Source of the DNA: Bradymonas sediminis
GTDB lineage: Bacteria; Myxococcota_A; Bradymonadia; Bradymonadales; Bradymonadaceae
Assembly (NCBI RefSeq): GCF_003258315.1
Contig: NZ_CP030032.1
Coordinates: 4,509,501 to 4,573,500, forward strand
Reading direction: 5' to 3'
DNA length: 64,000 nt
Shown here: piece by piece, positions 1 to 64,000 of the stretch
Position numbering within the stretch: position 1 is the first letter of the stretch
Layout: each line of letters begins with the position of its first letter
Position numbers and translations under genes: made by a program
Notes under the pieces: model-generated
The model's input: the letters and a program-made list of their open reading frames with translations, nothing else
What the model was told of the DNA's origin: nothing
Databases searched by the model: none

Positions 1-3000
1 GCTTATTGCCCTGGCGCTCCTTTTGAACGACCTCTTTCATCTGGTCCTGCAGCTTGCCGAGTTGGTCGAGAGCCTGGCGCTCGTGGTCGAGCCCGCGCTG
101 GGTTTGTTGGTTCTTCAAACTCTCCGCGGCTTGCTCCATCGTCTGCTTCGACTCCTCAAGTTTGGGCGACAACTTCTCTTCGAGCATCGGGAAGCGCTCG
201 CCAGATTTGCCGATCTTCTGCTGGAGCTTCTCGGCCTTCTCGACGATCTGCTGCTGCTTGGAGGCCAGCTCATTGAGCTGCTGCTGGTCCATCTGCTTGA
301 GCTCTTTTTGGGCCTCGTCCATCAACTTCTCAATCTCATCGACCATCGCGTCGGCCCGGTCCGAGACCGCCTGATTCTCGCCGCGAAGTTCGTCGATCTG
401 GCGCTTTAATTTCTCCGAATTGGTATAGCGCCGCGATAATTCGAGGCTATATCGCGTCTCCTGAACCGCGTTCGAGGTCTCGCGCGCGCGCTCCAAACTC
501 TGGGCAATATCCTTGTCCTGCAGCATCTTTTTGAGGTCACCGAGCGCCTTCTGGCTCTTCTCGATCCGCTGTTTATGCGGCATCTCGGTGGCCTTTTCGG
601 CCATCGACTTCAGCGATTGCTCCTGCGACGCGACCTGGCGAAGCATCTGCTTGGTGAAGGCGTCGAGCGTCTTCTCAATATGCTCGCGGCGCTTCTCGAT
701 CATCTCCTTATTGAGCGCGTTGGTGTCTTTCTCGAGGCTCGCCTCGGCCTGGCGAATATCCTCAAGGTCGTCCATCAATTCGCTGACCTTCTTATCGAGC
801 TCGCTCAAGCCCTCGGGCTGCGCCTTCTCGAATTGGTCGTCCATCTTCTCGTCCAGAGAGTCGAGGTTCATCTCGAGCTCCTCCAGAGCTTTAAGCGCGC
901 CGTCGATATCGTCGTTCTCGAGCATCTCTTCGATATTCGAGAGATTATCGGCCATCTTATGGGTATCCGATTCGAGCTGCTGCTGCTCGATGGCGTCCAT
1001 ATTTAGATGCTCCTGGGGCAACTCCTGAATCTGCGAGCGCATGCGGCTCATCAGCTCATTCATGCGCTGGCGAAGGCGCTGAATATCGCGAAGAATCGCC
1101 TTCTTAAGCTCGGGGTCCTGCGTGTCCTTATACTCCTGGAGCAAGGTCTTGAGGCGCTCTTTGAGCTCCTTAATCTCCTCAAGGCTCGCCTGCACCGCCG
1201 CCATCTTCGCGCTGGCCAGAAGCTCACTGAGGCGCAAAATGCCGCGCTCGAAGACGTCTTCGGCCTCGCCCGCGTATCTGGCCAACGGCCTGGCGTCTCG
1301 GGCCGCGAGCGTATCGGTGTCGGCCCGGCGGTTGGCGGTCTTGATGACCTTCTCGCCCTTCTCGGTTAATTGCGCGAGCTGGGCCTGAAGGGCCTCAAAA
1401 AGAGTGCGATTGCGCTCAATCATCAGCGGATCTTTTTTCAGCTTCCCGGCGAGGTCGTCCATCGCCGCGACAATGCGCTTCTGATTCTCTTGAAGGCGCG
1501 TGATTTGCTGGAGTCGCAGATAGAGTTCGGCCTCGTCGGCGTCCGGCTTAACGCGCTGCACCCAGGCGTCGTTGGCGCGCGCAACGCGCTCTCCGACCGG
1601 GTTCGACAGATAGTCCGCCAGCACCTCGATCATCGCGTCGAGGATGACCTTCTGGGCCTCCATATTCTGGCGATGCTTATCCTGCGGGCTCGACACGCGA
1701 AGGTGCAGCGGCTTGCTGCGCCCAATCCCCGGGCCGGTCATCGAGTTATTATCGACGGCCTCAAAATAGAAGATAAGCCCGTCTTTGGGCTGAAGGCTCA
1801 GCGGCCCAAGGTCGAATTTAACCTCTCCCCGGGTCTCGCGCGGCATATTGGCGAGCTCGGGCAGGTCGATTTTAGTGCGCTTGGCGTTCTCGGGATCACC
1901 GGCAAAATGCCAGACCTTCCAGACCGACTCGACCCCGAAATCGTCCGACACCTCAAAGCTAATATCGAGGATATCATCCGGGCTGACTTCGACCTGGCCG
2001 GCGTGTGAGGGGGTCAAAATCTCGGGCGTCTTGTCCGGAACAATTTTGATATGGCGTTGAATACCGTCTTCGACGACCGTCCCGTCTTCCAGAGTCGCCC
2101 GGAAGAAATAGACGCCGGGTTGCGTGGCAACAAAAGTAGCGCGCATCGGATGTCTTGGCACCAATTGAAAGACCCCGGGCGGGCCTGCCTCGCCGGGCGC
2201 TCGTTTTCGCATCAAGACGGACTTCGTGCCGGATTCAGCGTCAGCCGAGTCATCATTGTCTTTGGCCGGCGCCTGCCCCTGAGTCTCGATCACCAATTCC
2301 ATCTGCGCGACATTCTTAAGCAACGAATTCGCCTCGATGGTCACTTCGGTGCCGATCAACGCCTCGATATAGCCGCTGGAGTTTTGGTCCACCTGGCGGC
2401 CAAGATTAGTATAGGTCGGAGGGGTATAATAGACGCTCATCGCGCCCACGATGGGGCGGTTCACCACGGTCGTCGCGCTGCTATCTTCGGCCTGGGCGAA
2501 GGGCGAAGTCAGGACCTCGACGGTCCAGGCGCGGTCGAAGGCAAATGGGATCAATAGCAGCGCCAGGCAGGCCGCCAGCGACATCGCCGGGGCGAAGAAT
2601 TCGCGGGACTCCAAAAGATGCGCGAGGTGGCCGCCTTCGGATTCGGCCAGCATCGTGCGGGTCGTCTCGCGAATATGCGCGCGGGCCATGCCGCGGCTAA
2701 ACCCAAGCGTCGCGTCGGGCTCGGCGGCCAATATTTTTTCGGCGAATTCGAGCGCCGCCACGATATCGTTTCGAAACGCCGGATGCTCGCGCTGAAGTCG
2801 CTTCGCCACCGCTTCGATATCGCCGGCGCCGGCGCGAAAACCAACCCAGGCGACCAGCGCCCCGAGGGAGGCCGCGCCTGCGCCAACCAGCAACATCCAG
2901 CGCGTCACCGACGGCAAGAACGCCGGCACCAACGCCGCCGCCAGCACAGCGCTGAGCGCGACCGCGCCCAACGTCACCGAATACCAGAGCGCGCCCTCTA

Positions 3001-3151
3001 ACAGGATCGGGCGGCGCCACGCGCTGCCCGTGCGGCGCAAGATCATACGCATCGCGTTGAGATCTTGCTCAAGCGAGCGCAGCTCTGCGTCGCCCTCGAC
3101 CGACTCGGCTCCCTCCTGCTGATTTTGCACGTCTTCGAAATCTTCGGCCAT
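1..3151 (-). CDS. DUF4175-like membrane protein with long coiled coil (partial)
   Basis: The minus-strand frame is open from an ATG at 3151 to the left edge, so about 1050 residues are seen and the C-terminus is missing. The first 45 residues are acidic. Hydrophobic segments lie at about 47-75, 85-105 and 190-207. An extracytoplasmic-looking beta-rich part (about 230-460) follows, then a very long Glu/Lys/Gln-rich helical region (about 480 to the edge) with heptad character, typical of coiled coil. This order of membrane helices followed by a Gln/Glu-rich coiled coil matches the DUF4175 (TIGR02302-like) family, which has no established biochemical role. Assignment rests on architecture, not on a diagnostic motif. 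The opposite strand carries many Leu-rich open frames that are shadows of this gene. Confidence 0.75.
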   Translation of the reverse strand, partial: MAEDFEDVQNQQEGAESVEGDAELRSLEQDLNAMRMILRRTGSAWRRPILLEGALWYSVTLGAVALSAVLAAALVPAFLPSVTRWMLLVGAGAASLGALVAWVGFRAGAGDIEAVAKRLQREHPAFRNDIVAALEFAEKILAAEPDATLGFSRGMARAHIRETTRTMLAESEGGHLAHLLESREFFAPAMSLAACLALLLIPFAFDRAWTVEVLTSPFAQAEDSSATTVVNRPIVGAMSVYYTPPTYTNLGRQVDQNSSGYIEALIGTEVTIEANSLLKNVAQMELVIETQGQAPAKDNDDSADAESGTKSVLMRKRAPGEAGPPGVFQLVPRHPMRATFVATQPGVYFFRATLEDGTVVEDGIQRHIKIVPDKTPEILTPSHAGQVEVSPDDILDISFEVSDDFGVESVWKVWHFAGDPENAKRTKIDLPELANMPRETRGEVKFDLGPLSLQPKDGLIFYFEAVDNNSMTGPGIGRSKPLHLRVSSPQDKHRQNMEAQKVILDAMIEVLADYLSNPVGERVARANDAWVQRVKPDADEAELYLRLQQITRLQENQKRIVAAMDDLAGKLKKDPLMIERNRTLFEALQAQLAQLTEKGEKVIKTANRRADTDTLAARDARPLARYAGEAEDVFERGILRLSELLASAKMAAVQASLEEIKELKERLKTLLQEYKDTQDPELKKAILRDIQRLRQRMNELMSRMRSQIQELPQEHLNMDAIEQQQLESDTHKMADNLSNIEEMLENDDIDGALKALEELEMNLDSLDEKMDDQFEKAQPEGLSELDKKVSELMDDLEDIRQAEASLEKDTNALNKEMIEKRREHIEKTLDAFTKQMLRQVASQEQSLKSMAEKATEMPHKQRIEKSQKALGDLKKMLQDKDIAQSLERARETSNAVQETRYSLELSRRYTNSEKLKRQIDELRGENQAVSDRADAMVDEIEKLMDEAQKELKQMDQQQLNELASKQQQIVEKAEKLQQKIGKSGERFPMLEEKLSPKLEESKQTMEQAAESLKNQQTQRGLDHERQALDQLGKLQDQMKEVVQKERQGNK

Positions 3152-3306
3152 GCGCCAAAATATCCGTCGTAGGTTTTCGCTGCGTTTCGTTGCGTTAAAA
3201 GCGATTCATTCGTATGCGCGCCGGCGACGCCAATGCCGCCCAACTTCAACGCTAATCAGCCCCGAGTTTAATCCCTCGCCGCTATTTGCCGCCAACTTAT
3301 ACCCGA

Positions 3307-4809
3307 CTACTTCAGGTATTGCAGCGCCCCAGATTTCAAGGCCTCGGGGTCCCAGCCGCTCTCATTGCGCAATTGCGCCTGCGGATAGGTGCAATACAGC
3401 CCCGCCATAAGCGCGGAGGGGCGGTGGTTGCCCGATTTATTGATGCCGCCAAAGGGCAACCGACTCGACGCGCCGCAGGTAGAGCGATTGAGATTCAGTA
3501 TCCCGCTCTTTAGGCCGTAGGCCATCTCCTCGAAGCGGGTCTCGTCCGCGCTAAAAACGCTCATCGCCAGACCGTATTCCGTGGCGTTCGCCACGCGCAC
3601 GGCTTCCTCATCCGAGTCGACCGTATAGATCACGACATCGGGGCCGAATAATTCCTGCCCCTGATGCGACCCGTGCAGGTCGACCGATTTGGCCAACCAG
3701 AGCGAGGGTTTCACAAAATATCCGTCGAGTTCCTTGCAGGCGCGCCCGCCCTCGAGGAGAAGGCTCAGATTACCACCTTCGGTGTCGCTCTGCGCCTTAA
3801 TAAACGCCTCGTATCCCGCCTTGCTCGCCAGGGCGCCCATAAAGGGCGGGGCGTCGGGGTTTGCCAGCGCATCGCCGACGGTGATGCGCCGGGAGACATC
3901 GCGCAGGGAGTCGATAAAATCGTCAGCGACTTCGCGGCGTACGACGACGCGACTCGTCGCGCTGCAACGCTGCCCGGCGGTCAGATACGCCGCCAGCGCA
4001 ACCTCGTGGGTCGCCTGGGCGAGGTCGGCATCTTCCAGAATTATCGACGTGTTTTTGCCGCCCATTTCGAGCGCCAGCAGCTTCCAATGATGCTCGGCGG
4101 TCGCGCGTTTGATGGCCATGCCGGTCGTCCACGAACCCGTAAACAGCACGCCATTGACGCCGCGATGCCCGGCCAACTTCGCCCCAACTTCGCCCGGTCC
4201 CTGCACGAGGTTAAGCACACCGGCCGGAAGACCAGCCTTTTCTGCACATTCGAAATAGAGCTGCATGCACCCGGGGGCCATCTCGGAGGGCTTGACCACC
4301 ACCGTATTGCCGTTAACGAGCCCCGGAATGATATGCCCATTGGGAAGATGCAGCGGGAAGTTAAACGGCCCGAAGACGCCCAGCACGCCCAGGGGTCGGT
4401 AGGTCCAACGCCCACCCTCAAGCCCCTTCGGAAACACGTCCCGGGTCAACTCCAGCCCCTCGCCGCACATAATATCGATCTTCGCGGTGAGCGCGCCGGC
4501 CTCCGTGCGCGCCTCCCACAGCGGCTTTCCAACTTCGCGCGCGATGGCCACGGCGAGCTCTTCTTTCCGCTCGGCGAGCGCCTCCTGAAAACGCATCAGG
4601 TGCGCGATGCGCCCCTCGCGGCCGAGCCGATCCCAGGCCGGCAGCGCTTTTTGGGCCGCGGCGACCGCGTCATCGACCGCCGCGCTCGACCAGGGCCCCT
4701 CAAAAACCGTCTGCGACACCCGACACGGATTCTCCCGCTTCAGCGTGCCTTCGCGCGCCTTAACCGGCTGCCATTTTCCTGCAATATAGTTGCCTTTATA
4801 ATCGATCAT
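3307..4809 (-). CDS. astD: N-succinylglutamate 5-semialdehyde dehydrogenase family (AstD)
   Basis: This 500-residue aldehyde dehydrogenase has the full catalytic set: Asn150 in FGPFN, Glu248 in ALEMGGK and the nucleophile Cys282 in AGQRCSATSR. The stretches FPLHLPNGHIIPGL, LNLVQGPGEVG and NKSGNHRPSA are those of AstD, which oxidises N-succinylglutamate semialdehyde to N-succinylglutamate with NAD(P) in the arginine succinyltransferase pathway. No other ast gene is nearby, so the physiological substrate could be a different semialdehyde. Length is usual for the family. It stands alone, with about 140-155 non-coding bases on each side. The family call is firm and the substrate less so. Confidence 0.85.
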   Translation of the reverse strand: MIDYKGNYIAGKWQPVKAREGTLKRENPCRVSQTVFEGPWSSAAVDDAVAAAQKALPAWDRLGREGRIAHLMRFQEALAERKEELAVAIAREVGKPLWEARTEAGALTAKIDIMCGEGLELTRDVFPKGLEGGRWTYRPLGVLGVFGPFNFPLHLPNGHIIPGLVNGNTVVVKPSEMAPGCMQLYFECAEKAGLPAGVLNLVQGPGEVGAKLAGHRGVNGVLFTGSWTTGMAIKRATAEHHWKLLALEMGGKNTSIILEDADLAQATHEVALAAYLTAGQRCSATSRVVVRREVADDFIDSLRDVSRRITVGDALANPDAPPFMGALASKAGYEAFIKAQSDTEGGNLSLLLEGGRACKELDGYFVKPSLWLAKSVDLHGSHQGQELFGPDVVIYTVDSDEEAVRVANATEYGLAMSVFSADETRFEEMAYGLKSGILNLNRSTCGASSRLPFGGINKSGNHRPSALMAGLYCTYPQAQLRNESGWDPEALKSGALQYLK

Positions 4810-4951
4810 ATTTATCGCTCTTTTTGAGATTCGACGCGTCGGGTATCGACGATGATTAGATTTATTTTACGCGACTATTTTGCAGCGTCCCGGGCGGCCA
4901 TGATCGGCACTGCGTGGGCGTGAGGAGCCCGATTACTCCGGGCTCCGCGGC

Positions 4952-6844
4952 TCAATTGAAGATCACATATTGCTTTAAAAAATCGAGCGCGGCGTTGTAA
5001 TAATGCTCGATATTCTTCGCCTTGCGCCAGCCATGCCCCTCGTCATCATAGACATGATATTCGTGCGGGACACCGCGCTGCTTCAGAATATCGACCATCA
5101 TCTCGGCCTGGTTGGGCGGCACGACCTTGTCGAGTCCGCCCTGGAAGATAGCCACCGGGTCACTGATATTCTCGGCGTTAAATAACGGGGAGCGCTCGCG
5201 GAAAATGTCTCCGTCCTCGGGGAGAACGCCGACCAGGCAGTCATTATAATGGGACTCGAATTTATGGGTCTCCATCGACAGGGCGAAGAGGTTCGAGATG
5301 CCGTAGCGGCTGATGCCGGCGGCGAAGGTGCCGGGGTTTGCGACCAGTGATTGCAGCACCGTGTAGCCGCCGGCGCTGCCGCCCGAGATGACGATGCGGT
5401 CGGGGTCGGCCAGGCCCTCATCGGCCAGGAACTTCGCCGCGCTCTTGGCGTCGGCGATGTCAAAGACGCCCCAATTTCCCTTGAGCGCGTGGCGATATTC
5501 GCGCCCATAACCGGTGCTTCCGCGGTAATTGACCTCGAGCACCGCGAAGCCGCGGGTCGCAAAGAACTGACTCGCCGGCGAATAGCTCGCGACGCTCTGC
5601 GCGGTCGGACCGCCGTGAATCGTGATAATCGCCGGCGGCTTGCCGTCGGAGTGATATTTGGGGTTCGTCGGCGGATAATAATTACCGAATATTTCGATAT
5701 CGCCGGAGCCCTCGCCGGCCGACCAACTCACCGGCTTCATCTCGGCGAGTTCGCTCGGGTCGAGGCGCTCACCAGAGGAGTGACGCTCGACACAAGCTTC
5801 TGATTTCCCAACGGAATCCCAACTTACAACCCGCGTCGGGATCCGGCTCGACGACGCAAGCATCGCCAACTCGCCGCTCTTCGAGATGACCGGTTGCGCG
5901 AGGTAACGATAGTCCTTGAGCGCCTCGACGCTGCTGAATTTTCCGTCGAGCGAGACATCGAGAAGGTCCATCTCGCCGCGTTGATTTCGGATGGCGAAGA
6001 GGCCGCTTCCGTCGGGTTTCCAGACATACGCGCGCAACCCCTGAACCCATCCGGGCCCGCCGATTTCGAACTCGCCATGGGTCAATTGGCGCTGCTCTCC
6101 GCTGTCGATATCGTAGAGGTAGAGCTGCCACCAACCGTCCGCGTCGGAGATGAAGGCGAGCGTTTTTCCGTCAGGCGAAAACTCCGGCTGCATCAGGGCG
6201 GCCGGGACGTCGGCGGCAATCTGCTTCGAGGATTTGAGCGTCAACCCACCGGGGCCAACTTCGACCTCGCCGAGGTGCAATTCGGTCTCATCCCAGGGCA
6301 TATTCGGGTGATTCCAACTGACCCAGGCGATCTTATTGGAATCCGGCGACCAGGTCGGCTGCATATAGAAGTCAGCGCCGGTGACGAGCTTTTGAGGCCA
6401 GTTTTTGCCATCCGCGTCGACCACGGCGATGATGTCATTTCGCTGGTCGGTGTGGACGAAGAGGACCCATTTTTGGTCAGGCGAGACGGTGGGCGAGGCG
6501 GCGCCGCCGTTCGACGGGGTAAGCGGGCGAGGCTGGCCGTGGGCGATGGCGCTGCGATAGACGCGACCGTTAGAGGCGGCAAAATACACATCTTCGCCGC
6601 GCACGCTGAAGTCGCCGCCGCCGTAGCCGACGCCCGCCGAAACGCGCAGGTCGCGGGTGATATCGCGAGGCGCGCGGTCGGGGTGGGCGCCGCGGGCGAC
6701 CAGCACCGAGTGGCCGTCGCGCGATTCGAGCCACACAAGGGTGCCGTCGTCGGCCCACGCGACGTCTTTGAGGCCGAGGTCGCCTGCCATCGCGCTGGAG
6801 GAGAGGTTGCTTGACCAGAGTCCGTAGGGTTTTGCGCTCGTCAT
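4952..6844 (-). CDS. S9 family prolyl oligopeptidase-like serine peptidase
   Basis: The 630-residue protein has an N-terminal beta-propeller region (about 20-370) with TolB-like repeats such as SPDQKWVLF, SPDSNKIAW and SPDGKTLAF. A C-terminal alpha/beta hydrolase domain follows. The nucleophile motif is GGSAGGY, the oxyanion region is HGGP, and the final catalytic His lies in DDEGHGW; the Asp is probably in the GGLDKVVPP stretch. This is the acylaminoacyl-peptidase/dipeptidyl-aminopeptidase branch of family S9, which cleaves short peptides. No signal peptide is seen, so it is probably cytoplasmic. It lies 60 bases downstream of dnaB on the same strand. Substrate unknown. Confidence 0.9.
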   Translation of the reverse strand: MTSAKPYGLWSSNLSSSAMAGDLGLKDVAWADDGTLVWLESRDGHSVLVARGAHPDRAPRDITRDLRVSAGVGYGGGDFSVRGEDVYFAASNGRVYRSAIAHGQPRPLTPSNGGAASPTVSPDQKWVLFVHTDQRNDIIAVVDADGKNWPQKLVTGADFYMQPTWSPDSNKIAWVSWNHPNMPWDETELHLGEVEVGPGGLTLKSSKQIAADVPAALMQPEFSPDGKTLAFISDADGWWQLYLYDIDSGEQRQLTHGEFEIGGPGWVQGLRAYVWKPDGSGLFAIRNQRGEMDLLDVSLDGKFSSVEALKDYRYLAQPVISKSGELAMLASSSRIPTRVVSWDSVGKSEACVERHSSGERLDPSELAEMKPVSWSAGEGSGDIEIFGNYYPPTNPKYHSDGKPPAIITIHGGPTAQSVASYSPASQFFATRGFAVLEVNYRGSTGYGREYRHALKGNWGVFDIADAKSAAKFLADEGLADPDRIVISGGSAGGYTVLQSLVANPGTFAAGISRYGISNLFALSMETHKFESHYNDCLVGVLPEDGDIFRERSPLFNAENISDPVAIFQGGLDKVVPPNQAEMMVDILKQRGVPHEYHVYDDEGHGWRKAKNIEHYYNAALDFLKQYVIFN

Positions 6845-6903
6845 GGTAGTTCTTTTGTCTGAGAGTGAAGTTGCTAAGCCGCCGCGACACTACTGACGAA
6901 TGG

Positions 6904-8268
6904 CTACATGGTCATGTCGGGCGCGAGGTTTTCAAAGCGAGTGATGGGGCCGAAGAAGCGCAGCTTAACCGAGCCGATCGAGCCGTTACGGTGCTTGCCG
7001 ATGATGATCTCGGCGACGCCCTTCTCTTCGGTGTCGGGGTTATAGACCTCATCGCGATAGATGAAGGTGATGATATCGGCGTCCTGCTCGATAGCACCGG
7101 ATTCACGCAAGTCGCTCATCATGGGGCGCTTGTCGGCGCGGGATTCAACACCACGGTTGAGCTGGGCCAGGGCGATGACCGGGACGTTGAGCTCTTTGGC
7201 GACGGCCTTGAGGTTTCGCGAGATCTCCGAGATCTCCTGCTCACGGCTGCCGTTCGGGCCACCGCTGCCGCGCATCAACTGCAAATAGTCGATGAAGATA
7301 ATGCCGATATCATGCTCGGCTTTGAGGCGGCGGCATTTGGAGCGAAACTCCATGATCGGCAGGGCCGGAGTGTCATCCAAGAAGATCTGCGCCTCGCTCA
7401 GCGAGCCGGCCGCCTTGATGAGCTTCGCCCATTCCTGGTCGTTCATATTGCCGCGGCGCAGCTTCGATTGGTCGACGCGCGCCTCACTGCAGAGCAGACG
7501 AATGGCGAGCTGCTCGTTGGACATCTCAAGGCTGAAGAAGACCGCCGGGATGCCGCGGCTGATCGCTGCGTGCGCCGCCATATTCAGCGTAAAACTGGTC
7601 TTACCCATCGCGGGACGCGCGGCGACAATGATGAGGTCGGAGCGTTGCCAGCCCGCGGTCATCTCGTCGAGATCGGCAAACCCGCTGGGCACACCGGTGA
7701 TATGCTCGCTCTTATTATAAAGCGACTCAATCTGGGTGAACGCGCTCTGGATGACCTCGCGCATCGAGGAATAGTCTTTTTTGACGCCCGACTGGGTGAT
7801 GGCGAAGAGCTGGCGCTCGACTTCATCCATGAACTCGGTGACGTCGGGGACGTCGGCGTAGGCGTCCTGGACCAGGGTGTCCGCGGTGGCGATGAACTTT
7901 CGCAGGGCGGACTTTCGCCGCACGATTTCGCCGTATTGCGCCGCGTTGGCGGCGGAGGGAACCGCGTTGGATAGACGCGCCAAAAAGCTCGGGCCGCCGA
8001 CGGCTTCCAGGCGGTTCTCGGCGGCGAGGTGGTCGGCCAGGGTGATGACGTCGACCGGCTCACTTCGCCGGTGCAGATCCGCCATTGCCCGGAAAATATG
8101 GCGGTGCGGTTCGCGGTAGAAATCCTCGACCGACAGACGGCTGAGGATCTCATCAAGGACGCGGTTATCCAGCAAAATGGCGCCGAGCAGGCTTCGCTCG
8201 GCGTCCTCATTATGCGGGGGCACGCGGATCGTGAGATCAGCGGATGGGCGTGTTGTGGGGGCTTTCAT
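6904..8268 (-). CDS. dnaB: Replicative DNA helicase DnaB
   Basis: At 454 residues this has the normal length of a replicative helicase and no intein. The N-terminal helical domain (about 17-120) begins with the typical PPHNEDAERSLLGAIL. The RecA-like C-terminal domain carries Walker A ARPAMGKT at 217-224, Walker B IIFIDYLQLM, and the AQLNRGVESR and SDLRESGAIEQDAD stretches diagnostic for DnaB. It unwinds the fork ahead of the replisome as a hexamer. The start ATG lies only two bases after the TAA of the FHA-DUF4388 gene, so the two are very probably co-transcribed and translationally coupled. The S9 peptidase follows after 60 bases. Confidence 0.97.
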   Translation of the reverse strand: MKAPTTRPSADLTIRVPPHNEDAERSLLGAILLDNRVLDEILSRLSVEDFYREPHRHIFRAMADLHRRSEPVDVITLADHLAAENRLEAVGGPSFLARLSNAVPSAANAAQYGEIVRRKSALRKFIATADTLVQDAYADVPDVTEFMDEVERQLFAITQSGVKKDYSSMREVIQSAFTQIESLYNKSEHITGVPSGFADLDEMTAGWQRSDLIIVAARPAMGKTSFTLNMAAHAAISRGIPAVFFSLEMSNEQLAIRLLCSEARVDQSKLRRGNMNDQEWAKLIKAAGSLSEAQIFLDDTPALPIMEFRSKCRRLKAEHDIGIIFIDYLQLMRGSGGPNGSREQEISEISRNLKAVAKELNVPVIALAQLNRGVESRADKRPMMSDLRESGAIEQDADIITFIYRDEVYNPDTEEKGVAEIIIGKHRNGSIGSVKLRFFGPITRFENLAPDMTM

Positions 8269-8270
8269 GG

Positions 8271-9215
8271 TTATTCAACGGTCATATAGTCGTTGCGGAT
8301 CAGATAGACGACATCCTGCAACGTTTCCAGATCGCTGGCAGAGCTGCGGTTGAGCACGCGCGAAACCGAACCGAAGTTCAGGACCAGTTGAATGGTATCG
8401 AGCAACTCGGGGGTCAGGTCGCGCAGCGGCGCCTCAAGTGGCTTATTGATGCGCAGGCTCGCGCTCAAATCGGGGACATCGTCGCCGAGCGCCATAATCT
8501 CATCGAGCTGGCGCATGCTCTCCATCAAGAGGTTCTCGATGGACGCGTCGAGCTCGTCTTCGAAGACCTCGTCGGAGACCGGCTCCAACGAGAAGGTTCC
8601 GGTGCGCCAAGAGAGGATGCGATAGAATGCCTTGTCGGGCGCAAGCTCGGGGTCATCGTTGATCGAGGCGTAATAGACGCGCCCCTCGCGCAGATAGATC
8701 TTCGAGACGTCGACTTCGGTGCGAATCACCAGGACGCCGGATTTTCGGCTGGTCGAGAAGAGCTGCAAAAGGTCGGGCAGCGGGACTTCTTCGATGAGGC
8801 CTGCGATCGAGCCGGTCAGCGTCGCGCCGGTGGTGCGGTTCGCCTGGGGCATCTGGTCCTGGGGGTTGGCGCCCATGCCGGCCGCGTTGCCCGCGCCGAC
8901 CTGGTCACGGTGGACCAACTTAATAATATTGGTCCCGATCAGCACACGGTCGCCCTCGCGAAGGCGCGCCTTGCTGATCTTTTCTCCGTTAACGAAGGTT
9001 CCGTTGGTGCTCCCGAAATCTTCGATCTCCAGGGTCCCGGATCGAGCGCTGATCCGCGCATGCTTGCGCGAAACCATATCCTCGACCAAAACCATATCAA
9101 GTTCACTCGAGCGCCCGATTAAAATCTCGGAGTTCTGCTCGAGAGGGAATTCTCCCCCTTGATATTTACCCGAAATAAATTTCAGGACGTATTGCCCAGC
9201 TTGCTGTTGACTCAA
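8271..9215 (-). CDS. FHA domain and DUF4388 (PATAN) protein
   Basis: The 314-residue protein has an N-terminal FHA domain (about 25-100) with the phosphothreonine-binding signature: IGRSSELDMV, SRKHARI and FGSTNGTFVNG. A linker leads to a DUF4388/PATAN region (about 130-240; the stretch LPDLLQLFSTSRKSGVLVI followed by IYLREGRVYYA), a module common in deltaproteobacterial regulators. The start is TTG at 9215. It is preceded by a good GGAGAGG ribosome site five bases away, and the reading frame offers no better placed ATG. The gene abuts dnaB, suggesting a signalling protein produced with the helicase; its binding partner is unknown. Confidence 0.85.
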   Translation of the reverse strand: MSQQQAGQYVLKFISGKYQGGEFPLEQNSEILIGRSSELDMVLVEDMVSRKHARISARSGTLEIEDFGSTNGTFVNGEKISKARLREGDRVLIGTNIIKLVHRDQVGAGNAAGMGANPQDQMPQANRTTGATLTGSIAGLIEEVPLPDLLQLFSTSRKSGVLVIRTEVDVSKIYLREGRVYYASINDDPELAPDKAFYRILSWRTGTFSLEPVSDEVFEDELDASIENLLMESMRQLDEIMALGDDVPDLSASLRINKPLEAPLRDLTPELLDTIQLVLNFGSVSRVLNRSSASDLETLQDVVYLIRNDYMTVE

Positions 9216-9609
9216 TGTAACCTCTCCTCAATCGCAGAAATCGAGGACCGAACTGTATATTACTTAAAATGCGGCAAAATCGCCTGAAAATTTCACTTCT
9301 ATCCGCGCGGATACGCAAATGATTTCTTTGCACTTCGCGCGTTAAATTCTACGGGTCCACCCCTATCAACATCAAGTTACGCAATGGTCTATAAAGCGTC
9401 AAGATTATTGACAGCTCCGGCGCAATGACTCGAAAATCGAAGCTTCTGTAGAAATTCGCTCGGCTTTTCAGCGTCTGCGATCCGCTCCATACTCTAAGCA
9501 CCAGACAATATTCCCTAACAGACAAATAGGCTTGCGAGCAATCCGCAACATTGGATTTACGCTGATATTGGGTCCCAAACGGGCGAACTTTACGCTTCAT
9601 ACGAACATT
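9216..9609. other. Intergenic region, divergent promoters expected
   Basis: About 390 bases separate the TTG start of the FHA gene from the ATG of the next plus-strand gene. The stretch is more AT-rich than its surroundings and must hold promoters for both directions. A TTGACA is present near 9410 but without a convincing -10 box at the right distance. A minus-strand frame of 83 codons here lacks a ribosome site and family resemblance, so no gene is called. Confidence 0.4.
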
Positions 9610-10230
9610 ATGAAATTTTTCTACGAAGAGTTCGCCAAAACGGCGGGAATTCTGCCCGAGGATGTCGCGGTCTATGGCGCCATTTTCGGGATGCTCCTGG
9701 TCGTCATCGGGCTTATTCTACTGCCAAAACTGCTCGCCGCGCTTCGCATGCCTGACGGTGGAGAGCTGCGCCTATCCCCGACCCTGGCCGAAGATGTGCT
9801 CGACTTCGACCTGAGCGAGATTTACCAACGTAGCCTTGCGCTTGACGCACAATTATTTAACGCGAAGCACGACCTATCGCAAGGAGTTATCACAACCTTA
9901 AGCGGAGCCGACGCGCGACCACAGGTCGGAGCAACGGGGAGCACGCTGGGCCGAGCGCTGCGTAAATGGGCCGTGCGCGCCCAGGCTGAGCGCTTCGCCA
10001 GGCGCGCCGGGAGAGCACGTCCGCCACAAAAAAACGAGCCTCCGGCGGCGGAGGCTCGTCTTGAGCGAATGAATCAAGTGCTCGATGAGGCGCTATCCCT
10101 TGATGCTACGTCGTCCGATATCTACCAGGTCCTGGATGAATTGACCTGCGAGGTTGAGACCGCTCGCCGGCAGATGGACGCAAGGGCCGCGGGCGACGAT
10201 ATCGCCCGCGGCCCGGCTGGTGCTGATTAG
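9610..10230 (+). CDS. Hypothetical single-helix membrane protein
   Basis: This 206-residue protein is not recognised. It has a short N-terminal stretch, one strong hydrophobic helix at about residues 20-42 (AIFGMLLVVIGLILLPKLLAAL), and a soluble, charged remainder with Ala/Arg/Glu-rich helices. GC-rich third codon positions throughout support a real gene. The ATG at 9610 was chosen because it places the helix near the N-terminus; no strong ribosome site is seen there, and an upstream in-frame start would add 26 residues. Its last codons overlap the end of the convergent beta-barrel gene by four bases, and it contains two strong inverted repeats that probably end transcription from the other strand. 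Confidence 0.6.
   Translation: MKFFYEEFAKTAGILPEDVAVYGAIFGMLLVVIGLILLPKLLAALRMPDGGELRLSPTLAEDVLDFDLSEIYQRSLALDAQLFNAKHDLSQGVITTLSGADARPQVGATGSTLGRALRKWAVRAQAERFARRAGRARPPQKNEPPAAEARLERMNQVLDEALSLDATSSDIYQVLDELTCEVETARRQMDARAAGDDIARGPAGAD
10028..10059 (-). terminator. Rho-independent terminator, minus strand, inside opposing CDS
   Basis: A perfect 11-base stem (ACGAGCCTCCG / CGGAGGCTCGT, loop of four) has seven A residues on its left side, which read as a T run on the minus strand. It lies about 170 bases past the stop of the beta-barrel gene and would end that transcript. On the plus strand the same bases encode the KKNEPPAAEARL part of the hypothetical membrane protein. Confidence 0.75.
10184..10214. 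terminator. GC-rich hairpin between convergent genes
   Basis: A 13-base perfect stem (GGGCCGCGGGCGA / TCGCCCGCGGCCC) with a five-base loop lies in the last codons of the plus-strand gene, just past the stop of the minus-strand gene. There is no T run on either side, so it may pause transcription or protect 3' ends rather than terminate alone. Confidence 0.45.
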
Positions 10231-12221
10231 AAATACATCAGCAGGTTGACGCCGAATTGGTTGCTGGTCGCGCCGAAGCCACCGTCGCTGGTCACGAAAT
10301 TCGGGTCATCGAAGGCGAAGCGGCTGTGCAGGTAGCGCGCGCTGACGCCGAAGTCCTCGCCGATACGAAGGTCTGCGCCCAGGCCGAGGCGAAGCGAAGC
10401 GCCGACCGAGGTATCCTCCACGGCCGAGTCGCTCAGGCCGTGCAGGCCGGCGCCGACCAGCGCATAGGGCTCGAAGAAGCTGATGCGCGGCTGCAGGCGA
10501 ATGTCGAGCGAGCCGCCGTACAGGGACAGGTCGCTATTGCCCGTCTCCGGCTCATAGGCGCCGTAGTGCAGGCCGAACTCACCCGAGGCAATCCAACCCT
10601 TGACGCCAATGCCCAGGTTGAAGTCCGCGCCGGTGGCCGACTCGGTGCCGACTTCGTCCGCGCTGAGCCCGGCCATGCCGAGTCCCAGGGTCACGTAGGG
10701 GTCGGCAATCATGGTCGAGCGGCCGCCAACTTCGTGGTGGGTCTCGACGCGGGTCGTCGTGCCGCCGGAGTAGCGCGTGCTGCTCGAGTAGCTGTCGCTG
10801 CCGTAATAGGTCTCCCCGGAGTAGTAGCCGGAGTCGCCACCGTAATAATAGGTGTCCCCCTCATAATAGTCGCCGCCACGATTGCGCCGATTCGAGTCGC
10901 GACCGTAGTAGGTGTCGCCGCCGTAATAATTGCCGCCGCGATAATTGGGTCTGCGACGGTCATTATAGACGTTGGTGCCGCCAATAACGGTGGTGCTATT
11001 GCTCGTATTATTGGTCGTGTTGTTATTAACGGTCGTATTGTTGGTGGTGTTATTCACGGTCGTATTATTATTGACCGTGGTGTTGTTATTGGTCGTGTTC
11101 CCGCTGCCGGTTCCCGGGTTGGAGGGGTTGGTCGGGGTCGGGGTCACGGTCGGTCGAATCGGTGCCGTCGGTCGAACGGGCGTGGTCGGACGCGTCGGCG
11201 TCACGGTCGGACGCGTCGGGGTCACGATCGGCGTCGTGGGACGGTTGGTCGACGTATTCAGGTCGAAATTATCGTTTCGATCGATGGGCGTGGTCGGACG
11301 CGTGGGCCGCGGCGTCTTCCCAGGAGTGGTCGGGCGCGTGGGCGTCGTCACGGGATTGCGCGGCGTCTTCGTCACCGGGGTGGTCGGGCGAGCGGGGCGC
11401 GGTGTCTTCGTGCCGGGAGTCGTCGGACGCACCGGCGTGGTCGGACGCACCGTCGGCGTGGTCGGACGCACCGTCGGCGCGGTTGGACGCACCGTCGGCG
11501 TGGTCGGACGCACCGTCGGCGCGGTTGGACGAACCGGAGTGGTCGGACGCGTCGGCGTCGTCACAGGATTTCGCGGCGTCTTCGTCACCGGCGTGGTCGG
11601 ACGCACCGGCGTGGTCGGACGCACCGGCGTGGTCGGACGCACCGGCGTGGTCGGACGCACCGTCGGCGTGGTCGGACGCACCGGCGTGGTCGGACGCGTC
11701 GGCAAAGGACGGTTAGACGAGTTATTCAGGTCGAAATCATTATTTCGACCGATGCCGGTATTGGTCGCCGGATTGCTCGGGCGCTTTGTGGTGGTCGGCG
11801 TAGGGCGACGAACCGGGGCCGACTGAACGGGGCTGCGCGGCGTCTTGGTCGTCGAAGAAGACGTGGCCGGGCGCCGAGGCGTCTTCGTCGTCGGACGCGC
11901 GGTCGGCGTGGGACGCGCGGTGGTCGGACGCGCGGTCGGCGTGGGACGCGCGGTGGTCGGACGCGGCGCGACCACCGGAGACGCCGTGGTCGGGCGACGC
12001 GGCGTTTTACTATTAGACTTCTTCTTCTTCGTCGTCGAAGTCGAGCGACTCGTCGGCGCCTTCTTCTTCGCGGGTTGTTTTCCCGAACGATTCGAAAGGG
12101 ACGATTTGCGCGCCTCGAAAGGATTGGCCTCTGCCGTTTGTTCGTGGACAAGCACCGACGCGGGCAATGCCAGAGCAAGGGCCAATAATATCGTTGAAAT
12201 TCGTGTCGTGTACATATCCAT
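10227..12221 (-). CDS. Outer-membrane beta-barrel protein with Pro/Thr repeat domain
   Basis: The 664-residue protein begins with a signal peptide (hydrophobic ILLALALALPASVLV, then a likely cleavage near AEA). Residues about 30-365 are built of RPTTP-type repeats (units VRPTTP, PRRPT, KTPR), extensin- or mucin-like and very basic. An Asn/Thr-rich linker (about 370-400) and a Gly/Tyr/Asp-rich stretch (about 410-480) follow. The last 160 residues resemble a small OmpA/OmpX-type barrel that ends in Phe (LLMYF). A duplicated DFDLN/NFDLN segment marks an internal duplication. The start is supported by AGGAG eight bases upstream. Probable role: surface anchoring in the outer membrane with a stiff basic domain that could bind peptidoglycan or polysaccharide; this is inference. 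Confidence 0.8.
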   Translation of the reverse strand: MDMYTTRISTILLALALALPASVLVHEQTAEANPFEARKSSLSNRSGKQPAKKKAPTSRSTSTTKKKKSNSKTPRRPTTASPVVAPRPTTARPTPTARPTTARPTPTARPTTKTPRRPATSSSTTKTPRSPVQSAPVRRPTPTTTKRPSNPATNTGIGRNNDFDLNNSSNRPLPTRPTTPVRPTTPTVRPTTPVRPTTPVRPTTPVRPTTPVTKTPRNPVTTPTRPTTPVRPTAPTVRPTTPTVRPTAPTVRPTTPTVRPTTPVRPTTPGTKTPRPARPTTPVTKTPRNPVTTPTRPTTPGKTPRPTRPTTPIDRNDNFDLNTSTNRPTTPIVTPTRPTVTPTRPTTPVRPTAPIRPTVTPTPTNPSNPGTGSGNTTNNNTTVNNNTTVNNTTNNTTVNNNTTNNTSNSTTVIGGTNVYNDRRRPNYRGGNYYGGDTYYGRDSNRRNRGGDYYEGDTYYYGGDSGYYSGETYYGSDSYSSSTRYSGGTTTRVETHHEVGGRSTMIADPYVTLGLGMAGLSADEVGTESATGADFNLGIGVKGWIASGEFGLHYGAYEPETGNSDLSLYGGSLDIRLQPRISFFEPYALVGAGLHGLSDSAVEDTSVGASLRLGLGADLRIGEDFGVSARYLHSRFAFDDPNFVTSDGGFGATSNQFGVNLLMYF
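11140..11700. repeat. Tandem 15-18-base repeats encoding RPTTP units
   Basis: The unit GGCGTGGTCGGACGCACC and close variants recur head to tail, most regularly at 11430-11700, and encode VRPTTP on the minus strand. The whole number of codons per unit keeps the frame, so copy number could change by slippage without breaking the gene. Confidence 0.85.
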
Positions 12222-12882
12222 AATCTTTTCTCCTGGCGAGTGATTCGCGGTCTCACATGCTTTGACACCCTACACGATGAAATATTCAAAGTGTAATGCA
12301 CAGTCTCTGCAAAAACCGCGATCCCCTCCCTAAACGATCGCCGTGTCTCCATGCAAATCGCCGAGTCATCGAGTTCTTCCCTGGCTCGCCGTATACCCCC
12401 AACTATCCCGCTATCGTTATCTGGCCTAAACACGAGCGAATATGGAGCAAGCCTACTCCAACCGGAGCCCTCTTTATCCAGAGTTGCGCTCCCTTTTCTC
12501 ATCTTTCTAGCAAAAACAAGTAAATTTTGGGCTGAATACCCAAAAATTGCGTTGAAAATACGGGAGTTAAAGCATAATGAAGCCGTCGAGCCGATCAATT
12601 TCGACCCGCGAGTCGGAGATGGCTTTATTGTTGCATATACATGGGGCTGCCAAACGCCGAGTGCCTCCAGGGCACTATTTTTGCGCGAGGAACCCAAAGC
12701 ATTAACTTGACCCCATCGTGTCACTTATGCGAATGTCCGCGACTTTTGTGTGATATTTTTTGTCATCTCACACAAATCAGCGTAACAACGAAGTGATTTT
12801 GACAGTTTCGCCCGTCTTCAAGCGGCGCGTTTTCTGATTAAAAAAACGATTAAAACCGACCTGAAAGTATCCAGAGGGACAT
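12222..12882. other. Long intergenic region between beta-barrel gene and hisC
   Basis: About 660 bases hold no convincing gene. Open frames on both strands here (for example 12351-12710) lack ribosome sites and recognisable sequence. Base composition is clearly more AT-rich than the flanking genes. The region should contain divergent promoters; a TTGACA near 12795 lacks a good -10 partner. An inverted repeat at 12745-12776 is listed separately. Confidence 0.5.
12745..12776. promoter_or_regulatory. Inverted repeat TTTGTGTGA...TCACACAAA upstream of hisC
   Basis: Two perfect nine-base arms are separated by 14 AT-rich bases, about 110 bases before the hisC start. Arm length and spacing suit a dimeric regulator, or a weak terminator for a transcript from the left. 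No family match can be made. Confidence 0.35.
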
Positions 12883-14043
12883 ATGTCCAGTTTGAACTAT
12901 CGACTACGGGCGAAAAAATCGGAAGATAACGCACCTGCGTTGCGCGAAGTGCGCGCTCGCAAAGCGATTGAGGTAGCGCCTGCAGTCCAGGCACTCACCC
13001 CCTATATTGCGGTCACCAGCCAGGCAGCGATTGAAGCTCGGCCCAACGGTGAGACGACGTTCAAACTTGATTGGAACGAATCAACCATAGCTCCGAGCCC
13101 TCGGGTACATGAGGCGATTCTGGCTCATCTTTCGAGCCATCGCGACCTGAATTGGTATCCCCAATTGGGAAGCACCGACCTTGTGGACGCGTTGCAAAAG
13201 TATACCGGAGTGTCCGGCGAGCATATCCTCGCGACCAACGGTAGCGACGACGCGCTCCAATTGATCTGCAATACCTATCTGTCCGAGGGCGACAAAGTCG
13301 TCGCTCCGGTTCCGACCTACAATCACTTTCTGGTCTTCGCAGAGAGCCGCGGCGCCGACATCACGCGTGTTTGCGCTGACACCGCGTTCACGTCCAATAT
13401 CGAAGGCATTCGCGATGCGATGTCTCAGGACACCCGGATCCTCTATTTGGTCAGCCCCAATAACCCGACCGGCGTGGTTCTCGACCCGAAAGATGTTGAA
13501 GCCCTGTGCCAGGACTACCCGGAAACGCTGATCATTCTGGACGAAGCTTATTTTGAGTTCTCGCAGGTCACCGGCATGCCCCTGGTGCGCGAGTACCCGA
13601 ACCTCATCGTCACTCGGACCTTTTCTAAAGCGTTCGGCCTTGCGAGCCTGCGTGTTGGTTATTTGGCCGCCGATCCCCGAATCATCGAGGGTCTGAGCCG
13701 AATCTATAACCCCAAGAGCGTCAACGCCCTTGGCCAGGTTGCCGCGGTTGCCGCGCTCAGTGACCTTGATTATCTCAATGACTTTTTGGCCGAAGTTCGC
13801 GCTTCCAAAGAACTCCTTCGCGAATTCTTCGCCTCCAAGAACGCCGACGCCCAGATTACCCCGGCCAATTTTGTGGTCGTGCGCGTCGATAATCTTCCGG
13901 AGACGCTTCGCGCACTCGAAGCTCGTGGCGTCTATGTCCGCGACCGCTCCGGCTATCCCGGCCTCAAAGATTGCCTGCGCATGAGCGTCGGAACCGTTGA
14001 GCAGACCGAGAAGCTTATCGAACGCCTCGCCGAAGTATTCTGA
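12883..14043 (+). CDS. hisC: Histidinol-phosphate aminotransferase family (HisC)
   Basis: This 386-residue class I/II PLP aminotransferase has the HisC layout: WNES near the N-terminus, TNGSDDALQL, SPNNPTGVVL, DEAYFEF and the PLP-binding TFSKAFGLASLRVGY with Lys249. HisC transfers the amino group of glutamate to imidazole-acetol phosphate in histidine synthesis. No other his gene is close, so another substrate within this aminotransferase subgroup remains possible. An N-terminal extension of about 45 residues, basic and Ala-rich, precedes the usual start of the family. AGAGGG lies a few bases before the ATG. A strong bidirectional terminator follows the gene. Confidence 0.82.
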   Translation: MSSLNYRLRAKKSEDNAPALREVRARKAIEVAPAVQALTPYIAVTSQAAIEARPNGETTFKLDWNESTIAPSPRVHEAILAHLSSHRDLNWYPQLGSTDLVDALQKYTGVSGEHILATNGSDDALQLICNTYLSEGDKVVAPVPTYNHFLVFAESRGADITRVCADTAFTSNIEGIRDAMSQDTRILYLVSPNNPTGVVLDPKDVEALCQDYPETLIILDEAYFEFSQVTGMPLVREYPNLIVTRTFSKAFGLASLRVGYLAADPRIIEGLSRIYNPKSVNALGQVAAVAALSDLDYLNDFLAEVRASKELLREFFASKNADAQITPANFVVVRVDNLPETLRALEARGVYVRDRSGYPGLKDCLRMSVGTVEQTEKLIERLAEVF

Positions 14044-14100
14044 GAGCGACTTGATTTGAGCCCTCGCAGAACACACCGGCGATCGGGCATCAAATATAAT

Positions 14101-14139
14101 AGAAAAGCCGTCATCTTTTATAAGGATGACGGCTTTTCT
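14101..14139. terminator. Bidirectional rho-independent terminator
   Basis: A 15-base perfect stem, AGAAAAGCCGTCATC paired with GATGACGGCTTTTCT, has T-rich ends on both strands. It separates the convergent hisC and M16 peptidase genes. Confidence 0.88.
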
Positions 14140-14150
14140 ATTTGAGGCTC

Positions 14151-14176
14151 GCCGGCTCGAATCTCTCCGAGCCGGC
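14151..14176 (-). terminator. Second hairpin after the M16 peptidase gene
   Basis: Nine-base arms GCCGGCTCG and CGAGCCGGC with an eight-base loop lie a few bases past the peptidase stop. No T run follows on the minus strand, but the stronger terminator at 14101-14139 comes next. Confidence 0.45.
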
Positions 14177-14182
14177 CCTTGC

Positions 14183-16891
14183 TCAGTTGCGCAGAAGGTC
14201 CGCACGAATCTCGGTCTCTTTGGGCTTAATAATCGAGACCAACATCTTCTCGGGGGTCAGATATTTATCGACCACCGCCTGCACATCGGCCAGCGATACC
14301 GCGCTGATGCGCTCCCCATATTCAAGCTCACGCTTATATCCAAGCCCGTAGAGCTCATCGAGTCCAACCGAAATCGCGCGCGCCGAGTTGGTCTGAAGAC
14401 CAATATCGTGGCTTCCCGCCAGATAGCGCTTGGCTCGCCCGACCTCTTCCTCGGTGATGGTGCCCTCGCGCAACTTCTCAACTTCACTCACGATACCGGC
14501 ATAGGCCTGCTCTAGCTTCTCGGGGCTCGTGCCAATCACGATAACGAAGGCGCTGACGTCGAGCCCCACGATCGTGCGCGCGCCCACGCTATAGGCGAGA
14601 CTTTGGCGGTCACGAAGTTCATAAAATAAACGGCCGCCCTGGCCCGACAGAACCGCATTGAGCACGCTCAGCGCATCTTGTTCCGCGTCACCAAGATTCG
14701 GCGCCTTAAAGCCCACGATCAGATGCGCCTGTTCCTTCTGAAGGTCGCCTACCACCAGGCGAGCGCCATCCAACTCCGAGGGCTCCGGAATTTCGGGAGC
14801 AGTCCCCTCAGTCACCTCGTATCCGCTAAAATAGCGCTCGCTGAGTTGCTGCACCAGTTCTGCGTTGACGTCACCGACCACGACAATCACCAGGTCGCTC
14901 GGGCGGACCAATTCCTTATAATAGGCGCGAATGTCTTCAACCGTCAGGCTCGAGACCGACGCTTCGCTCCCCGTCGTGAGCATCGAATAGGGATGGGGCG
15001 CAAAGAACGCCTTATAGAATTGCTCGAAACTCACCGTGCCGAGTTCATCTCGACGGCTGCGGATCTGCTCTATCTGAAGTCGCTTTTCGCGCTCGAACTC
15101 CTCTTCAGGAATGGTCGCGTCGAGCAGACAGCCCGCGAAGACCTCGAAGCTCGACTCGAAGAACTGGCTCAACCCCGACATCGCGATGCCGAAGGAGTTC
15201 CGACCGCCCATGCCGTGCAACGAACCCGCCATCGACTCGACCCGGTGTGCGATTTCAGTGGCCGACCATTGAGTGGTTCCCTTGTCGACCAAATTACTCA
15301 AGAGGTTCGTGATGCCATTATTCTCAGCGGTCTCATAGCGCACGCCGCCCATGCTAAGCGCGCGGATCGAGAAGGTCTCAACGCTATGATCTTCCTGAAT
15401 AATGAGCGTCGGCCCGTCCGGCATCTCGATGCGGACAAACCCCTCCTCGTCAAGTTCGATCGGCACCGTCTGGTGCTGAGAACTCGCCAACGCATACCCA
15501 GCGCGCGCCGCCTTCTCGAGCGCGGCCGTATCGATGCTCCCGTGGGATTCGGGATGCGATAGCACCACGGTGCAATTCTCGGGGGTCAGATATTCGCGCG
15601 CGACGCGTCGAATATCCGAAGGGGTCACCTTGGCCAGCGCGGCGTAATATTTTTGCTCATAATTCGGGTCCCCCGTGACCATCAGGCTTCGCCCAAGCTT
15701 CATCGCCTGGTTCTCGACGGTCTGCTTGCCGTAGATCTCGGTGCTCTCAATGATGGTGCGCGCCCGCTGGAGGTCGACGTGGCTGGGGCAAATATGACGG
15801 AAGCGGAAGACCTCGGTCATGATGGCCGAGAGAATATCGACGTCATTTCGTGCCCCCTCTTTTGTCGGTGCTTCCGGCAGCTGATAATCCGCCGAGAGCA
15901 TAAAGAGCCCTGGCTCTTTGGGAGAGTAGGCGCCCGCATAAATCGAGCTCACCAGTTCTTGCTCACGCTGAATCGTCTTAAAAAGATGCGAAGCATCGCC
16001 GTACCCCATAATCGCGCCGAGCAGGTCCAGCGCGGGAATGTCCTCATGGGTAGCGTGCGGAATATGAAAACCCGCGCGCAGATGCGCCTGGTTTATCTCA
16101 GCGCTGCCGGTCCACGCGCGAAATTCCCGCTGCTCGGGCTCAACCGCGCGCTCCCTGGGTACGTAGTTCCCCTGCTTGAAATCCTTGAAATATTTATCCA
16201 CCAGCGCGCGCGCCTGGTCGAACTCGAAGTCGCCGGCCAGGACCAACATCATATTCTCGGGCACATAATGCTTATGGAAGAAGGCGAGCACATCTTCGCG
16301 CTTGAAGGAATCGACCGATTCGCTGGTCCCGATGACCGGCAAGCGGTAGGGGTGCTCCTGGAAGGCCATCTCAAATAGCTTCAGGCTCGCCTCGCGCGAG
16401 GGGCTGTCTTTGCCGCGCTTGATCTCCTCCTGGATGACCTCCAATTCGCGCTCCAATTCGTCCGCCTCAAAGGAGGAGTTCTGGACCGCGTCGGCCAAAA
16501 TATCCAGGCCCGTCTCAAAGAACCGACTGCTCATCACGACATAATAGCAAGTCTGGTCAAAGGAGGTGAACGCGTTGATATGGCCGCCCGCGGCCTCAAC
16601 TTCGCGCGCTAATTCCCCGACCTTTCGCCGCGTCGTCCCCTTAAAGAGCATATGCTCGTGCACGTGGGCCAGGCCGGCCTCGAAGGTCTCTTCGTCCGCG
16701 CTTCCCACGCCCACCCACACGTTACACGCCACCACCGGGGCGCTCGTGGAGCGTTGCAGCACCACGGTCATCCCGTTATCGAGTTTATAGCGCAGCAAAC
16801 CGTCCTCATTGGGCCCGTTGGCCGGCGCGCCGGTGTCGCAGTTCGAGGAGGTCGGATTCAGAGAAGCTGCTTGTTGCCGAAGTTTATGCAC
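14183..16891 (-). CDS. M16 family zinc metallopeptidase, two fused M16 units
   Basis: This 902-residue protein holds two M16 halves in one chain, as in pitrilysin-like proteins. The first half has the inverted zinc motif HVHEH (His76, Glu79, His80), with the third ligand expected about 76 residues later in the ELERELEVIQEEI helix. The second half (about 480-900) lacks HxxEH but keeps the family's Arg/Tyr region near its end (SLAYSV). Such proteins degrade short peptides or process targets inside a closed chamber. No clear signal peptide is seen at the predicted start, so the compartment is uncertain. It is divergent from the NodB-like gene. Confidence 0.9.
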   Translation of the reverse strand: MHKLRQQAASLNPTSSNCDTGAPANGPNEDGLLRYKLDNGMTVVLQRSTSAPVVACNVWVGVGSADEETFEAGLAHVHEHMLFKGTTRRKVGELAREVEAAGGHINAFTSFDQTCYYVVMSSRFFETGLDILADAVQNSSFEADELERELEVIQEEIKRGKDSPSREASLKLFEMAFQEHPYRLPVIGTSESVDSFKREDVLAFFHKHYVPENMMLVLAGDFEFDQARALVDKYFKDFKQGNYVPRERAVEPEQREFRAWTGSAEINQAHLRAGFHIPHATHEDIPALDLLGAIMGYGDASHLFKTIQREQELVSSIYAGAYSPKEPGLFMLSADYQLPEAPTKEGARNDVDILSAIMTEVFRFRHICPSHVDLQRARTIIESTEIYGKQTVENQAMKLGRSLMVTGDPNYEQKYYAALAKVTPSDIRRVAREYLTPENCTVVLSHPESHGSIDTAALEKAARAGYALASSQHQTVPIELDEEGFVRIEMPDGPTLIIQEDHSVETFSIRALSMGGVRYETAENNGITNLLSNLVDKGTTQWSATEIAHRVESMAGSLHGMGGRNSFGIAMSGLSQFFESSFEVFAGCLLDATIPEEEFEREKRLQIEQIRSRRDELGTVSFEQFYKAFFAPHPYSMLTTGSEASVSSLTVEDIRAYYKELVRPSDLVIVVVGDVNAELVQQLSERYFSGYEVTEGTAPEIPEPSELDGARLVVGDLQKEQAHLIVGFKAPNLGDAEQDALSVLNAVLSGQGGRLFYELRDRQSLAYSVGARTIVGLDVSAFVIVIGTSPEKLEQAYAGIVSEVEKLREGTITEEEVGRAKRYLAGSHDIGLQTNSARAISVGLDELYGLGYKRELEYGERISAVSLADVQAVVDKYLTPEKMLVSIIKPKETEIRADLLRN

Positions 16892-17219
16892 GTGTTTGCC
16901 CTATACTAGAAATCAGACGCGGAACAGATTTTTGAGAACAATCGATTTGGGCCGCTGTATAAAGGTGCAGTAGCGGTCCAAGCAATATTGAGCACGCTTT
17001 TGAGATTGGCAATCCATCCAACCGAATTAATCTGGCCAGCAGCGTTCTCGGCCCGACCGGAGCCGACTTATTGCGATTTTTTGAGATTTTCGATGGACAA
17101 ATGGACCCGCGCGATTTTGTTTGGGCGGGTCTCATCTTGGTTCGGATAATGGTATCGTGTCGCGAAGACGCGACGAGACACGCGACGCCCCGCATCTATT
17201 ATTGCCGCTAGTCGAAATT
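16892..17219. other. Intergenic region between divergent genes
   Basis: About 330 bases without a convincing gene. A TTG-started extension of the next plus-strand frame begins at 17121, but it has no ribosome site and looks non-coding. A short GC-rich inverted repeat (GTCGCG/CGCGAC near 17158) and a GACCCGC/GCGGGTC pair around 17105-17130 are present, with no clear role. Confidence 0.4.
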
Positions 17220-17987
17220 ATGATCTATTTGCCTACCCTCTATATCGCCGAATTATTCGATCGCGCGCCCGACAAAGGCTGCGATGGGATGACGTTGGAC
17301 GCGCTCAGTGAATTGCTCGATTTACTCGAGGCGGCCGAAGTGCAAAGCCCCAGCGCGCCCTCTCTTATCGGGGCAAATATCCTCAATAAGACCGGCACAC
17401 CGAGCGTGTTGATGATGCTGGGCGACTGCCACCTCCCGAGCGTCTCTGCGTGGATTAACTCACTGAATCCGAAGGGTTTATCGTCGATCGTCGCGTGTTC
17501 GTTCGCGCAGATTGAAGGCGCGAGCGATTTGACTACGACCGACGCGTCCATCCTCATCGGCCACGGGGTCTCCCTCGCGAGTCGTGGGCTCAGCGGGCGT
17601 CCGCTGGTGGGCATGCCTCTGGCGGAATTGCGCGCCGAACTCACCGAAAGCCAGCAAAAATTATCCGAGGTCGCCGGCTATCAGGTCGGCATCCTCGCCC
17701 CGACTGTGTCGACCTTTGGCCAGGCCGTGGATGGCCTGGTGCTCGAGGAGGCGCGTCGCGCGGGATATCGCCTTATTTTGGAGCCTGGCGGGCGCGTCAC
17801 CGAGCTTTCGAGCGACGCGACGCCCATCACCCCGGAGCGGCTCGACTACCGAATCGTCAGCACCCATGATTCGCCAAAGAGCCTGGCAGATTGGGTCATT
17901 GGCACCGGGCTGAGCCGTCAACGCGCGCACATCCGCGAGCTATTGCAGCGACCGCGCCGCATTCTATCTCGGCTTAAATCGACCTAA
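17220..17987 (+). CDS. Degenerate NodB-like (polysaccharide deacetylase fold) protein
   Basis: The 255-residue protein follows the NodB deacetylase plan without its active site. The opening strand ends in FDRAP where active members have FDDGP. The stretch IGHGVSLASRG stands where HxxxH binds the metal, with only the first His kept. LRAELTESQQKLSEVAGYQVGIL and the following VDGLVLEEARRAGYRLIL match the later helices and strands of the fold. The ATG at 17220 was chosen because it starts the fold directly. Metal-dependent activity looks unlikely; a binding or structural role is possible. It converges with the luxC-like gene, nine bases apart. Identification is by motif pattern only. Confidence 0.55.
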   Translation: MIYLPTLYIAELFDRAPDKGCDGMTLDALSELLDLLEAAEVQSPSAPSLIGANILNKTGTPSVLMMLGDCHLPSVSAWINSLNPKGLSSIVACSFAQIEGASDLTTTDASILIGHGVSLASRGLSGRPLVGMPLAELRAELTESQQKLSEVAGYQVGILAPTVSTFGQAVDGLVLEEARRAGYRLILEPGGRVTELSSDATPITPERLDYRIVSTHDSPKSLADWVIGTGLSRQRAHIRELLQRPRRILSRLKST

Positions 17988-17996
17988 ATTTTGGGG

Positions 17997-19223
17997 TTAG
18001 GAAGTGTGCCCCGGAAGATGCGTCGCGCGTACCCAATCGAGCGTGTTGGGACGGCCGTCATGGGGCCAATCGCCGTCGGGGGACTGCAATCTACCGGGCG
18101 CACAGATTCGGGTCGCGCCGGCGGCGCAAAGCGCGTCCGCCCACGCCCCAAATTGCGCATCGGGTGCGGCGAGCGCCACGCCCTGGACGTGCTGGGGCAA
18201 TATATCGAGCATCTTCGGAAGTTCGTCGAGCGACGCCACAGGGTGCAGGCTCACCGTATGGGCCGCGATGCGCTCGCCGCGAAATGGCTGGTCGGATCGC
18301 TCGACCCAGCCGATACCATCGCCCCAAATTTCGGTCCGAAATTCAGCGACGCCGCGCGCCTGCGCCCGCTGGGCCAACTCCGCCGCGTTCATGTCAGTCG
18401 CGCCTAGCCGCGACTCCTCGCGCGCAATCGCCGCGCCGAGTAACTCGCCGAATTCAGCCAGGCGCTCCGGCGCCCCGACAAATAAAACCGCGCGCGGCGA
18501 AAAGCACCCCATCTGGTGCCACATCACGGTGTCGGTCGCGACGCTCTTCGCCCACTCACCGAGCGCCATGGTGGGCCCGTCGACCAGCACGCAAAAGCTC
18601 ACGCGATGCCCATAACCGGTCACGATTTTACGCCGCCCTGCCCCGCTCTTCGCCACGATATCTCGCACCTCGGCGACGGTCTCATCGCTGCCGCTGACGA
18701 CCGTGATATCGGCAAAATCCCACGCATCCCCGGACGCCAATAGCCCAAGCGGCGCGGCCTCTTGCGGCCATCTTTGAGCGATATACTCGGCAAAATGACG
18801 GCCTCGGCGCGACGGGCGAATCCACTGCGGCGCGCCGAGCAGCGCGCCGTAGAACACGGGGGTGAGCCCGGCGCCGGGGAGCGCCGGCCAGATATGAACG
18901 ACGCTCTCAGGCCGCGTTATCCGATGCGAACCCGACGCGCCCTCGAGCGCCGCGACCCCGCCAAAACACATCATCTCGGCTTCAAACGCCCCGGTGATCA
19001 CGTCGATTTGCCAGGTCTTTTGCCCAAATAGCATTCCCTGGCGCGCCATCTCGGCGGGCCAACCGTCGCGAACAACCGCCTCGCATAACTTCGCGAATTC
19101 GCGGTCGGAGGACTCGATATCGTCGAAGATTTGCGCCATAAACGCGCGCAATAACTCCACGCGCTGCGCATAGGATGCGCGCTGCTGCGACGCCTGCTGG
19201 AGGTCAGCGCGAGGCATCGACAA
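17997..19223 (-). CDS. luxC: LuxC-like acyl-CoA/acyl-protein reductase
   Basis: This 408-residue protein resembles the LuxC family (PF05893), which reduces fatty acyl thioesters to aldehydes with NADPH. Supporting stretches are TVVSGSDETVAEVR, TGYGHRVSFCVL and QMGCFSPRAVLF, where Cys240 is the expected acyl-accepting nucleophile. The start overlaps the end of the LuxE-like gene by 20 bases, so the two are coupled. No luciferase genes (luxA, luxB) are in the window, so the aldehyde is probably not used for light. Wax, alkane or alcohol formation or a dedicated lipid pathway are possible uses, all inferred. Confidence 0.78.
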   Translation of the reverse strand: MSMPRADLQQASQQRASYAQRVELLRAFMAQIFDDIESSDREFAKLCEAVVRDGWPAEMARQGMLFGQKTWQIDVITGAFEAEMMCFGGVAALEGASGSHRITRPESVVHIWPALPGAGLTPVFYGALLGAPQWIRPSRRGRHFAEYIAQRWPQEAAPLGLLASGDAWDFADITVVSGSDETVAEVRDIVAKSGAGRRKIVTGYGHRVSFCVLVDGPTMALGEWAKSVATDTVMWHQMGCFSPRAVLFVGAPERLAEFGELLGAAIAREESRLGATDMNAAELAQRAQARGVAEFRTEIWGDGIGWVERSDQPFRGERIAAHTVSLHPVASLDELPKMLDILPQHVQGVALAAPDAQFGAWADALCAAGATRICAPGRLQSPDGDWPHDGRPNTLDWVRATHLPGHTS

Positions 19224-20337
19224 TCTCCTCGATGGTGAGGCTGCAGCCGCGCAACTCGGCCTGGGGGGCGCGTCCCAATAATCGGAAGCCGCCGCCCTCG
19301 ACCAACACGCCGAGGTCGCTGGTCTGAATCGCCATCACGCTCTCGGTATTGGCCAGGTCATACCAGCGAATCAGGCCCTGCTCACCGGGGGTCTCGATGG
19401 GCTCAAAACTTAAAGGGTCGACCAGTTCCACGCGCACCCAGGGCGGCGTCTGGAGCACATTATCACCGCCAGCCCCGTCCTTTTCGGCCGAAAGATGGTC
19501 CAAAAAGAGGTTGTCGCTATACGCCTGGCTCGACAATTCGGTCATGCTATATTCGCTGACCCCATTTCGCTTCGAGATGCCCAGGCGATGCTCAAAAATC
19601 TCGTAGAGTTCGTCGCGGGTAACCTCGCGCGTCTTCCCCTTAAACCCGCCCGTTTCCATGATGCGCGAGCCCTCGGCGAGTTGCCAGCGCTGCTCGCAGG
19701 AGTCAAAGAATTCGATAAAGCCGAAGGACGTCCCCAGCAGCATCGTCGGCACGCCGTCGGCCTGCGCCTTGTCGAGCGCCTCGCGAAGTTCATCGAAGCG
19801 CATCTCAAGCTGGCCGTCTTCGCCGGGGCGCACAAAATACGCGCTCTCTGCGTCCCCAAAACGCCCGACCAATTCGTCGAGCATATACGACAGACTGCTG
19901 TCCTGGAGGTCTCGGCCAGACGGCGCGACCACCAGCATCCGGAGGGTGTCGACATCCGGCACGCAAAAGCGACGAAACGGCCCGACGAGCGCGGTCTGAT
20001 ACACGTCGAGCGTGCCAAATCGGTGCTCACCGCGCGCGCCCAGGGTCGTCCCGCTGGTGCGAAAAACCCGCACCGGCTCTTCGGCCACCGTCAATCGCAC
20101 ATGCTTAAAGACGTCGGTCGGCACCGCCGGGATATCGCGGTAGCTCGCGATATCATCGGGCCCGATGCCACGCTTCTGACAGAATTTTCGGTAGGGCTCG
20201 TTTTGAGCGAATTGCACGCGAAAAATCTCGCGGGCGAAGTCGTTAAATTTCGCGTCAGACCAATCGAGCGCGTCCTGGAGCGGATTCCAGGCGGTGATGG
20301 CGTCGATAAGCTTCGCTTTCGGGCTATTTTGACTCAT
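19204..20337 (-). CDS. luxE: LuxE-like acyl-protein synthetase / acyl-transferase
   Basis: The 377-residue protein belongs to the LuxE branch (PF04443) of adenylate-forming enzymes. RTSGTTLGARGEHRFG is the nucleotide-binding loop, GGFKGKTREVTRDEL and SEYSMTELSSQAY are family-typical, and TIEEIVDASR ends the chain. LuxE activates fatty acids as acyl-AMP, takes the acyl group on a Cys and passes it to LuxC. The gene is followed, with a 20-base overlap, by the LuxC-like gene and lies 36 bases after rlmD in the same direction, at the end of the dnaN-recF-rlmD run. Confidence 0.8.
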   Translation of the reverse strand: MSQNSPKAKLIDAITAWNPLQDALDWSDAKFNDFAREIFRVQFAQNEPYRKFCQKRGIGPDDIASYRDIPAVPTDVFKHVRLTVAEEPVRVFRTSGTTLGARGEHRFGTLDVYQTALVGPFRRFCVPDVDTLRMLVVAPSGRDLQDSSLSYMLDELVGRFGDAESAYFVRPGEDGQLEMRFDELREALDKAQADGVPTMLLGTSFGFIEFFDSCEQRWQLAEGSRIMETGGFKGKTREVTRDELYEIFEHRLGISKRNGVSEYSMTELSSQAYSDNLFLDHLSAEKDGAGGDNVLQTPPWVRVELVDPLSFEPIETPGEQGLIRWYDLANTESVMAIQTSDLGVLVEGGGFRLLGRAPQAELRGCSLTIEEIVDASR

Positions 20338-20373
20338 AACTTACTGCATTATTTAGGGAAAATGGCGCTCGCC

Positions 20374-21930
20374 TCAGGCCTGTTCGTGGCGCGTGAGGAG
20401 GGCGACATTCTCGACATGATAGGTGTGCGGGAACATATCGACCGGCTGAATTCGGTCAATCGTATAGCCCGAAGCGCTGAGGTCGGCGAGGTCGCGCGCC
20501 AGGGTTTTGGGGTTGCAGGAGACATAGATAATGCGCGGCGGATTGATGGCCTTCAGTTGCTCGCGCGCCTCTTTGAGCAGCCCGGAGCGCGGCGGGTCGA
20601 CGACGACCAGATCGATGTCGCCGGCGGCCTCGATAAACGCGTCTTCTTTGAGCACCGCGCCGACGTCGCCGGCGAAGAACGTGATATTATCAATGCCGTT
20701 TTTGTGCGCGTTTTGGCGGGCGTTATCGACCGCGTTGGGCTGCAATTCAATGCCCACGACGTGTTCAGCGAAGGGCGCCATGCACAGACCGATGGTCCCG
20801 GTGCCGCAATAGAGGTCGAGGATGCGCTTCTTCTCTGCGCCCTCTTCTTCTTCGGCGCCAGCGCCGCCTTCGAGCAACCCGGTATGCTTCAAGACCTCGG
20901 CGTATAGGACCTCGGCCTGGCGCGTATTCGGCTGGAAGAACGCCCTCGGGTGAATCTCAAAGCTCAGGATCTGGTCGCCCGGAAGATGCATCTTCTCGAG
21001 CAATACCGGCGAGCCGTGCAGATGATGCTCGATAAATCGGGTGCGCTCGCCGCGCTCGACATATTGCTGAGTCCAATAGATCGAGGTGAAATCGTCGGGC
21101 GCCTCGCTCAGGATAAACGCCTTAAATCGCTGGGCTATTTCAGTCGCGTCGACCATCTTATCGCCGCACTCCGCCTGCGGTCGATGGGTGGTCATCAGCT
21201 CAATCATGCGCTCGCCGGTGCGCTTGCCTTCGCGGATGCTCAGGTTGCGCAAAAAGCCAGACTGGTCGCCCTCGCGATACGGTTTAAGCCCCATCTCCAT
21301 CGCCCAATCTTTGATCTTGGGCAAAAAGTTGGAGGTAAATTCCGACTCCAAAAAGCACTCTTTGAGGTTCAGAACCTGGTAGCGATAGCCCTTGGGATAC
21401 AGGCCCAGCGCGAACTCGCGCTCGCCGGTCGTCCCAAAACTGAACTCCATTTTATTGCGATAATACCAGGGGTCTTCCTGCCCGATCATCGGGTAAACCA
21501 GGCCCGGATCGACCTTATGATCGATCATTTGCTGCTTAATCAGGCGCTCCTTATTCATCAATTGATGGCGATAGGAGAGCGACTGGAAGGTGCAGCCGCC
21601 GCAGCCCTGGCCCTCGATTTCGCGCCGACCAAAGTGGCGGCACCTGGGCTCAATGCGCATCTTCGAGGGTTCGAGATATTCGGTGATATGCGCAAGAAAG
21701 ACGCGCTTATTGCGCGTCTCGACCTGGACCCGAACGCGGTCGCCCGGCAGCCCTTTGCGGATGTGGAATTTATAATTCAGCGGCTGCTTCTGCGGCCCGA
21801 CGAGGGTCGAGACCGACGCGACGCCCATCCCATCGAGCGTGAGGCCTTCGACGAGCAGGTCAAATAATTCGCCGTGGCGCGGGCTATGGGGCAGTTCGAG
21901 AGGTGTATTTTCCATAAATTCTGCTGTCAT
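20374..21930 (-). CDS. rlmD: 23S rRNA (uracil-C5)-methyltransferase, RlmD/RumA family
   Basis: The 518-residue protein has an N-terminal TRAM domain (about 20-85), an Fe-S cysteine set (Cys97, Cys110, Cys113, and probably the Cys in LKECFLES), and a Rossmann methyltransferase domain with SAM motif LDLYCGTGTIG. The catalytic Cys sits in YVSCNPKTLARDL. RlmD methylates U1939 of 23S rRNA; close relatives methylate other uracils (RlmC, TrmA), but the Fe-S cysteines and TRAM domain favour RlmD. Length is about 85 residues more than the E. coli enzyme, partly from an acidic Glu-rich insertion before the SAM motif. It follows recF after 45 bases. Confidence 0.88.
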   Translation of the reverse strand: MTAEFMENTPLELPHSPRHGELFDLLVEGLTLDGMGVASVSTLVGPQKQPLNYKFHIRKGLPGDRVRVQVETRNKRVFLAHITEYLEPSKMRIEPRCRHFGRREIEGQGCGGCTFQSLSYRHQLMNKERLIKQQMIDHKVDPGLVYPMIGQEDPWYYRNKMEFSFGTTGEREFALGLYPKGYRYQVLNLKECFLESEFTSNFLPKIKDWAMEMGLKPYREGDQSGFLRNLSIREGKRTGERMIELMTTHRPQAECGDKMVDATEIAQRFKAFILSEAPDDFTSIYWTQQYVERGERTRFIEHHLHGSPVLLEKMHLPGDQILSFEIHPRAFFQPNTRQAEVLYAEVLKHTGLLEGGAGAEEEEGAEKKRILDLYCGTGTIGLCMAPFAEHVVGIELQPNAVDNARQNAHKNGIDNITFFAGDVGAVLKEDAFIEAAGDIDLVVVDPPRSGLLKEAREQLKAINPPRIIYVSCNPKTLARDLADLSASGYTIDRIQPVDMFPHTYHVENVALLTRHEQA

Positions 21931-21975
21931 AAATATTACCGGGCTTCGAGGCCGAAGCCACGTCGATTAGAGAAA

Positions 21976-23139
21976 TTATGTGGGCGTGACTTCGCCGCTT
22001 TTGACCGCGTAGGTCTGCACATCTTCGTCCAATAAAATATAGTCGCGATGGGTGGTCGTGATGAAGACCTGCCCTTCCATACGGTGGCGCAAAAAGTCGA
22101 AGAGGAACCGGTTTCGCTCCCGGTCGAGCTCGCTGGAGACATCGTCGAGCAGCAAAATCGGCGCGAATCGGTAGCGCTCTTCCAGGTGCGATATCTCGGC
22201 GATCTTCATCGCCAACACAAACGCGCGGTGCTGACCCTGACTGGCAAAAGTCTTTATATCTCGACCATTTATGCGCGTCGACAGGTCGTCACGATGGGGG
22301 CCAATCAGCGTGTACCCGCGGCGTTGCTCGTCGGCCCGGGTCCTCTCTAGACCTTCGAAGAGGACTTCTTCAAGGTCACGCCGGTCGCGCTTGCCCGGCT
22401 GCGAGGGCAGATGCGCGTCCTGGCGCGATTCCTCACGCCGAAAATCATGCGAATCCGCGTCTCGCCACTTCATATAATAGCCGATTTCGGCCTCGAAGGA
22501 CTCATCAAAAATGGATTGAAAAGTCCGGCGCAATATCGGTCGAAAATGTGCCAAAAAATCCAGACGACGCTCGATAATCCGCGCGCCGTATTGGACCAGT
22601 TGCTCATCGTAGACGCTCATCAAAGAGGCGTCATAGCGCGCGTCCTTGAGCAGAGCGTTACGCTGGGCGAGGACATCCTCATAATGCTGGGTTTCGGTGG
22701 CGTAGGCGGGCTGAGCGTTGAAAATCGCGCGGTCGATAAAGCGGCGGCGCTCCGAGGGCGAGCCCTTCAGAATCGCGATATCCTCGGGCCCAAACATCAC
22801 CACATTGACGGTGCCAAAAAAGTCCGAGAGTTGGCGCACCGGCGAGTCATTGAGAAATATCTTCTTGCCGCGGGCGCCAATCTCCAGGCGCACGATGCGC
22901 TCCGAGCCGCCGCGGTCCACCCGCGCCACCAGCGACGCCTGCTCCTGGCCGAATCGAATCAGGTCGCTGTTGACCTGCGGGCGAAAGCTCTTCACGGCGC
23001 CTAGCAGGTAAATCGCCTCCAGAATATTGGTCTTCCCCTGGCCATTTTGTCCGCTCAAAATATTGAATCGCGGATGCGCGTCGAGGCGCACGTCGGCGAT
23101 ATTGCGGAAGTTTGTAATGTGCAGGGCGTCTAGAAGCAT
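21976..23139 (-). CDS. recF: DNA replication and repair protein RecF
   Basis: The 387-residue SMC-like ATPase opens with LHITNFRNI and Walker A SGQNGQGKTN, and carries the signature and Walker B parts near the C-terminus (TFASQGQHRAFVLAMK, PILLLDDVSSELD). RecF helps RecOR load RecA on gapped DNA. The start at 23139 was preferred over an in-frame one 25 codons upstream because family members begin directly with this strand; neither has a strong ribosome site. It lies between dnaN and rlmD, the usual dnaN-recF neighbourhood near replication origins. Confidence 0.95.
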   Translation of the reverse strand: MLLDALHITNFRNIADVRLDAHPRFNILSGQNGQGKTNILEAIYLLGAVKSFRPQVNSDLIRFGQEQASLVARVDRGGSERIVRLEIGARGKKIFLNDSPVRQLSDFFGTVNVVMFGPEDIAILKGSPSERRRFIDRAIFNAQPAYATETQHYEDVLAQRNALLKDARYDASLMSVYDEQLVQYGARIIERRLDFLAHFRPILRRTFQSIFDESFEAEIGYYMKWRDADSHDFRREESRQDAHLPSQPGKRDRRDLEEVLFEGLERTRADEQRRGYTLIGPHRDDLSTRINGRDIKTFASQGQHRAFVLAMKIAEISHLEERYRFAPILLLDDVSSELDRERNRFLFDFLRHRMEGQVFITTTHRDYILLDEDVQTYAVKSGEVTPT

Positions 23140-23210
23140 GGCGGGTCTGGGGCGTTTCGGGACCACTCGAGTGGGGCGCGCAACTCGCGTCTCTAATATA
23201 ACGCCTGAAC

Positions 23211-23248
23211 GCAAAACGCCACCGGCGAGCAGCGCGGTGGCGTTTTGC
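23211..23248 (-). terminator. Hairpin terminator between dnaN and recF
   Basis: A 13-base perfect stem (GCAAAACGCCACC / GGTGGCGTTTTGC) with a 12-base loop lies just past the dnaN stop. The minus strand ends with TTTTGC in the stem. It probably lowers read-through from dnaN into recF. Confidence 0.6.
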
Positions 23249-23291
23249 AGAATCTCGGTCTATCGGCGCTCGAGTTGAGCGAACGCGTCGA

Positions 23292-24416
23292 TCACAGGCG
23301 CATCGGCATGACGACGAAGAGGGCCTCGTCGCTGGTCGGGTCGCGCATCAGCGTCGGCGAGAGCGTGTCGATGATCTCCAGCGAAACCTGGTCGCTGTCG
23401 AGCACGCCCAACACGTCGATGAGATAGCGATAATTATAACCCGCTTTGACCGGCTGACCGGTGTACTCGGCCGGGATGGTCTTGCGACCTTCGCCGCGGT
23501 CGGGGTCGGAGGCGTAGAGCTCGAGACCTTCGTCGGACAGCGACAGGCGCAGGTTATGCGTCTTGGGGCTGGCGAAGAGGCTGACGAATTTGAGCGCCTG
23601 CAGGAACATATCCTTTTTAACAAACGCCTTGTTGTCACCTTCTTTCGGCAGCACCTGGGTGAAGTCCGGGAAGGTTCCTTCGATGAGCATCACCGACATG
23701 GTCATCGGGCCCGACTGGAACACGATGCTATTGTCGACCAGGCCGAAGCTGAGCTCGGTGGCCTTGGCGTCGACGATGCGCTTGAGCTCCGAGAGGCCTT
23801 TGCGCGGAATGATGATTCCGTCGCGCAGCGTCTGATGGGTGTTCTCGCCGGCGGAGAAGGACTCCGGGTCGGCCTCGATTTTGGAGAGGCGATGGCCGTC
23901 GGTCGAGACCATCAGCAGCGTATTCTCGGCGGTGACGCGGAAGAACGCACCGGTGAGGTTGGCGCGGGCGTCGTCGGTCGACACGCTGAAGAGCGTCTTG
24001 TCGACCATATTGAGCAGGGTTTCGATGCCGATCGGGTACATCTCGACGCCGCTGGTGTCGAGAATCTGCGGGAAATCATCGGGGTGCGTACCGGCGATGC
24101 GGCAGACCACATTGCCCGAGTTCAGGTTGGCCCAATAATTATCTTCGGTCTCGATGACCAGGCTATCGTCGTCGAGATTCTTGACGATATCGAAGAGATT
24201 CTTCGCCTCGAGTGTGACGCTTCCTTCCTCGAGAACTTCGCACTCACAGGAAGTCGAAATCGACGTATCCAGGTCCGTGGCGTGCAACGTCAATCGACCA
24301 TCTTTGGCTTGCAGAAGAGCGTTCGACAAAATGGCGAGCGTGCTGCGCTGACTTACGACGCCCTGCAATTTAAATAATTCGTCGGTCAGGGCCTGCGGGG
24401 AAATACGAATTTTCAT
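23292..24416 (-). CDS. dnaN: DNA polymerase III beta sliding clamp
   Basis: This 374-residue protein has the normal clamp length and three repeated domains. Typical parts are LLQAKDGRLTLHATDLD (domain 1), FRVTAENTLLMVSTDGHRLS (domain 2) and the C-terminal VVMPMRL, which closes the ring and binds client proteins. It tethers polymerase to DNA. It is the first gene of a minus-strand run reading away from the non-coding region at 24.4-25.1 kb, which is the candidate replication origin. dnaA is not adjacent here. Confidence 0.97.
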   Translation of the reverse strand: MKIRISPQALTDELFKLQGVVSQRSTLAILSNALLQAKDGRLTLHATDLDTSISTSCECEVLEEGSVTLEAKNLFDIVKNLDDDSLVIETEDNYWANLNSGNVVCRIAGTHPDDFPQILDTSGVEMYPIGIETLLNMVDKTLFSVSTDDARANLTGAFFRVTAENTLLMVSTDGHRLSKIEADPESFSAGENTHQTLRDGIIIPRKGLSELKRIVDAKATELSFGLVDNSIVFQSGPMTMSVMLIEGTFPDFTQVLPKEGDNKAFVKKDMFLQALKFVSLFASPKTHNLRLSLSDEGLELYASDPDRGEGRKTIPAEYTGQPVKAGYNYRYLIDVLGVLDSDQVSLEIIDTLSPTLMRDPTSDEALFVVMPMRL

Positions 24417-24437
24417 AATGATCGCCTTCTAAAATCA

Positions 24438-24463
24438 GGTGGATTTGACCCGCTTAATCCACC
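24438..24463. promoter_or_regulatory. Inverted repeat upstream of dnaN
   Basis: Perfect arms GGTGGATT and AATCCACC, ten bases apart, begin 22 bases before the dnaN start. The arms resemble halves of DnaA boxes (GTGGAT/ATCCAC), so a DnaA-controlled dnaN operator is possible but unproven. Confidence 0.4.
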
Positions 24464-24589
24464 ACAGCTTGCCCTTAAATACAAGTCCCGTGAACGGGTT
24501 TGGGGGCAAAGATACTTCTCTAATTCCCCAGGGCTTTCTTACTGGTGCTTATAACTCAGGTTCCCTTCGTTTTTTAACGGCAGTAGTAA

Positions 24590-24780
24590 TAGTAGGCCCT
24601 GTGATCATGTGATCAAAGATTCTAAGTCGCTGAGTTTATTGGTTTTAAAATGTGGATAGATCGTGTGGTAAACGCGTGATCAAATTGTGATCTAAGCCCC
24701 TGGAGGTTTTCCAGATCCAAGATCACAGGGTTTTCCTCAGACGGATCACAGGGTTCTCCACAGAGTTTCCCACAGGCCTG
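24590..24780. other. Candidate chromosomal replication origin (oriC)
   Basis: Between dnaN and the next plus-strand gene lie about 670 non-coding bases. Within 24600-24774 there are six TGTGATCA-like octamers: tandem at 24600 and 24608, then 24675, 24686, and inverted at 24720 and 24743. The direct repeat GATCACAGGGTT occurs at 24721 and 24745. DnaA-box-like 9-mers are TGTGGATAG at 24651 and TTCTCCACA at 24754 (one mismatch each from TTATCCACA), with weaker ones at 24664 and 24766. An AT-rich stretch (GTTTATTGGTTTTAAAATG) lies beside the first box. This repeat structure next to dnaN-recF fits an origin; no perfect consensus box is present. From 24781 to 25085 no other feature was seen. Confidence 0.6.
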
Positions 24781-25085
24781 GAGGTCGTGAGAGAGGGGCG
24801 CCGGTTTTGAGCGCAATTCGGAGGGACTGGGAGACGAGTCATTTTTGGGGATCTCGAGGGGTATTTTAGGCGATCGAGCGCAAGAATCTGGGGCGATGGC
24901 CGGATCGATGGGCGCGACGATGTTGGGAGTAGCCGCCTAAGTGATCGTATTGCTTCGGATTATTCAGGCTGGCTGCGCGGTGAATCCGACGCCCGGATGG
25001 GATTTACATCACGTAAGGAGTCGTGATTAGATTGAACTTATGGTTTTCGTTAGGGGTTATTTTTGTCATTGGGCGGGGGAACGGC

Positions 25086-25826
25086 ATGAAGCGACTGATC
25101 GTGGGCGTTATTTGGGTGAGTGTATTGGGCGGGGTGGCCGGGTGCAGCCATCAGAGTGGGGCCGACAAGTTTCGGCAGGCGCGCGAGAATCCCGAGGAGG
25201 CGGTCCAATTATATAGGGAGGCGTGCGAGCAGGAATATGCGCCGGCCTGCTATGAGATGGGCATTATCCGGTTTGACGGGCGCGTGGGTGAGCGCAACGT
25301 CGAGGCGGCGATGCGCTATTTTGATAAGGCGTGTGCCGCCAAACACGGGGAGAGCTGCGGCATCCTCGGGGCGCTTTATCTGCGCGGCGAGGGCATCCCG
25401 GCGGACGCATCGAAGGCGCTTGAGTATTTCGAGAAGAGTTGCGCCGGTGACTTCGCGCCGAGCTGTGTGACCGCTGGGCTGATGAATTACGAGGGCAGCG
25501 GCGTGACCCAGGACTTCGCGAAGGCGACCCAGTGGTTTGAGCGCGCGTGTGCGGCCGAAGACGGCACCGGATGTGGGCTGGCCGGGGTGATGTATTCGGA
25601 GGCGCGCGGCGTCGAGGTCGATTTGGAGCGCGCGCTCCAATTCTATGAGCAGGGCTGTGAGTATGGGCGCCCCGAGGCCTGCCACGCCGCCGGGATTATC
25701 CACGCCAACGGCAGCGGAGTTCAGCCGAGCATGGCCCAGGCGCGCGGGTGGTTTGAGCGGGGGTGCAACGCCGGGCTCAACGAGAGCTGCGCGATGCTCG
25801 GCACCGGCGGCGGCCCCGAGTTCTAG
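25086..25826 (+). CDS. Sel1-repeat lipoprotein
   Basis: The 246-residue protein has a lipoprotein signal peptide ending in GGVAGC (lipidated Cys20), then about six Sel1-like helical repeats of roughly 36 residues. Each carries a paired Cys, as in CYEMGIIRF, CGILGALYL, CVTAGLMNY, CGLAGVMYS and CHAAGIIHA. Sel1 repeats form an alpha-solenoid that binds proteins. The start at 25086 was chosen over one 21 codons upstream because GGGGGAA lies just before it and it places the signal peptide correctly. The Cys pairs suggest disulfides and an oxidising location. A larger paralogue lies at 54154-56100. Specific partner unknown. Confidence 0.85.
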   Translation: MKRLIVGVIWVSVLGGVAGCSHQSGADKFRQARENPEEAVQLYREACEQEYAPACYEMGIIRFDGRVGERNVEAAMRYFDKACAAKHGESCGILGALYLRGEGIPADASKALEYFEKSCAGDFAPSCVTAGLMNYEGSGVTQDFAKATQWFERACAAEDGTGCGLAGVMYSEARGVEVDLERALQFYEQGCEYGRPEACHAAGIIHANGSGVQPSMAQARGWFERGCNAGLNESCAMLGTGGGPEF

Positions 25827-25916
25827 ATCGGTTCTGAGACTTAATAGCACGTCATAGTTGCGCCAGAGAACGTGTTGTCCTAGGAATACTTAACGACTTA
25901 TGCCTAGGATTTTATG

Positions 25917-27194
25917 ATGAGTATCGAAAGCTTGCAGTCTCAGATTACGCCGGAAAATATCGCCGCAGGAATGGCGCGATTAAACGCGATGTCAGCGAGT
26001 TTTGAGCGCCAAACGCTCAACGATATCGCCAACGCCCCGCACGCCAAACGCGTCTCGGAGCAGCCCTGGCTCATCGCCGGGGTCTCGGACGGAATGGGCC
26101 TGCACACCACCCTGGCGTCCATCGACGCGGGCCTTATTAAATACGGCGTCGGTATCTATTACGAACCCGAGGCGCTGCTCGCCATGGACGCCGACGGCAA
26201 ACCGGTGTCGTCGGTGCATTTCGCGCGTTTTCAGAACGCGATTGCGCTCAAAGAATACGCCCGCGGTAAAGGCGTCGAATTCGAGGTCCTCTTCGCCGAT
26301 ATGATGATGGCGCCCAGGCGCGGCCTCAAGGGTGATATAAAGGGCGAGCCCCCCGAGTTTCCGGCCGAGGTCGCCGCGGCGTTTGAGCGCGTGCGCCAGA
26401 AAGCCCCGCGCAAAGACGCGGTCTTTATCGACTCGGTCGCCTTCGGAAAATGGATCTGCCCGCGCGAGGGCATGGACCCCATCGAAGCGCCCAGCATCGA
26501 CTTTGACGGGCAGATCATCCACACCCGCACCAAGGGCTACCACGCGCGCGGCTACCAGGAGACGCTCGACACCATGGGCCGAAACCACGCGCGCCTGGTC
26601 GACGCGATGGTCGAATTCGGCTGGCTCGGCACCGGCGCGCTGAGCGCCTTCTTCACCTGGGCCGGCGGCTCTCAAAATGTCCACGCCCTCCAGGGCGTCT
26701 ACGGCCGCGGCGCCCTGGGTGACGCAAAGATCATCGCTGAGAGCGACGTCGCCGCGTTCCGCCTGCAATACGGACTCGACCACGGCGTCCACGCCATCGT
26801 GCGTCTTCCGGCGTTCCTCTCCGCCGCCCTGATGGCCATCCCTGGCGCCGGATTATTCGGGCTGATTTCCCAACATATACTCGGCAAACACGGCGTCTAT
26901 TGGGATATGCCCACCCTCGCCAGTCGCATGCTCAAGCAGCTCTTTGGGCCCGCCTGGATTCACGAGAACCCCATCTCGCAAATCGAGCTCGACACCGCCG
27001 AAATCCTGTATATGGACGAGATTTCCCAGGCCGTCGAAGAGGCACACCGGCGCATCGCGGAGTACCGCGCGCAACAAGACGCCGACGCGCAATCCCAGCC
27101 GATTCCGCTCCCCAAAAGCCTCGAATTACTCGAGGGTCTCGTGCCCACGAATTACCCCGAGATTCTCGCGCGATTCCGCCCCGATTTGGGCTGA
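25917..27194 (+). CDS. Divergent FabV-like trans-2-enoyl-ACP/CoA reductase family protein
   Basis: The 425-residue protein resembles FabV across most of its length. A glycine-rich nucleotide loop LIAGVSDGMGLHT sits at about 52-64. DSVAFGKWICP matches the region where FabV has YSLAAPRRTHP. The active-site pattern Tyr-x8-Lys is present as YGRGALGDAK (Tyr262, Lys271). LPAFLSAALMAIPGAGLF and SRMLKQLFG follow FabV's C-terminal helices. FabV reduces enoyl-ACP with NADH in fatty acid synthesis. AGGA lies seven bases before this ATG (another ATG is three bases upstream). Two CCTAGGA repeats 24 bases apart (25879, 25903) precede the gene and could be operator sites. The family link is by eye; the substrate is not established. 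Confidence 0.55.
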   Translation: MSIESLQSQITPENIAAGMARLNAMSASFERQTLNDIANAPHAKRVSEQPWLIAGVSDGMGLHTTLASIDAGLIKYGVGIYYEPEALLAMDADGKPVSSVHFARFQNAIALKEYARGKGVEFEVLFADMMMAPRRGLKGDIKGEPPEFPAEVAAAFERVRQKAPRKDAVFIDSVAFGKWICPREGMDPIEAPSIDFDGQIIHTRTKGYHARGYQETLDTMGRNHARLVDAMVEFGWLGTGALSAFFTWAGGSQNVHALQGVYGRGALGDAKIIAESDVAAFRLQYGLDHGVHAIVRLPAFLSAALMAIPGAGLFGLISQHILGKHGVYWDMPTLASRMLKQLFGPAWIHENPISQIELDTAEILYMDEISQAVEEAHRRIAEYRAQQDADAQSQPIPLPKSLELLEGLVPTNYPEILARFRPDLG

Positions 27195-27242
27195 TCTCGT
27201 GATGGTTGCGTCGGATGCGTCGGCGCAAAATAAGTTGCTCTA

Positions 27243-27280
27243 ACGAAAAAAGAGGCATCTTTCGATGCCTCTTTTTTCGT
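27243..27280. terminator. Bidirectional rho-independent terminator
   Basis: A 17-base stem, ACGAAAAAAGAGGCATC with GATGCCTCTTTTTTCGT, has a four-base loop and T runs on both strands. It ends both the FabV-like gene and the convergent DMT transporter gene. Confidence 0.92.
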
Positions 27281-27313
27281 GTCTTACAGCCTAATTCTTT
27301 TCGTTAAATCGAG

Positions 27314-28264
27314 TCATCCACCCGAGAACAGCACCATCGCGACGCCGATGACCATGACGGCCGCGCCGATGAAACGCCGGGCGATGTCTTTTTCACCGAA
27401 GAACAGATACCCTGCCAGCATCGCAGTCGTAACGCCGCCGGCGCGTTTGATGGTCTCAACGTACGCAATGGGCACGCCTTCGCCGTAGGCGCTGAGCTGC
27501 AGAGTCATGGCCGCGAGCAGCAAAAACGAGGCGCAAACCCCGACCGCCGGCAGAATCTTGAGGTCGGCGATCAATGTGCGGGCTTCGCCGCGGGCGATGA
27601 GGTAAATCGCCAGTGAAACGCCCATGCCCAGCGCGAGGAACGCGGTATGCCACAGCGGCGAGGTTTGCAGGCTGGCCTTGCTGTCGAGAATCGGGGTGAT
27701 GCTCCAGCACAGCGAGACGCAGATCATATAGAGGCTGCCGCGCTCGCTGGCGATTGCTTTGATGGGCGCGAGCAGGCCGTCGGATTTGGAGCCCGGGTTC
27801 AAAAAGAACGCGCCCACGCACACAATCAAAATCCCCACGATGCCCCAGCCGGTCACGATTTGGCCGAGCCACAAAAATGCGACCAGCGCCGAGAACACCG
27901 GCGTGAGCGCCAGGTAGGGGGTCGTCAGGCTGAGCGGCGAGATCGCGACGGCGCGCAAAAAGAGTAGATTCGCCGCCAGATTCAGCGCGATGGAGCCGGC
28001 GGATTGGATGAGGTAGCTTTTGGAGAGGTCCGGGATGCCGATGAAGAGGGTCTTTACGAGGGTGTGGTCGCTGCTGGGGGCCGCGCCGACCTCGGTCATC
28101 AGCACAAACGGCAGCAGCAAGAGGACTTGTCCCAACATCAGGCCGACCAAGGCCGAGGTGGGGTTCAAATTTGCGACGATATATTTGCGGATAATGTCGA
28201 CCGAGGCCCAACTCAATGCAGAGAGCAAGGCCAGGATGAATCCAAATTCGAGCAGGTCAGTCAT
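27314..28264 (-). CDS. DMT superfamily (EamA-like) transporter
   Basis: The 316-residue protein is almost entirely hydrophobic, with about ten predicted transmembrane helices in two EamA-like halves (each about 140 residues), the typical length for the drug/metabolite transporter superfamily. The C-terminal half includes AYVETIKRAGGVTTAMLAGYLFFGE, matching the family's conserved last-but-one loop. Substrate cannot be told from sequence. It is divergent from allB with about 255 bases between, so a role in moving purine-pathway compounds is possible, but the position alone is weak evidence. Confidence 0.85.
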   Translation of the reverse strand: MTDLLEFGFILALLSALSWASVDIIRKYIVANLNPTSALVGLMLGQVLLLLPFVLMTEVGAAPSSDHTLVKTLFIGIPDLSKSYLIQSAGSIALNLAANLLFLRAVAISPLSLTTPYLALTPVFSALVAFLWLGQIVTGWGIVGILIVCVGAFFLNPGSKSDGLLAPIKAIASERGSLYMICVSLCWSITPILDSKASLQTSPLWHTAFLALGMGVSLAIYLIARGEARTLIADLKILPAVGVCASFLLLAAMTLQLSAYGEGVPIAYVETIKRAGGVTTAMLAGYLFFGEKDIARRFIGAAVMVIGVAMVLFSGG

Positions 28265-28456
28265 AATACGTGGGGCGCTTGAGGGGCGCTAAAACGAGGA
28301 AGAGTGGCGGTACGAGGAATTCGCGCGATGGCAAAACTCAACTCGGATGACGCGGCATCCGGCGTACTTCTGAGATTTGTGCAACTTGACAGTTGTGAGG
28401 CCAAGGGGTCTCATCAGCGGCTGAGATACGCCAATCAATTGGTTTCGTATAGTCCC

Positions 28457-28474
28457 CAGAATAGATTAATTCTG
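28457..28474. promoter_or_regulatory. Short palindrome upstream of allB
   Basis: CAGAAT-AGATTA-ATTCTG is a perfect six-base inverted repeat about 45 bases before the allB start, within the intergenic region shared with the transporter gene. It has the size of a dimeric repressor site. A TTGACA lies near 28386. No regulator gene is adjacent. Confidence 0.35.
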
Positions 28475-28520
28475 AGTAGAATCGTGGACTCGTTTTTCAT
28501 TTTTAGGACGAAGGGTAGGA

Positions 28521-29867
28521 ATGGCTGAACTCATCATCCAGAGCCGTCGCGTTGTCACCGGCGAGGGCACGCGCCCCGCTTGTTTATATATCCAGGACGG
28601 GCGCATCGAGCGCGTCGCCGAATACGATGATATTCAGGAGAATATCGAGGTGCTCGCCGTCGGCGATTCGGTGGTTATGCCGGGCTTAATCGACGCGCAT
28701 GTGCATATCAATGAGCCGGGGCGAAGCGATTGGGAGGGATTTGAGACGGCGACGCGCGCGGCGGCGGCCGGCGGGACGACCACCCTGGTCGATATGCCGC
28801 TCAATAGCATCCCGGCGACCACGAGCGTCGCCGGCTTGGAGGCCAAGCTCGCCGCGGCCGAGGGCAAATGTCATGTCGACGTGGGCTTTTGGGGCGGCCT
28901 TGTCCCCGGGAATCTGGAGGAAGTCGCCGCCCTGGACGCCGCGGGCGTGCTCGGCTTTAAGTGTTTCTTATCGCCCTCGGGCGTCGATGAGTTTGAGAAC
29001 GTGTCGATGGCCGACGTTGAGGCGGCGATGCCGCTTCTGAGCGAGTTGGGCGCCCCGCTTTTGTGCCACTCGGAGCTCTCCGATGTGATTGAGTCGGCCG
29101 AGCAGGTCTGGGCGAGCGGTGATGCTCGTCACTACGGACTCTACCTGGCCTCGCGCCCACCGAGCGCCGAAGTTCAGGCGGTCGCCGGGCTTTGCGAATA
29201 CGCCGGGCGCTATGGGGCGCGCCTTCATATCGTGCACCTGTCCTCGGCGAGCGCGCTGCCGTTTTTGAGGCGCGCGCGCGAGCGCGGCGTGGACGTGAGC
29301 GTGGAGACCTGCCCGCATTATCTCGTCTTTAGCTCCGACCAGATTCGCAATGGGCAGACCCACTATAAATGCGCGCCGCCCATTCGCTCTCGCGGAAACG
29401 CCGAACAATTATGGAAGGCGCTGGCCGCAGGTGAGATTAACCTGATCGGCAGCGACCACTCCCCCTGCCCGCCCGAGCTAAAATGCCTTGATTCCGGCCG
29501 CTTCGACCAAGCCTGGGGCGGCATCGCGTCGCTGCAGCTCTCGCTGCCGATTATGTGGACGGCGGCCAGCGCGCGTGGGCATTCCCTCGACGAGTTGAGC
29601 CGCTGGATGAGCGCCGAGCCGGCGAAACTCGCCGGTCTTAGCGAGCAAAAGGGGCGCGTCGCCCCGGGGATGAGCGCCGACCTGGTTATCTGGGACCCCG
29701 AGGCCGAGTTCACCGTCGACGCCCAGGCGCTTGAGCACCGGCATAAGGTCACGCCCTATGACGGCCATCGACTCAAAGGCGTCGTCCAAATGACGCTGCT
29801 TCGGGGCGAGCCGGTCTATCGCGAAGGCGCGTTTTCAACCCCCGTTGGACGCCCTATTCTAAAATAA
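28521..29867 (+). CDS. allB: Allantoinase
   Basis: The 448-residue amidohydrolase has the metal site GLIDAHVHINEPGR (His60, His62), the carbamylated-Lys region LGFKCFLSPSG, CHSE, HIVHLSS and IGSDHSPC with the catalytic Asp. HINEPGR with TTTLVDMPLNSIPAT separates allantoinase from dihydroorotase and hydantoinase. It opens the allantoin ring to allantoate. AAGGG lies five to ten bases before the ATG. It is followed after 46 bases by the alc-uraD fusion and then uraH, so the three are probably one operon reading in pathway-related order. Confidence 0.93.
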   Translation: MAELIIQSRRVVTGEGTRPACLYIQDGRIERVAEYDDIQENIEVLAVGDSVVMPGLIDAHVHINEPGRSDWEGFETATRAAAAGGTTTLVDMPLNSIPATTSVAGLEAKLAAAEGKCHVDVGFWGGLVPGNLEEVAALDAAGVLGFKCFLSPSGVDEFENVSMADVEAAMPLLSELGAPLLCHSELSDVIESAEQVWASGDARHYGLYLASRPPSAEVQAVAGLCEYAGRYGARLHIVHLSSASALPFLRRARERGVDVSVETCPHYLVFSSDQIRNGQTHYKCAPPIRSRGNAEQLWKALAAGEINLIGSDHSPCPPELKCLDSGRFDQAWGGIASLQLSLPIMWTAASARGHSLDELSRWMSAEPAKLAGLSEQKGRVAPGMSADLVIWDPEAEFTVDAQALEHRHKVTPYDGHRLKGVVQMTLLRGEPVYREGAFSTPVGRPILK

Positions 29868-29913
29868 AAGATTCGATTTCTATTCTCTTTTCTTGAGCTC
29901 TGAGACCTAACAT

Positions 29914-31416
29914 ATGACGAAATTTACCGACTATATCGACCTCGCCCTTGAAACACTTGGTGGAGCGGTGCTCGTGGCGAGCGACGAGTTTTTCGCGATT
30001 AAAGAGAATCTTATCAGGGGCCCGGAGCCAATCTTTGATCCCACACGCTTTACCGACAGCGGCAAGTGGTACGATGGCTGGGAGACGCGCCGCAAGCGCG
30101 GTCCGGGCAATGATTGGTGTGTGATTCGCCTCGGGTTGCCGGGTTTGATTCGCGGCGTCGTGGTCGATACGGCGAACTTCCGCGGAAATTATCCAGAATA
30201 TTGCTCGATTGAGGCCGCCGTTATCGAGGGGCATCTGTCGCCCGAGGAACTGGCCGATGGCGACATCGAGTGGATCGAAATTCTCGAGAAGTCGCCGCTC
30301 AAGGGGCATTTCAAAAACGAGTTTGAGATCGACAGCAGCGCGCGTTTTACGCATCTTCGCTTCAATATCTTCCCGGACGGCGGCGTCGCGCGCTTGCGGG
30401 TGCACGGCGAGCCCTCGCCGGACCTGGATCGATGGGCGCGCGTGGGGGAGATTGACCTGATCGGCATCGAAAACGGCGGGCGAGCGCTGAGCGCGAGCGA
30501 TATGTTTTTTAGCAAGCCCACCAACCTTTTGATGCCCACGCGCGGGGTGCATATGGGCGACGGGTGGGAGACCACGCGCCGGCGCGGACCCGGGCATGAT
30601 TGGGCGGTTCTGCAGCTCGGGGCCGAGGGGCGCGTCGAGCACGTCGAGATCGATACGAATCATTTTAAGGGAAATTATCCCGACTCGGTCTCGGTCGAAG
30701 GCTGCAATTCCGACCAACTCGGCGCCGATTTTGACCCGGACGCACAGGATTGGTTCGAGGTCTATCCGCAGACGAAGATGCAGGCGCATACTCAACATCA
30801 CCTCGACATCGAGCCGACCGCGCCGATTACCCATGTGCGGGTGAATATGTTCCCGGACGGCGGCATCAGCCGGGTGCGTCTGCGCGGGCGCGTGACCGAA
30901 AAGGGCTGGCAAAAACGTAAATTGGAGTGGCTCAACACCATTTCGCCGGCCGCCGCCGAGCGTGCGTTTTTGCGCTGCTGCGGGTCGACGGCCTGGGCCG
31001 AGAAGATGGCGTCTCAGCGCCCGTTTGGGTCGCTTGAGGCGATTCAAAAAGCCGGCGACGCCGCGTTCTCAAAGCTTGGCACTGAAGACTACCTTGAGGC
31101 GTTCGCCGCGCATCCCAAAATCGGCGACCACAAACAGGCGTCGAAGGCTTCGCAAAAATGGGCGGCCCAGGAGCAGTCCGCGGCCTCGAGCGCCTCGCAG
31201 GAAACCCTCGACCGCCTGCGCGCCGCCAACCTCGCCTACCAGGAGCGCCACGGCTTTATCTTTATCATCTGCGCCACCGGCAAGAGCGCCGACGAGATCC
31301 TGGCCGCCCTCGAAGCGCGCCTGGAGAACGACCGAAATACCGAGATCGCCGCGGCCGCCGAGGAGCAGCGCAAGATCATGGCGCTTCGCCTCAATAAGTT
31401 AGTCGAGCGCCCTTAA
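29914..31416 (+). CDS. alc-uraD: Fused allantoicase / OHCU decarboxylase
   Basis: One 500-residue chain carries two enzymes. Residues 1 to about 335 are two allantoicase repeats (each opening with GxxWxTxRRRGPG-like WETRRKRGPGNDW and WETTRRRGPGHDW, then DTANFRGNYP and DTNHFKGNYP), which hydrolyse allantoate to ureidoglycolate and urea. Residues about 350-495 are a 2-oxo-4-hydroxy-4-carboxy-5-ureidoimidazoline decarboxylase (AHPKIGDH with the catalytic His, then ERHGFIFIICATGKSADEIL), which makes S-allantoin. The two steps flank allantoinase in the pathway. There is no frameshift or stop at the junction, so the fusion is real in this sequence. Confidence 0.9.
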   Translation: MTKFTDYIDLALETLGGAVLVASDEFFAIKENLIRGPEPIFDPTRFTDSGKWYDGWETRRKRGPGNDWCVIRLGLPGLIRGVVVDTANFRGNYPEYCSIEAAVIEGHLSPEELADGDIEWIEILEKSPLKGHFKNEFEIDSSARFTHLRFNIFPDGGVARLRVHGEPSPDLDRWARVGEIDLIGIENGGRALSASDMFFSKPTNLLMPTRGVHMGDGWETTRRRGPGHDWAVLQLGAEGRVEHVEIDTNHFKGNYPDSVSVEGCNSDQLGADFDPDAQDWFEVYPQTKMQAHTQHHLDIEPTAPITHVRVNMFPDGGISRVRLRGRVTEKGWQKRKLEWLNTISPAAAERAFLRCCGSTAWAEKMASQRPFGSLEAIQKAGDAAFSKLGTEDYLEAFAAHPKIGDHKQASKASQKWAAQEQSAASSASQETLDRLRAANLAYQERHGFIFIICATGKSADEILAALEARLENDRNTEIAAAAEEQRKIMALRLNKLVERP

Positions 31417-31462
31417 TTTTGCCGTAGAACGCCCAGTAAATTCGAATCGAAGAGTCAAAATC

Positions 31463-31483
31463 GCGGGCGCGACCGGCGCCCGC
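31463..31483. other. Intercistronic hairpin before uraH
   Basis: GCGGGCGC and GCGCCCGC pair around a five-base loop 20 bases before the uraH start. With no T run it is more likely an RNA stability or translation element than a terminator. Confidence 0.35.
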
Positions 31484-31503
31484 AGCATTCGCGAGGACTT
31501 CTG

Positions 31504-31845
31504 ATGAGCACGATAAGCACCCATATTCTCGACACCTCCCGGGGCTGCCCGGCCGAAGGCGTTCCGTTGATTCTTGAGGCGCGAACCCACGGTGGATGGC
31601 GCGCGATTGGCGGCGGCACGACCAACGCCGACGGGCGCGTGGTCGACTTGCTGAACGAGGGAGAGTCACTGCTCCTGGGGATGTATCGCATGAGCTTTGA
31701 GACCGCGGTTTATTTCGAGGAGCAGGCGGTCAAGAGTTTTTACCCGGTCGTGCGCGTCGTCTTCGAAGTCGACGACGCCGACTCGCACTACCACGTCCCG
31801 CTGCTGCTCAGCCCCTTCGGCTATTCGACCTACCGCGGAAGTTAA
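31504..31845 (+). CDS. uraH: 5-hydroxyisourate hydrolase (transthyretin-like)
   Basis: This 113-residue protein has both signatures of the family: THILDTSRGCPAEGVP at the N-terminus (with active-site His and Arg) and the C-terminal YRGS. It hydrolyses 5-hydroxyisourate, the product of urate oxidation, to OHCU, which the fused decarboxylase then uses. The start is preceded by GAGGA. No signal peptide is seen, so it is cytoplasmic. It is the last plus-strand gene of the purine cluster and faces puuD across a shared terminator. Confidence 0.95.
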   Translation: MSTISTHILDTSRGCPAEGVPLILEARTHGGWRAIGGGTTNADGRVVDLLNEGESLLLGMYRMSFETAVYFEEQAVKSFYPVVRVVFEVDDADSHYHVPLLLSPFGYSTYRGS

Positions 31846-31872
31846 GGCGTAGATTCGATAGAATCGGGAACA

Positions 31873-31912
31873 AAAAAACCGGCCACTGCTTCATCGCGGT
31901 GGCCGGTTTTTT
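31873..31912. terminator. Bidirectional rho-independent terminator
   Basis: AAAAAACCGGCCAC pairs with GTGGCCGGTTTTTT around a 12-base loop, with T runs on both strands. It lies between the convergent uraH and puuD genes. Confidence 0.92.
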
Positions 31913-31934
31913 ATTGTCAGTGGACTGAAATCCT

Positions 31935-33140
31935 TCAGTCGATCTTGGCGCCCTGCAGGACCCATGCGCCCAGTTGTTGGCGCTCCTCGGGGGTCATATG
32001 GGTCTGGTTGACCAGGGGCATGGTCTCGGTGTCGAAGCAGCGAACCTTGATGCGCTCGGCGTGCTTCTTAATCTCCTGCGGCGTGTCGAAGGTGATGCCC
32101 AGCGGGGCGCTCTTCCAGACCGCGTCGGTGGGCGCATCCGAGTGGCACATCACGCAGCGCTCGGTGATGATTTTGTCGACGGTTGCGTAGGGGACCGGCG
32201 GCATCGCTTCGATGGCCGCCTGCTTGTCGCTCGTGCCGAAGTCCGGCGAGGTGACGAACGCCAGGGCTAAAATCGCGAGCGCGCCGGCGCCCATCGTCCA
32301 CACATATTGATTCGACTTATGGCGCACGTTGAAATGATGGCGAATGCCGATGCCGACCGCCGACAATCCCGCCAGAATCGCCCAGCCATACTCGTGCCCA
32401 TAGGTGGTCGGGAAGTGGTTGCTCACCATGATAAAGAGCACGGGCAGCGTGAAATAATTATTGTGCCGCGAGCGAAGCGACGCGTAGCGCCCGTCGGCGG
32501 CGTTGGGCTCGCGGCCCTCCTCGGCCGCGCTGACCATCTTCTTTTGGCCCGGGATAATCACGAAGAACACGTTGCCCGCCATCATCGTGCCGAGCATCGC
32601 GCCGATATGAATATAGGCGGCGCGCGGGCTCAGATATTGCGACAACCCAAACGCCGCCCCCACCATAAAGAGGTACATCACCGCGAGGAAAAGGCTCGGC
32701 CGCTTCAGCAGCGGCGTGCGGCACAGCACGTCGTAGACCACCCAGCCGATGACGATGGACCCGACGCCCAGCGCGATCGAGGTCATCGGCGAGATATCCG
32801 CCACCGACGCGTCGATCATATAGGAGTCGGCCTTGAAATAATAAACAATCGTCAGCAGTGAGAAGCCAAAGATCCAGGTGAAATACGCCTCCCACTTAAA
32901 CCAATGCAGGGTCTTGGGCATCTTCTCGGGGGCGACCTTATATTTGGTCAGATAATAAAACCCTCCCCCGTGCACCGCCCACAAATCGCCCTCGATGCCC
33001 GGCGGCAGGTCGGCCTTATCACGCTCGAGCATATTCTCGAGCCAGACGAAATAGAATGATGCGCCAATCCAGGCCACGCCGGTGATGACATGTAGCCATC
33101 GGATCACCAGGTCTAGCCACTCAATCACGTGAGGGTTCAT
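31935..33140 (-). CDS. puuD: Urate hydroxylase/oxidase PuuD, membrane-bound with cytochrome c domain
   Basis: The 401-residue protein starts with a helix-rich membrane part (about eight segments; opening RWLHVITGVAWIGASFYFVWL) and ends with a small cytochrome c domain with the haem motif CVMCH (about 329-333) and a likely Met ligand in TETMPLVN. This is the PuuD family, which oxidises urate at the membrane and passes electrons to the respiratory chain, unlike soluble UaZ or HpxO. The ATG at 33140 fits the family start; an in-frame start 33 codons upstream has no support. It supplies 5-hydroxyisourate to uraH. Confidence 0.92.
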   Translation of the reverse strand: MNPHVIEWLDLVIRWLHVITGVAWIGASFYFVWLENMLERDKADLPPGIEGDLWAVHGGGFYYLTKYKVAPEKMPKTLHWFKWEAYFTWIFGFSLLTIVYYFKADSYMIDASVADISPMTSIALGVGSIVIGWVVYDVLCRTPLLKRPSLFLAVMYLFMVGAAFGLSQYLSPRAAYIHIGAMLGTMMAGNVFFVIIPGQKKMVSAAEEGREPNAADGRYASLRSRHNNYFTLPVLFIMVSNHFPTTYGHEYGWAILAGLSAVGIGIRHHFNVRHKSNQYVWTMGAGALAILALAFVTSPDFGTSDKQAAIEAMPPVPYATVDKIITERCVMCHSDAPTDAVWKSAPLGITFDTPQEIKKHAERIKVRCFDTETMPLVNQTHMTPEERQQLGAWVLQGAKID

Positions 33141-33388
33141 CGGGTCCACTTTCTTGGAGTATTTTAATTCGAGATAGCCCCCAAATATTAGCCCGTGAGA
33201 TTCCCTCTGCGCAAGGGCCCCCGGGCTTGGCGCCGCCAAAGCGAGGCAGACGTGAGCAGGTGGGAATTATATGCGGCGCGGATTGCTCTATTGGGCGGGG
33301 TCGGCCACCCACCTTCAATCCCTGCGTTGTGCCGCGCTACCCGACCTTGTATGGTGCGCGCGGAAATCAACCTTTTCGAGCGCAAAGT

Positions 33389-33673
33389 ATGTCCACGCAA
33401 AATCCTGAGCCTGAAAAACAAGCTGCTCCGGCGCCGCCGGTCATCTCGAAATCACTGATGATGATGGCAGGCGCGGGCCTCTCAATCCCCGCGCTGATCC
33501 CGCTATTGGTGCTCGTTGAGCCGCGGCTGGTGCCGTTTATCCCGCCGGTCGAATCCAACGGGCTCACCACTACCCTCTTTATGGTGGGTCTGAGTGTTTC
33601 GTTCCTCGCGCTGAACTGGGGCTTTTTATATTTCGCCTATCGATGGCTGAATAAATACGCCGGCGCGCAATAA
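33389..33673 (+). CDS. Small two-helix membrane protein
   Basis: A 94-residue protein with a polar, Pro/Ala-rich N-terminus (about 20 residues) and two hydrophobic helices (about 22-45, LMMMAGAGLSIPALIPLLVLV, and 58-85, TTTLFMVGLSVSFLALNWGFLYFAYRW in two parts). The ATG at 33389 was chosen over an upstream in-frame start because the upstream part looks non-coding. No ribosome site is strong. It is not recognised. It stands divergent from puuD, about 250 bases away. Confidence 0.55.
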   Translation: MSTQNPEPEKQAAPAPPVISKSLMMMAGAGLSIPALIPLLVLVEPRLVPFIPPVESNGLTTTLFMVGLSVSFLALNWGFLYFAYRWLNKYAGAQ

Positions 33674-33718
33674 GCCGCATAAATGGGCACTAATTTTAGT
33701 GAGCGCGAGGCAATTTGT

Positions 33719-33746
33719 TTGAACGCGCTCGCGACTCTGGTATAGA
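33719..33746 (+). promoter_or_regulatory. Sigma-70-like promoter for the glycosyltransferase gene
   Basis: TTGAAC at 33719 and TATAGA at 33741 are 16 bases apart, and TGG directly before the -10 box gives an extended -10. The glycosyltransferase start lies 74 bases downstream. Confidence 0.55.
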
Positions 33747-33819
33747 AAACAGGCGTCCAACCCGAGACCCCTCGACCTGGACCGCTCCGCGATTTTCCCT
33801 ATAAGTTCTACGAAGTTCT

Positions 33820-34587
33820 ATGAATACAAGTCCCGAAATCAATATCTCCGACGTCGATGAAGCCCGGTTGGTCGATGTCTCGATCATCATCCCCATCTAT
33901 AACGAAGAGGGAATTCTGTCGGCGTCCATCGCGGATCTCACCGCGAAATTAGCCAAGGACCCGCGCTGGGATTATAGCTACGAGATTATCCTGGCCGAGA
34001 ACGGCTCGACGGACCGCACCATCGAAGTCGCCACCGAGCTGATGGAGCATCACCCGGAGCTGAAGTTGATGCATAACCCGGAGCCCGACTACGGTCTTGC
34101 GCTGCGGCGCGGAATCCTGGCGGCCACCGGCGAATACGTCGTCTGCGACGAAATCGACCTGTGTGACACCGATTTCTATATGCGCGCCCTCGATAAGATG
34201 GCCAATGAGAATTACGACCTCGTGGTGGGCAGCAAGGCGCTCAAGGGTTCCTCGGATCAGCGCCCCCTCTACCGTCGACTGGCCACGCGCGTGCTCAACT
34301 CGATGCTCACCATCTTCCTGGGCTTTAAGGGCACCGACACCCACGGCCTCAAGGCCTTTAAGCGCGAGCGCCTGCTCAAAGTGATCGACCGCTGCGTGGT
34401 CAATAAAGACCTCTTCGCCAGCGAGTTCGTGATTCGCGCCGAGCGCATGAACTTCCGCATGACCGAGATTCCGCTGACGGTCGTCGAGAAGCGTCAGCCC
34501 TCGATTAACCTCTTTCGCCGCGTGCCGAATGTCCTGAAAAATATGGGTCGTTTGGTCTGGGTTATTCGCGTACGCCATCGCTCATGA
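33820..34587 (+). CDS. Family 2 glycosyltransferase (dolichyl/undecaprenyl-phosphate sugar synthase-like)
   Basis: The 255-residue GT-A fold enzyme has SIIIPIYNEEG near the N-terminus, ENGSTDRTIEVA for nucleotide-sugar binding, and an Asp-rich metal region CDEIDLCDTDFY. A single catalytic domain without membrane helices is typical of the DPM/ArnC-like group, which transfers a sugar to a polyprenyl phosphate. The stop overlaps the start of the deacetylase gene by four bases (ATGA), so the two are co-translated and probably act on the same glycolipid. Sugar and acceptor are not determined. Confidence 0.85.
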   Translation: MNTSPEINISDVDEARLVDVSIIIPIYNEEGILSASIADLTAKLAKDPRWDYSYEIILAENGSTDRTIEVATELMEHHPELKLMHNPEPDYGLALRRGILAATGEYVVCDEIDLCDTDFYMRALDKMANENYDLVVGSKALKGSSDQRPLYRRLATRVLNSMLTIFLGFKGTDTHGLKAFKRERLLKVIDRCVVNKDLFASEFVIRAERMNFRMTEIPLTVVEKRQPSINLFRRVPNVLKNMGRLVWVIRVRHRS

Positions 34588-35567
34588 GTGATTCTTTCCC
34601 GGCCGAGAAGCCTCTCGCCTGCCTGACGGTCGACCTCGACTCGATGGCTTGCTACCGCGCCATTCATGGCCTGGGCGACGGGCATCATCGCGGCGCCCCG
34701 GCGGGTGGTGACCGCGCCTATTCGGTGGGCGTTCGACGCCTGCTCGAATTCTTCGGCGAGGCGGGCGTGCCCGCGACGCTCTTCGTCGTGGGCAGCGACA
34801 CCGAGCATCCGGCCCACGCCGAGATCCTGGGCGAGGCCGCCGCCAGCGGCCACGAACTCGGTAATCATACCTACTCCCATTTTTATGATTTGCCGCGCCG
34901 CAGCGCCGCGACGCGCATCGATGAAATCGCGCGCGGCGAAGCGGCGATTGAGCGCGTCGGCGGTCGCCGCCCGGTCGGCTACCGCGCCCCGGGCTATAAT
35001 ATCAGCCCCGAAATCATCGAGACGCTCGGCCGGCGCAATTATCTCTACGACTCGTCGATGTTTTCCTGCCCGCCGTATTATTTGGCAAAGGGCGCCATCA
35101 TGGGCTGGCAAAAAGTCAGCGGGCGTCCGAGTCGCAGCGCGATGGTCGCCCCCGAAACCCTGCTCGCCCCCATCACCCCCTATCGACCGTCGCGCGAGCA
35201 GATGTGGCGCCAGGATCCGCTCTCAGATTTGCCCTGGGAAATCCCGATGTGCCTGGTGCCCGGCGTACGCTTTCCCATCATCGGCACCAGCCTGCAATTG
35301 ATGGGTACGACGGGCTTCGACGCGGTCTTTCCCCTGCTTCGACGCGCGCACCCGCGCCTCTTCCAGCTCGAATTCCACGCCATTGATTTTATGGACGCGA
35401 GTGATCTTCGCGGCGCCGAAAACGCCGACGAGTTAATCGCAGCCCAGCCTGACCTGCGCGTCTCCTGGCCGCGAAAGAGCATGATCTACCACCACGTCAT
35501 CAATCGACTTCGCGCGGATTATCTATTCTCGACGCTCGAAGACGCAGTGCGGCATTTGCCCGGATGA
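34584..35567 (+). CDS. Polysaccharide deacetylase family (NodB-like) enzyme
   Basis: The 327-residue protein has an intact NodB site: TVDLDS near the N-terminus (Asp17, Asp19), metal-binding GNHTYSH (His95, His99), and GYRAPGYNIS with the conserved Arg and Pro. The family removes N-acetyl or N-formyl groups from sugars; with the coupled glycosyltransferase the pair resembles the ArnC/ArnD logic, in which a lipid-linked sugar is deformylated. The C-terminal third (about 210-327) is longer than in minimal NodB domains. A hairpin and a parS-like site follow the stop. Confidence 0.88.
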   Translation: MSDSFPAEKPLACLTVDLDSMACYRAIHGLGDGHHRGAPAGGDRAYSVGVRRLLEFFGEAGVPATLFVVGSDTEHPAHAEILGEAAASGHELGNHTYSHFYDLPRRSAATRIDEIARGEAAIERVGGRRPVGYRAPGYNISPEIIETLGRRNYLYDSSMFSCPPYYLAKGAIMGWQKVSGRPSRSAMVAPETLLAPITPYRPSREQMWRQDPLSDLPWEIPMCLVPGVRFPIIGTSLQLMGTTGFDAVFPLLRRAHPRLFQLEFHAIDFMDASDLRGAENADELIAAQPDLRVSWPRKSMIYHHVINRLRADYLFSTLEDAVRHLPG

Positions 35568-35571
35568 GACT

Positions 35572-35602
35572 CGCCGGGCGACCCTGAGAGGGTTGCCCGG
35601 CG
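35572..35602 (+). terminator. Long hairpin after the deacetylase gene
   Basis: CGCCGGGCGACCCT pairs with AGGGTTGCCCGGCG (14 pairs including one G-U) around a three-base loop, starting four bases past the stop. There is no T run directly after it. Confidence 0.6.
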
Positions 35603-35618
35603 GCCCATTCGGCGCGAA

Positions 35619-35634
35619 TGTTTCACGTGGAACA
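35619..35634. other. parS-like ParB-binding site (one mismatch)
   Basis: TGTTTCACGTGGAACA differs at one base from the conserved parS palindrome TGTTTCACGTGAAACA. It lies in the short gap between the convergent deacetylase and TPR lipoprotein genes. Two perfect copies lie further right. Confidence 0.75.
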
Positions 35635-35641
35635 TTTTTTT

Positions 35642-36943
35642 TTAAGATTTGGGGATATTCTTCTTCGGTGTGTCGCTCTCTGCCGCAGGCGCCTTGAGCA
35701 CGGCCGTGGAGGCCTCCTGAATGGCGACGCCGACCAGGTCAATGGCGGTCTCGCTGGGGTCCCAGGGATGGCGCAATTTGCGCCCGTGGGCCACCAGGAT
35801 CTCGGCGCGACGCTGGGTGATCGGGTCTTCGAGGAAGTTGCGCAGGCGGTTGAGCTTCATCTCGGTTTGGCTCACCCACTCGTCGCTCTTGGCGTCCTTG
35901 CCCATACGCTTGGAGAGCGACAGGTTGCGCTCATAGACGTCAATCGCGCGCTCCATCAACGGGCGAATCTGCTTGCGAAGTTCTTCGAAGTACAGCGCGA
36001 CGGCCTCGTCGCTGAGCGTATCGGGAATCTCGGCGTTGAAGATATCGGTATAGAAATCTTCGTAGAGTTTGCCGATCATAAAGCCCGCGCCCACCGACCA
36101 TTGGGGGTGATGATGGCGCAACGCCTCGATATAATTGGCCTGGGCCGAGGTGAAGAGGCGCGCTTTCTCGCTCAAATCATCGCCCATGCGGTCGGGCGGC
36201 AGCACCAGCTTAATCTCGCGCACCTGGGCATGAAAGCTGCGCCCCAGGCCGAAGTAGGTCTGCACCATCAGGTTGGAGCCCGCGGCGAGCCGGTCGCGCG
36301 GCGTCGCGCTCTTATTGAGCTGCAGGACGGTGCGATAGTCATCTTCGGACTCCGTCCATTGCTTGAGCTCCCGAAGCGCATTGCCGCGGCGAACATAGGC
36401 CTCGATGCGGTCGAAATACGCGATCTCAGCGCCCAGAAGCACCTCGGTCATCAGGTCGACGACTTCGGTGTGGCGCCCCGATTTGTCGTAGGCGTTGGCG
36501 AGTCGAAAGGACGCGTCCAGCGCGTCCTTGGCGTCGGGAGAGCCCTCCAGAATCTGGCGATAACTATCGGCCGCCGCATCCCACCGATCGAGCTTCTCGT
36601 AGCTTAAACCCGCATTATAAAGCGCGGGCAGATAATAATTGCTCTCCGGAAAATACTTAACCACCGCCCCATAATGATCCGCTGCGCGTTCGTAGCGCCG
36701 CTGCGAAAACGCGTCATAGGCCAGGTTAAATAGCTCCTTCACATCGATCATCTGGCTGACTTCGCCATCGGCGCTTGCCCGAATAAGCATCGGATCGAGG
36801 TTCAACTCCTCCGCGAGCGCCTGGCGCCCGTCCAACACCGTCGCTGACTTTCCCGTCGAGCAGGCGCTGCCAGCCAATACCACGGCGAGCAACGCGCCCA
36901 ACCCCGCAAGTTTTTTGAGATAATCGGCTCGAACCCAATGCAT
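35642..36943 (-). CDS. TPR-repeat lipoprotein
   Basis: The 433-residue protein has a lipoprotein signal peptide (LGALLAVVLAGSAC, lipidated Cys28). TPR-like helical pairs follow at about 70-260, as in AYDAFSQRRYERAADHYGAVVKYFP written in two helices, LYNAGLSYEKLDRWDAAADSY and RLANAYDKSGRHTEVV. The C-terminal 150 residues are helical without clear repeats. This resembles BamD/YbgF-type tetratricopeptide lipoproteins but no exact family was fixed. The start at 36943 was chosen for GGAG six bases upstream and a correct signal peptide length; an upstream in-frame start adds 17 residues. Probable location: inner face of the outer membrane. Confidence 0.8.
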   Translation of the reverse strand: MHWVRADYLKKLAGLGALLAVVLAGSACSTGKSATVLDGRQALAEELNLDPMLIRASADGEVSQMIDVKELFNLAYDAFSQRRYERAADHYGAVVKYFPESNYYLPALYNAGLSYEKLDRWDAAADSYRQILEGSPDAKDALDASFRLANAYDKSGRHTEVVDLMTEVLLGAEIAYFDRIEAYVRRGNALRELKQWTESEDDYRTVLQLNKSATPRDRLAAGSNLMVQTYFGLGRSFHAQVREIKLVLPPDRMGDDLSEKARLFTSAQANYIEALRHHHPQWSVGAGFMIGKLYEDFYTDIFNAEIPDTLSDEAVALYFEELRKQIRPLMERAIDVYERNLSLSKRMGKDAKSDEWVSQTEMKLNRLRNFLEDPITQRRAEILVAHGRKLRHPWDPSETAIDLVGVAIQEASTAVLKAPAAESDTPKKNIPKS

Positions 36944-37104
36944 CGCGGCTCCAAATCGTTGAAATATATTATGATTGACGCGGTCGCGTCCCAATCAGCA
37001 TAGCACGCTCAAGTCCATTGTCACGCCATTTGAAGCGCGTCGCTTTCCCCGGGTTGTAAAATTAACGCCGCCTTAAAGGCTTTCAAGACGGGCCAACGGC
37101 CGTC

Positions 37105-38313
37105 TTATTCGGCCGCGTCGGGGGTCTTAAAGATCTCGTCGCGCACGCGGCTGAGCCCGGCGAGGCTATGAATATCCTGGGCAAAATACGGCACCTGAAC
37201 GATCGGGAGCGTGCGCTCCACCGACTCGCGAAGGCGCGCGAGGCTCCCGGAATCTTTGGCCGCGAGCTTCGCGAAATTCTCGGTATTCTCCTGCAGGCTC
37301 TCGGCGAGGGCGAGCAGTTCCTTCTGGCTAAGACGGTCTTCTTCTTCGAGATGCAGCGCCTGGGCGTCGCCCATCGCGTCTGCGATCTCGGGCGCTGACT
37401 TGCTCGCGTCGCCCTGGGAAACCCAGTCGGGATGGACGCGGTTGACCACCAATCCGCCGACCGCCACGCGCTGCTTGGTGTTGAGCTGCTCGTAAAAATA
37501 CAGCGCTTCGTCGAGCTGCAAGGGGTCGGGCGCGGTGACGATGACGAAGGTGCATTTGTCGCTGACCAGCAGCTCATGCGCCTTATAGCCGCGCTCGCCG
37601 AAGCCCTCGAACATCGTGGAGAAGTTGCGCAAAAAGACCGCCAATTCGTCCAAGAAGTCGGCGCCGGTGAACTTCCCCAGCGCTTTGACGACATAGGACG
37701 TGCCCGCCGAAAAGAGCCCGAGTCCGCGCCGGCCCGTCAACAGGTTTGGCTTATAAACCCATTGAATTGCACGGTTTTCTACGGCGTCGGCAAGGCGGGT
37801 CGGGGCCTCCAAAAAGTCGAGGGCGTGCGTCGTCGGAGGGGTGTCCAAGACGATGAGATCCCAATCGCCCTCGGTGTGCAATTCGAGCAGGCGCTCGGCG
37901 GCCGCGTACTCCTGGGTGCCGGCCAGGCTGGTCGAAAAATACTTATAAATCTTATTATTCAGAATCTCCTGGCGATTCTCCTCGTCGGCCGCGTAGCGGT
38001 TGACGAGGTGGTCGAAGGACTTCTTCATATCCAACATCATCGCCCACAATTCGCCGGTCGCCTTGACGCCGACCTGCTCGAATTGCTCCAGCGGGATCTG
38101 CTGGGGCGAATCGTCGAGGGTGTCCACGCCGAGGCTATTGGCCAGGCGTTTTGCCGGGTCGATGGTCAGGACCAGGACCTTGCGGCCCTTGATGGCGGCG
38201 TCGAGGCCGATCACGGCGCTGGTCGTGGTTTTTCCCACGCCGCCCGAACCTGCACAGACCACCAATTGACGTCCGGCGATCAGTTCTGAAAATGTCTGAC
38301 TTCTTGATTTCAT
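37105..38313 (-). CDS. ArsA/Get3-like ATPase, Walker A without signature Lys
   Basis: The 402-residue ATPase starts with Walker A AGSGGVGKTT, then LTIDPAKRLANSLG and DLIVLDTPPTTHALDFL, the marks of the ArsA/Get3 group. In the deviant Walker A GKGGVGKT the second position is normally the signature Lys that reaches across the dimer; here it is Ser23, as is common in one branch of bacterial ArsA-like proteins. The gene is followed upstream by a second ArsA-like gene, seven bases apart, so the two probably form a heterodimer like mycobacterial Rv3679-Rv3680 (BagA/BagB). No arsenite Cys triad is seen, so arsenic export is unlikely. Confidence 0.88.
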   Translation of the reverse strand: MKSRSQTFSELIAGRQLVVCAGSGGVGKTTTSAVIGLDAAIKGRKVLVLTIDPAKRLANSLGVDTLDDSPQQIPLEQFEQVGVKATGELWAMMLDMKKSFDHLVNRYAADEENRQEILNNKIYKYFSTSLAGTQEYAAAERLLELHTEGDWDLIVLDTPPTTHALDFLEAPTRLADAVENRAIQWVYKPNLLTGRRGLGLFSAGTSYVVKALGKFTGADFLDELAVFLRNFSTMFEGFGERGYKAHELLVSDKCTFVIVTAPDPLQLDEALYFYEQLNTKQRVAVGGLVVNRVHPDWVSQGDASKSAPEIADAMGDAQALHLEEEDRLSQKELLALAESLQENTENFAKLAAKDSGSLARLRESVERTLPIVQVPYFAQDIHSLAGLSRVRDEIFKTPDAAE

Positions 38314-38320
38314 TGGGTTT

Positions 38321-39319
38321 TCAGGAGGCGGAGCGTTTGGCAGATTCGTCGTCTGCGGTGATTTGAGCGTCGAGTTCGTCGGCGATCTTAGCGATGCCCT
38401 GGAAGGTCAGGCGCGTGCTAAAATGAAACGGGATTTTATACAGTGGTTTATCCACTTCGTCCTCAAGCCGTTTCATATATTCCTGTTGCATTTCAACGCG
38501 TTGGCTTCGGAAGGCCGCGGCGTCGAGCAAGCCGGGGGTGGCGTCGTACTCTTCTGAATCCGGGTTAGTCTCGGCGTCGCCACTCTCATAGGCTTCGCGC
38601 ATTTTCTCGATCCACGCGCGCTCCTTTTCGGAGAAAATCACCGGATAAATCGCGTTGCCGATGAACGCGCCAACCTCCAGGCCCATGCGGCTCTTGAGCT
38701 CCTTTTGCATCATCAAGGTCTCATTGACCGGCATCTCTTCGGGCAAGGTCACCAGGTTAATCGAGGTCTGGGAGGTGTCCTTGAGCAGCGCCTGGATGCG
38801 CTCGGCCTCCTCAAACATATGCCCGGAGCGGATAAACCCGGTGATGACCGACGGAATCTGCAGGAAAAAGAGGCCATGGCCCGTGGCGGGCGCGTCGACC
38901 ACCACTTTATCCCAGACATAGGAGCCGTCGGCGTTGCGCTCGGTCGCGTGGAAATACGCTTTGCCGAGCATAAGAAGGTCGTTTAAGCCGGGAATCGAGC
39001 GCAAAAAGGAGTCGATAATGCGATTCTCGAAAACCGCCTTATAGATCAGCTTCACCTTCAGAATCATAATGCCGTATTCGCGCAGCGCCGCCTGGGGCGT
39101 GACGTTTACGGCGAAGAGATTCTCGTCGACCTCGGTGATATCCGTGCCCACGCGCGAGGAGCCAAAAAATGAGCTAACCTTGTCATTTACATTCAGCTCC
39201 ATCAACAAGGTGCGCTCGCCTCGGCGCGCGCAACTCAGCGCAAACGCAGAGGAAATGACGGTCTTGCCGACGCCTCCCTTGCCGGAGAATAATACAAAAC
39301 GTTGGTCGTAAAGGCTCAC
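38321..39319 (-). CDS. ArsA/Get3-like ATPase with canonical deviant Walker A
   Basis: The 332-residue protein has Walker A SGKGGVGKT including the signature Lys14, then TLLMELNVNDKVSSFFG in the switch I region and KVVVDAPATGHGLFFL. It belongs to the same ArsA/Get3 superfamily as the next gene, which follows seven bases downstream on the same strand. The pair keeps one signature Lys in total, which suggests an asymmetric dimer. Known bacterial pairs of this kind have been linked to tail-anchored-protein-like binding and stress tolerance in mycobacteria; the client here is unknown. ygfZ lies upstream after a strong hairpin. Confidence 0.88.
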   Translation of the reverse strand: MSLYDQRFVLFSGKGGVGKTVISSAFALSCARRGERTLLMELNVNDKVSSFFGSSRVGTDITEVDENLFAVNVTPQAALREYGIMILKVKLIYKAVFENRIIDSFLRSIPGLNDLLMLGKAYFHATERNADGSYVWDKVVVDAPATGHGLFFLQIPSVITGFIRSGHMFEEAERIQALLKDTSQTSINLVTLPEEMPVNETLMMQKELKSRMGLEVGAFIGNAIYPVIFSEKERAWIEKMREAYESGDAETNPDSEEYDATPGLLDAAAFRSQRVEMQQEYMKRLEDEVDKPLYKIPFHFSTRLTFQGIAKIADELDAQITADDESAKRSAS

Positions 39320-39337
39320 AACTCTCGTCTCAGCACG

Positions 39338-39369
39338 GGCGAAGTCATCGATTTTCCGATGACTTCGCC
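39338..39369. terminator. Perfect hairpin between ygfZ and the ArsA-like pair
   Basis: A 13-base perfect stem (GGCGAAGTCATCG / CGATGACTTCGCC) with a six-base loop separates ygfZ from the ATPase genes on the same strand. No T run follows; it may be an attenuating or 3'-end-stabilising hairpin. Confidence 0.5.
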
Positions 39370-39424
39370 AGGATAAAATGGGTTTACTGCGGTGATACGC
39401 GCCCGGATGCTCGCGCGCGCGAAG

Positions 39425-40528
39425 TTAGACGCTGTCGCGGGTCGAATCAAGTGGATAGCCAAGCGGTTGCACGATTGCTTTGCGCGTCTCGACCCGCACT
39501 TCGTCGCCGATTTCATTATACTTTCGCTTAATATAGGCGAGCGCGATTGAGGTGTTGAGGCGAGGCGACCACACGGAGCTGACGACTTCGCCCACCGCGT
39601 TCTTCGCTCCCTCAACTTCGACCTCTGCGCCGACCTCGGGCGCCGCGCCGCCTTCAAATACCAGAGTGCGCAGCAGCCGCGCCGGGGTGCCGCGGGTGTC
39701 GAGTCGCGCGATGATCTCCTGGCCCAGATAGCAACCTTTGGTAAACGAGATGGCGTGATCCAAGTTGGCCTCCAGGGGGATGCGCTCCTCGGTGAGTTCG
39801 ACGCCGAAGCGCGGAATGCCGGCTTCAATGCGTAGCGTCTCGAGGGTCTCAAATCCGACGGGCGTAAGCTCGGCGGTCGCCATCAAAAGGTCCCAAATAT
39901 CTGCGACTTCTTCGGTCGCGCAGGCAATTTCGTAGCCCGGACCGCCGGTGGTTGGAACGCGTTGTACCACGATATCGTGGTCCCCAAGCGAGCCCCAGGT
40001 GCCCTCGAACATCGCGCGCGAGCCCATCGGATGCGCAAGGGTGCAATGCTTTTGCAGGAACGCCGCGGCGCGCTCGCCGAAAATCCCAAGCCGGCTGGTT
40101 TGCGCGCTCCGGTCGAGAATTTGAACATCTTCGGTGATCAAATGGCGCTTCAAATGCGATAAAAATCCGTCGGCGAGTACGCCGGGCTCGAGGTCGAGCA
40201 CCAACATCTCGGGCATATGTAAAACCCGGGCTTCTGCGATGAGGCGTCCGACCAGGTTCACCGCGCTGGTGAGCTGCCCTGAGCCCTCGCGCACCAACTC
40301 GCGCAAGTCGCTGGTCACCAAGCCCTGGAGCCACGAAACCGCGTCCTCGCCGGCAAGGACCAGCGTGTCGCGCCCGGAGCGGTCGACCAGGCCTAATCCG
40401 CCGCCTCGAACCGCCTCATATTCGCGCGCCGGGTCACCAAAATCTGCGACCACTTCGCGGTCTCTCCAGGTCATCCATTTCGCGCCTTTGGCGTCTAGTC
40501 GACTCTTTAATGTTTCGGTTCGGCCCAT
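39425..40528 (-). CDS. ygfZ: Folate-binding YgfZ/GcvT-like Fe-S cluster protein
   Basis: The 367-residue protein carries the signature KGCYLGQE (Lys264-Glu271) that defines YgfZ, a tetrahydrofolate-dependent factor that helps build or repair Fe-S clusters in enzymes such as MiaB. The rest follows the GcvT fold, with VSWLQGLVTSDL near the N-terminus and a C-terminal beta-barrel (about 280-360). Fe-S clients in this window would include RlmD and the GlcF-like protein. It is divergent from uppS with about 240 bases between. Confidence 0.9.
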   Translation of the reverse strand: MGRTETLKSRLDAKGAKWMTWRDREVVADFGDPAREYEAVRGGGLGLVDRSGRDTLVLAGEDAVSWLQGLVTSDLRELVREGSGQLTSAVNLVGRLIAEARVLHMPEMLVLDLEPGVLADGFLSHLKRHLITEDVQILDRSAQTSRLGIFGERAAAFLQKHCTLAHPMGSRAMFEGTWGSLGDHDIVVQRVPTTGGPGYEIACATEEVADIWDLLMATAELTPVGFETLETLRIEAGIPRFGVELTEERIPLEANLDHAISFTKGCYLGQEIIARLDTRGTPARLLRTLVFEGGAAPEVGAEVEVEGAKNAVGEVVSSVWSPRLNTSIALAYIKRKYNEIGDEVRVETRKAIVQPLGYPLDSTRDSV

Positions 40529-40768
40529 GAATATTTGTCCTAAAAATCCGCGTTATTGAGTTCTAATCCGGTGTAAAACCGATCATTTATACGACTCGCA
40601 TCGATACAACCCATAGCCTAAACAGGCGAGCGCACCAAGTCTTCCAAAAAGAATGGATTTCCTCAAATAGAGGCTGTTAAGTGACGAAATGGAGGGCTTA
40701 TTATTGCCTTCGTAACGCCCCCCGTGGTATCCCCGCACATCTTTAAGCGGTTCCCTCAGAGCTTTATA

Positions 40769-41587
40769 ATGTCCGACAAAAGCGAACAAAATACCGAAAA
40801 CAAGCTCACCGATGGTAGCGACAAAGACCGTGAACTGAGCGTCAGTGCCCAGATTTTGTCTGCATACGAGGGCAAAATACCGAATCACGTCGCGATCATC
40901 ATGGACGGAAACGGTCGCTGGGCCCAGCAGCGCGGTATGATTCGTATCAAGGGCCACCACGAGGGCGCGCATTCTGTGCGCCGCATGGTCGAGGCCTGCC
41001 GCTACCTTAATGTGGGCGTGCTGACGCTCTACGCCTTTAGCACCCAGAATTGGGAGCGGCCCGAGAGCGAAGTCTCCGGATTGATGAAGCTTTTCGGCAT
41101 CTATATTCGAAAAGAGCGCAACCGCCTGCTTAAGAACGGCATTCGACTGCGTGTCATCGGCGATCGTGAGGCATTAGGCAAAGGTTTGCGAAAATCGATT
41201 GAGTCGCTTGAAGAGGCGAGTAAAGATAATACCGGCATGCTTCTCCAGGTTGCCGTGAGTTATGGCGGTCGCGAGGAGATCCTCGCCGCGACCCGCGACA
41301 TCGCCAGGGCGGTTCGCGCCGGCGAGCTCGAACCCGATGACATCACCGAAGAAATATTTGGTCAACATCTCTATACCGGCGGCGAGCCCGACCCGGATCT
41401 TGTGATCCGAACCAGCGGTGAGTTTCGGCTCAGTAACTTTTTGCTCTGGCAAGTTGCTTATAGCGAAATTTATGTCTCCGATGTTTTGTGGCCGGATTTT
41501 GACGAGTCCCGTTTGATCGAAGCGTTCTCTGCATTTTCAAATCGAGAGCGACGTTTTGGGAAAACCGGCGAACAAATAAATAAATAG
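40769..41587 (+). CDS. uppS: Isoprenyl transferase, undecaprenyl diphosphate synthase
   Basis: The 272-residue protein has the cis-prenyltransferase signatures: HVAIIMDGNGRWA with the catalytic Asp46, YAFSTQNWERPE, and near the end DLVIRTSGEFRLSNFLLWQ and EIYVSDVLWPDF. It condenses isopentenyl diphosphate units onto farnesyl diphosphate to give the C55 carrier for peptidoglycan and O-antigen. The N-terminus has a polar 35-residue extension. The ATG at 40769 is preferred over an upstream GTG. thiD and murF-alr follow in the same direction. Confidence 0.95.
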   Translation: MSDKSEQNTENKLTDGSDKDRELSVSAQILSAYEGKIPNHVAIIMDGNGRWAQQRGMIRIKGHHEGAHSVRRMVEACRYLNVGVLTLYAFSTQNWERPESEVSGLMKLFGIYIRKERNRLLKNGIRLRVIGDREALGKGLRKSIESLEEASKDNTGMLLQVAVSYGGREEILAATRDIARAVRAGELEPDDITEEIFGQHLYTGGEPDPDLVIRTSGEFRLSNFLLWQVAYSEIYVSDVLWPDFDESRLIEAFSAFSNRERRFGKTGEQINK

Positions 41588-41640
41588 AGCGACCGAGCCA
41601 AACTTCGGCTCGGCGACGAACATCGACGTTGGTGCCAGCT

Positions 41641-42501
41641 ATGACGAAGTCTTTCGAGCGTTTTCTTCAATCCGAACTCCAAAATCAGGAGGAGGAAGGC
41701 CTATTCCCGATTGCCCTCACAATCGCCGGAAGTGACTGCGGTGGCGGCGCCGGATTGCAGGCCGATTTGAAGACATTTTCGGCCTGTGGCGTGCATGGGA
41801 CGTCGATTGTGACCCTCATCACCGCCCAAAATACTCTGGGTGTTTCGGCCGTAGAAGTGCTCTCAAAGCCCCTAATTCGGGCTCAATTTGAGGCTCTCTC
41901 GTCCGATGTGCGGGCCCTAGCAGCCAAAACGGGTGCTCTAGGCGACGAGAGAGGAGTTAAAATTGTCGCAGAATGCCTCAAAGAATGGCCAATTGAGAAA
42001 TTAGTGGTCGATCCCGTCATGATGTCAAAACATGGCGACGCCCTCATGCCGCCCCCCGCTCAAAAATTAGTGCGTGACTATTTGCTCGAAGGCGCACTTT
42101 TGTGCACGCCCAATCGCTTCGAAGCCGAGGCGCTTAGCGGGCACGAAGTCGGAAACGTCGCGTCGATGAAAGACGCCGCGCGCCGCATCCACGATTTCGG
42201 CGTAAAGAACGTTCTGATCAAGGGCGCCCATTTTGATAAGATCGTGCGCGACGTCTTTTATGACGGGCGCGACTTTCTCGAGTTCGGCGCCGACCGCATC
42301 GACAGCGATCGGGTGCACGGATCTGGTTGTACCTTCTCCGCCGCGATCACCGCCCGTCTGGCCCGAGGCGACGCGCTGGTCGCGGCTATCGAATACGCGC
42401 GAAAATTTATCAGCGCCGCCATCGCGAATGCGCCTCGGATCGGCCAGGGAATCTCGCCGGTCAATCCGATGCATGAGTATTGGTCGATGCGTGACTTTTA
42501 A
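41641..42501 (+). CDS. thiD: Hydroxymethylpyrimidine (phosphate) kinase ThiD
   Basis: The 286-residue ribokinase-fold enzyme has [19 protein letters not shown] near the N-terminus, [15 protein letters not shown], and the C-terminal anion hole [12 protein letters not shown] with the catalytic Asp replaced in its usual neighbourhood by the SDRVHGSGC stretch typical of the family. It phosphorylates hydroxymethylpyrimidine phosphate in thiamine synthesis. No other thi gene is near; it lies between uppS and murF-alr, 54 and 30 bases away. The ATG at 41641 was chosen over an upstream TTG. Confidence 0.92.
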
Positions 42502-42530
42502 CATCCACCACATCAAATCTGGGAAGACGT

Positions 42531-45065
42531 ATGACAAACTCGCCAAAATTGAGTCTGGAAACGATCGCCCAACTCAGCCAGGGAGAGCTCCGCTGCGAAG
42601 ACTCCGCGCTGCTGATCAGTGAGATCAGCACCGATTCGCGCGGAGCTTTCGCGCGTCATAGCCTCTTTATCGCGCTGACCGGCGAGCATTTCGACGGCCA
42701 CGAATTTGTCGAAAACGCATATAAGAAGGGGGCCGCCGCAGCCATGGTATCGCGCAGCGCGGATATCGATTCGCTGGCGATTCCGGGCATGGCGCTCATC
42801 ATCGTCGACGACACTCTGGGCGCGTTGCAGCGACTCGCCGCCGGTTGGCGCGCCCTCTTCGACATTCCGGTGGTCGGAATTACCGGCTCAAATGGCAAGA
42901 CCGTCGTCAAAGATATGCTCGCCAATATGCTCGCCCAGGAGCATACGGTTTATCGAAGCCCCGGGAGTTATAATTCCCAGGTGGGCGTCGCGATTTCGCT
43001 GCTGGGCATTCGCCCGGAGCACGAGATCGCGATCATCGAGGCGGGAATCAGCCGCGTCGGCGAGATGGCGCGCCTGGAGAAAATGGTCCGCCCTACCCTC
43101 GGGATCATCACAAATATCGGCCTCGCACACGCTGCGGGTTTGGGCGACCTCGAAACAACGGCCGCCGAGAAAGTTAAATTATTCGAGGGGCTTGGCGATG
43201 GTGTTTTGATCTTCCCGGAGGATTGCCCGCCCCTCGACCCGCTCGAACTCCCGGGCCGGCAGCTCTCATTTTCCAGCGACACCGAGGCTTCGGACGCGGC
43301 CTATTCTATCGTCGCGTCGCGGGATTCAGGGCATGGTTTCGACTTTGAGGCGCAACTTGAAGAGCGCGGCGTTCACCCCTTTCAACTCCATGTTCTGGGC
43401 CGGCATAACCTCAGTAACGCGATGGCGGCCATCGCCGCGGCGGACCAACTTGGACTAGACGTAGAGTCCATGCGTCGAGGCCTCGCGGCCTTCGAATTAA
43501 GTCCGCTTCGCCTGGAGATGCACACGACCCAATCGGGCATTACGTTCATCAATGACGCCTATAACTCCGACCCGACCAGCGCGCGCGCTGCCCTGAGCGT
43601 CCTCAAAGACTACGCGGGGAGCGCGCGTTCAGTGGCGATCCTTGGCGATATGCTCGACCTGGGATCGCGGGCGAAGGCAGCGCACGCGCAATTAGGGCGA
43701 ATCGTGAACGACACCGGCGTCGACCTGCTCATATGCGTCGGCGCGTTGGCAGAGGTTGTCGGGGAGTCCGCCGTCGCAGCGGGCTTACCCCCCGAGGCGG
43801 TTGTCTTTATCGACTCCATCGACGGACTCGATAGCGTTTTGGACGATCAATTGGTGGCCGGCGACGTCGTGCTCTTTAAAGCCAGTCGTAATATCGGCCT
43901 TGAGCGTGCGGCCGAGCGCCTCCTCGAAAGCGTCGCCCCGGCGCGCCTGCGTGTTGACCTCGACGCCATCCGCCATAATTTTCATGCGCTTCGACGCCAG
44001 ATCGGTGCGGAAACCGGCGTCATCGCGGTCGTAAAGAGCTTTGCCTATGGCAATGATTCGACCCGTGTTTCACAGACGCTCGCCCGCGAGGGCGTGAGCG
44101 CCCTGGCCGTGGCCTACGCCGACGAGGGAATTCCGCTGCGCAGGCGCGGCCTCACCCTCCCGATTTTGGTGACCAATGCGCTGGCGAGCGAAGCCGACAA
44201 GATCGTCAAATATCGCCTCACCCCCTTTGTCTATTCTTCTTCCGTCGTAGAGGCGTTGGCCGAACAAATTCGTCGCCGGCGCGAACGCGCCGAAGTTCAC
44301 GGTATTGGCGTACACCTTGAGGTCGATACCGGGATGAATCGGGTCGGGCTTAAGCCCAACGAGATCCTTGAGTTCGCGAAGCTGGTTCAACGCACCGAAG
44401 GCGTCTCGATCGCCGGGATCATGACCCACCTGGCCGCGGCGGACGACCCTTGCGAAGACACCTTCACGCTCCAGCAGATAAGTCACTTTGAACAAGCCAT
44501 TGAGACGCTTAAGCAGGCGAATATCGACCCGGGCATACGCCATGTCGCGAATACCGCGGGCGCCTGGCGATTCCCTCAAGCGCGCTTCGATGCGGTGCGG
44601 GTAGGCCTTGGGACCTATGGGATTGCGCCCAGCAAGGCCGTGGGCGCCGAGAGCCCAGGCCTTCGAAACGCGCTCGAGTTCAGCACGCGGATCATTCATA
44701 TTAAGGAGCTCAACCCGGGCGAGTCGGTGGGGTATAATCGGACCTGGGTGGCCGATTCGGCGCGAAAGATTGCGACCATCGCGGTGGGTTATAACGACGG
44801 ATTCCCCCGCTTCATGTCCAACGGCGGTGAGGTGCTTATTGGCGGCACGCGCTGCCCCGTGGTCGGCACGGTCTGCATGGATGTCTCAATGGTGGATATC
44901 ACCGACGTCGATGACGCCAAGGTGGGCGATGAGGTGATCATCTTCGGGGCGCAGGGTGGCCGCTCGATCAGCGTTGATGAGATTGCATCCCGCGGAAAGA
45001 CCATATCCTACGAACTTCTGTGCAATATCTCCCCACGTGTGCGGCGTATTTTCGTTCGCCAATAG
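42531..45065 (+). CDS. murF-alr: Fused MurF ligase and alanine racemase
   Basis: One 844-residue chain joins two wall enzymes. Residues 1 to about 455 are MurF: ATP loop GITGSNGKT (119-124), NDAYNSDPTS, and GDMLDLG. It adds D-Ala-D-Ala to the UDP-MurNAc-tripeptide. Residues about 468-844 are alanine racemase, with PLP Lys502 in AVVKSFAYGND, GYNDGFPR near the second catalytic Tyr region and GTVCMDVSMVDITD. It makes D-Ala. The VKSFAYG variant, instead of VKANAYG, is that seen in fused forms known mainly from Bacteroidetes. No break in frame occurs. A perfect parS and a terminator follow directly. Confidence 0.93.
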   Translation: MTNSPKLSLETIAQLSQGELRCEDSALLISEISTDSRGAFARHSLFIALTGEHFDGHEFVENAYKKGAAAAMVSRSADIDSLAIPGMALIIVDDTLGALQRLAAGWRALFDIPVVGITGSNGKTVVKDMLANMLAQEHTVYRSPGSYNSQVGVAISLLGIRPEHEIAIIEAGISRVGEMARLEKMVRPTLGIITNIGLAHAAGLGDLETTAAEKVKLFEGLGDGVLIFPEDCPPLDPLELPGRQLSFSSDTEASDAAYSIVASRDSGHGFDFEAQLEERGVHPFQLHVLGRHNLSNAMAAIAAADQLGLDVESMRRGLAAFELSPLRLEMHTTQSGITFINDAYNSDPTSARAALSVLKDYAGSARSVAILGDMLDLGSRAKAAHAQLGRIVNDTGVDLLICVGALAEVVGESAVAAGLPPEAVVFIDSIDGLDSVLDDQLVAGDVVLFKASRNIGLERAAERLLESVAPARLRVDLDAIRHNFHALRRQIGAETGVIAVVKSFAYGNDSTRVSQTLAREGVSALAVAYADEGIPLRRRGLTLPILVTNALASEADKIVKYRLTPFVYSSSVVEALAEQIRRRRERAEVHGIGVHLEVDTGMNRVGLKPNEILEFAKLVQRTEGVSIAGIMTHLAAADDPCEDTFTLQQISHFEQAIETLKQANIDPGIRHVANTAGAWRFPQARFDAVRVGLGTYGIAPSKAVGAESPGLRNALEFSTRIIHIKELNPGESVGYNRTWVADSARKIATIAVGYNDGFPRFMSNGGEVLIGGTRCPVVGTVCMDVSMVDITDVDDAKVGDEVIIFGAQGGRSISVDEIASRGKTISYELLCNISPRVRRIFVRQ

Positions 45066-45071
45066 TCCAAT

Positions 45072-45087
45072 TGTTTCACGTGAAACA
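45072..45087. other. parS ParB-binding site (perfect)
   Basis: TGTTTCACGTGAAACA is the exact 16-base parS palindrome conserved across bacteria. It begins six bases past the murF-alr stop and precedes the terminator hairpin. Confidence 0.9.
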
Positions 45088-45090
45088 TTT

Positions 45091-45125
45091 CGGCCGCCTT
45101 CGCTGCGAAGCGAGGCGGCCGTTTT
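45091..45125 (+). terminator. Rho-independent terminator after murF-alr
   Basis: CGGCCGCCTTCGC and GCGAGGCGGCCG (with GAAGC between) form a GC-rich stem followed by TTTT on the plus strand. Confidence 0.75.
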
Positions 45126-45132
45126 GTGTGCG

Positions 45133-46494
45133 TCAATCCTTGATATAGAGGTAGCCGCTCTGCAATGAGCCCGTCGCGCCCGTATGAAGCCAGCCATTCG
45201 CGTCGACTTCGCGGGGCCCCTTGTCATCCCAATACCCGTCAAACATAAGATGGCTGCGCACCAGCACCTCGCCGCTGCCCTCGCGCCGGGCCCCGTCGAT
45301 CTTACAGGCATAGCTTTGGACCGGGCGACCTCTGGAACCCGGACGCCGGGCGCTAAGGCGCTCAAGGTGGCTGATTCCGCATTCGGGGCGCGCGAAGAGC
45401 CCGAGGAGTTGAATATCGCTTCCCTCCAATAGCTCTCTTAATTCCTGCGAGGGAGCCGCGCCGAGCACATAGACGGCTTCGATGCGCGCGCCGAACTCGC
45501 GTGAGAGCGGGTCGAAGAACAGCTTTCGGGCCGCCTCCTTGCCCACCTGCCCGAGCATCTTTGTGATCCCAAAATAGCCACCCGAATTGCCCTCGCCCCC
45601 GTCCGATTGCAGGCCGGCGGTGGATGTCTCGAGGTCGGCGCGCAGGCGCATCGCCCGGCGCTCCAAAAAGCGCGCGTCCGAGATCAGATGGGTCGGGTTG
45701 AGCGTATGAAGATTCGACGCGACCTCCTCGACCGTCTTCGCGGTGGCGAGCGTGCCGCCGTGCAGCAGGGTCGCGGCGCTCAGGAGCCAATTGGGAAAGT
45801 GGCCGTAATCCAGTGTCGCAAGGAGGCAGCTCGTATCGCTGAGTTGGAGGTCTTCGCCGAGCATCTCCAGGATTTCCTTAACCTTCGCCCCCGAATAATG
45901 AGAGCCGTGCGGGTCCTCGCCGAGGTCGGTGTCAAATAGGATGAGGGACGGTTGCTCGGGCGATACCTGGTAGATAACCCGCGCCAGCTTGTCGACCCAG
46001 CCGCGCACGGCCAGCGAGCGCCCTTCTCGGTCGAGATCCTCGAGGAAGAATACCGCCTCGCTTTTGACGGCGCTCGTCGGCTTATCGAACGCAACCCAGC
46101 GCAGCCCGGGCGGAAATTTGTCCTCTTTCTTGCCCCTCAGGAATTTCTTTTGCTCGACGTCACGGACGACCACCCAGGAGCTCCCGGTGCGCGCCAAGGC
46201 CCGAAGAACTTGAAGTCGTGGCCGGTTCGTCGGCACCACCACCACACACCCGCCAATCAGCCAACTCGCGAACGCCAGGTCCAGCCAATCCCGCCCACCT
46301 GACGCCGTCATCGCGATGCGCTCGCCCGGCTGCAACCCCGCCTCCAAAAGCGCGATGGCGAGGCGCTGGACCCGTCGCGTCCATTCCCAATACGTCTCCT
46401 CTGCGACCTTTCCTTTCGTGTCTACCGTGCGAAGCGCGGTCTTATCTTTGGTGTCTTGAAATTTGCGCCAGAAATATGTGGGGAAATTATGCAT
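45133..46494 (-). CDS. AMP-binding (ANL superfamily) protein, degenerate and lacking the C-terminal domain
   Basis: The 453-residue protein resembles the large N-terminal domain of acyl-CoA synthetases. It opens YWEWTRRVQRLAIALLEAGL then PGERIAMT, and ends with GYWDDKGPREVDANGWLHTGATGSLQSG. Two key parts are altered: the ATP loop (normally TSGTTGxPKG) is replaced by LFDTDLGEDPHGSHYSGAK, and the conserved TGD is TGA. The chain stops at YLYIKD, just where the hinge Asp would begin the small C-terminal domain that carries the catalytic Lys. It is therefore probably not an active ligase. It converges with murF-alr across a terminator. Confidence 0.7.
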   Translation of the reverse strand: MHNFPTYFWRKFQDTKDKTALRTVDTKGKVAEETYWEWTRRVQRLAIALLEAGLQPGERIAMTASGGRDWLDLAFASWLIGGCVVVVPTNRPRLQVLRALARTGSSWVVVRDVEQKKFLRGKKEDKFPPGLRWVAFDKPTSAVKSEAVFFLEDLDREGRSLAVRGWVDKLARVIYQVSPEQPSLILFDTDLGEDPHGSHYSGAKVKEILEMLGEDLQLSDTSCLLATLDYGHFPNWLLSAATLLHGGTLATAKTVEEVASNLHTLNPTHLISDARFLERRAMRLRADLETSTAGLQSDGGEGNSGGYFGITKMLGQVGKEAARKLFFDPLSREFGARIEAVYVLGAAPSQELRELLEGSDIQLLGLFARPECGISHLERLSARRPGSRGRPVQSYACKIDGARREGSGEVLVRSHLMFDGYWDDKGPREVDANGWLHTGATGSLQSGYLYIKD

Positions 46495-46721
46495 TTTAAT
46501 CGCGTCTCAAAGGAAATAATAGGCGGCGATGAAGTCGGTAAATAGCGTGTGTAATGGCTGTTCGATTCGATCTTCGATGCAGCGATCGAGGGGCTCCAGG
46601 CTGCGATTTTGGTACGTGATAATATATGCACCGATGTTTCAACCGCAATCGAGCGCCCTGGATTCCCCCGCCAAATTATCGAGACGCTGCGGCAAGCCGG
46701 CGACTCCGGCCTGCCGAGGGG

Positions 46722-47969
46722 CTATTTCGCTGCGAGCTCTGAGGCGATGGCCATGCCCGCGAGGTGGCCGGTGGTCCAGGCGTTTTGGAAGTTGAATCCG
46801 CCGGTGACGCCGTCGATATTTAGGATTTCGCCGGCGAAATACGCGCCGGGGGTTTTGCGGCTTTCGAAGGTGCGGGTGTCGACTTCGTCGGTGGGGACGC
46901 CGCCACAGGTTACGAATTCGTCCTTGTTGGTGCTCTTTCCGGCGACGCCAAATTCGGCGCGCGTGAGGTATTCGGCGAGCTTGTTGCTCTTCGCTTTGGG
47001 GAGCTCGGCCCAGCGGCATTCGCCGTCGATGCCGGCGGCGCCGACCAGTGATTCCCAGAGGCGCTTCGAGATCGCGTCGAAGGCTGAGCGGGTGGAGACC
47101 TGGCGTTTGCCCCAGTCGGTGCGCAGCTTGTGGAAGCGTTCGCTGACGTTGATGCCGGGGAGCCAGTTGACCTCGAGCGTGAAGCTATAGTCGCGCGCGT
47201 GCAATTCGCGCGCGCCCCACGCGGACAACTTCAGGATTGCGGGGCCGCTCAGGCCCCAATGCGTGATGAGGATGGGGCCGTCGGTGGTGAGCTTTTCGCC
47301 CTGAACGCGCGCGGATGCGTGTTCGACCGAGACGCCGGCCAGGCCGTCGATGCGAGCGTCTTCGATATTGAATGTGAAGAGTGAGGGGACCGCCGGGATG
47401 GGGTTATGCCCGAGGGTTCTGGCAAGGCTTGCGCCTGCGGCGGTGCGGGTGCCGCCGGTTGCGAGCAGAACTTTGCGCGCGCGCAATGGCTCCTGGCGAT
47501 GCATCGTGAGCTCGAATCCGGTGAACGCGGCGGAGTCGATGGGGGTGATGTCTTTGACACCGTGGGAGGTGCGGATTTCGACGCCGGCCTTGTCGGCGGC
47601 AGCGCTCAGGCAGTCGATGATGGTCGTGGAGTCGTCGGTCGTCGGAAACATCCGGCCGTCGGACTCGGTCTTAAGCTGCACGCCGCGCGCGTTGAACCAG
47701 CGAATCGTGTCGAGCACACCGAAATGATGCAGGGGCCCGATAAGCGCGCGGTTTCCCCGCGGATAAAAGCTCGCCATGCGCTTGGGATCGGGACAATCGT
47801 GCGTGACGTTGCACCGCCCGCCGCCCGAAATTTTGACCTTTTGCAGGACGCGCGCGGACTTCTCAACGATGAGCACGCGTGTGCCGGGGCGGGCCTCGGC
47901 GCAGGTGATCGCGGCGTAAAATCCGGCAGCGCCGCCGCCGATAATTATCAGGTCCCAGGTCTCACTCAT
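46722..47969 (-). CDS. BaiN/HI0933-like flavoprotein (NAD(P)/FAD-dependent oxidoreductase)
   Basis: The 415-residue protein starts with a classic FAD-binding strand-loop LIIIGGGAAGFYAAI and has KVKISGGGRCNVTHDC, the diagnostic motif of the HI0933/YhiN/BaiN group, then a C-terminal GVPTDEVDTRTFESRKTPGAYFAGE and DGVTGGFNFQNAWTTGHLAG. The physiological substrate of this group is mostly unknown. The ATG at 47969 was chosen because it places the FAD loop at residue 6; in-frame starts 30 and 13 codons upstream are weaker. It is divergent from the methyltransferase gene. Confidence 0.88.
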   Translation of the reverse strand: MSETWDLIIIGGGAAGFYAAITCAEARPGTRVLIVEKSARVLQKVKISGGGRCNVTHDCPDPKRMASFYPRGNRALIGPLHHFGVLDTIRWFNARGVQLKTESDGRMFPTTDDSTTIIDCLSAAADKAGVEIRTSHGVKDITPIDSAAFTGFELTMHRQEPLRARKVLLATGGTRTAAGASLARTLGHNPIPAVPSLFTFNIEDARIDGLAGVSVEHASARVQGEKLTTDGPILITHWGLSGPAILKLSAWGARELHARDYSFTLEVNWLPGINVSERFHKLRTDWGKRQVSTRSAFDAISKRLWESLVGAAGIDGECRWAELPKAKSNKLAEYLTRAEFGVAGKSTNKDEFVTCGGVPTDEVDTRTFESRKTPGAYFAGEILNIDGVTGGFNFQNAWTTGHLAGMAIASELAAK

Positions 47970-48110
47970 ATCTTCGGGCTCATCTTGGTGGGGGTTTATC
48001 TGCTGCATCGACGCATTGCTATAGCGCCGCTGAGATCCGGGCGCAATTGGATAAACCAATCGCTCCCCAAACCGTGGGTCTGGGTGACGGGTTCAACAGA
48101 GCGTTTCTAA

Positions 48111-48148
48111 AAAGATCGCCGCGTTGCGGTTGCCAGGGCGCGATCTTT
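48111..48148 (-). terminator. Hairpin in the BaiN-methyltransferase gap
   Basis: AAAGATCGC pairs with GCGATCTTT across a 20-base loop, and the minus strand continues with TTTTTAG, so it could end minus-strand transcription coming from the right. The rest of the roughly 290-base gap should hold the promoters for the two divergent genes. Confidence 0.35.
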
Positions 48149-48203
48149 GGCGCCGAAGCGCAACGAAATCTGGATTTCCCCGATAACTATATACAAGCCG
48201 TAA

Positions 48204-48248
48204 AGAGGAGGTCTGTTGGAAGTATATCCAATCAATATGCATCAATAA
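48204..48248 (+). other. Possible 10-codon leader ORF with strong ribosome site
   Basis: AGAGGAGG at 48204 is the best ribosome site in the region, but it lies too far from the methyltransferase start. Four bases later a TTG at 48216 opens a 10-codon frame (LEVYPINMHQ with Met at the start) that stops at 48248, 12 bases before the methyltransferase GTG. It may be a leader peptide, or just a remnant ribosome site. Confidence 0.3.
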
Positions 48249-48260
48249 GACGAGGCTTTC

Positions 48261-51200
48261 GTGAAATATAGAACGGGTGATTCGATGAATCTTGAAGGTG
48301 TTCGTGACCTGTCGAGCCATTGCGGAGAGTTAAAAGTTGGCGCGTGGCAGTCTCTCGCGGCGAGGTTGGGCTATGACACGGCGCATGGTGCGCAGATCTC
48401 GGCGGCGTCATTCCCCGTATGGGGATTCGATGCTCGCGATGCGGCGGCATTCGACGGTGTGGAGGTGCTCGCGGCGACGCCGGATTATCGTTTGATGCGG
48501 GTCGATGATGAAGCGGGACGTGGGGATTTCCGCACGCTTCGACGGCTGATGTGCGCGCTGCGGCGCGTGAATCCCGAAGAGTTGGTTGTCTGGTGGTGGA
48601 CGCGCGCGGAGACGCTGACGGTGGCGTTGCTCGACACCTATGAGGATGGGCGAGAGTTCGTGCGGCGTATGGATATCGACCGCGGCGAGCCGGACGCGGT
48701 GAGCCTGGCGCAGCTTGAGGCGTTGTCGATCGCCGACCTGGGGGATGCCGAGAATGCAGACCCGGATGTGACCGATCGCGCGGCGATGCTGCGTCGTCAT
48801 ATCGGCGAGGTGCTCGCGCAGGAGCGTCTGACGCGTGAGTTTTTCGACGGGTTTACCAAGGCGCTCGATACGCTGTGCGCGGAGATGGTTGAGGGGCCCG
48901 AAGACGCTGAGGACCGCCACGACGTCGCGCTGGCGACGCTCTTACGGCTGGTATTTCTATACTTTCTGCAGATTCGCGGCGCCTTGGACGGCGACCGGCG
49001 CTTCGTTCTGCGTAAGCTGAGGGAGGCGCGCGCGCAGGAGCGCAACTTCTATCGCAGCGTCTTGCGACCGCTATTTTTTGATGCGCTGAATCAGCCGCTG
49101 ACATCGCGCCGCGCATCGGTCGCGGCGCTCGGGGAGTTTCCGTTTCTCAACGGCGGACTCTTCGAGCCCCTGCCGGCGGAGCATCGTCACCCGGAGTTAT
49201 CCTGGCCGGACGCGGTGTGGGCGCAAATCATCGAGGGTTTGCTCGAGCACTACCATTTCGCGGTCGAGGAGATGGAGGGCGCCGATGAACAGCGCGCGGT
49301 CGATCCCGAGATGCTCGGGCGGGTCTTTGAGGGGCTGATGTACGGCGCGTCGCGGCAGAAGTCGGGGAGTTTTTATACGCCTCGTGATGTGGTGCGAAAG
49401 CTCGTCGATGAGGCTGTGGGTGGCTACCTCAGCGACACGACCGCCCTCTCCCCCGCCCAGATTCACGCGATGCTCGACGGGCATCCGTTGGCGATTGACG
49501 GCAAGATGCGTGACGAGGTGCGCGAGGCGCTCTCGACGGTGCGCATCCTCGACCCGGCGGTGGGGACCGGAGCGTTTTTGCTGGAGGCATTGCAGGTATT
49601 GCGGCGCTGTCATTTTGCGCTCGACGGTGAGGACGCGGCCGCTCGCGGTGCCGATCCCCTGGCTGAATATCGCCACGTGCGTGGGCTGATTCATCGTCAT
49701 CTCTTTGGCGTCGATATCCAACATACGGCGGTGCGTCTCTGCGAATTGCGGCTGTGGTTGTCGCTGCTTACGACGCTGCCAAAGATGCCCATCGAGGGTC
49801 TGCCGCCCTTGCCCAACCTGTCGCATAAGGTGTGCGTCGGGAACTCATTGCTCTCGCCGAGTGACCTGCTCAAGCTGCGCAGCGGGCGCTCCGCCTTCGC
49901 GTCGGCGGAACTCCTTGGCCAGGAGAGTGACGGGCAGACAGTGCGTGAAATGCTCGCAAAGTTGGAGCAAACGCAACGCGCGTACCTGACCGCGCACGGC
50001 GCGCCGAAGCTTAGGGTCCGCGCGGAACTCGCCGAGCTCGAGGCGAGTATTCAACAGGCGATTCTCGCCGCGCGTCGCGGCAAGCTCGCCGCGAGTCTTG
50101 TGCCCCTGGACCAGCTGGGCGCATCCCAAGACCTCTTCGGTGATGATGTGGAGCTGACCCACGAGCAGGACGCGGAGCATCGGGATCTGAGCGCTCAAAT
50201 CGAGGCGATCGACACGGCCAGTGAGGCGCTCAAGGCCGGTCGGGTCTCGTCGCTTAGCTTCGACTACGCGACGCGGTTTGGCCAACTTCTCGAAGAAGGC
50301 GGCTTCGATATCATCATCACGAATCCGCCGTGGGTGCGGGCGCAGAATATCGACGCGGCGCACGCGGATGTGCTGCGTTCTCGCTACGCGTGTCAGCGGC
50401 GCGGGCTCTGGGCGGGGGCAAAAAAGGCTGGGATTCGCGCGCCATTCGGTCCGCAGGTCGACCTCGCCGCGCTCTTTTTGGAGCGCTCGCTTGAGCTGCT
50501 TCGCCCGGGCGGGCGTCTTTGCGGGTTAGTGCCGGCGAAGCTCTTTCGCTCGCTCCACGGCGCCGCGTTGCGCGCCCAACTTGCCCAACACGCGATTGTC
50601 GCGCTTGAGGACTTCTCGGACGGGTCGCGGCGCATCTTTGATGCGACTGTCTATCCGGCGATGTTGCACCTTCAAAAGCGTGAGACGCCAAAACCGATTG
50701 GGCGCGCGTCGCGGCGGGATTCGCTGCGCGCGCGGGCGATTCGAGAGCCTTCGCCCATGCAATTAACGGTCTGGCGCGGTGATCTGGCGACCTCCTGGCG
50801 GAGTGAGCCGAGCGCCCTCTTCGCCGCCTCGAACCAGCCCGGCGCGCCCTGGTTGTTGGCCGAGCCGCGGGTCCTGAGCCTATTTGAGCGGATGCGCGCG
50901 GTCAGTGAGACGCTCGGTGAAGTGCCGGCGCTGCAACCCTCGCGCGGGCTTTTTACAGGTTGCAATGAGGTCTTTATTCACGATGAGGCCGAGACCCTGC
51001 AGCTATTGGCCGAGGACGTTGAGGCGTTTAGCCGACCGGTGCTCAGCGGGCGTGACGTGCGGCCCTGGTCGGTGGAGACGCCCAGACGCATCCTCTGGCC
51101 CTATGACCCTGCGCTTGAACTTCGCGATGACCTGCCGCAATCGCTACGCGTTCATTTTGAAAAGCACGCTGGCGAGTTGAAGAGTCGCAGTGATTATCGT

Positions 51201-51680
51201 GCGGATAAGCCGTTGTGGCAGATGTTTCGGGTCAAAGGGGCGCTTTGCAAGCCGAAGGTCGTTTGGCGTGATCTGAGCCCGAAGTTGGAGGCGGCGCTCG
51301 CGCCGGCCGATGTGCTGCCCCTGAACACGGTCTATTTTATCTCCCTCGACGATGAGCGGCGCGCGCGGCTTTTCGCGGCGCTCCTCAATAGCGCGCCGAT
51401 GCGCGCGATGGCCTACGCGCTGGCGGAGCGTGCCCGCGGCGGGTGGCGGCGCCACTTTGCCTGGGTGATGCGCCTGCTGCCGGTGCCGCGGCGCTTCGTT
51501 GAGTTTATCAACGGCAAAGACGACCTGGATCTCCTCGCTTTTGAGCAGGAGTTACGCGAGCGCCCTGCCCCGTGGGATGCCACGCCGCGCCTCGATCATT
51601 TCGCCGGGGAGCTCTTCGGTCTTAAGCCCGCCGAGGTTGATTACCTGCGCGCCTGGCGCTGCGGTGAGGAGGTGGCGTGA
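48261..51680 (+). CDS. Eco57I-class N6-adenine DNA methyltransferase with specificity domain
   Basis: The 1139-residue protein has SFYTPRDVV (Tyr372), SAM motif I LDPAVGTGAF (431-439) and catalytic motif ITNPPW (Asn688), the set of gamma-type adenine methyltransferases of the Eco57I/PglX kind. Residues 1-350 are helical and show no clear PD-(D/E)xK nuclease motif. A long helical insert (about 560-650) lies between motifs I and IV. The C-terminal part (about 880-1080; NTVYFISLDDE, RLFAALLNS) resembles the TaqI-type target recognition domain. The GTG start has GAGG five bases upstream. It overlaps the helicase gene by four bases. Role: site-specific methylation within a defence or epigenetic module; the target sequence is unknown. 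Confidence 0.85.
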   Translation: MKYRTGDSMNLEGVRDLSSHCGELKVGAWQSLAARLGYDTAHGAQISAASFPVWGFDARDAAAFDGVEVLAATPDYRLMRVDDEAGRGDFRTLRRLMCALRRVNPEELVVWWWTRAETLTVALLDTYEDGREFVRRMDIDRGEPDAVSLAQLEALSIADLGDAENADPDVTDRAAMLRRHIGEVLAQERLTREFFDGFTKALDTLCAEMVEGPEDAEDRHDVALATLLRLVFLYFLQIRGALDGDRRFVLRKLREARAQERNFYRSVLRPLFFDALNQPLTSRRASVAALGEFPFLNGGLFEPLPAEHRHPELSWPDAVWAQIIEGLLEHYHFAVEEMEGADEQRAVDPEMLGRVFEGLMYGASRQKSGSFYTPRDVVRKLVDEAVGGYLSDTTALSPAQIHAMLDGHPLAIDGKMRDEVREALSTVRILDPAVGTGAFLLEALQVLRRCHFALDGEDAAARGADPLAEYRHVRGLIHRHLFGVDIQHTAVRLCELRLWLSLLTTLPKMPIEGLPPLPNLSHKVCVGNSLLSPSDLLKLRSGRSAFASAELLGQESDGQTVREMLAKLEQTQRAYLTAHGAPKLRVRAELAELEASIQQAILAARRGKLAASLVPLDQLGASQDLFGDDVELTHEQDAEHRDLSAQIEAIDTASEALKAGRVSSLSFDYATRFGQLLEEGGFDIIITNPPWVRAQNIDAAHADVLRSRYACQRRGLWAGAKKAGIRAPFGPQVDLAALFLERSLELLRPGGRLCGLVPAKLFRSLHGAALRAQLAQHAIVALEDFSDGSRRIFDATVYPAMLHLQKRETPKPIGRASRRDSLRARAIREPSPMQLTVWRGDLATSWRSEPSALFAASNQPGAPWLLAEPRVLSLFERMRAVSETLGEVPALQPSRGLFTGCNEVFIHDEAETLQLLAEDVEAFSRPVLSGRDVRPWSVETPRRILWPYDPALELRDDLPQSLRVHFEKHAGELKSRSDYRADKPLWQMFRVKGALCKPKVVWRDLSPKLEAALAPADVLPLNTVYFISLDDERRARLFAALLNSAPMRAMAYALAERARGGWRRHFAWVMRLLPVPRRFVEFINGKDDLDLLAFEQELRERPAPWDATPRLDHFAGELFGLKPAEVDYLRAWRCGEEVA

Positions 51681-54145
51681 TGCGGCCAATAACAGTGAGG
51701 GATTGGTTCGGCGTATATTTGCGCGAGAGTGCGGCCGATGAAGACGCAATGGTTGGCAATACGGGAGGGTCCGAGCGTATCGGCGAGCTCGAACTCGCGC
51801 CCTTCCAGCAGCGGGCGGTGCTGCGTGGGCTGAAGATCGCGCGCGCCTACGGGGGCGTATTGTTGGCCGATGCGGTCGGTCTTGGGAAGACGCGTGTTGG
51901 GTTGGCGATGGCGGCGGCGCTTCGGCGAGATGCGCGTATTCGGGGCGCGGGCGGTCGCGCAGGACCGATACTATGCTGCGCGCCGGCCCGACTCGGCACG
52001 CAGTGGCGCGAGGCTGCCATCGCCGCAGGAGTCGCTGATTTCGAGGTGATCACACATACGGCGATGAGTCGCGGGCTGCTTGCGCCGGACGTTCATCCGT
52101 CGGTGATATTGGTCGACGAGGCGCATCGCTTTCGCAATCCCAACGCCCGGCGAAGTCGCCGCCTCTGCGACCTCGCCGCGCGCGCCCCGCTCGTGCTGAT
52201 GAGCGCGACGCCGGTCTGCAATAATCAGTGGGACCTGTATCACCTCTTTCGGCTATTCCTTGGCGACCACGATCTTCGCCGGGCGATTGGGCATAACCTA
52301 AAAGAGGCGTTTGAGTTGGCGCAGGCGGGCGACTTCGACCTGAGTGAGCTGGTCGAGCATCTGGTTATTCGTCGCGTCGAGGCGCCGTCAACCATCGGCT
52401 TTGGCAGACGGCCTGACGTCGCGCTCGAGGTGCTCACCTACCGGGCGGGGGCCGATGAGGTTTGGCTCTGGAAGAACCTGGAGGCCGAGTTTGAGCGCCT
52501 GTCGATGGAGCTATTTCGGGAAGATTGGCCTCGCCAACTCCTGACCGAATACCTCCTCAAGCGCTGGGAGAGCGGCGCCGATGCCCTCTGGGCGACGTTG
52601 CTTGAGATGGTCGATTTTCACCGGCGTTGGCTGCAGGCCGATAGTCATGCACATCAACTGAGCCGCAGTGATTTTCGCCGGCTATTTCGCAGCGAGGCGC
52701 GCGCGGAGTTCGAGCTAAGCGTGGCCGGCGGCTTCCGGGGCGGCGCGGTCGCTGCGCGCCAGGCCGTCTTCCCCTTCTTCTATGACTTTTCGGGGCAATC
52801 TCAGAATGTTTCACGTGAAACATTGCGTCCGATTGAGCGCCACCAGGTCGAGCGCGACCTCGGGCTGCTGCGGGCCTTGCTGGGGCGCGTCGAGTCGGTC
52901 GCGAAGAACGGCGATGATAAACGCCGGGCGATCTTCGAGCTTATCGCGAGCGATGCGCAGAAGATTTTGGTCTTTACGAGTTATCAGCAGGCGGCGCGGG
53001 GGCTCTATGATTATCTGATTCGGCGATTGGGTCCGCAGGCGCGGGTGGGGCTGGTCACCGGTGAGGGGGCGTATGCGACGGGGTTGGGGAAGACGCGGGC
53101 CGATGAGTTGGTGCGGCGATTCGCGCCGATATCGAACGGCGCCTCACAGATGCCAAAACATCAACAAATTGACGTGCTTATCGGCACGGATTGCTTGTCG
53201 GAGGGCGTCAATCTACAGGATTGCTCCCGGGTGGTTCTGGCCGACCTGCCCTACTCGCCGCTCGGGGTCGAGCAGCGCATCGGGCGACTCTTGCGGCCCG
53301 GGGCGTCGGCCGAAACCGCGACGGTTTATCTTCCGCGCCCCGACTGTTGGGCGGATAGCCTGGGGCTCCGGCGCCGCCTCGACCGCAAGATTTCGCAGGC
53401 GGCGCATGTGGGCGCGAATTTCGTGGCGGCGCGTCACCTCAGCGATGAGCCATCTTCGACAGTGGAGAAGCCCGCCGATAATACGCTGGCCGCGCTGACG
53501 CGATTCGACGCGTTGAGGCGGAGCTTCGGCGAGGAGCCGGAGCGCGCGCGTTTGGAGGGTGCGGGTTTCGGCAGAGCGCGCGTGCGTCGTGGGGTGCGGC
53601 GTTTGTGGCTGCGCGTTGCGGTCTCCGAGGCGAAGTCGACCCGTTATATCTGGTGTCGCTCGGCGCTAAATGAGGCGCCGAAGATGCGTCTTAGCGCGGT
53701 GATTGATGGGCTGATTGAGGATTCAAATGGCAGCGCGCCGCTCGAAGCAATCGGGCAAGATGCGCTTGATTCGACTCTTTATGAGCCGGCGCGGGCGTTG
53801 ATTCGGGAGCGTGAGCGTCTGCTGCGCTCGGCGCGCCTCGCGCCCTACCCGCTACGCCTGGACGCGCCACAGCGTCGCATTTGGGCGATGATTTCCGGGG
53901 CCGTCGAGGCGCATCAGATGCGGGTGGATCGGCGCGCGCTCGGGGAGTTTCGTCATGAGTTGCTGCGCTCATTTCCCCGGGGTGTGGAGCGGCGTTTTGA
54001 GGAGATGCTTCGGGCGACGATGACGCCTGAGAAATTATATGCCCAGACGCGCGCTATTTTGGGCGAGGTGCCGAAGTGGAGCCCCGAGATCTCGTTGACG
54101 ATCGTCGCAGGTCTGGAGTTGCTGCCCGAAGGCGTGGCCGCGTAG
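51677..54145 (+). CDS. SNF2-like DEAH-box helicase of the methyltransferase module
   Basis: The 822-residue superfamily 2 ATPase has Walker A DAVGLGKT (65-72), DEAH (147-150), SATPV, and in the second RecA domain KILVFTSYQQAARGL, GTDCLSEGVNLQD and EQRIGRLLRPG (about 530-540). Between the two domains lies a helical insert (about 220-370). The C-terminal 230 residues match nothing recognised and have no visible nuclease motif. The start overlaps the methyltransferase stop (ATGA) with GAGGAGG upstream, so expression is coupled. The pairing resembles the helicase/methylase halves of DISARM class 1 (drmD, drmMI), but drmA, drmB and drmC are absent. A perfect parS lies in codons 377-382. Confidence 0.88.
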   Translation: MMRPITVRDWFGVYLRESAADEDAMVGNTGGSERIGELELAPFQQRAVLRGLKIARAYGGVLLADAVGLGKTRVGLAMAAALRRDARIRGAGGRAGPILCCAPARLGTQWREAAIAAGVADFEVITHTAMSRGLLAPDVHPSVILVDEAHRFRNPNARRSRRLCDLAARAPLVLMSATPVCNNQWDLYHLFRLFLGDHDLRRAIGHNLKEAFELAQAGDFDLSELVEHLVIRRVEAPSTIGFGRRPDVALEVLTYRAGADEVWLWKNLEAEFERLSMELFREDWPRQLLTEYLLKRWESGADALWATLLEMVDFHRRWLQADSHAHQLSRSDFRRLFRSEARAEFELSVAGGFRGGAVAARQAVFPFFYDFSGQSQNVSRETLRPIERHQVERDLGLLRALLGRVESVAKNGDDKRRAIFELIASDAQKILVFTSYQQAARGLYDYLIRRLGPQARVGLVTGEGAYATGLGKTRADELVRRFAPISNGASQMPKHQQIDVLIGTDCLSEGVNLQDCSRVVLADLPYSPLGVEQRIGRLLRPGASAETATVYLPRPDCWADSLGLRRRLDRKISQAAHVGANFVAARHLSDEPSSTVEKPADNTLAALTRFDALRRSFGEEPERARLEGAGFGRARVRRGVRRLWLRVAVSEAKSTRYIWCRSALNEAPKMRLSAVIDGLIEDSNGSAPLEAIGQDALDSTLYEPARALIRERERLLRSARLAPYPLRLDAPQRRIWAMISGAVEAHQMRVDRRALGEFRHELLRSFPRGVERRFEEMLRATMTPEKLYAQTRAILGEVPKWSPEISLTIVAGLELLPEGVAA
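52807..52822. other. parS ParB-binding site (perfect), inside the helicase gene
   Basis: The exact palindrome TGTTTCACGTGAAACA lies in the coding sequence and is read in frame as part of NVSRETL. It is the third and rightmost parS-like site of the window. Confidence 0.88.
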
Positions 54146-54153
54146 CGGGCGAC

Positions 54154-56100
54154 TTATCGCATTTTAGAGAGGCGGTCGCAGGCAAGTTGGTGGCCGCCGT
54201 CGCAGCCGCGTTTGAAGTATTGCCGGGCGTTTTTCGAGTCTTTGGGCATGCCGTTCCCGGTCGCGTAGAGCGCGGCCAGGTAGGTGCAACCCTGCGGGTC
54301 GCCCTTGTCGCAGGCGTCTCGGTAGCTGTCGGCTGCCTGCGCAGGATCGCGGGTGACGCCGATGCCCTCCTGGTAGAGATAGCCGAGTTGCGTGCAGCCG
54401 CGCGGTTCGCCCAGCGTGCAGGCCTTTTCGTAGAATTGATAGGCTTTTTCGGGCGACTTGGGGACGCCCTTCCCGTCGCGATAGCGCGAGCCGAGGTTGA
54501 TGCAGGCGCGCGCGCCGCCGGCGCGGCAGGCGTCCTGGAAGATGATCAGCGAGCGCATTTGAGATTCGAGACTCGCCTCATCGCTGTCGAGTTGATGGCC
54601 GAGGTTATAGCAGGCATCGGCGAATCCCAGCGCGCAGGATTTCCGAAATAGTTGAAGCGCGGTTTGAGGCTCCCGCGTGACGCCCTGCCCTGTTTGATGG
54701 GCGATGGCGAGGTTATAGCAGCCTTTGGGATCCTGATTTTGGCAGGCTTTTTTATAGAGTTCGGCGGCCAAAGCGAGGTCGCGTTTGAGCAATGTTCCGT
54801 TCTCATACATAAGCCCGAGGCTATTGCATCCCGGGGCGTATCCGCTGGCGCAGGCGATGTCATAGAAGATCGCGGCGCGCACGGGATCTTGGGTGTCGCC
54901 CTCGTCCTTTTGGTAGTGCAGCGCGAGGTTAAAGCAGGCCTGAGCGTGGCCGCCGGCGCATGCTTTTCCGTAAAGCGCCAGCGAGCGCGTGCGGTCTTTG
55001 GGGAGTTGGTCACCCTTCTCGTAGAGGTCGCCCAGGTGGGTGCAACCGACGGCGTAGTCCTCGTCGCAGGCATTTCGATAGAGTTTTGCGGCGTATTCGG
55101 CGTCTGCATCGACGCCCTCGCCCTTTTGGTAGAGCGCGCCCCAGAGGGTGCAGGCCTCGGGCTGGCCGGCGTTTTGTTGGGTCTCGAGCGCGTCTTCGGA
55201 GCCTGGCGCGGCGCTCGCGATCTTGGGGCGCAGGCAGCCGGTTTTATAGACTTCAGCCGCGCTCGATGGGTCCTGCGCGACCATCAGGCCCTTCTCAAAG
55301 CGCACGCCTAACATCACGCAGGCGAGGCTGAACTCGTCGGCGCAGCTCTGCTCGAGGATGCCGATGAGCTTTGCCTGGCCGGACTCGGTGCGGGTGTCGA
55401 TCTGGTATTTGTCGAGCAGGAGCATGCAGGCTTGCTCCAGGCCGCCCTCGCAGGCGCGCAAATAACTCGCCTGTGCGGCGGGGCTTGGGACCGGGTCTTC
55501 GGAGGCCGAGGTAGGCGCGTCGAGCCACTCGGCCAGGCGGCGGCACCCGTCGGCCTCGCCGAGGTTGCACGCGCGCGCAAAGGCCGGCGGCGCATCGGCG
55601 ACCGTAAAGCCTTCGACCAGGTCGCGCTCGTAGAGCATCCCCAGCCCGACACATCCCATCGCCGCCCCGTAGTCGCAGGCGTTGACGTAATACTCCCATG
55701 CCTGTTGCAGGCTCTTCTCGACGCCGTGGCCGATCACGAAGGCCGAGGCGAGCATCGCGCAGGCCACGGGGCTTTTGGCGGCGCATCCGCGGGTAAAATA
55801 CTCCGCTGCTTGCTGCGGGTCTTTCTGCATCGCGAAGCCGTCGAGTAGCGCCTTTCCCAATAAGGTGCAGGCCATCGCGTCGTCGTCGAGGCAGGAATCG
55901 ACCAGGTTCGTAAGGTCGAGGTCGCTCTTGATGCGTCGCACCCAATATTCGTCCGGTATGGCGCGCTCGGGTTCGGGCTCCTGCGCCCCGTCGAGGGTTG
56001 GTTCGCGCACGGCTGACTTCGTCTGGCTGCACGCGCCGAGCGACAGGCCGAGGAGCAAGACGATAAGATAGAGCAATTTTGAGGGAGCGAACCGGTGCAT
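54154..56100 (-). CDS. Large Sel1-repeat lipoprotein
   Basis: The 648-residue protein has a lipoprotein signal peptide (LIVLLLGLSLGAC, lipidated Cys24), a spacer of about 45 residues, and then some fifteen Sel1-like repeats to the C-terminus. Most units carry a Cys pair and the pattern YxxACxxGxxxGCxxLGxxY, for example CTLLGKALLDG, CNSLGLMYENG, CINLGSRYRDG and CTQLGYLYQEG. A solenoid of this size would be a protein-binding scaffold at the outer membrane or periplasm, stabilised by disulfides. It is a paralogue of the protein at 25086-25826. It converges with the helicase gene, nine bases apart. Partners unknown. Confidence 0.88.
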   Translation of the reverse strand: MHRFAPSKLLYLIVLLLGLSLGACSQTKSAVREPTLDGAQEPEPERAIPDEYWVRRIKSDLDLTNLVDSCLDDDAMACTLLGKALLDGFAMQKDPQQAAEYFTRGCAAKSPVACAMLASAFVIGHGVEKSLQQAWEYYVNACDYGAAMGCVGLGMLYERDLVEGFTVADAPPAFARACNLGEADGCRRLAEWLDAPTSASEDPVPSPAAQASYLRACEGGLEQACMLLLDKYQIDTRTESGQAKLIGILEQSCADEFSLACVMLGVRFEKGLMVAQDPSSAAEVYKTGCLRPKIASAAPGSEDALETQQNAGQPEACTLWGALYQKGEGVDADAEYAAKLYRNACDEDYAVGCTHLGDLYEKGDQLPKDRTRSLALYGKACAGGHAQACFNLALHYQKDEGDTQDPVRAAIFYDIACASGYAPGCNSLGLMYENGTLLKRDLALAAELYKKACQNQDPKGCYNLAIAHQTGQGVTREPQTALQLFRKSCALGFADACYNLGHQLDSDEASLESQMRSLIIFQDACRAGGARACINLGSRYRDGKGVPKSPEKAYQFYEKACTLGEPRGCTQLGYLYQEGIGVTRDPAQAADSYRDACDKGDPQGCTYLAALYATGNGMPKDSKNARQYFKRGCDGGHQLACDRLSKMR

Positions 56101-56183
56101 ATTTGGGGGTGTCTCGGGGCTTTCCGTTGATATTGTTTGGGCGCTGTAAGTCGAAGTTCAGGATAGCCGAAAAAGGCCAAGAA

Positions 56184-56219
56184 ACTAAGACGCCTCGCCG
56201 GGTGGCGAGGCGTCTTAGT
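56184..56219. other. Perfect 16-base stem upstream of the large Sel1 gene
   Basis: ACTAAGACGCCTCGCC pairs exactly with GGCGAGGCGTCTTAGT around a four-base loop, about 90 bases before the Sel1 start and 140 bases past the end of the lipid-kinase gene. Both neighbours are on the minus strand, so it may terminate or attenuate; there is no T run. Confidence 0.55.
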
Positions 56220-56357
56220 CGAAAGGAGGAGTCATTCCATGAAGTCTCTCATCGTGTTGACCCGATGAGAAATGGCCTGTTTCGAAGCAGGCGAATATAT
56301 AACCTGAGTAGGTCGATTTGCATTCCCGAAAACACCAAAATATTTCGGGAGAATTCG

Positions 56358-57362
56358 TTACGATTTTAGGGGCAAAGCGCTGTGATGATTGATCCATAAT
56401 GCGGGGAGTCCGCCGGGGGCTTCGCCGTCGATATCGAGCATCGCGTGGGCGCCGTCGGTCGAGCGAACGCTGATTCGGCTGGCGCGGCGCCGAAAGATCT
56501 TCTTATTTTGCAGGTGTTTGCCTTGGTAGATATCGAAGACCAGCGCCGCGATTTCGCGGCGCGATAAGTCGCCCATAAAGACGACCTGGAACTGCCCGTC
56601 GTCGAGCTCGGCGCCCGGCGCGATCCACATGCCGCCGCCGAAGAACTCGCCGTTGGCGATGACGACGTTATTCATCCTTCCGCTGAGCTCGGTGGTGTCG
56701 TCAAGGCGGATTTCGACGTTGATATTATTATAGCTCGCGAAGGCACGCGCGGTCGCGATCATATAGCTTGTGCGCCCGCCCAGGCCCTTCCATGCCTTAT
56801 TGACGGCGCGGTCGACCTCGCCCGAAAACCCGACGCTCGCGATATTAATGAAATAGCGCGAGGCGAGTTTGCCCGAGGCGTCGAGGTAGCCGACCTCACC
56901 GATGTCGACGTTGCGGATATGCTGGCCGCTGAGGTGCTCGACCGACTCGCGGTGGCCGCCCATCAGGCCTATCGAGCGTCGAAAGTCGCCGCCCGTTCCG
57001 AGCGGCAGCATGCCAACGACCGCGTCGGGGTTGATGGCGACGGGGCCTGCGGCGTCGCGTACGCGGGTCATCCAACCGTCAGGGTCAATCTTAAAGCGCG
57101 CTTGGGCGTCGGGCTTTTCGAAATACCCGTTGACGACCTCGTTTAAGGTGCCGTCGCCACCGACGGCTACGACCATCTCCCAGCCCGAGCGCAGCGCCTC
57201 GCGCGCCAAGAATGTGGCGTGTTCCGGGCCTTCGGTGAAGGCGTAGTCGAACTCGGGCAGACGCGCCCGCAGCAGGCGCTCCAGGAGATCCCATTCACGC
57301 TCGACCGCGCCTGCGCCAGCCTTGGGATTCGCGATCACGAAAGTTCGATAATTTAGGGACAT
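56358..57362 (-). CDS. Diacylglycerol/lipid kinase family protein (YegS/DagK-like)
   Basis: The 334-residue protein has the DAGK catalytic motif GGDGTLNEVVNG (Gly68-Gly79), an opening NPKAGAGAVEREW, and a middle LPLGTGGDFRRSIGL where related kinases have LPxGTxNDFAR. Such enzymes phosphorylate diacylglycerol, sphingoid bases or similar lipids with ATP. The C-terminal beta-rich domain is complete. The gene follows the oxidase operon in the same direction with an 82-base gap, which makes a lipid function for that operon more plausible. Substrate not determined. Confidence 0.88.
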   Translation of the reverse strand: MSLNYRTFVIANPKAGAGAVEREWDLLERLLRARLPEFDYAFTEGPEHATFLAREALRSGWEMVVAVGGDGTLNEVVNGYFEKPDAQARFKIDPDGWMTRVRDAAGPVAINPDAVVGMLPLGTGGDFRRSIGLMGGHRESVEHLSGQHIRNVDIGEVGYLDASGKLASRYFINIASVGFSGEVDRAVNKAWKGLGGRTSYMIATARAFASYNNINVEIRLDDTTELSGRMNNVVIANGEFFGGGMWIAPGAELDDGQFQVVFMGDLSRREIAALVFDIYQGKHLQNKKIFRRRASRISVRSTDGAHAMLDIDGEAPGGLPALWINHHSALPLKS

Positions 57363-57444
57363 CGCATGCGCCTCAATGGGTGGTAAATATACAGCAAGTT
57401 AGCGCCGGGGACTTTCGTCTGGCAATACAAAATAAAGGGGTCCA

Positions 57445-58650
57445 TCAGAGCTCAAAGGCGCGACATACCAGGTCGACGACGTCCAGGGCGACGTCGGTGT
57501 CGCTGACGCGATTGAGCGCCCGCACACACATCGCCGAGCCGCAGACGATCTTCTCGCCGCCCTCTCGGCGCATTTGCTCGACCCGGTTGCTGGCCAGGCG
57601 CTCGCTGGCCTCCGGTGCGATGCGGTGATACTCGCCCGCCGCCCCGCAGCACGGCGCGTTGGCGCGGTTGGTCGAGAACTCGTCCATCGGCCGGCCGCAA
57701 AGCGCCTCCAAGAGCGTGCGGGTCTGCTCGTAGAGGTTGAGGTGGCGCCCCACGAAGCAGGAGTCGTGCAGCATGATGGCGTCGCCAGAGAGGTCGACGC
57801 GCGGCTCGATCATCTCGACGCGCTCGGCCAGGAATTCGATGATATGCATCACTTCGAGCGGGCCCTTGCGCCCGAAGCTTGCGCCGTCGCGGTATTCGGC
57901 GACCAATTGGGCGTTGTCGGTGATGATCAGATCGGCGCCGGCGAAGGCGTCTTCGAAGCGGGCGCGGTAGTCCTCGTAGGCGCTGCGGTTTCCGCTGGAG
58001 AGCAGCGGGAATCCGGAGTCCCCAAAACCTGTGGCGTTTCGGCGTGTTTCCAGGCGTACTTTGCTGCCATGAAACATCTCTAAGAGGATGCCCACGCGTA
58101 CGACGGATTTGGGGCTAAAATAGCGCAGCTCGGGGTCGGGCATATAGATGATCGTGGAGTCTGGATCGAAGACCTCATCGACCTCAAACCCATGCACCGC
58201 CGGGATCTCCGGCGCCTCGCCAAATGCGCTATTATATTGCAGAAATTCGCGGTCGAGTCCCCGAAGCGGATCGGGCAAGAAGCCCAATTCGCGCATCGAT
58301 TCGCGCGCCGTCCACATCGCGTAGGGCACGTCGTTTTCGTGATTGCACCAGGTCTGGCAGCGCCGGCAACCCATGCAATGATAGAAGGTTTCGGCGACCT
58401 CTTCGCTGGGCTCAACCGTGCCGTCATTGACCAATTTAAGCAGGCGCATCAATGCCCACGGCGTGACCGTTTCGCGCGACTCGGCCTCGGCGGCCGGACA
58501 CGAAAACCGGCATAATTTCGGGCAATACATGCAATAGGTGGTCGACTTGTCGATGGTCGCGTCGGTGTGGCGTTCGAGGACATCGCAGGCGGTCGCGTCG
58601 GGCGAGGCGGCGATTTGGGCGTCGGGTTTCTCCATCGGTTTATTCTTCAT
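57445..58650 (-). CDS. GlcF-like Fe-S oxidoreductase with two CCG domains
   Basis: The 401-residue protein has two 4Fe-4S motifs at the N-terminus, CMYCPKLCRFSCP and CMGCRRCQTWC (about 40-100), and C-terminal CCG-type cysteine regions HDSCFVGRHL, APCCGAAGEYH and CGSAMC. This is the layout of GlcF of glycolate oxidase and of heterodisulfide-reductase-like subunits, which pass electrons from a flavoprotein to the membrane. The stop of the upstream FAD protein overlaps this start by four bases, showing they work together. Electron acceptor unknown. Confidence 0.88.
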   Translation of the reverse strand: MKNKPMEKPDAQIAASPDATACDVLERHTDATIDKSTTYCMYCPKLCRFSCPAAEAESRETVTPWALMRLLKLVNDGTVEPSEEVAETFYHCMGCRRCQTWCNHENDVPYAMWTARESMRELGFLPDPLRGLDREFLQYNSAFGEAPEIPAVHGFEVDEVFDPDSTIIYMPDPELRYFSPKSVVRVGILLEMFHGSKVRLETRRNATGFGDSGFPLLSSGNRSAYEDYRARFEDAFAGADLIITDNAQLVAEYRDGASFGRKGPLEVMHIIEFLAERVEMIEPRVDLSGDAIMLHDSCFVGRHLNLYEQTRTLLEALCGRPMDEFSTNRANAPCCGAAGEYHRIAPEASERLASNRVEQMRREGGEKIVCGSAMCVRALNRVSDTDVALDVVDLVCRAFEL

Positions 58651-59828
58651 TGAGGCCCCATGGTGAGGCGTCGTTTTGGGTCAAATTCGTCTTTGAGCGC
58701 TTCGCTCCACTCCGGCCAAAGAATCGGCGAGGGTTTTGGGTCGAGCGGCGCGATGATTGGGCGCGCGTCCAGGGCCAACCGGGCCTGCTCGGAGGCGAGG
58801 AACGCGCGGGATGTCTCGACGTCTTTGAACGCGACATAGGCGGTCGCGGCGTGATTCGAGAAGTCCATGATCTCGACTTCGGTGGCCTCGCTGAGAGCGT
58901 CGAGCGCCGGGCCGAGATTCGCCATGCTATAGGTGAGCGCGAGCGTGCGGGGCGCGGCCCTGCGGCTTCGCTGCTCGGGCATATCCCACTCTAATTCTTG
59001 GCGAAAATCGCGGGCTTCCTCGTCTCCTTTTATCTCCGGAAGTTGGAAATCCGCGCCGGAATCGACCGTTAAGAGGCCATTCTCAATGCGGTCGACCATC
59101 GCGTCGAGCAGGCGCGTCGGCGCGTGGATGATGGCGTAGAATTCGGCGGCGCTGCGTTTCCAATAACACCAGTTGGGGCGAATATCGCAGGCTGAGAGCG
59201 CGCGCAGATAGCCGACGGCGTCGCCGGCCGTGGGCGCCGCCCACACCAATTGGCGAGCAGGCAGTGGTTTTTGAACGCTCAAGGTGACGTCGAGGATCGT
59301 GCCAAGGACGCCCTCTCCTCCCATAAATAGGTGGCGAAGATCGGGGCCGGCGGCTTTTCGGGGCGCTTCGAGGTAGCGATATTCGCCGAGTTTTGGCGAC
59401 ACCGCCGAGAGCGCGACGCACCCTTCTCGGATGTCTCCAACAAGCCAATAGGGCTCGCTTGGGCTGTGTTTGGCGAGCAATCCGCCGATGGAGGCGGCGT
59501 CGGGATAGGGGCGATAATTGCGCAGTGAATAGCCGTCCTCGCGCAACTTCTCGCGCAGGTCGCCCCAGCGAATGCCGGCCTCGACCGTGACCAACCCGCT
59601 CTCGCGGTCCAGGTGCAAGATGCGGTGGCAATTATCGGTGCGAATCGCCTCAAACGGTCGGCCCGCGACAAGCTGCGGGCGAATATGCTGACCCCCGCCG
59701 AAGATGACGCGGCCAACTTCGCCAGGTTCGTCCGTGAGCAGATTCGCCAGCGCGTCCGAGTCCGCGGGCCAATATTCTTCGACCGGCTCGGGCAGGTGTC
59801 GTGCTTTATAAAATGTCGTCTTTCGCAT
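58647..59828 (-). CDS. GlcE-like FAD-binding oxidase subunit
   Basis: The 393-residue protein has the PCMH-type FAD-binding domain in its first half: VIFGGGQHIR, then VEAGIRWGDLREKL, ASIGGLLAKHSP and GGEGVLGTILDVTLSV. The second half is short and lacks the catalytic cap, as in GlcE of glycolate oxidase. It lies between the AGPS/GlcD-like oxidase (37 bases upstream) and the Fe-S protein (four-base overlap), so the three genes form one operon and probably one complex. Confidence 0.82.
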   Translation of the reverse strand: MRKTTFYKARHLPEPVEEYWPADSDALANLLTDEPGEVGRVIFGGGQHIRPQLVAGRPFEAIRTDNCHRILHLDRESGLVTVEAGIRWGDLREKLREDGYSLRNYRPYPDAASIGGLLAKHSPSEPYWLVGDIREGCVALSAVSPKLGEYRYLEAPRKAAGPDLRHLFMGGEGVLGTILDVTLSVQKPLPARQLVWAAPTAGDAVGYLRALSACDIRPNWCYWKRSAAEFYAIIHAPTRLLDAMVDRIENGLLTVDSGADFQLPEIKGDEEARDFRQELEWDMPEQRSRRAAPRTLALTYSMANLGPALDALSEATEVEIMDFSNHAATAYVAFKDVETSRAFLASEQARLALDARPIIAPLDPKPSPILWPEWSEALKDEFDPKRRLTMGPQ

Positions 59829-59864
59829 CGTTTCTCGTGTCCTTCGCAGCGGGTTCGCCGTCGA

Positions 59865-61598
59865 TCAGGCGTAGACCTTGCCGGGGTTCATGATGGCGTC
59901 CGGGTCAAACGCGCGTTTGAGGGCGTCGAACGCCGGGCGTCCGCCCTGGTGGTCGTAGTGGGTCCAGCCGGCTTTGGATTGGCCGACGCCGTGGTGATGC
60001 GCGACGCTTCCGCCGGCCTTGGCGACCGCCGAAAGCCCGGCTTCCCAGGTGCGATCGTAGCGCTTCAGGGTGTCTTCCATGTCGGAGCCAAAGCCCGTGA
60101 AGGTGAAATAGATCGAACTTCCATGCTCATAGGCGTGGCTAAAATGCGCCATGACGAAGACGTGGGGGCTGAGCGCCTCACGCACCGCGCGATGTAGATT
60201 GTGCAGGTTCGACCAGCTCGTGGAGACCTCCATCGTGTCCAAAAACGCCCCGGTATCGTACATCGGCGATTGCTTATAGGACACATTATAGCGGTTGTTC
60301 AGCCAATGCAGGCCGGGTTGCTCGCCGAGGTCGATTCCGCTGCGCTTGAGCAGGTCGTAGGCGAAATTTGCCTCGTCGGCGATCCGGGGGCTATGTCCTT
60401 CAAATCCAACGATAAATAGGCAATTGCCGGGCAAGATATCTACCGCCGAGTTCAGCACCAGCGGGCTGCCCAGCACGCGCCCCACCACCGCGTTGGTCGC
60501 CTGCTTGACGCGTCGATTGAGCATCTCCGACGCGTTGGAGTTAGAGAGTCTCGACGCGGAGCGCCGAAGCGAGTCTGAGAGCGTATCGCTGAGCGAGGCC
60601 GGCACTGCGTTCGCGATGAGGGAGCGAAGATGGCCCTGGGAATCATTGAGGGGGCCGTCCTGGTCGTGGAGCGGGTCACCCGACTTATGAATGAGGGTGT
60701 CGAAGGCGTCGTAGAGGCGCGCGACGGTGGGCTTGAGGCCCGCCTGCATCATATCGCGGATGGCCGCCAGCGCCGCTTCGAGGCTGCGAAATCGGAAGCC
60801 ACGATAGTGCAGGTGCGTGGGCTTTTTGGCCATATAAAACGTCGCTTCGCTGAGCACGCCCAGGGTGCCTTCGCTGCCGACAAATAATTGGGTGAGGTCC
60901 GGTCCGACGGGCGGCACGCGCCGCTCGGCCGGCGCGATGAGCGGGTTCGGTGCGGTGTCGATGATCTCCCCTGCCCCGGTCACCACGCGAAGCGAGGCGA
61001 TCATATCCTCGATCTTTCCGTAGCGCGTCGAGAATTGTCCGGCGCCGCGCGCCGCGACCCAACCGCCCACGCTCGAGCAATAGATGGAGGATGGAAAATG
61101 GCCCAGGGTATACCCGCGCCGCTGCAGCTCCTCCTCAAACGGCATGCCGATCGCGCCTGCCTCAACGCGCACGGTCAGGTCGTCTTCGCGGGTTTCCAGG
61201 ATGCGATTCATGCGTTTGACGTCGACGACCACCTGGTTGTTGCCCGGCACCGCCCCGCCGCACACCCCGCTGCCCGCGCCAAAAGGCACCAGCGCGGTCG
61301 AGGTCCTGCGCGCCCAGCGCACCAATTCGACGATCTCGTCGGCGTTGGCCGGCTGCACAATCGCGGCCGGTAGATGGTGGTTGATATCGCCCCCGCGGGT
61401 TCGAATGATCCCGCGCGGCCAGCAGTCGACGTGGTAGGCGAGCCGGTCGGGCGCGCTGTGCAAGACGTGTTGGGGGCCAACGATCCTGGCCAGATCGCTG
61501 CGCATCGCGCGCGAGATGGTGTCCGATTTGGCGCTTTCTTGCGTCGTATCCAGTGTCTCTTTCCTATGAGGCGTCGTCTTCATCACCATCGAGGTCAT
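59865..61598 (-). CDS. FAD-linked oxidase, alkylglycerone-phosphate synthase/GlcD-like
   Basis: The 577-residue protein has the PCMH FAD domain (ALVPFGAGSGVCGG, SSVGGWVAARGAGQFST, GSEGTLGVLSEATF) and a C-terminal cap ending in PDAIMNPGKVYA. Near the end is HHHGVGQSKAGW (His534-536). The triple-His HHHGVG is a mark of alkylglycerone-phosphate synthase (AGPS), which forms the ether bond of ether lipids; plain GlcD/LDH members lack it. The operon partners look like GlcE and GlcF, so a 2-hydroxyacid dehydrogenase role is the alternative. The chosen start overlaps the upstream gene by 35 bases; an ATG five codons further in is possible. Confidence 0.78.
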   Translation of the reverse strand: MTSMVMKTTPHRKETLDTTQESAKSDTISRAMRSDLARIVGPQHVLHSAPDRLAYHVDCWPRGIIRTRGGDINHHLPAAIVQPANADEIVELVRWARRTSTALVPFGAGSGVCGGAVPGNNQVVVDVKRMNRILETREDDLTVRVEAGAIGMPFEEELQRRGYTLGHFPSSIYCSSVGGWVAARGAGQFSTRYGKIEDMIASLRVVTGAGEIIDTAPNPLIAPAERRVPPVGPDLTQLFVGSEGTLGVLSEATFYMAKKPTHLHYRGFRFRSLEAALAAIRDMMQAGLKPTVARLYDAFDTLIHKSGDPLHDQDGPLNDSQGHLRSLIANAVPASLSDTLSDSLRRSASRLSNSNASEMLNRRVKQATNAVVGRVLGSPLVLNSAVDILPGNCLFIVGFEGHSPRIADEANFAYDLLKRSGIDLGEQPGLHWLNNRYNVSYKQSPMYDTGAFLDTMEVSTSWSNLHNLHRAVREALSPHVFVMAHFSHAYEHGSSIYFTFTGFGSDMEDTLKRYDRTWEAGLSAVAKAGGSVAHHHGVGQSKAGWTHYDHQGGRPAFDALKRAFDPDAIMNPGKVYA

Positions 61599-62229
61599 AA
61601 ATTCCCGGAAGCACCCAGCGATCGAGCACCTCCTGCATTAGGTTTTCAAGTCCGTGAATAAACTCTTCAATTCGCTTAAATTTTGGGTTCTCGGCGTGTA
61701 GGCCGCTCTCCTCTTGGTCAAACGCCCAGTCGATCAGGCGCTCGACAAATCCCGACAGCTTCGCGTCGAGGAAGTCGCCCAGGTCGCCGAAGGCCCCGAG
61801 CAACGAGATATCGGTCGAGCCGACGAAGAGCTCCGCGATGAAATCATCGAGCTTATCGACGCCAAAAAAGAGCTCGCCGGCGTCCGGAAACTGGTCGATA
61901 AGATCCTGAAATTGTTCACGAATGTCGTTAATGATGTCGGCGTCGAGGAGCGGCTGGGCGACGGCATTTTCTTGAGCGCGGTTTTGCGCGGCCGCGCGGC
62001 GCGCGTGGTTGGCCAATTGGGTGAGCGTGCGCCCCAATTTATGCAGGGCGCCGAGCAATGAGAGGCCGTCGGCCAACCAGCTAGAGGCGCTCTTGCCGGA
62101 GGCGCGCGCTTGCTCAAAGGCCCTAAAAAGCCTGGGCAGGTGGGCGGCGATGCCCTCGGGCTGCGGGCCCCCGTCGGCCTTCGCGTTCTCTTGGTGCGTC
62201 GTATTTTGTGGGGTGGGTTCGTCTTCCAC
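61564..62229 (-). CDS. Hypothetical helical protein at the head of the oxidase operon
   Basis: The 221-residue protein is not recognised. The N-terminal 25 residues are polar, the rest is mostly alpha-helical with Leu-rich amphipathic segments and an acidic C-terminus (YDLDGDEDDAS). No signal peptide, membrane helix or metal motif is seen. Its end overlaps the start of the AGPS/GlcD-like gene by 35 bases, so it is the first gene of that operon and may regulate or assemble the oxidase. Confidence 0.65.
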   Translation of the reverse strand: MEDEPTPQNTTHQENAKADGGPQPEGIAAHLPRLFRAFEQARASGKSASSWLADGLSLLGALHKLGRTLTQLANHARRAAAQNRAQENAVAQPLLDADIINDIREQFQDLIDQFPDAGELFFGVDKLDDFIAELFVGSTDISLLGAFGDLGDFLDAKLSGFVERLIDWAFDQEESGLHAENPKFKRIEEFIHGLENLMQEVLDRWVLPGIYDLDGDEDDAS

Positions 62230-62366
62230 GACTCAAATCCGATGGGTGTATATATAGGGGCGAGCGGCGTCACATATTTGGGTGACTCGCCAGTCATTAT
62301 TTGCGGTATCATGCGTCCGGGCCGACGCCTTTGCAAGCGCAAAAGATGGAGGACAGCGGCCGAAAA

Positions 62367-63611
62367 TTATTCGAAATCTTCTAAAGTCGTGCCCTTCGGA
62401 ATGACCACGACGCCCTCGGGTGACACGGTGAAGCGGCGGCGGTCTTCTTCGAGATTAAAGCCGATCTCCGCATAAGGTGGGATTTCGACATCCTTGTCGA
62501 TCACGCAGCGGCGCAGGCGCGCGTGGCGCCCGACCTGCACCCGGGTAAAGAGCACCGATTCCTCGATGCTCGAATATGAATTCACCCGCACGCGCGGGAA
62601 GAGAATGCTATTTCGGATCAGCCCACCCGAGACGATCACACCCTCGGCGACCATCGAATTCACCGCGCTTCCCACGCGGTTATTGTCCGGGTCATCGTGG
62701 ACAAATTTGGCCGGCGCGTAGTGTTTATAGCGCGTGCGGATGGGCCACTTGGGGTTATAGAGGTCGAATTGCGGTGACAACGCCACCAGGTCCATCGAGC
62801 TCTGCCAATAGGCGTCGATGCTGCCGACGTCGCGCCAATAGCCCTGCTCCGCCAGCGGTTGGCCGGGGATGATATTCGTGGAAAAATCGTAGACGAAGAC
62901 CGGGCAATCCGCGTCCTGCACCATGCGGGTGACGATATTTTTGCCGAAGTCGTGCGCCGAGTTTTCGTCCTCGGCGTCGCGGGTGACTTCGCGCACCAGG
63001 GCCTGACTGCCGAAGATATAATTGCCCATCGAGGCCAGGCATCGCGTCGGGTCATTGGGCATCGGGCGCGGGTTGTCGGGCTTCTCCTCAAAACCGATGA
63101 TCCGCCCTTCTGCGTCGACCTCGATGATGCCGAATTGGGTGCCCTCTTCTAGGGGGACCGGGATGGCCGCGACCGTGAGCTCGGCGCCGCGATCCCGGTG
63201 GTGTTTGAGCATCTGAGCGACGTCCATCTTATAGATATGATCGCCGCCGAAGACACAGATATCGCGCGGGTTGGCGTCGTCGATGAGATTGAGGTTTTGG
63301 TAGATCGCGTCGGCGCTGCCGCTATACCAATGGGGCCCGCGCCGCTGCTGGGCGGGCACCGCGTCGACATAATGGCTGAGCATCTCCGAGAGCCGCCATC
63401 CCCTGGAGATATGGTTGATCATGCTGTCCGCTTTGTATTGGGTCAGCACTTTGATCTTATAAAACCCGCTATTGACGAAATTCGACAACACGAAGTCAAT
63501 GATGCGGTAGCGGCCACCGAAGGGAACCGCGGGCTTAGCGCGGTCCAGGGTCAAAGGGCGCAGGCGACTGCCGACACCACCCGCAAGAATCATCACCAGC
63601 GCGTCTTCCAT
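62367..63611 (-). CDS. glgC: Glucose-1-phosphate adenylyltransferase
   Basis: The 414-residue protein has the nucleotide-binding start [26 protein letters not shown], the GGDHIYKMD loop, GIIEVD with the Glu-Glu-Lys-Pro of FEEKPDNP, and a C-terminal left-handed beta-helix ([20 protein letters not shown] in two strands). This is GlgC, which makes ADP-glucose from glucose 1-phosphate and ATP as the committed step of glycogen synthesis; allosteric sites cannot be judged here. No glgA or glgB is in the window. Confidence 0.95.
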
Positions 63612-63676
63612 AGCGTCCTAAATAGCTAAAAATAGAGGAATTGAAGCCAATCAATTATTCTAGAATGAGCCCGAGA

Positions 63677-64000
63677 TCATGTCATAAAAACGACGGCAAC
63701 TCCAATGATAATCAGCAAGAGCAGGACGATGATAATCAGCGGCGCCTTGCCGCCGGTCTTCTCGCCGGTATTCGCGCTCGGCGGGGACTGCGGCAGCGCC
63801 CCAAAGGAGTGCTGGGGAGCCTGAGCGGGTTGGACTTCGGGCAACTCAGCGGGCGCGGGTTGCGCTTCAGGGCGGCGAGGTTGGGCCGGTGGTTGAGGGC
63901 GCGCCTGCGGTGGCGGCTCTTCTTGTTTTGGGGTCGGTTGTGACGGCCGCTGCATGGCGCTTCGCGCCGCATCGCGCACCTCCTGGGGGACCTTGATCGC
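63677..64000 (-). CDS. C-terminal part of a Pro-rich tail-anchored protein (partial)
   Basis: The frame is open to the right edge, so only the last 107 or so residues are seen. A polar start (IKVPQEVRDAARSAMQ) is followed by about 55 Pro/Gln/Ala-rich residues, a short basic stretch (TGEKTGGK) and a single C-terminal membrane helix (PLIIIVLLLLIIIGVAVVF) with only two residues after it, a tail-anchor topology. A GTG at 63979 with AGGAG close by is an alternative internal start. The N-terminal domain, and so the function, lies outside the window. Confidence 0.6.
   Translation of the reverse strand, partial: AIKVPQEVRDAARSAMQRPSQPTPKQEEPPPQARPQPPAQPRRPEAQPAPAELPEVQPAQAPQHSFGALPQSPPSANTGEKTGGKAPLIIIVLLLLIIIGVAVVFMT

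Follow-up and report, generated by a model that had tools for sequence, protein, structure and literature searches.

The window analysed here is a stretch of 64,000 nucleotides (positions 4,509,501-4,573,500) taken from the single 5,045,683-bp contig that makes up the 5.05 Mb host genome, which belongs to the order of Bradymonas and Lujinxingia. The region of interest is the gap upstream of dnaN, and the genes adjoining it on that side (dnaN, recF and rlmD) are all read leftwards. The encoded DnaN is 72-74% identical to those of Lujinxingia vulgaris and a Bradymonadaceae metagenome-assembled genome. The main features are as follows.

24417 to 25022, no strand: intergenic region predicted to bear the origin, with dnaN (leftward) on its left and a TPR/Sel1-like lipoprotein ORF on its right
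23292 to 24416, minus strand: dnaN (DNA polymerase III beta clamp), an origin neighbor conserved across the order
21976 to 23214, minus strand: recF (TIGR00611)

Six TGTGATCA-type octamers, all of which include GATC, occur in this gap at positions 24600, 24608, 24675, 24686, 24720 and 24743. The first two are exact and arranged in tandem, the copies at 24675 and 24686 read CGTGATCA and TGTGATCT, and those on the minus strand read TGTGATCT (24720) and TGTGATCC (24743); compared with the DnaA box TTWTNCACA, five of the six retain the CACA half and have A instead of T at position 4 is the reading of the variant. An earlier sequence-only reading of this DNA had listed these octamers including the tandem pair, a direct repeat of GATCACAGGGTT (copies at 24721 and 24744), one-mismatch DnaA boxes at 24651 (minus strand, CTATCCACA) and 24754 (plus strand, TTCTCCACA) and an AT-rich stretch, and all of these elements were recovered. 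The whole cluster is non-coding, lying between the dnaN start at 24416 and the start of the right-hand ORF at 25023, and the lowest-GC 60-mer of the gap (32% GC) starts at 24602.

Allowing up to one mismatch, the octamer is found 31 times in the whole window against 30.4 expected, which is the chance level, so that its clustering is the special feature. Exact TGTGATC/GATCACA 7-mers occur five times within 160 bp at the origin, and no second 160-bp stretch with even two of them was found in the part of the genome that was sampled (about 2 Mb); a random scatter of the octamer, which the sequence-only reading had named as evidence against itself, is not what this sample contains. A second cluster returned by pattern matching at 3.844 Mb lies within a protein kinase gene, at its end, and was taken as a chance occurrence. 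Sites of the CRP/FNR type follow the motif TGTGA-N6-TCACA, and this assignment was discarded for the octamers, which are direct repeats or have no 6-base spacer.

The proposal that this locus is oriC was accompanied by the expectation of a nearby minimum in cumulative GC skew. Calculated over 464 contiguous kb, the minimum falls at window position 20,128, 4.5 kb from the octamers, and the skew sampled over the whole genome agrees, changing from falling to rising at about 4.50-4.53 Mb with a roughly antipodal maximum near 2.1 Mb. The curve is nearly flat from about 8 to 50 kb of the window, so that skew alone narrows the origin down to no better than some tens of kb. The keto walk reaches its minimum at window position 4,765. 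The skew minimum is thus at this region, and not elsewhere next to a better DnaA-box cluster, the outcome that had been set against the oriC proposal. The coarse skew of the one-contig relative G010 has two minima. Elsewhere in the host genome, the 20 kb at 3,280,001-3,300,000 have a GC skew of -0.21, about three times the usual value for that arm, and another 20-kb stretch that seemed very AT-rich (L067) proved to be masked sequence (N) and no feature.

The contig begins at dnaA, 512 kb from the origin considered here, and its numbering would suggest an origin at that gene, the gap beside dnaN being then the dnaN promoter only. Among the 160-bp stretches sampled, moreover, the one upstream of dnaA is the richest in GATC (10 copies), followed by the origin of the window (8). 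However, the skew at dnaA is in mid-rise with no minimum and no TTWTCCACA box is present within 700 bp upstream of the gene, and an origin at dnaA was rejected on these grounds as barely credible. The sister family (e.g., G025, G021 and G024) points the same way: its origin region is still flanked by both dnaA and dnaN, and in the family of the window the two genes, where they share a contig (G010, G005, G004 and G013), are separated by about 90 kb or more. It is therefore likely that dnaA was relocated while the origin remained with dnaN. The GATC cluster upstream of dnaA (about 5,045,305-5,045,465; L003 from 19622 onwards) contains GATCAGATCAC repeats and has one TGTGATC nearby. Just upstream of dnaA there is also a 785-aa ORF (genome 5,042,926-5,045,283; L003 17243-19600) with pentatricopeptide-like repeats (motif NVITYNSLIKAFGDAGQPERAW), which is unusual in a bacterium; elsewhere in the family a different gene seems to take this place.

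The basal unwinding system (BUS) was described for Bacillus subtilis and is predicted in most bacterial origins, in the order 3'-GAT-5' trios, short G/C spacer and tandem DnaA boxes (PMC6669920, PMC8287927). The same layout, i.e., trios, GCCC and tandem TGTGATCA TGTGATCA, is present at 24584-24616:

24584 to 24595, plus strand: DnaA-trios TAG-TAA-TAG-TAG (3'-GAT-5' type), recognized from the sequence and from aligned trios in relatives, motif as defined in PMC8287927
24596 to 24599, plus strand: G/C spacer GCCC between the trios and the first box
24600 to 24608, minus strand: putative BUS DnaA box 1, ATGATCACA (TGTGATCAT), four mismatches to TTATCCACA, aligned with TGTGGAAAT of relatives
24608 to 24616, minus strand: putative BUS DnaA box 2, TTGATCACA (TGTGATCAA), three mismatches (positions 3-5), aligned with TGTGGAAAA of relatives

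The trios, which are predicted to be the single-strand landing site of DnaA and the start of unwinding, were absent from the sequence-only reading, as was the 11-12 base phasing described below. A BUS is recognized by at least three DnaA-trios (NAN) no more than 16 bases from a DnaA box, and here four trios end 4 bases from the first octamer, provided that the octamer counts as a box. The published search rule accepts at most two mismatches to TTATCCACA in the better box of the pair; the pair of the window, with three and four, falls outside it, whereas the pairs at the same place in relatives fall within. In addition, position 4, at which TTGATCACA deviates, is conserved in other 9-mer boxes.

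The regions upstream of dnaN were compared in 23 genomes of the order. Most of them contain trinucleotides ending in approximately TAGTAGG, a few mostly G/C bases and two DnaA boxes in an 8-base step, the pair being TGTGGAAATGTGGAAAA, TGTGGATTTGTGGATAA or similar. At the aligned place the window reads CAGTAGTAATAGTAGG-CCC-TGTGATCATGTGATCAAA, both boxes being replaced by TGTGATCA, and among 379 genomes of the phylum this is the only one with the replaced pair next to TAGTAGG; in G004, TGTGATC is the first box of the pair. The remaining boxes of the window form two series, one on each strand.

24651 to 24659, minus strand: near-canonical DnaA box CTATCCACA, one mismatch
24664 to 24672, minus strand: weak DnaA box TTTACCACA
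24675 to 24683, minus strand: putative variant box TTGATCACG (CGTGATCAA)
24686 to 24694, minus strand: putative variant box TAGATCACA (TGTGATCTA)
24707 to 24715, plus strand: box-like TTTTCCAGA, first of the six 9-mers of the right array
24719 to 24727, plus strand: putative variant box AAGATCACA, right array
24731 to 24739, plus strand: box-like TTTTCCTCA, right array
24742 to 24750, plus strand: putative variant box CGGATCACA, right array
24754 to 24762, plus strand: near-canonical DnaA box TTCTCCACA, right array, one mismatch
24766 to 24774, plus strand: weak DnaA box TTTCCCACA, right array, where relatives have TTTTCCACA

The six consecutive 9-mers of the right array follow each other in steps of 12, 12, 11, 12 and 12 bases, and the four of the other strand (24651-24694) in steps of 13, 11 and 11. 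Strict TTWTCCACA boxes are absent from the origin of the window and present in those of relatives; the cluster expected of an oriC, non-coding and beside dnaN or dnaA, consists here of the two one-mismatch boxes and the weaker phased ones. In six genomes (G010, G003, G004, G005, G006 and that of the window) GATCACA occurs among ordinary TTTTCCACA boxes, and the CACA-to-CACA distances between the two kinds are mostly 11-12, 23-24, 35 and 46-47 bases. In a test that counts related genomes as independent, so that its 25 distances are not fully independent, 19 of the 25 were in phase with 11.7 bases, where 17.5% is expected by chance, and a score this high was reached in none of 20,000 random shifts.

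Variant and ordinary boxes interchange in place, since the same array carries TTTTCCACA five times in an 11-base step and no GATCACA in G015, and three GATCACA in G003 of the same genus. On the DnaN tree about four changes are needed to explain the distribution of the variant (G009 was scored as being without it, although it has one TGTGATC with the BUS further from dnaN), which suggests that it was gained or lost repeatedly. The dnaA promoter of G005 contains TGTGATCACA beside TGTGGATGA and TGTGGAAAA. As a separate observation, the DnaA of G015, whose oriC has canonical boxes only (TTTTCCACA in tandem, 11-base step), shows 48% identity and a branch of 1.41, compared to 60% for its genus mate G003, owing to contamination or fast evolution.

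The sequence-only reading had left two explanations for the octamer, either DnaA boxes departing from TTATCCACA or a repeat bound by another initiator. The former is favored, as the octamers sit exactly at the ordinary DnaA boxes of relatives, and no positive evidence emerged for the latter. The DnaA residues matching R399, D433, H434 and T435 of the Escherichia coli protein, which contact DNA in the structure of its domain IV, are conserved, and no substitution in domain IV was found that tracks the variant box across the family. A change in the recognition helix was thus discarded as the cause, and an altered specificity of DnaA is not supported. The unchanged contacts could equally be cited for an oriC in which TGTGATC is bound by some other protein, be it a repressor, a GATC binder resembling SeqA or a second initiator, whose site took over or overlaps the positions of DnaA boxes. 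The GATC core is identical in all six copies, a greater uniformity than would be expected of DnaA boxes decaying at random, and GATC, of which 8 lie in 160 bp here, is depleted in the non-coding DNA of the genome (observed/expected 0.85), a value that also rules out a general intergenic excess as the cause of the cluster. Against such a protein, the tandem octamers stand at the place of the BUS boxes and repeat the 8-base step of ordinary ones, the remaining copies keep the DnaA box register, the BUS would be left without any DnaA box if the octamers were discounted, and SeqA is absent from the genome; on balance this explanation seems unlikely.

Still less probable is that the octamers are decayed DnaA boxes with no special meaning and that origin function depends on the two near-canonical boxes (24651 and 24754). 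The fast turnover in the family, illustrated by G003 and G015, would fit such decay, but neither the same 7-mer five times nor the 23-base spacing of GATCACA common to G000, G010 and G003 is expected from drift. With the skew minimum, the conserved BUS-type layout of trios and boxes upstream of dnaN and the phased box arrays pointing to the same place, the locus is almost certainly the chromosomal oriC, as the sequence-only reading had proposed. The alignments further suggest that the octamer is probably a variant DnaA box, TTGATCACA standing for TTATCCACA, and the complete account, an oriC at 24584-24774 working with variant DnaA boxes, is put forward with good confidence.

According to this account, DnaA would bind the tandem TGTGATCA TGTGATCA beside the DnaA-trios, spread onto the trio strand and open the DNA, presumably leftwards. 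The minus-strand series of boxes (24651-24694) and that of the plus strand (24707-24774), with their steps of about one helical turn, would collect and deliver DnaA. TGTGATC/GATCACA would be a lineage-specific DnaA box that kept the CACA half and has GATC replacing the TATC half. Such a box would probably have a lower affinity, given that E. coli sites with two or more deviations from the consensus bind weakly (PMC6070618).

The presence of GATC in the boxes raises the question of methylation. Dam (PF02086), SeqA (PF03925) and the DpnII endonuclease (PF04556) are all absent from the genome, which therefore lacks the two proteins, Dam and SeqA, that origin control of the Dam/SeqA type would require. 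A single N6/N4 methylase (PF01555) is encoded at 3.457 Mb (L179 1465-2358, minus strand); in a nearly gapless alignment it shows 54% identity to the second methylase of pSRQ700, the plasmid of the GATC system LlaDCHI, against 43% to a CcrM-like enzyme, although CcrM is its closest solved structure by sequence. Each of the 13 well-completed genomes of the order encodes the methylase, with 65-84% identity, and no endonuclease was seen beside it in the loci read, so that it behaves like a core solitary methylase and probably serves the order as a core epigenetic enzyme. As it is present with or without GATC boxes, its co-occurrence with them is not informative. Its resemblance to a GATC enzyme makes this specificity putative and methylation control of the origin possible. 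A tentative and rather doubtful extension is that the DnaA boxes of this lineage are methylation-gated: the solitary, order-wide DpnA-type methylase would act on GATC in the unwinding-site boxes, and their full or half methylation after fork passage would alter DnaA binding directly, without SeqA, thereby restricting initiation to one event per cycle. There is precedent for such gating in chromosome II of Vibrio cholerae, the initiator of which, RctB, needs methylated GATC in its own sites (PMC2865523).

Few regulatory sequences of bacteria are as conserved as DnaA boxes. Here both boxes of a predicted unwinding site were naturally swapped to another 8-mer, with the DnaA contacts unchanged and close relatives retaining the usual sequence, and this swap offers a clean test of DnaA specificity and affinity at the unwinding step. 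The GATC in the variant, together with a conserved solitary GATC-type methylase and neither Dam nor SeqA, makes a separate rise of methylation control testable. Origin finders that use TTATCCACA with few mismatches would miss the pair of the window, and a literature search for TGATCACA together with the DnaA box found no paper.

The closest known arrangement is the BUS of B. subtilis and most bacteria (PMC6669920, PMC8287927), which has the trios, short G/C spacer and tandem pair in the same order and orientation, as well as further phased boxes; the difference resides in the two boxes of the window, with GATC for the TATC half and mismatches (three and four) beyond the search rule. The oriC of E. 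coli likewise has arrayed low-affinity boxes, and its over-represented GATC sites overlap weak boxes (PMC4285127, PMC6070618), but Dam and SeqA act in that setting and are missing here, and in the window GATC belongs to a uniform box that recurs along the array and also forms the unwinding-site pair. Lineage-specific DnaA boxes retaining the CAC(A) half are also represented by the G-boxes of Caulobacter (TGATCCACA) and the boxes of Helicobacter (TCATTCACA) (PMC4285127, PMC5043019), which have one or two differences from TTATCCACA, whereas TTGATCACA differs at positions 3, 4 and 5. Of the 9-mer boxes that a 2015 review names, the one furthest from TTATCCACA belongs to H. pylori and has two mismatches (PMC4285127); TTGATCACA/nnGATCACA would be more distant still. 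The 11/12-mers of RctB in V. cholerae chromosome II are, like the octamers, repeated initiator sites each with a GATC (PMC2865523); RctB, however, is a separate initiator serving a second chromosome, while the origin in the window would be a DnaA origin of the main chromosome.
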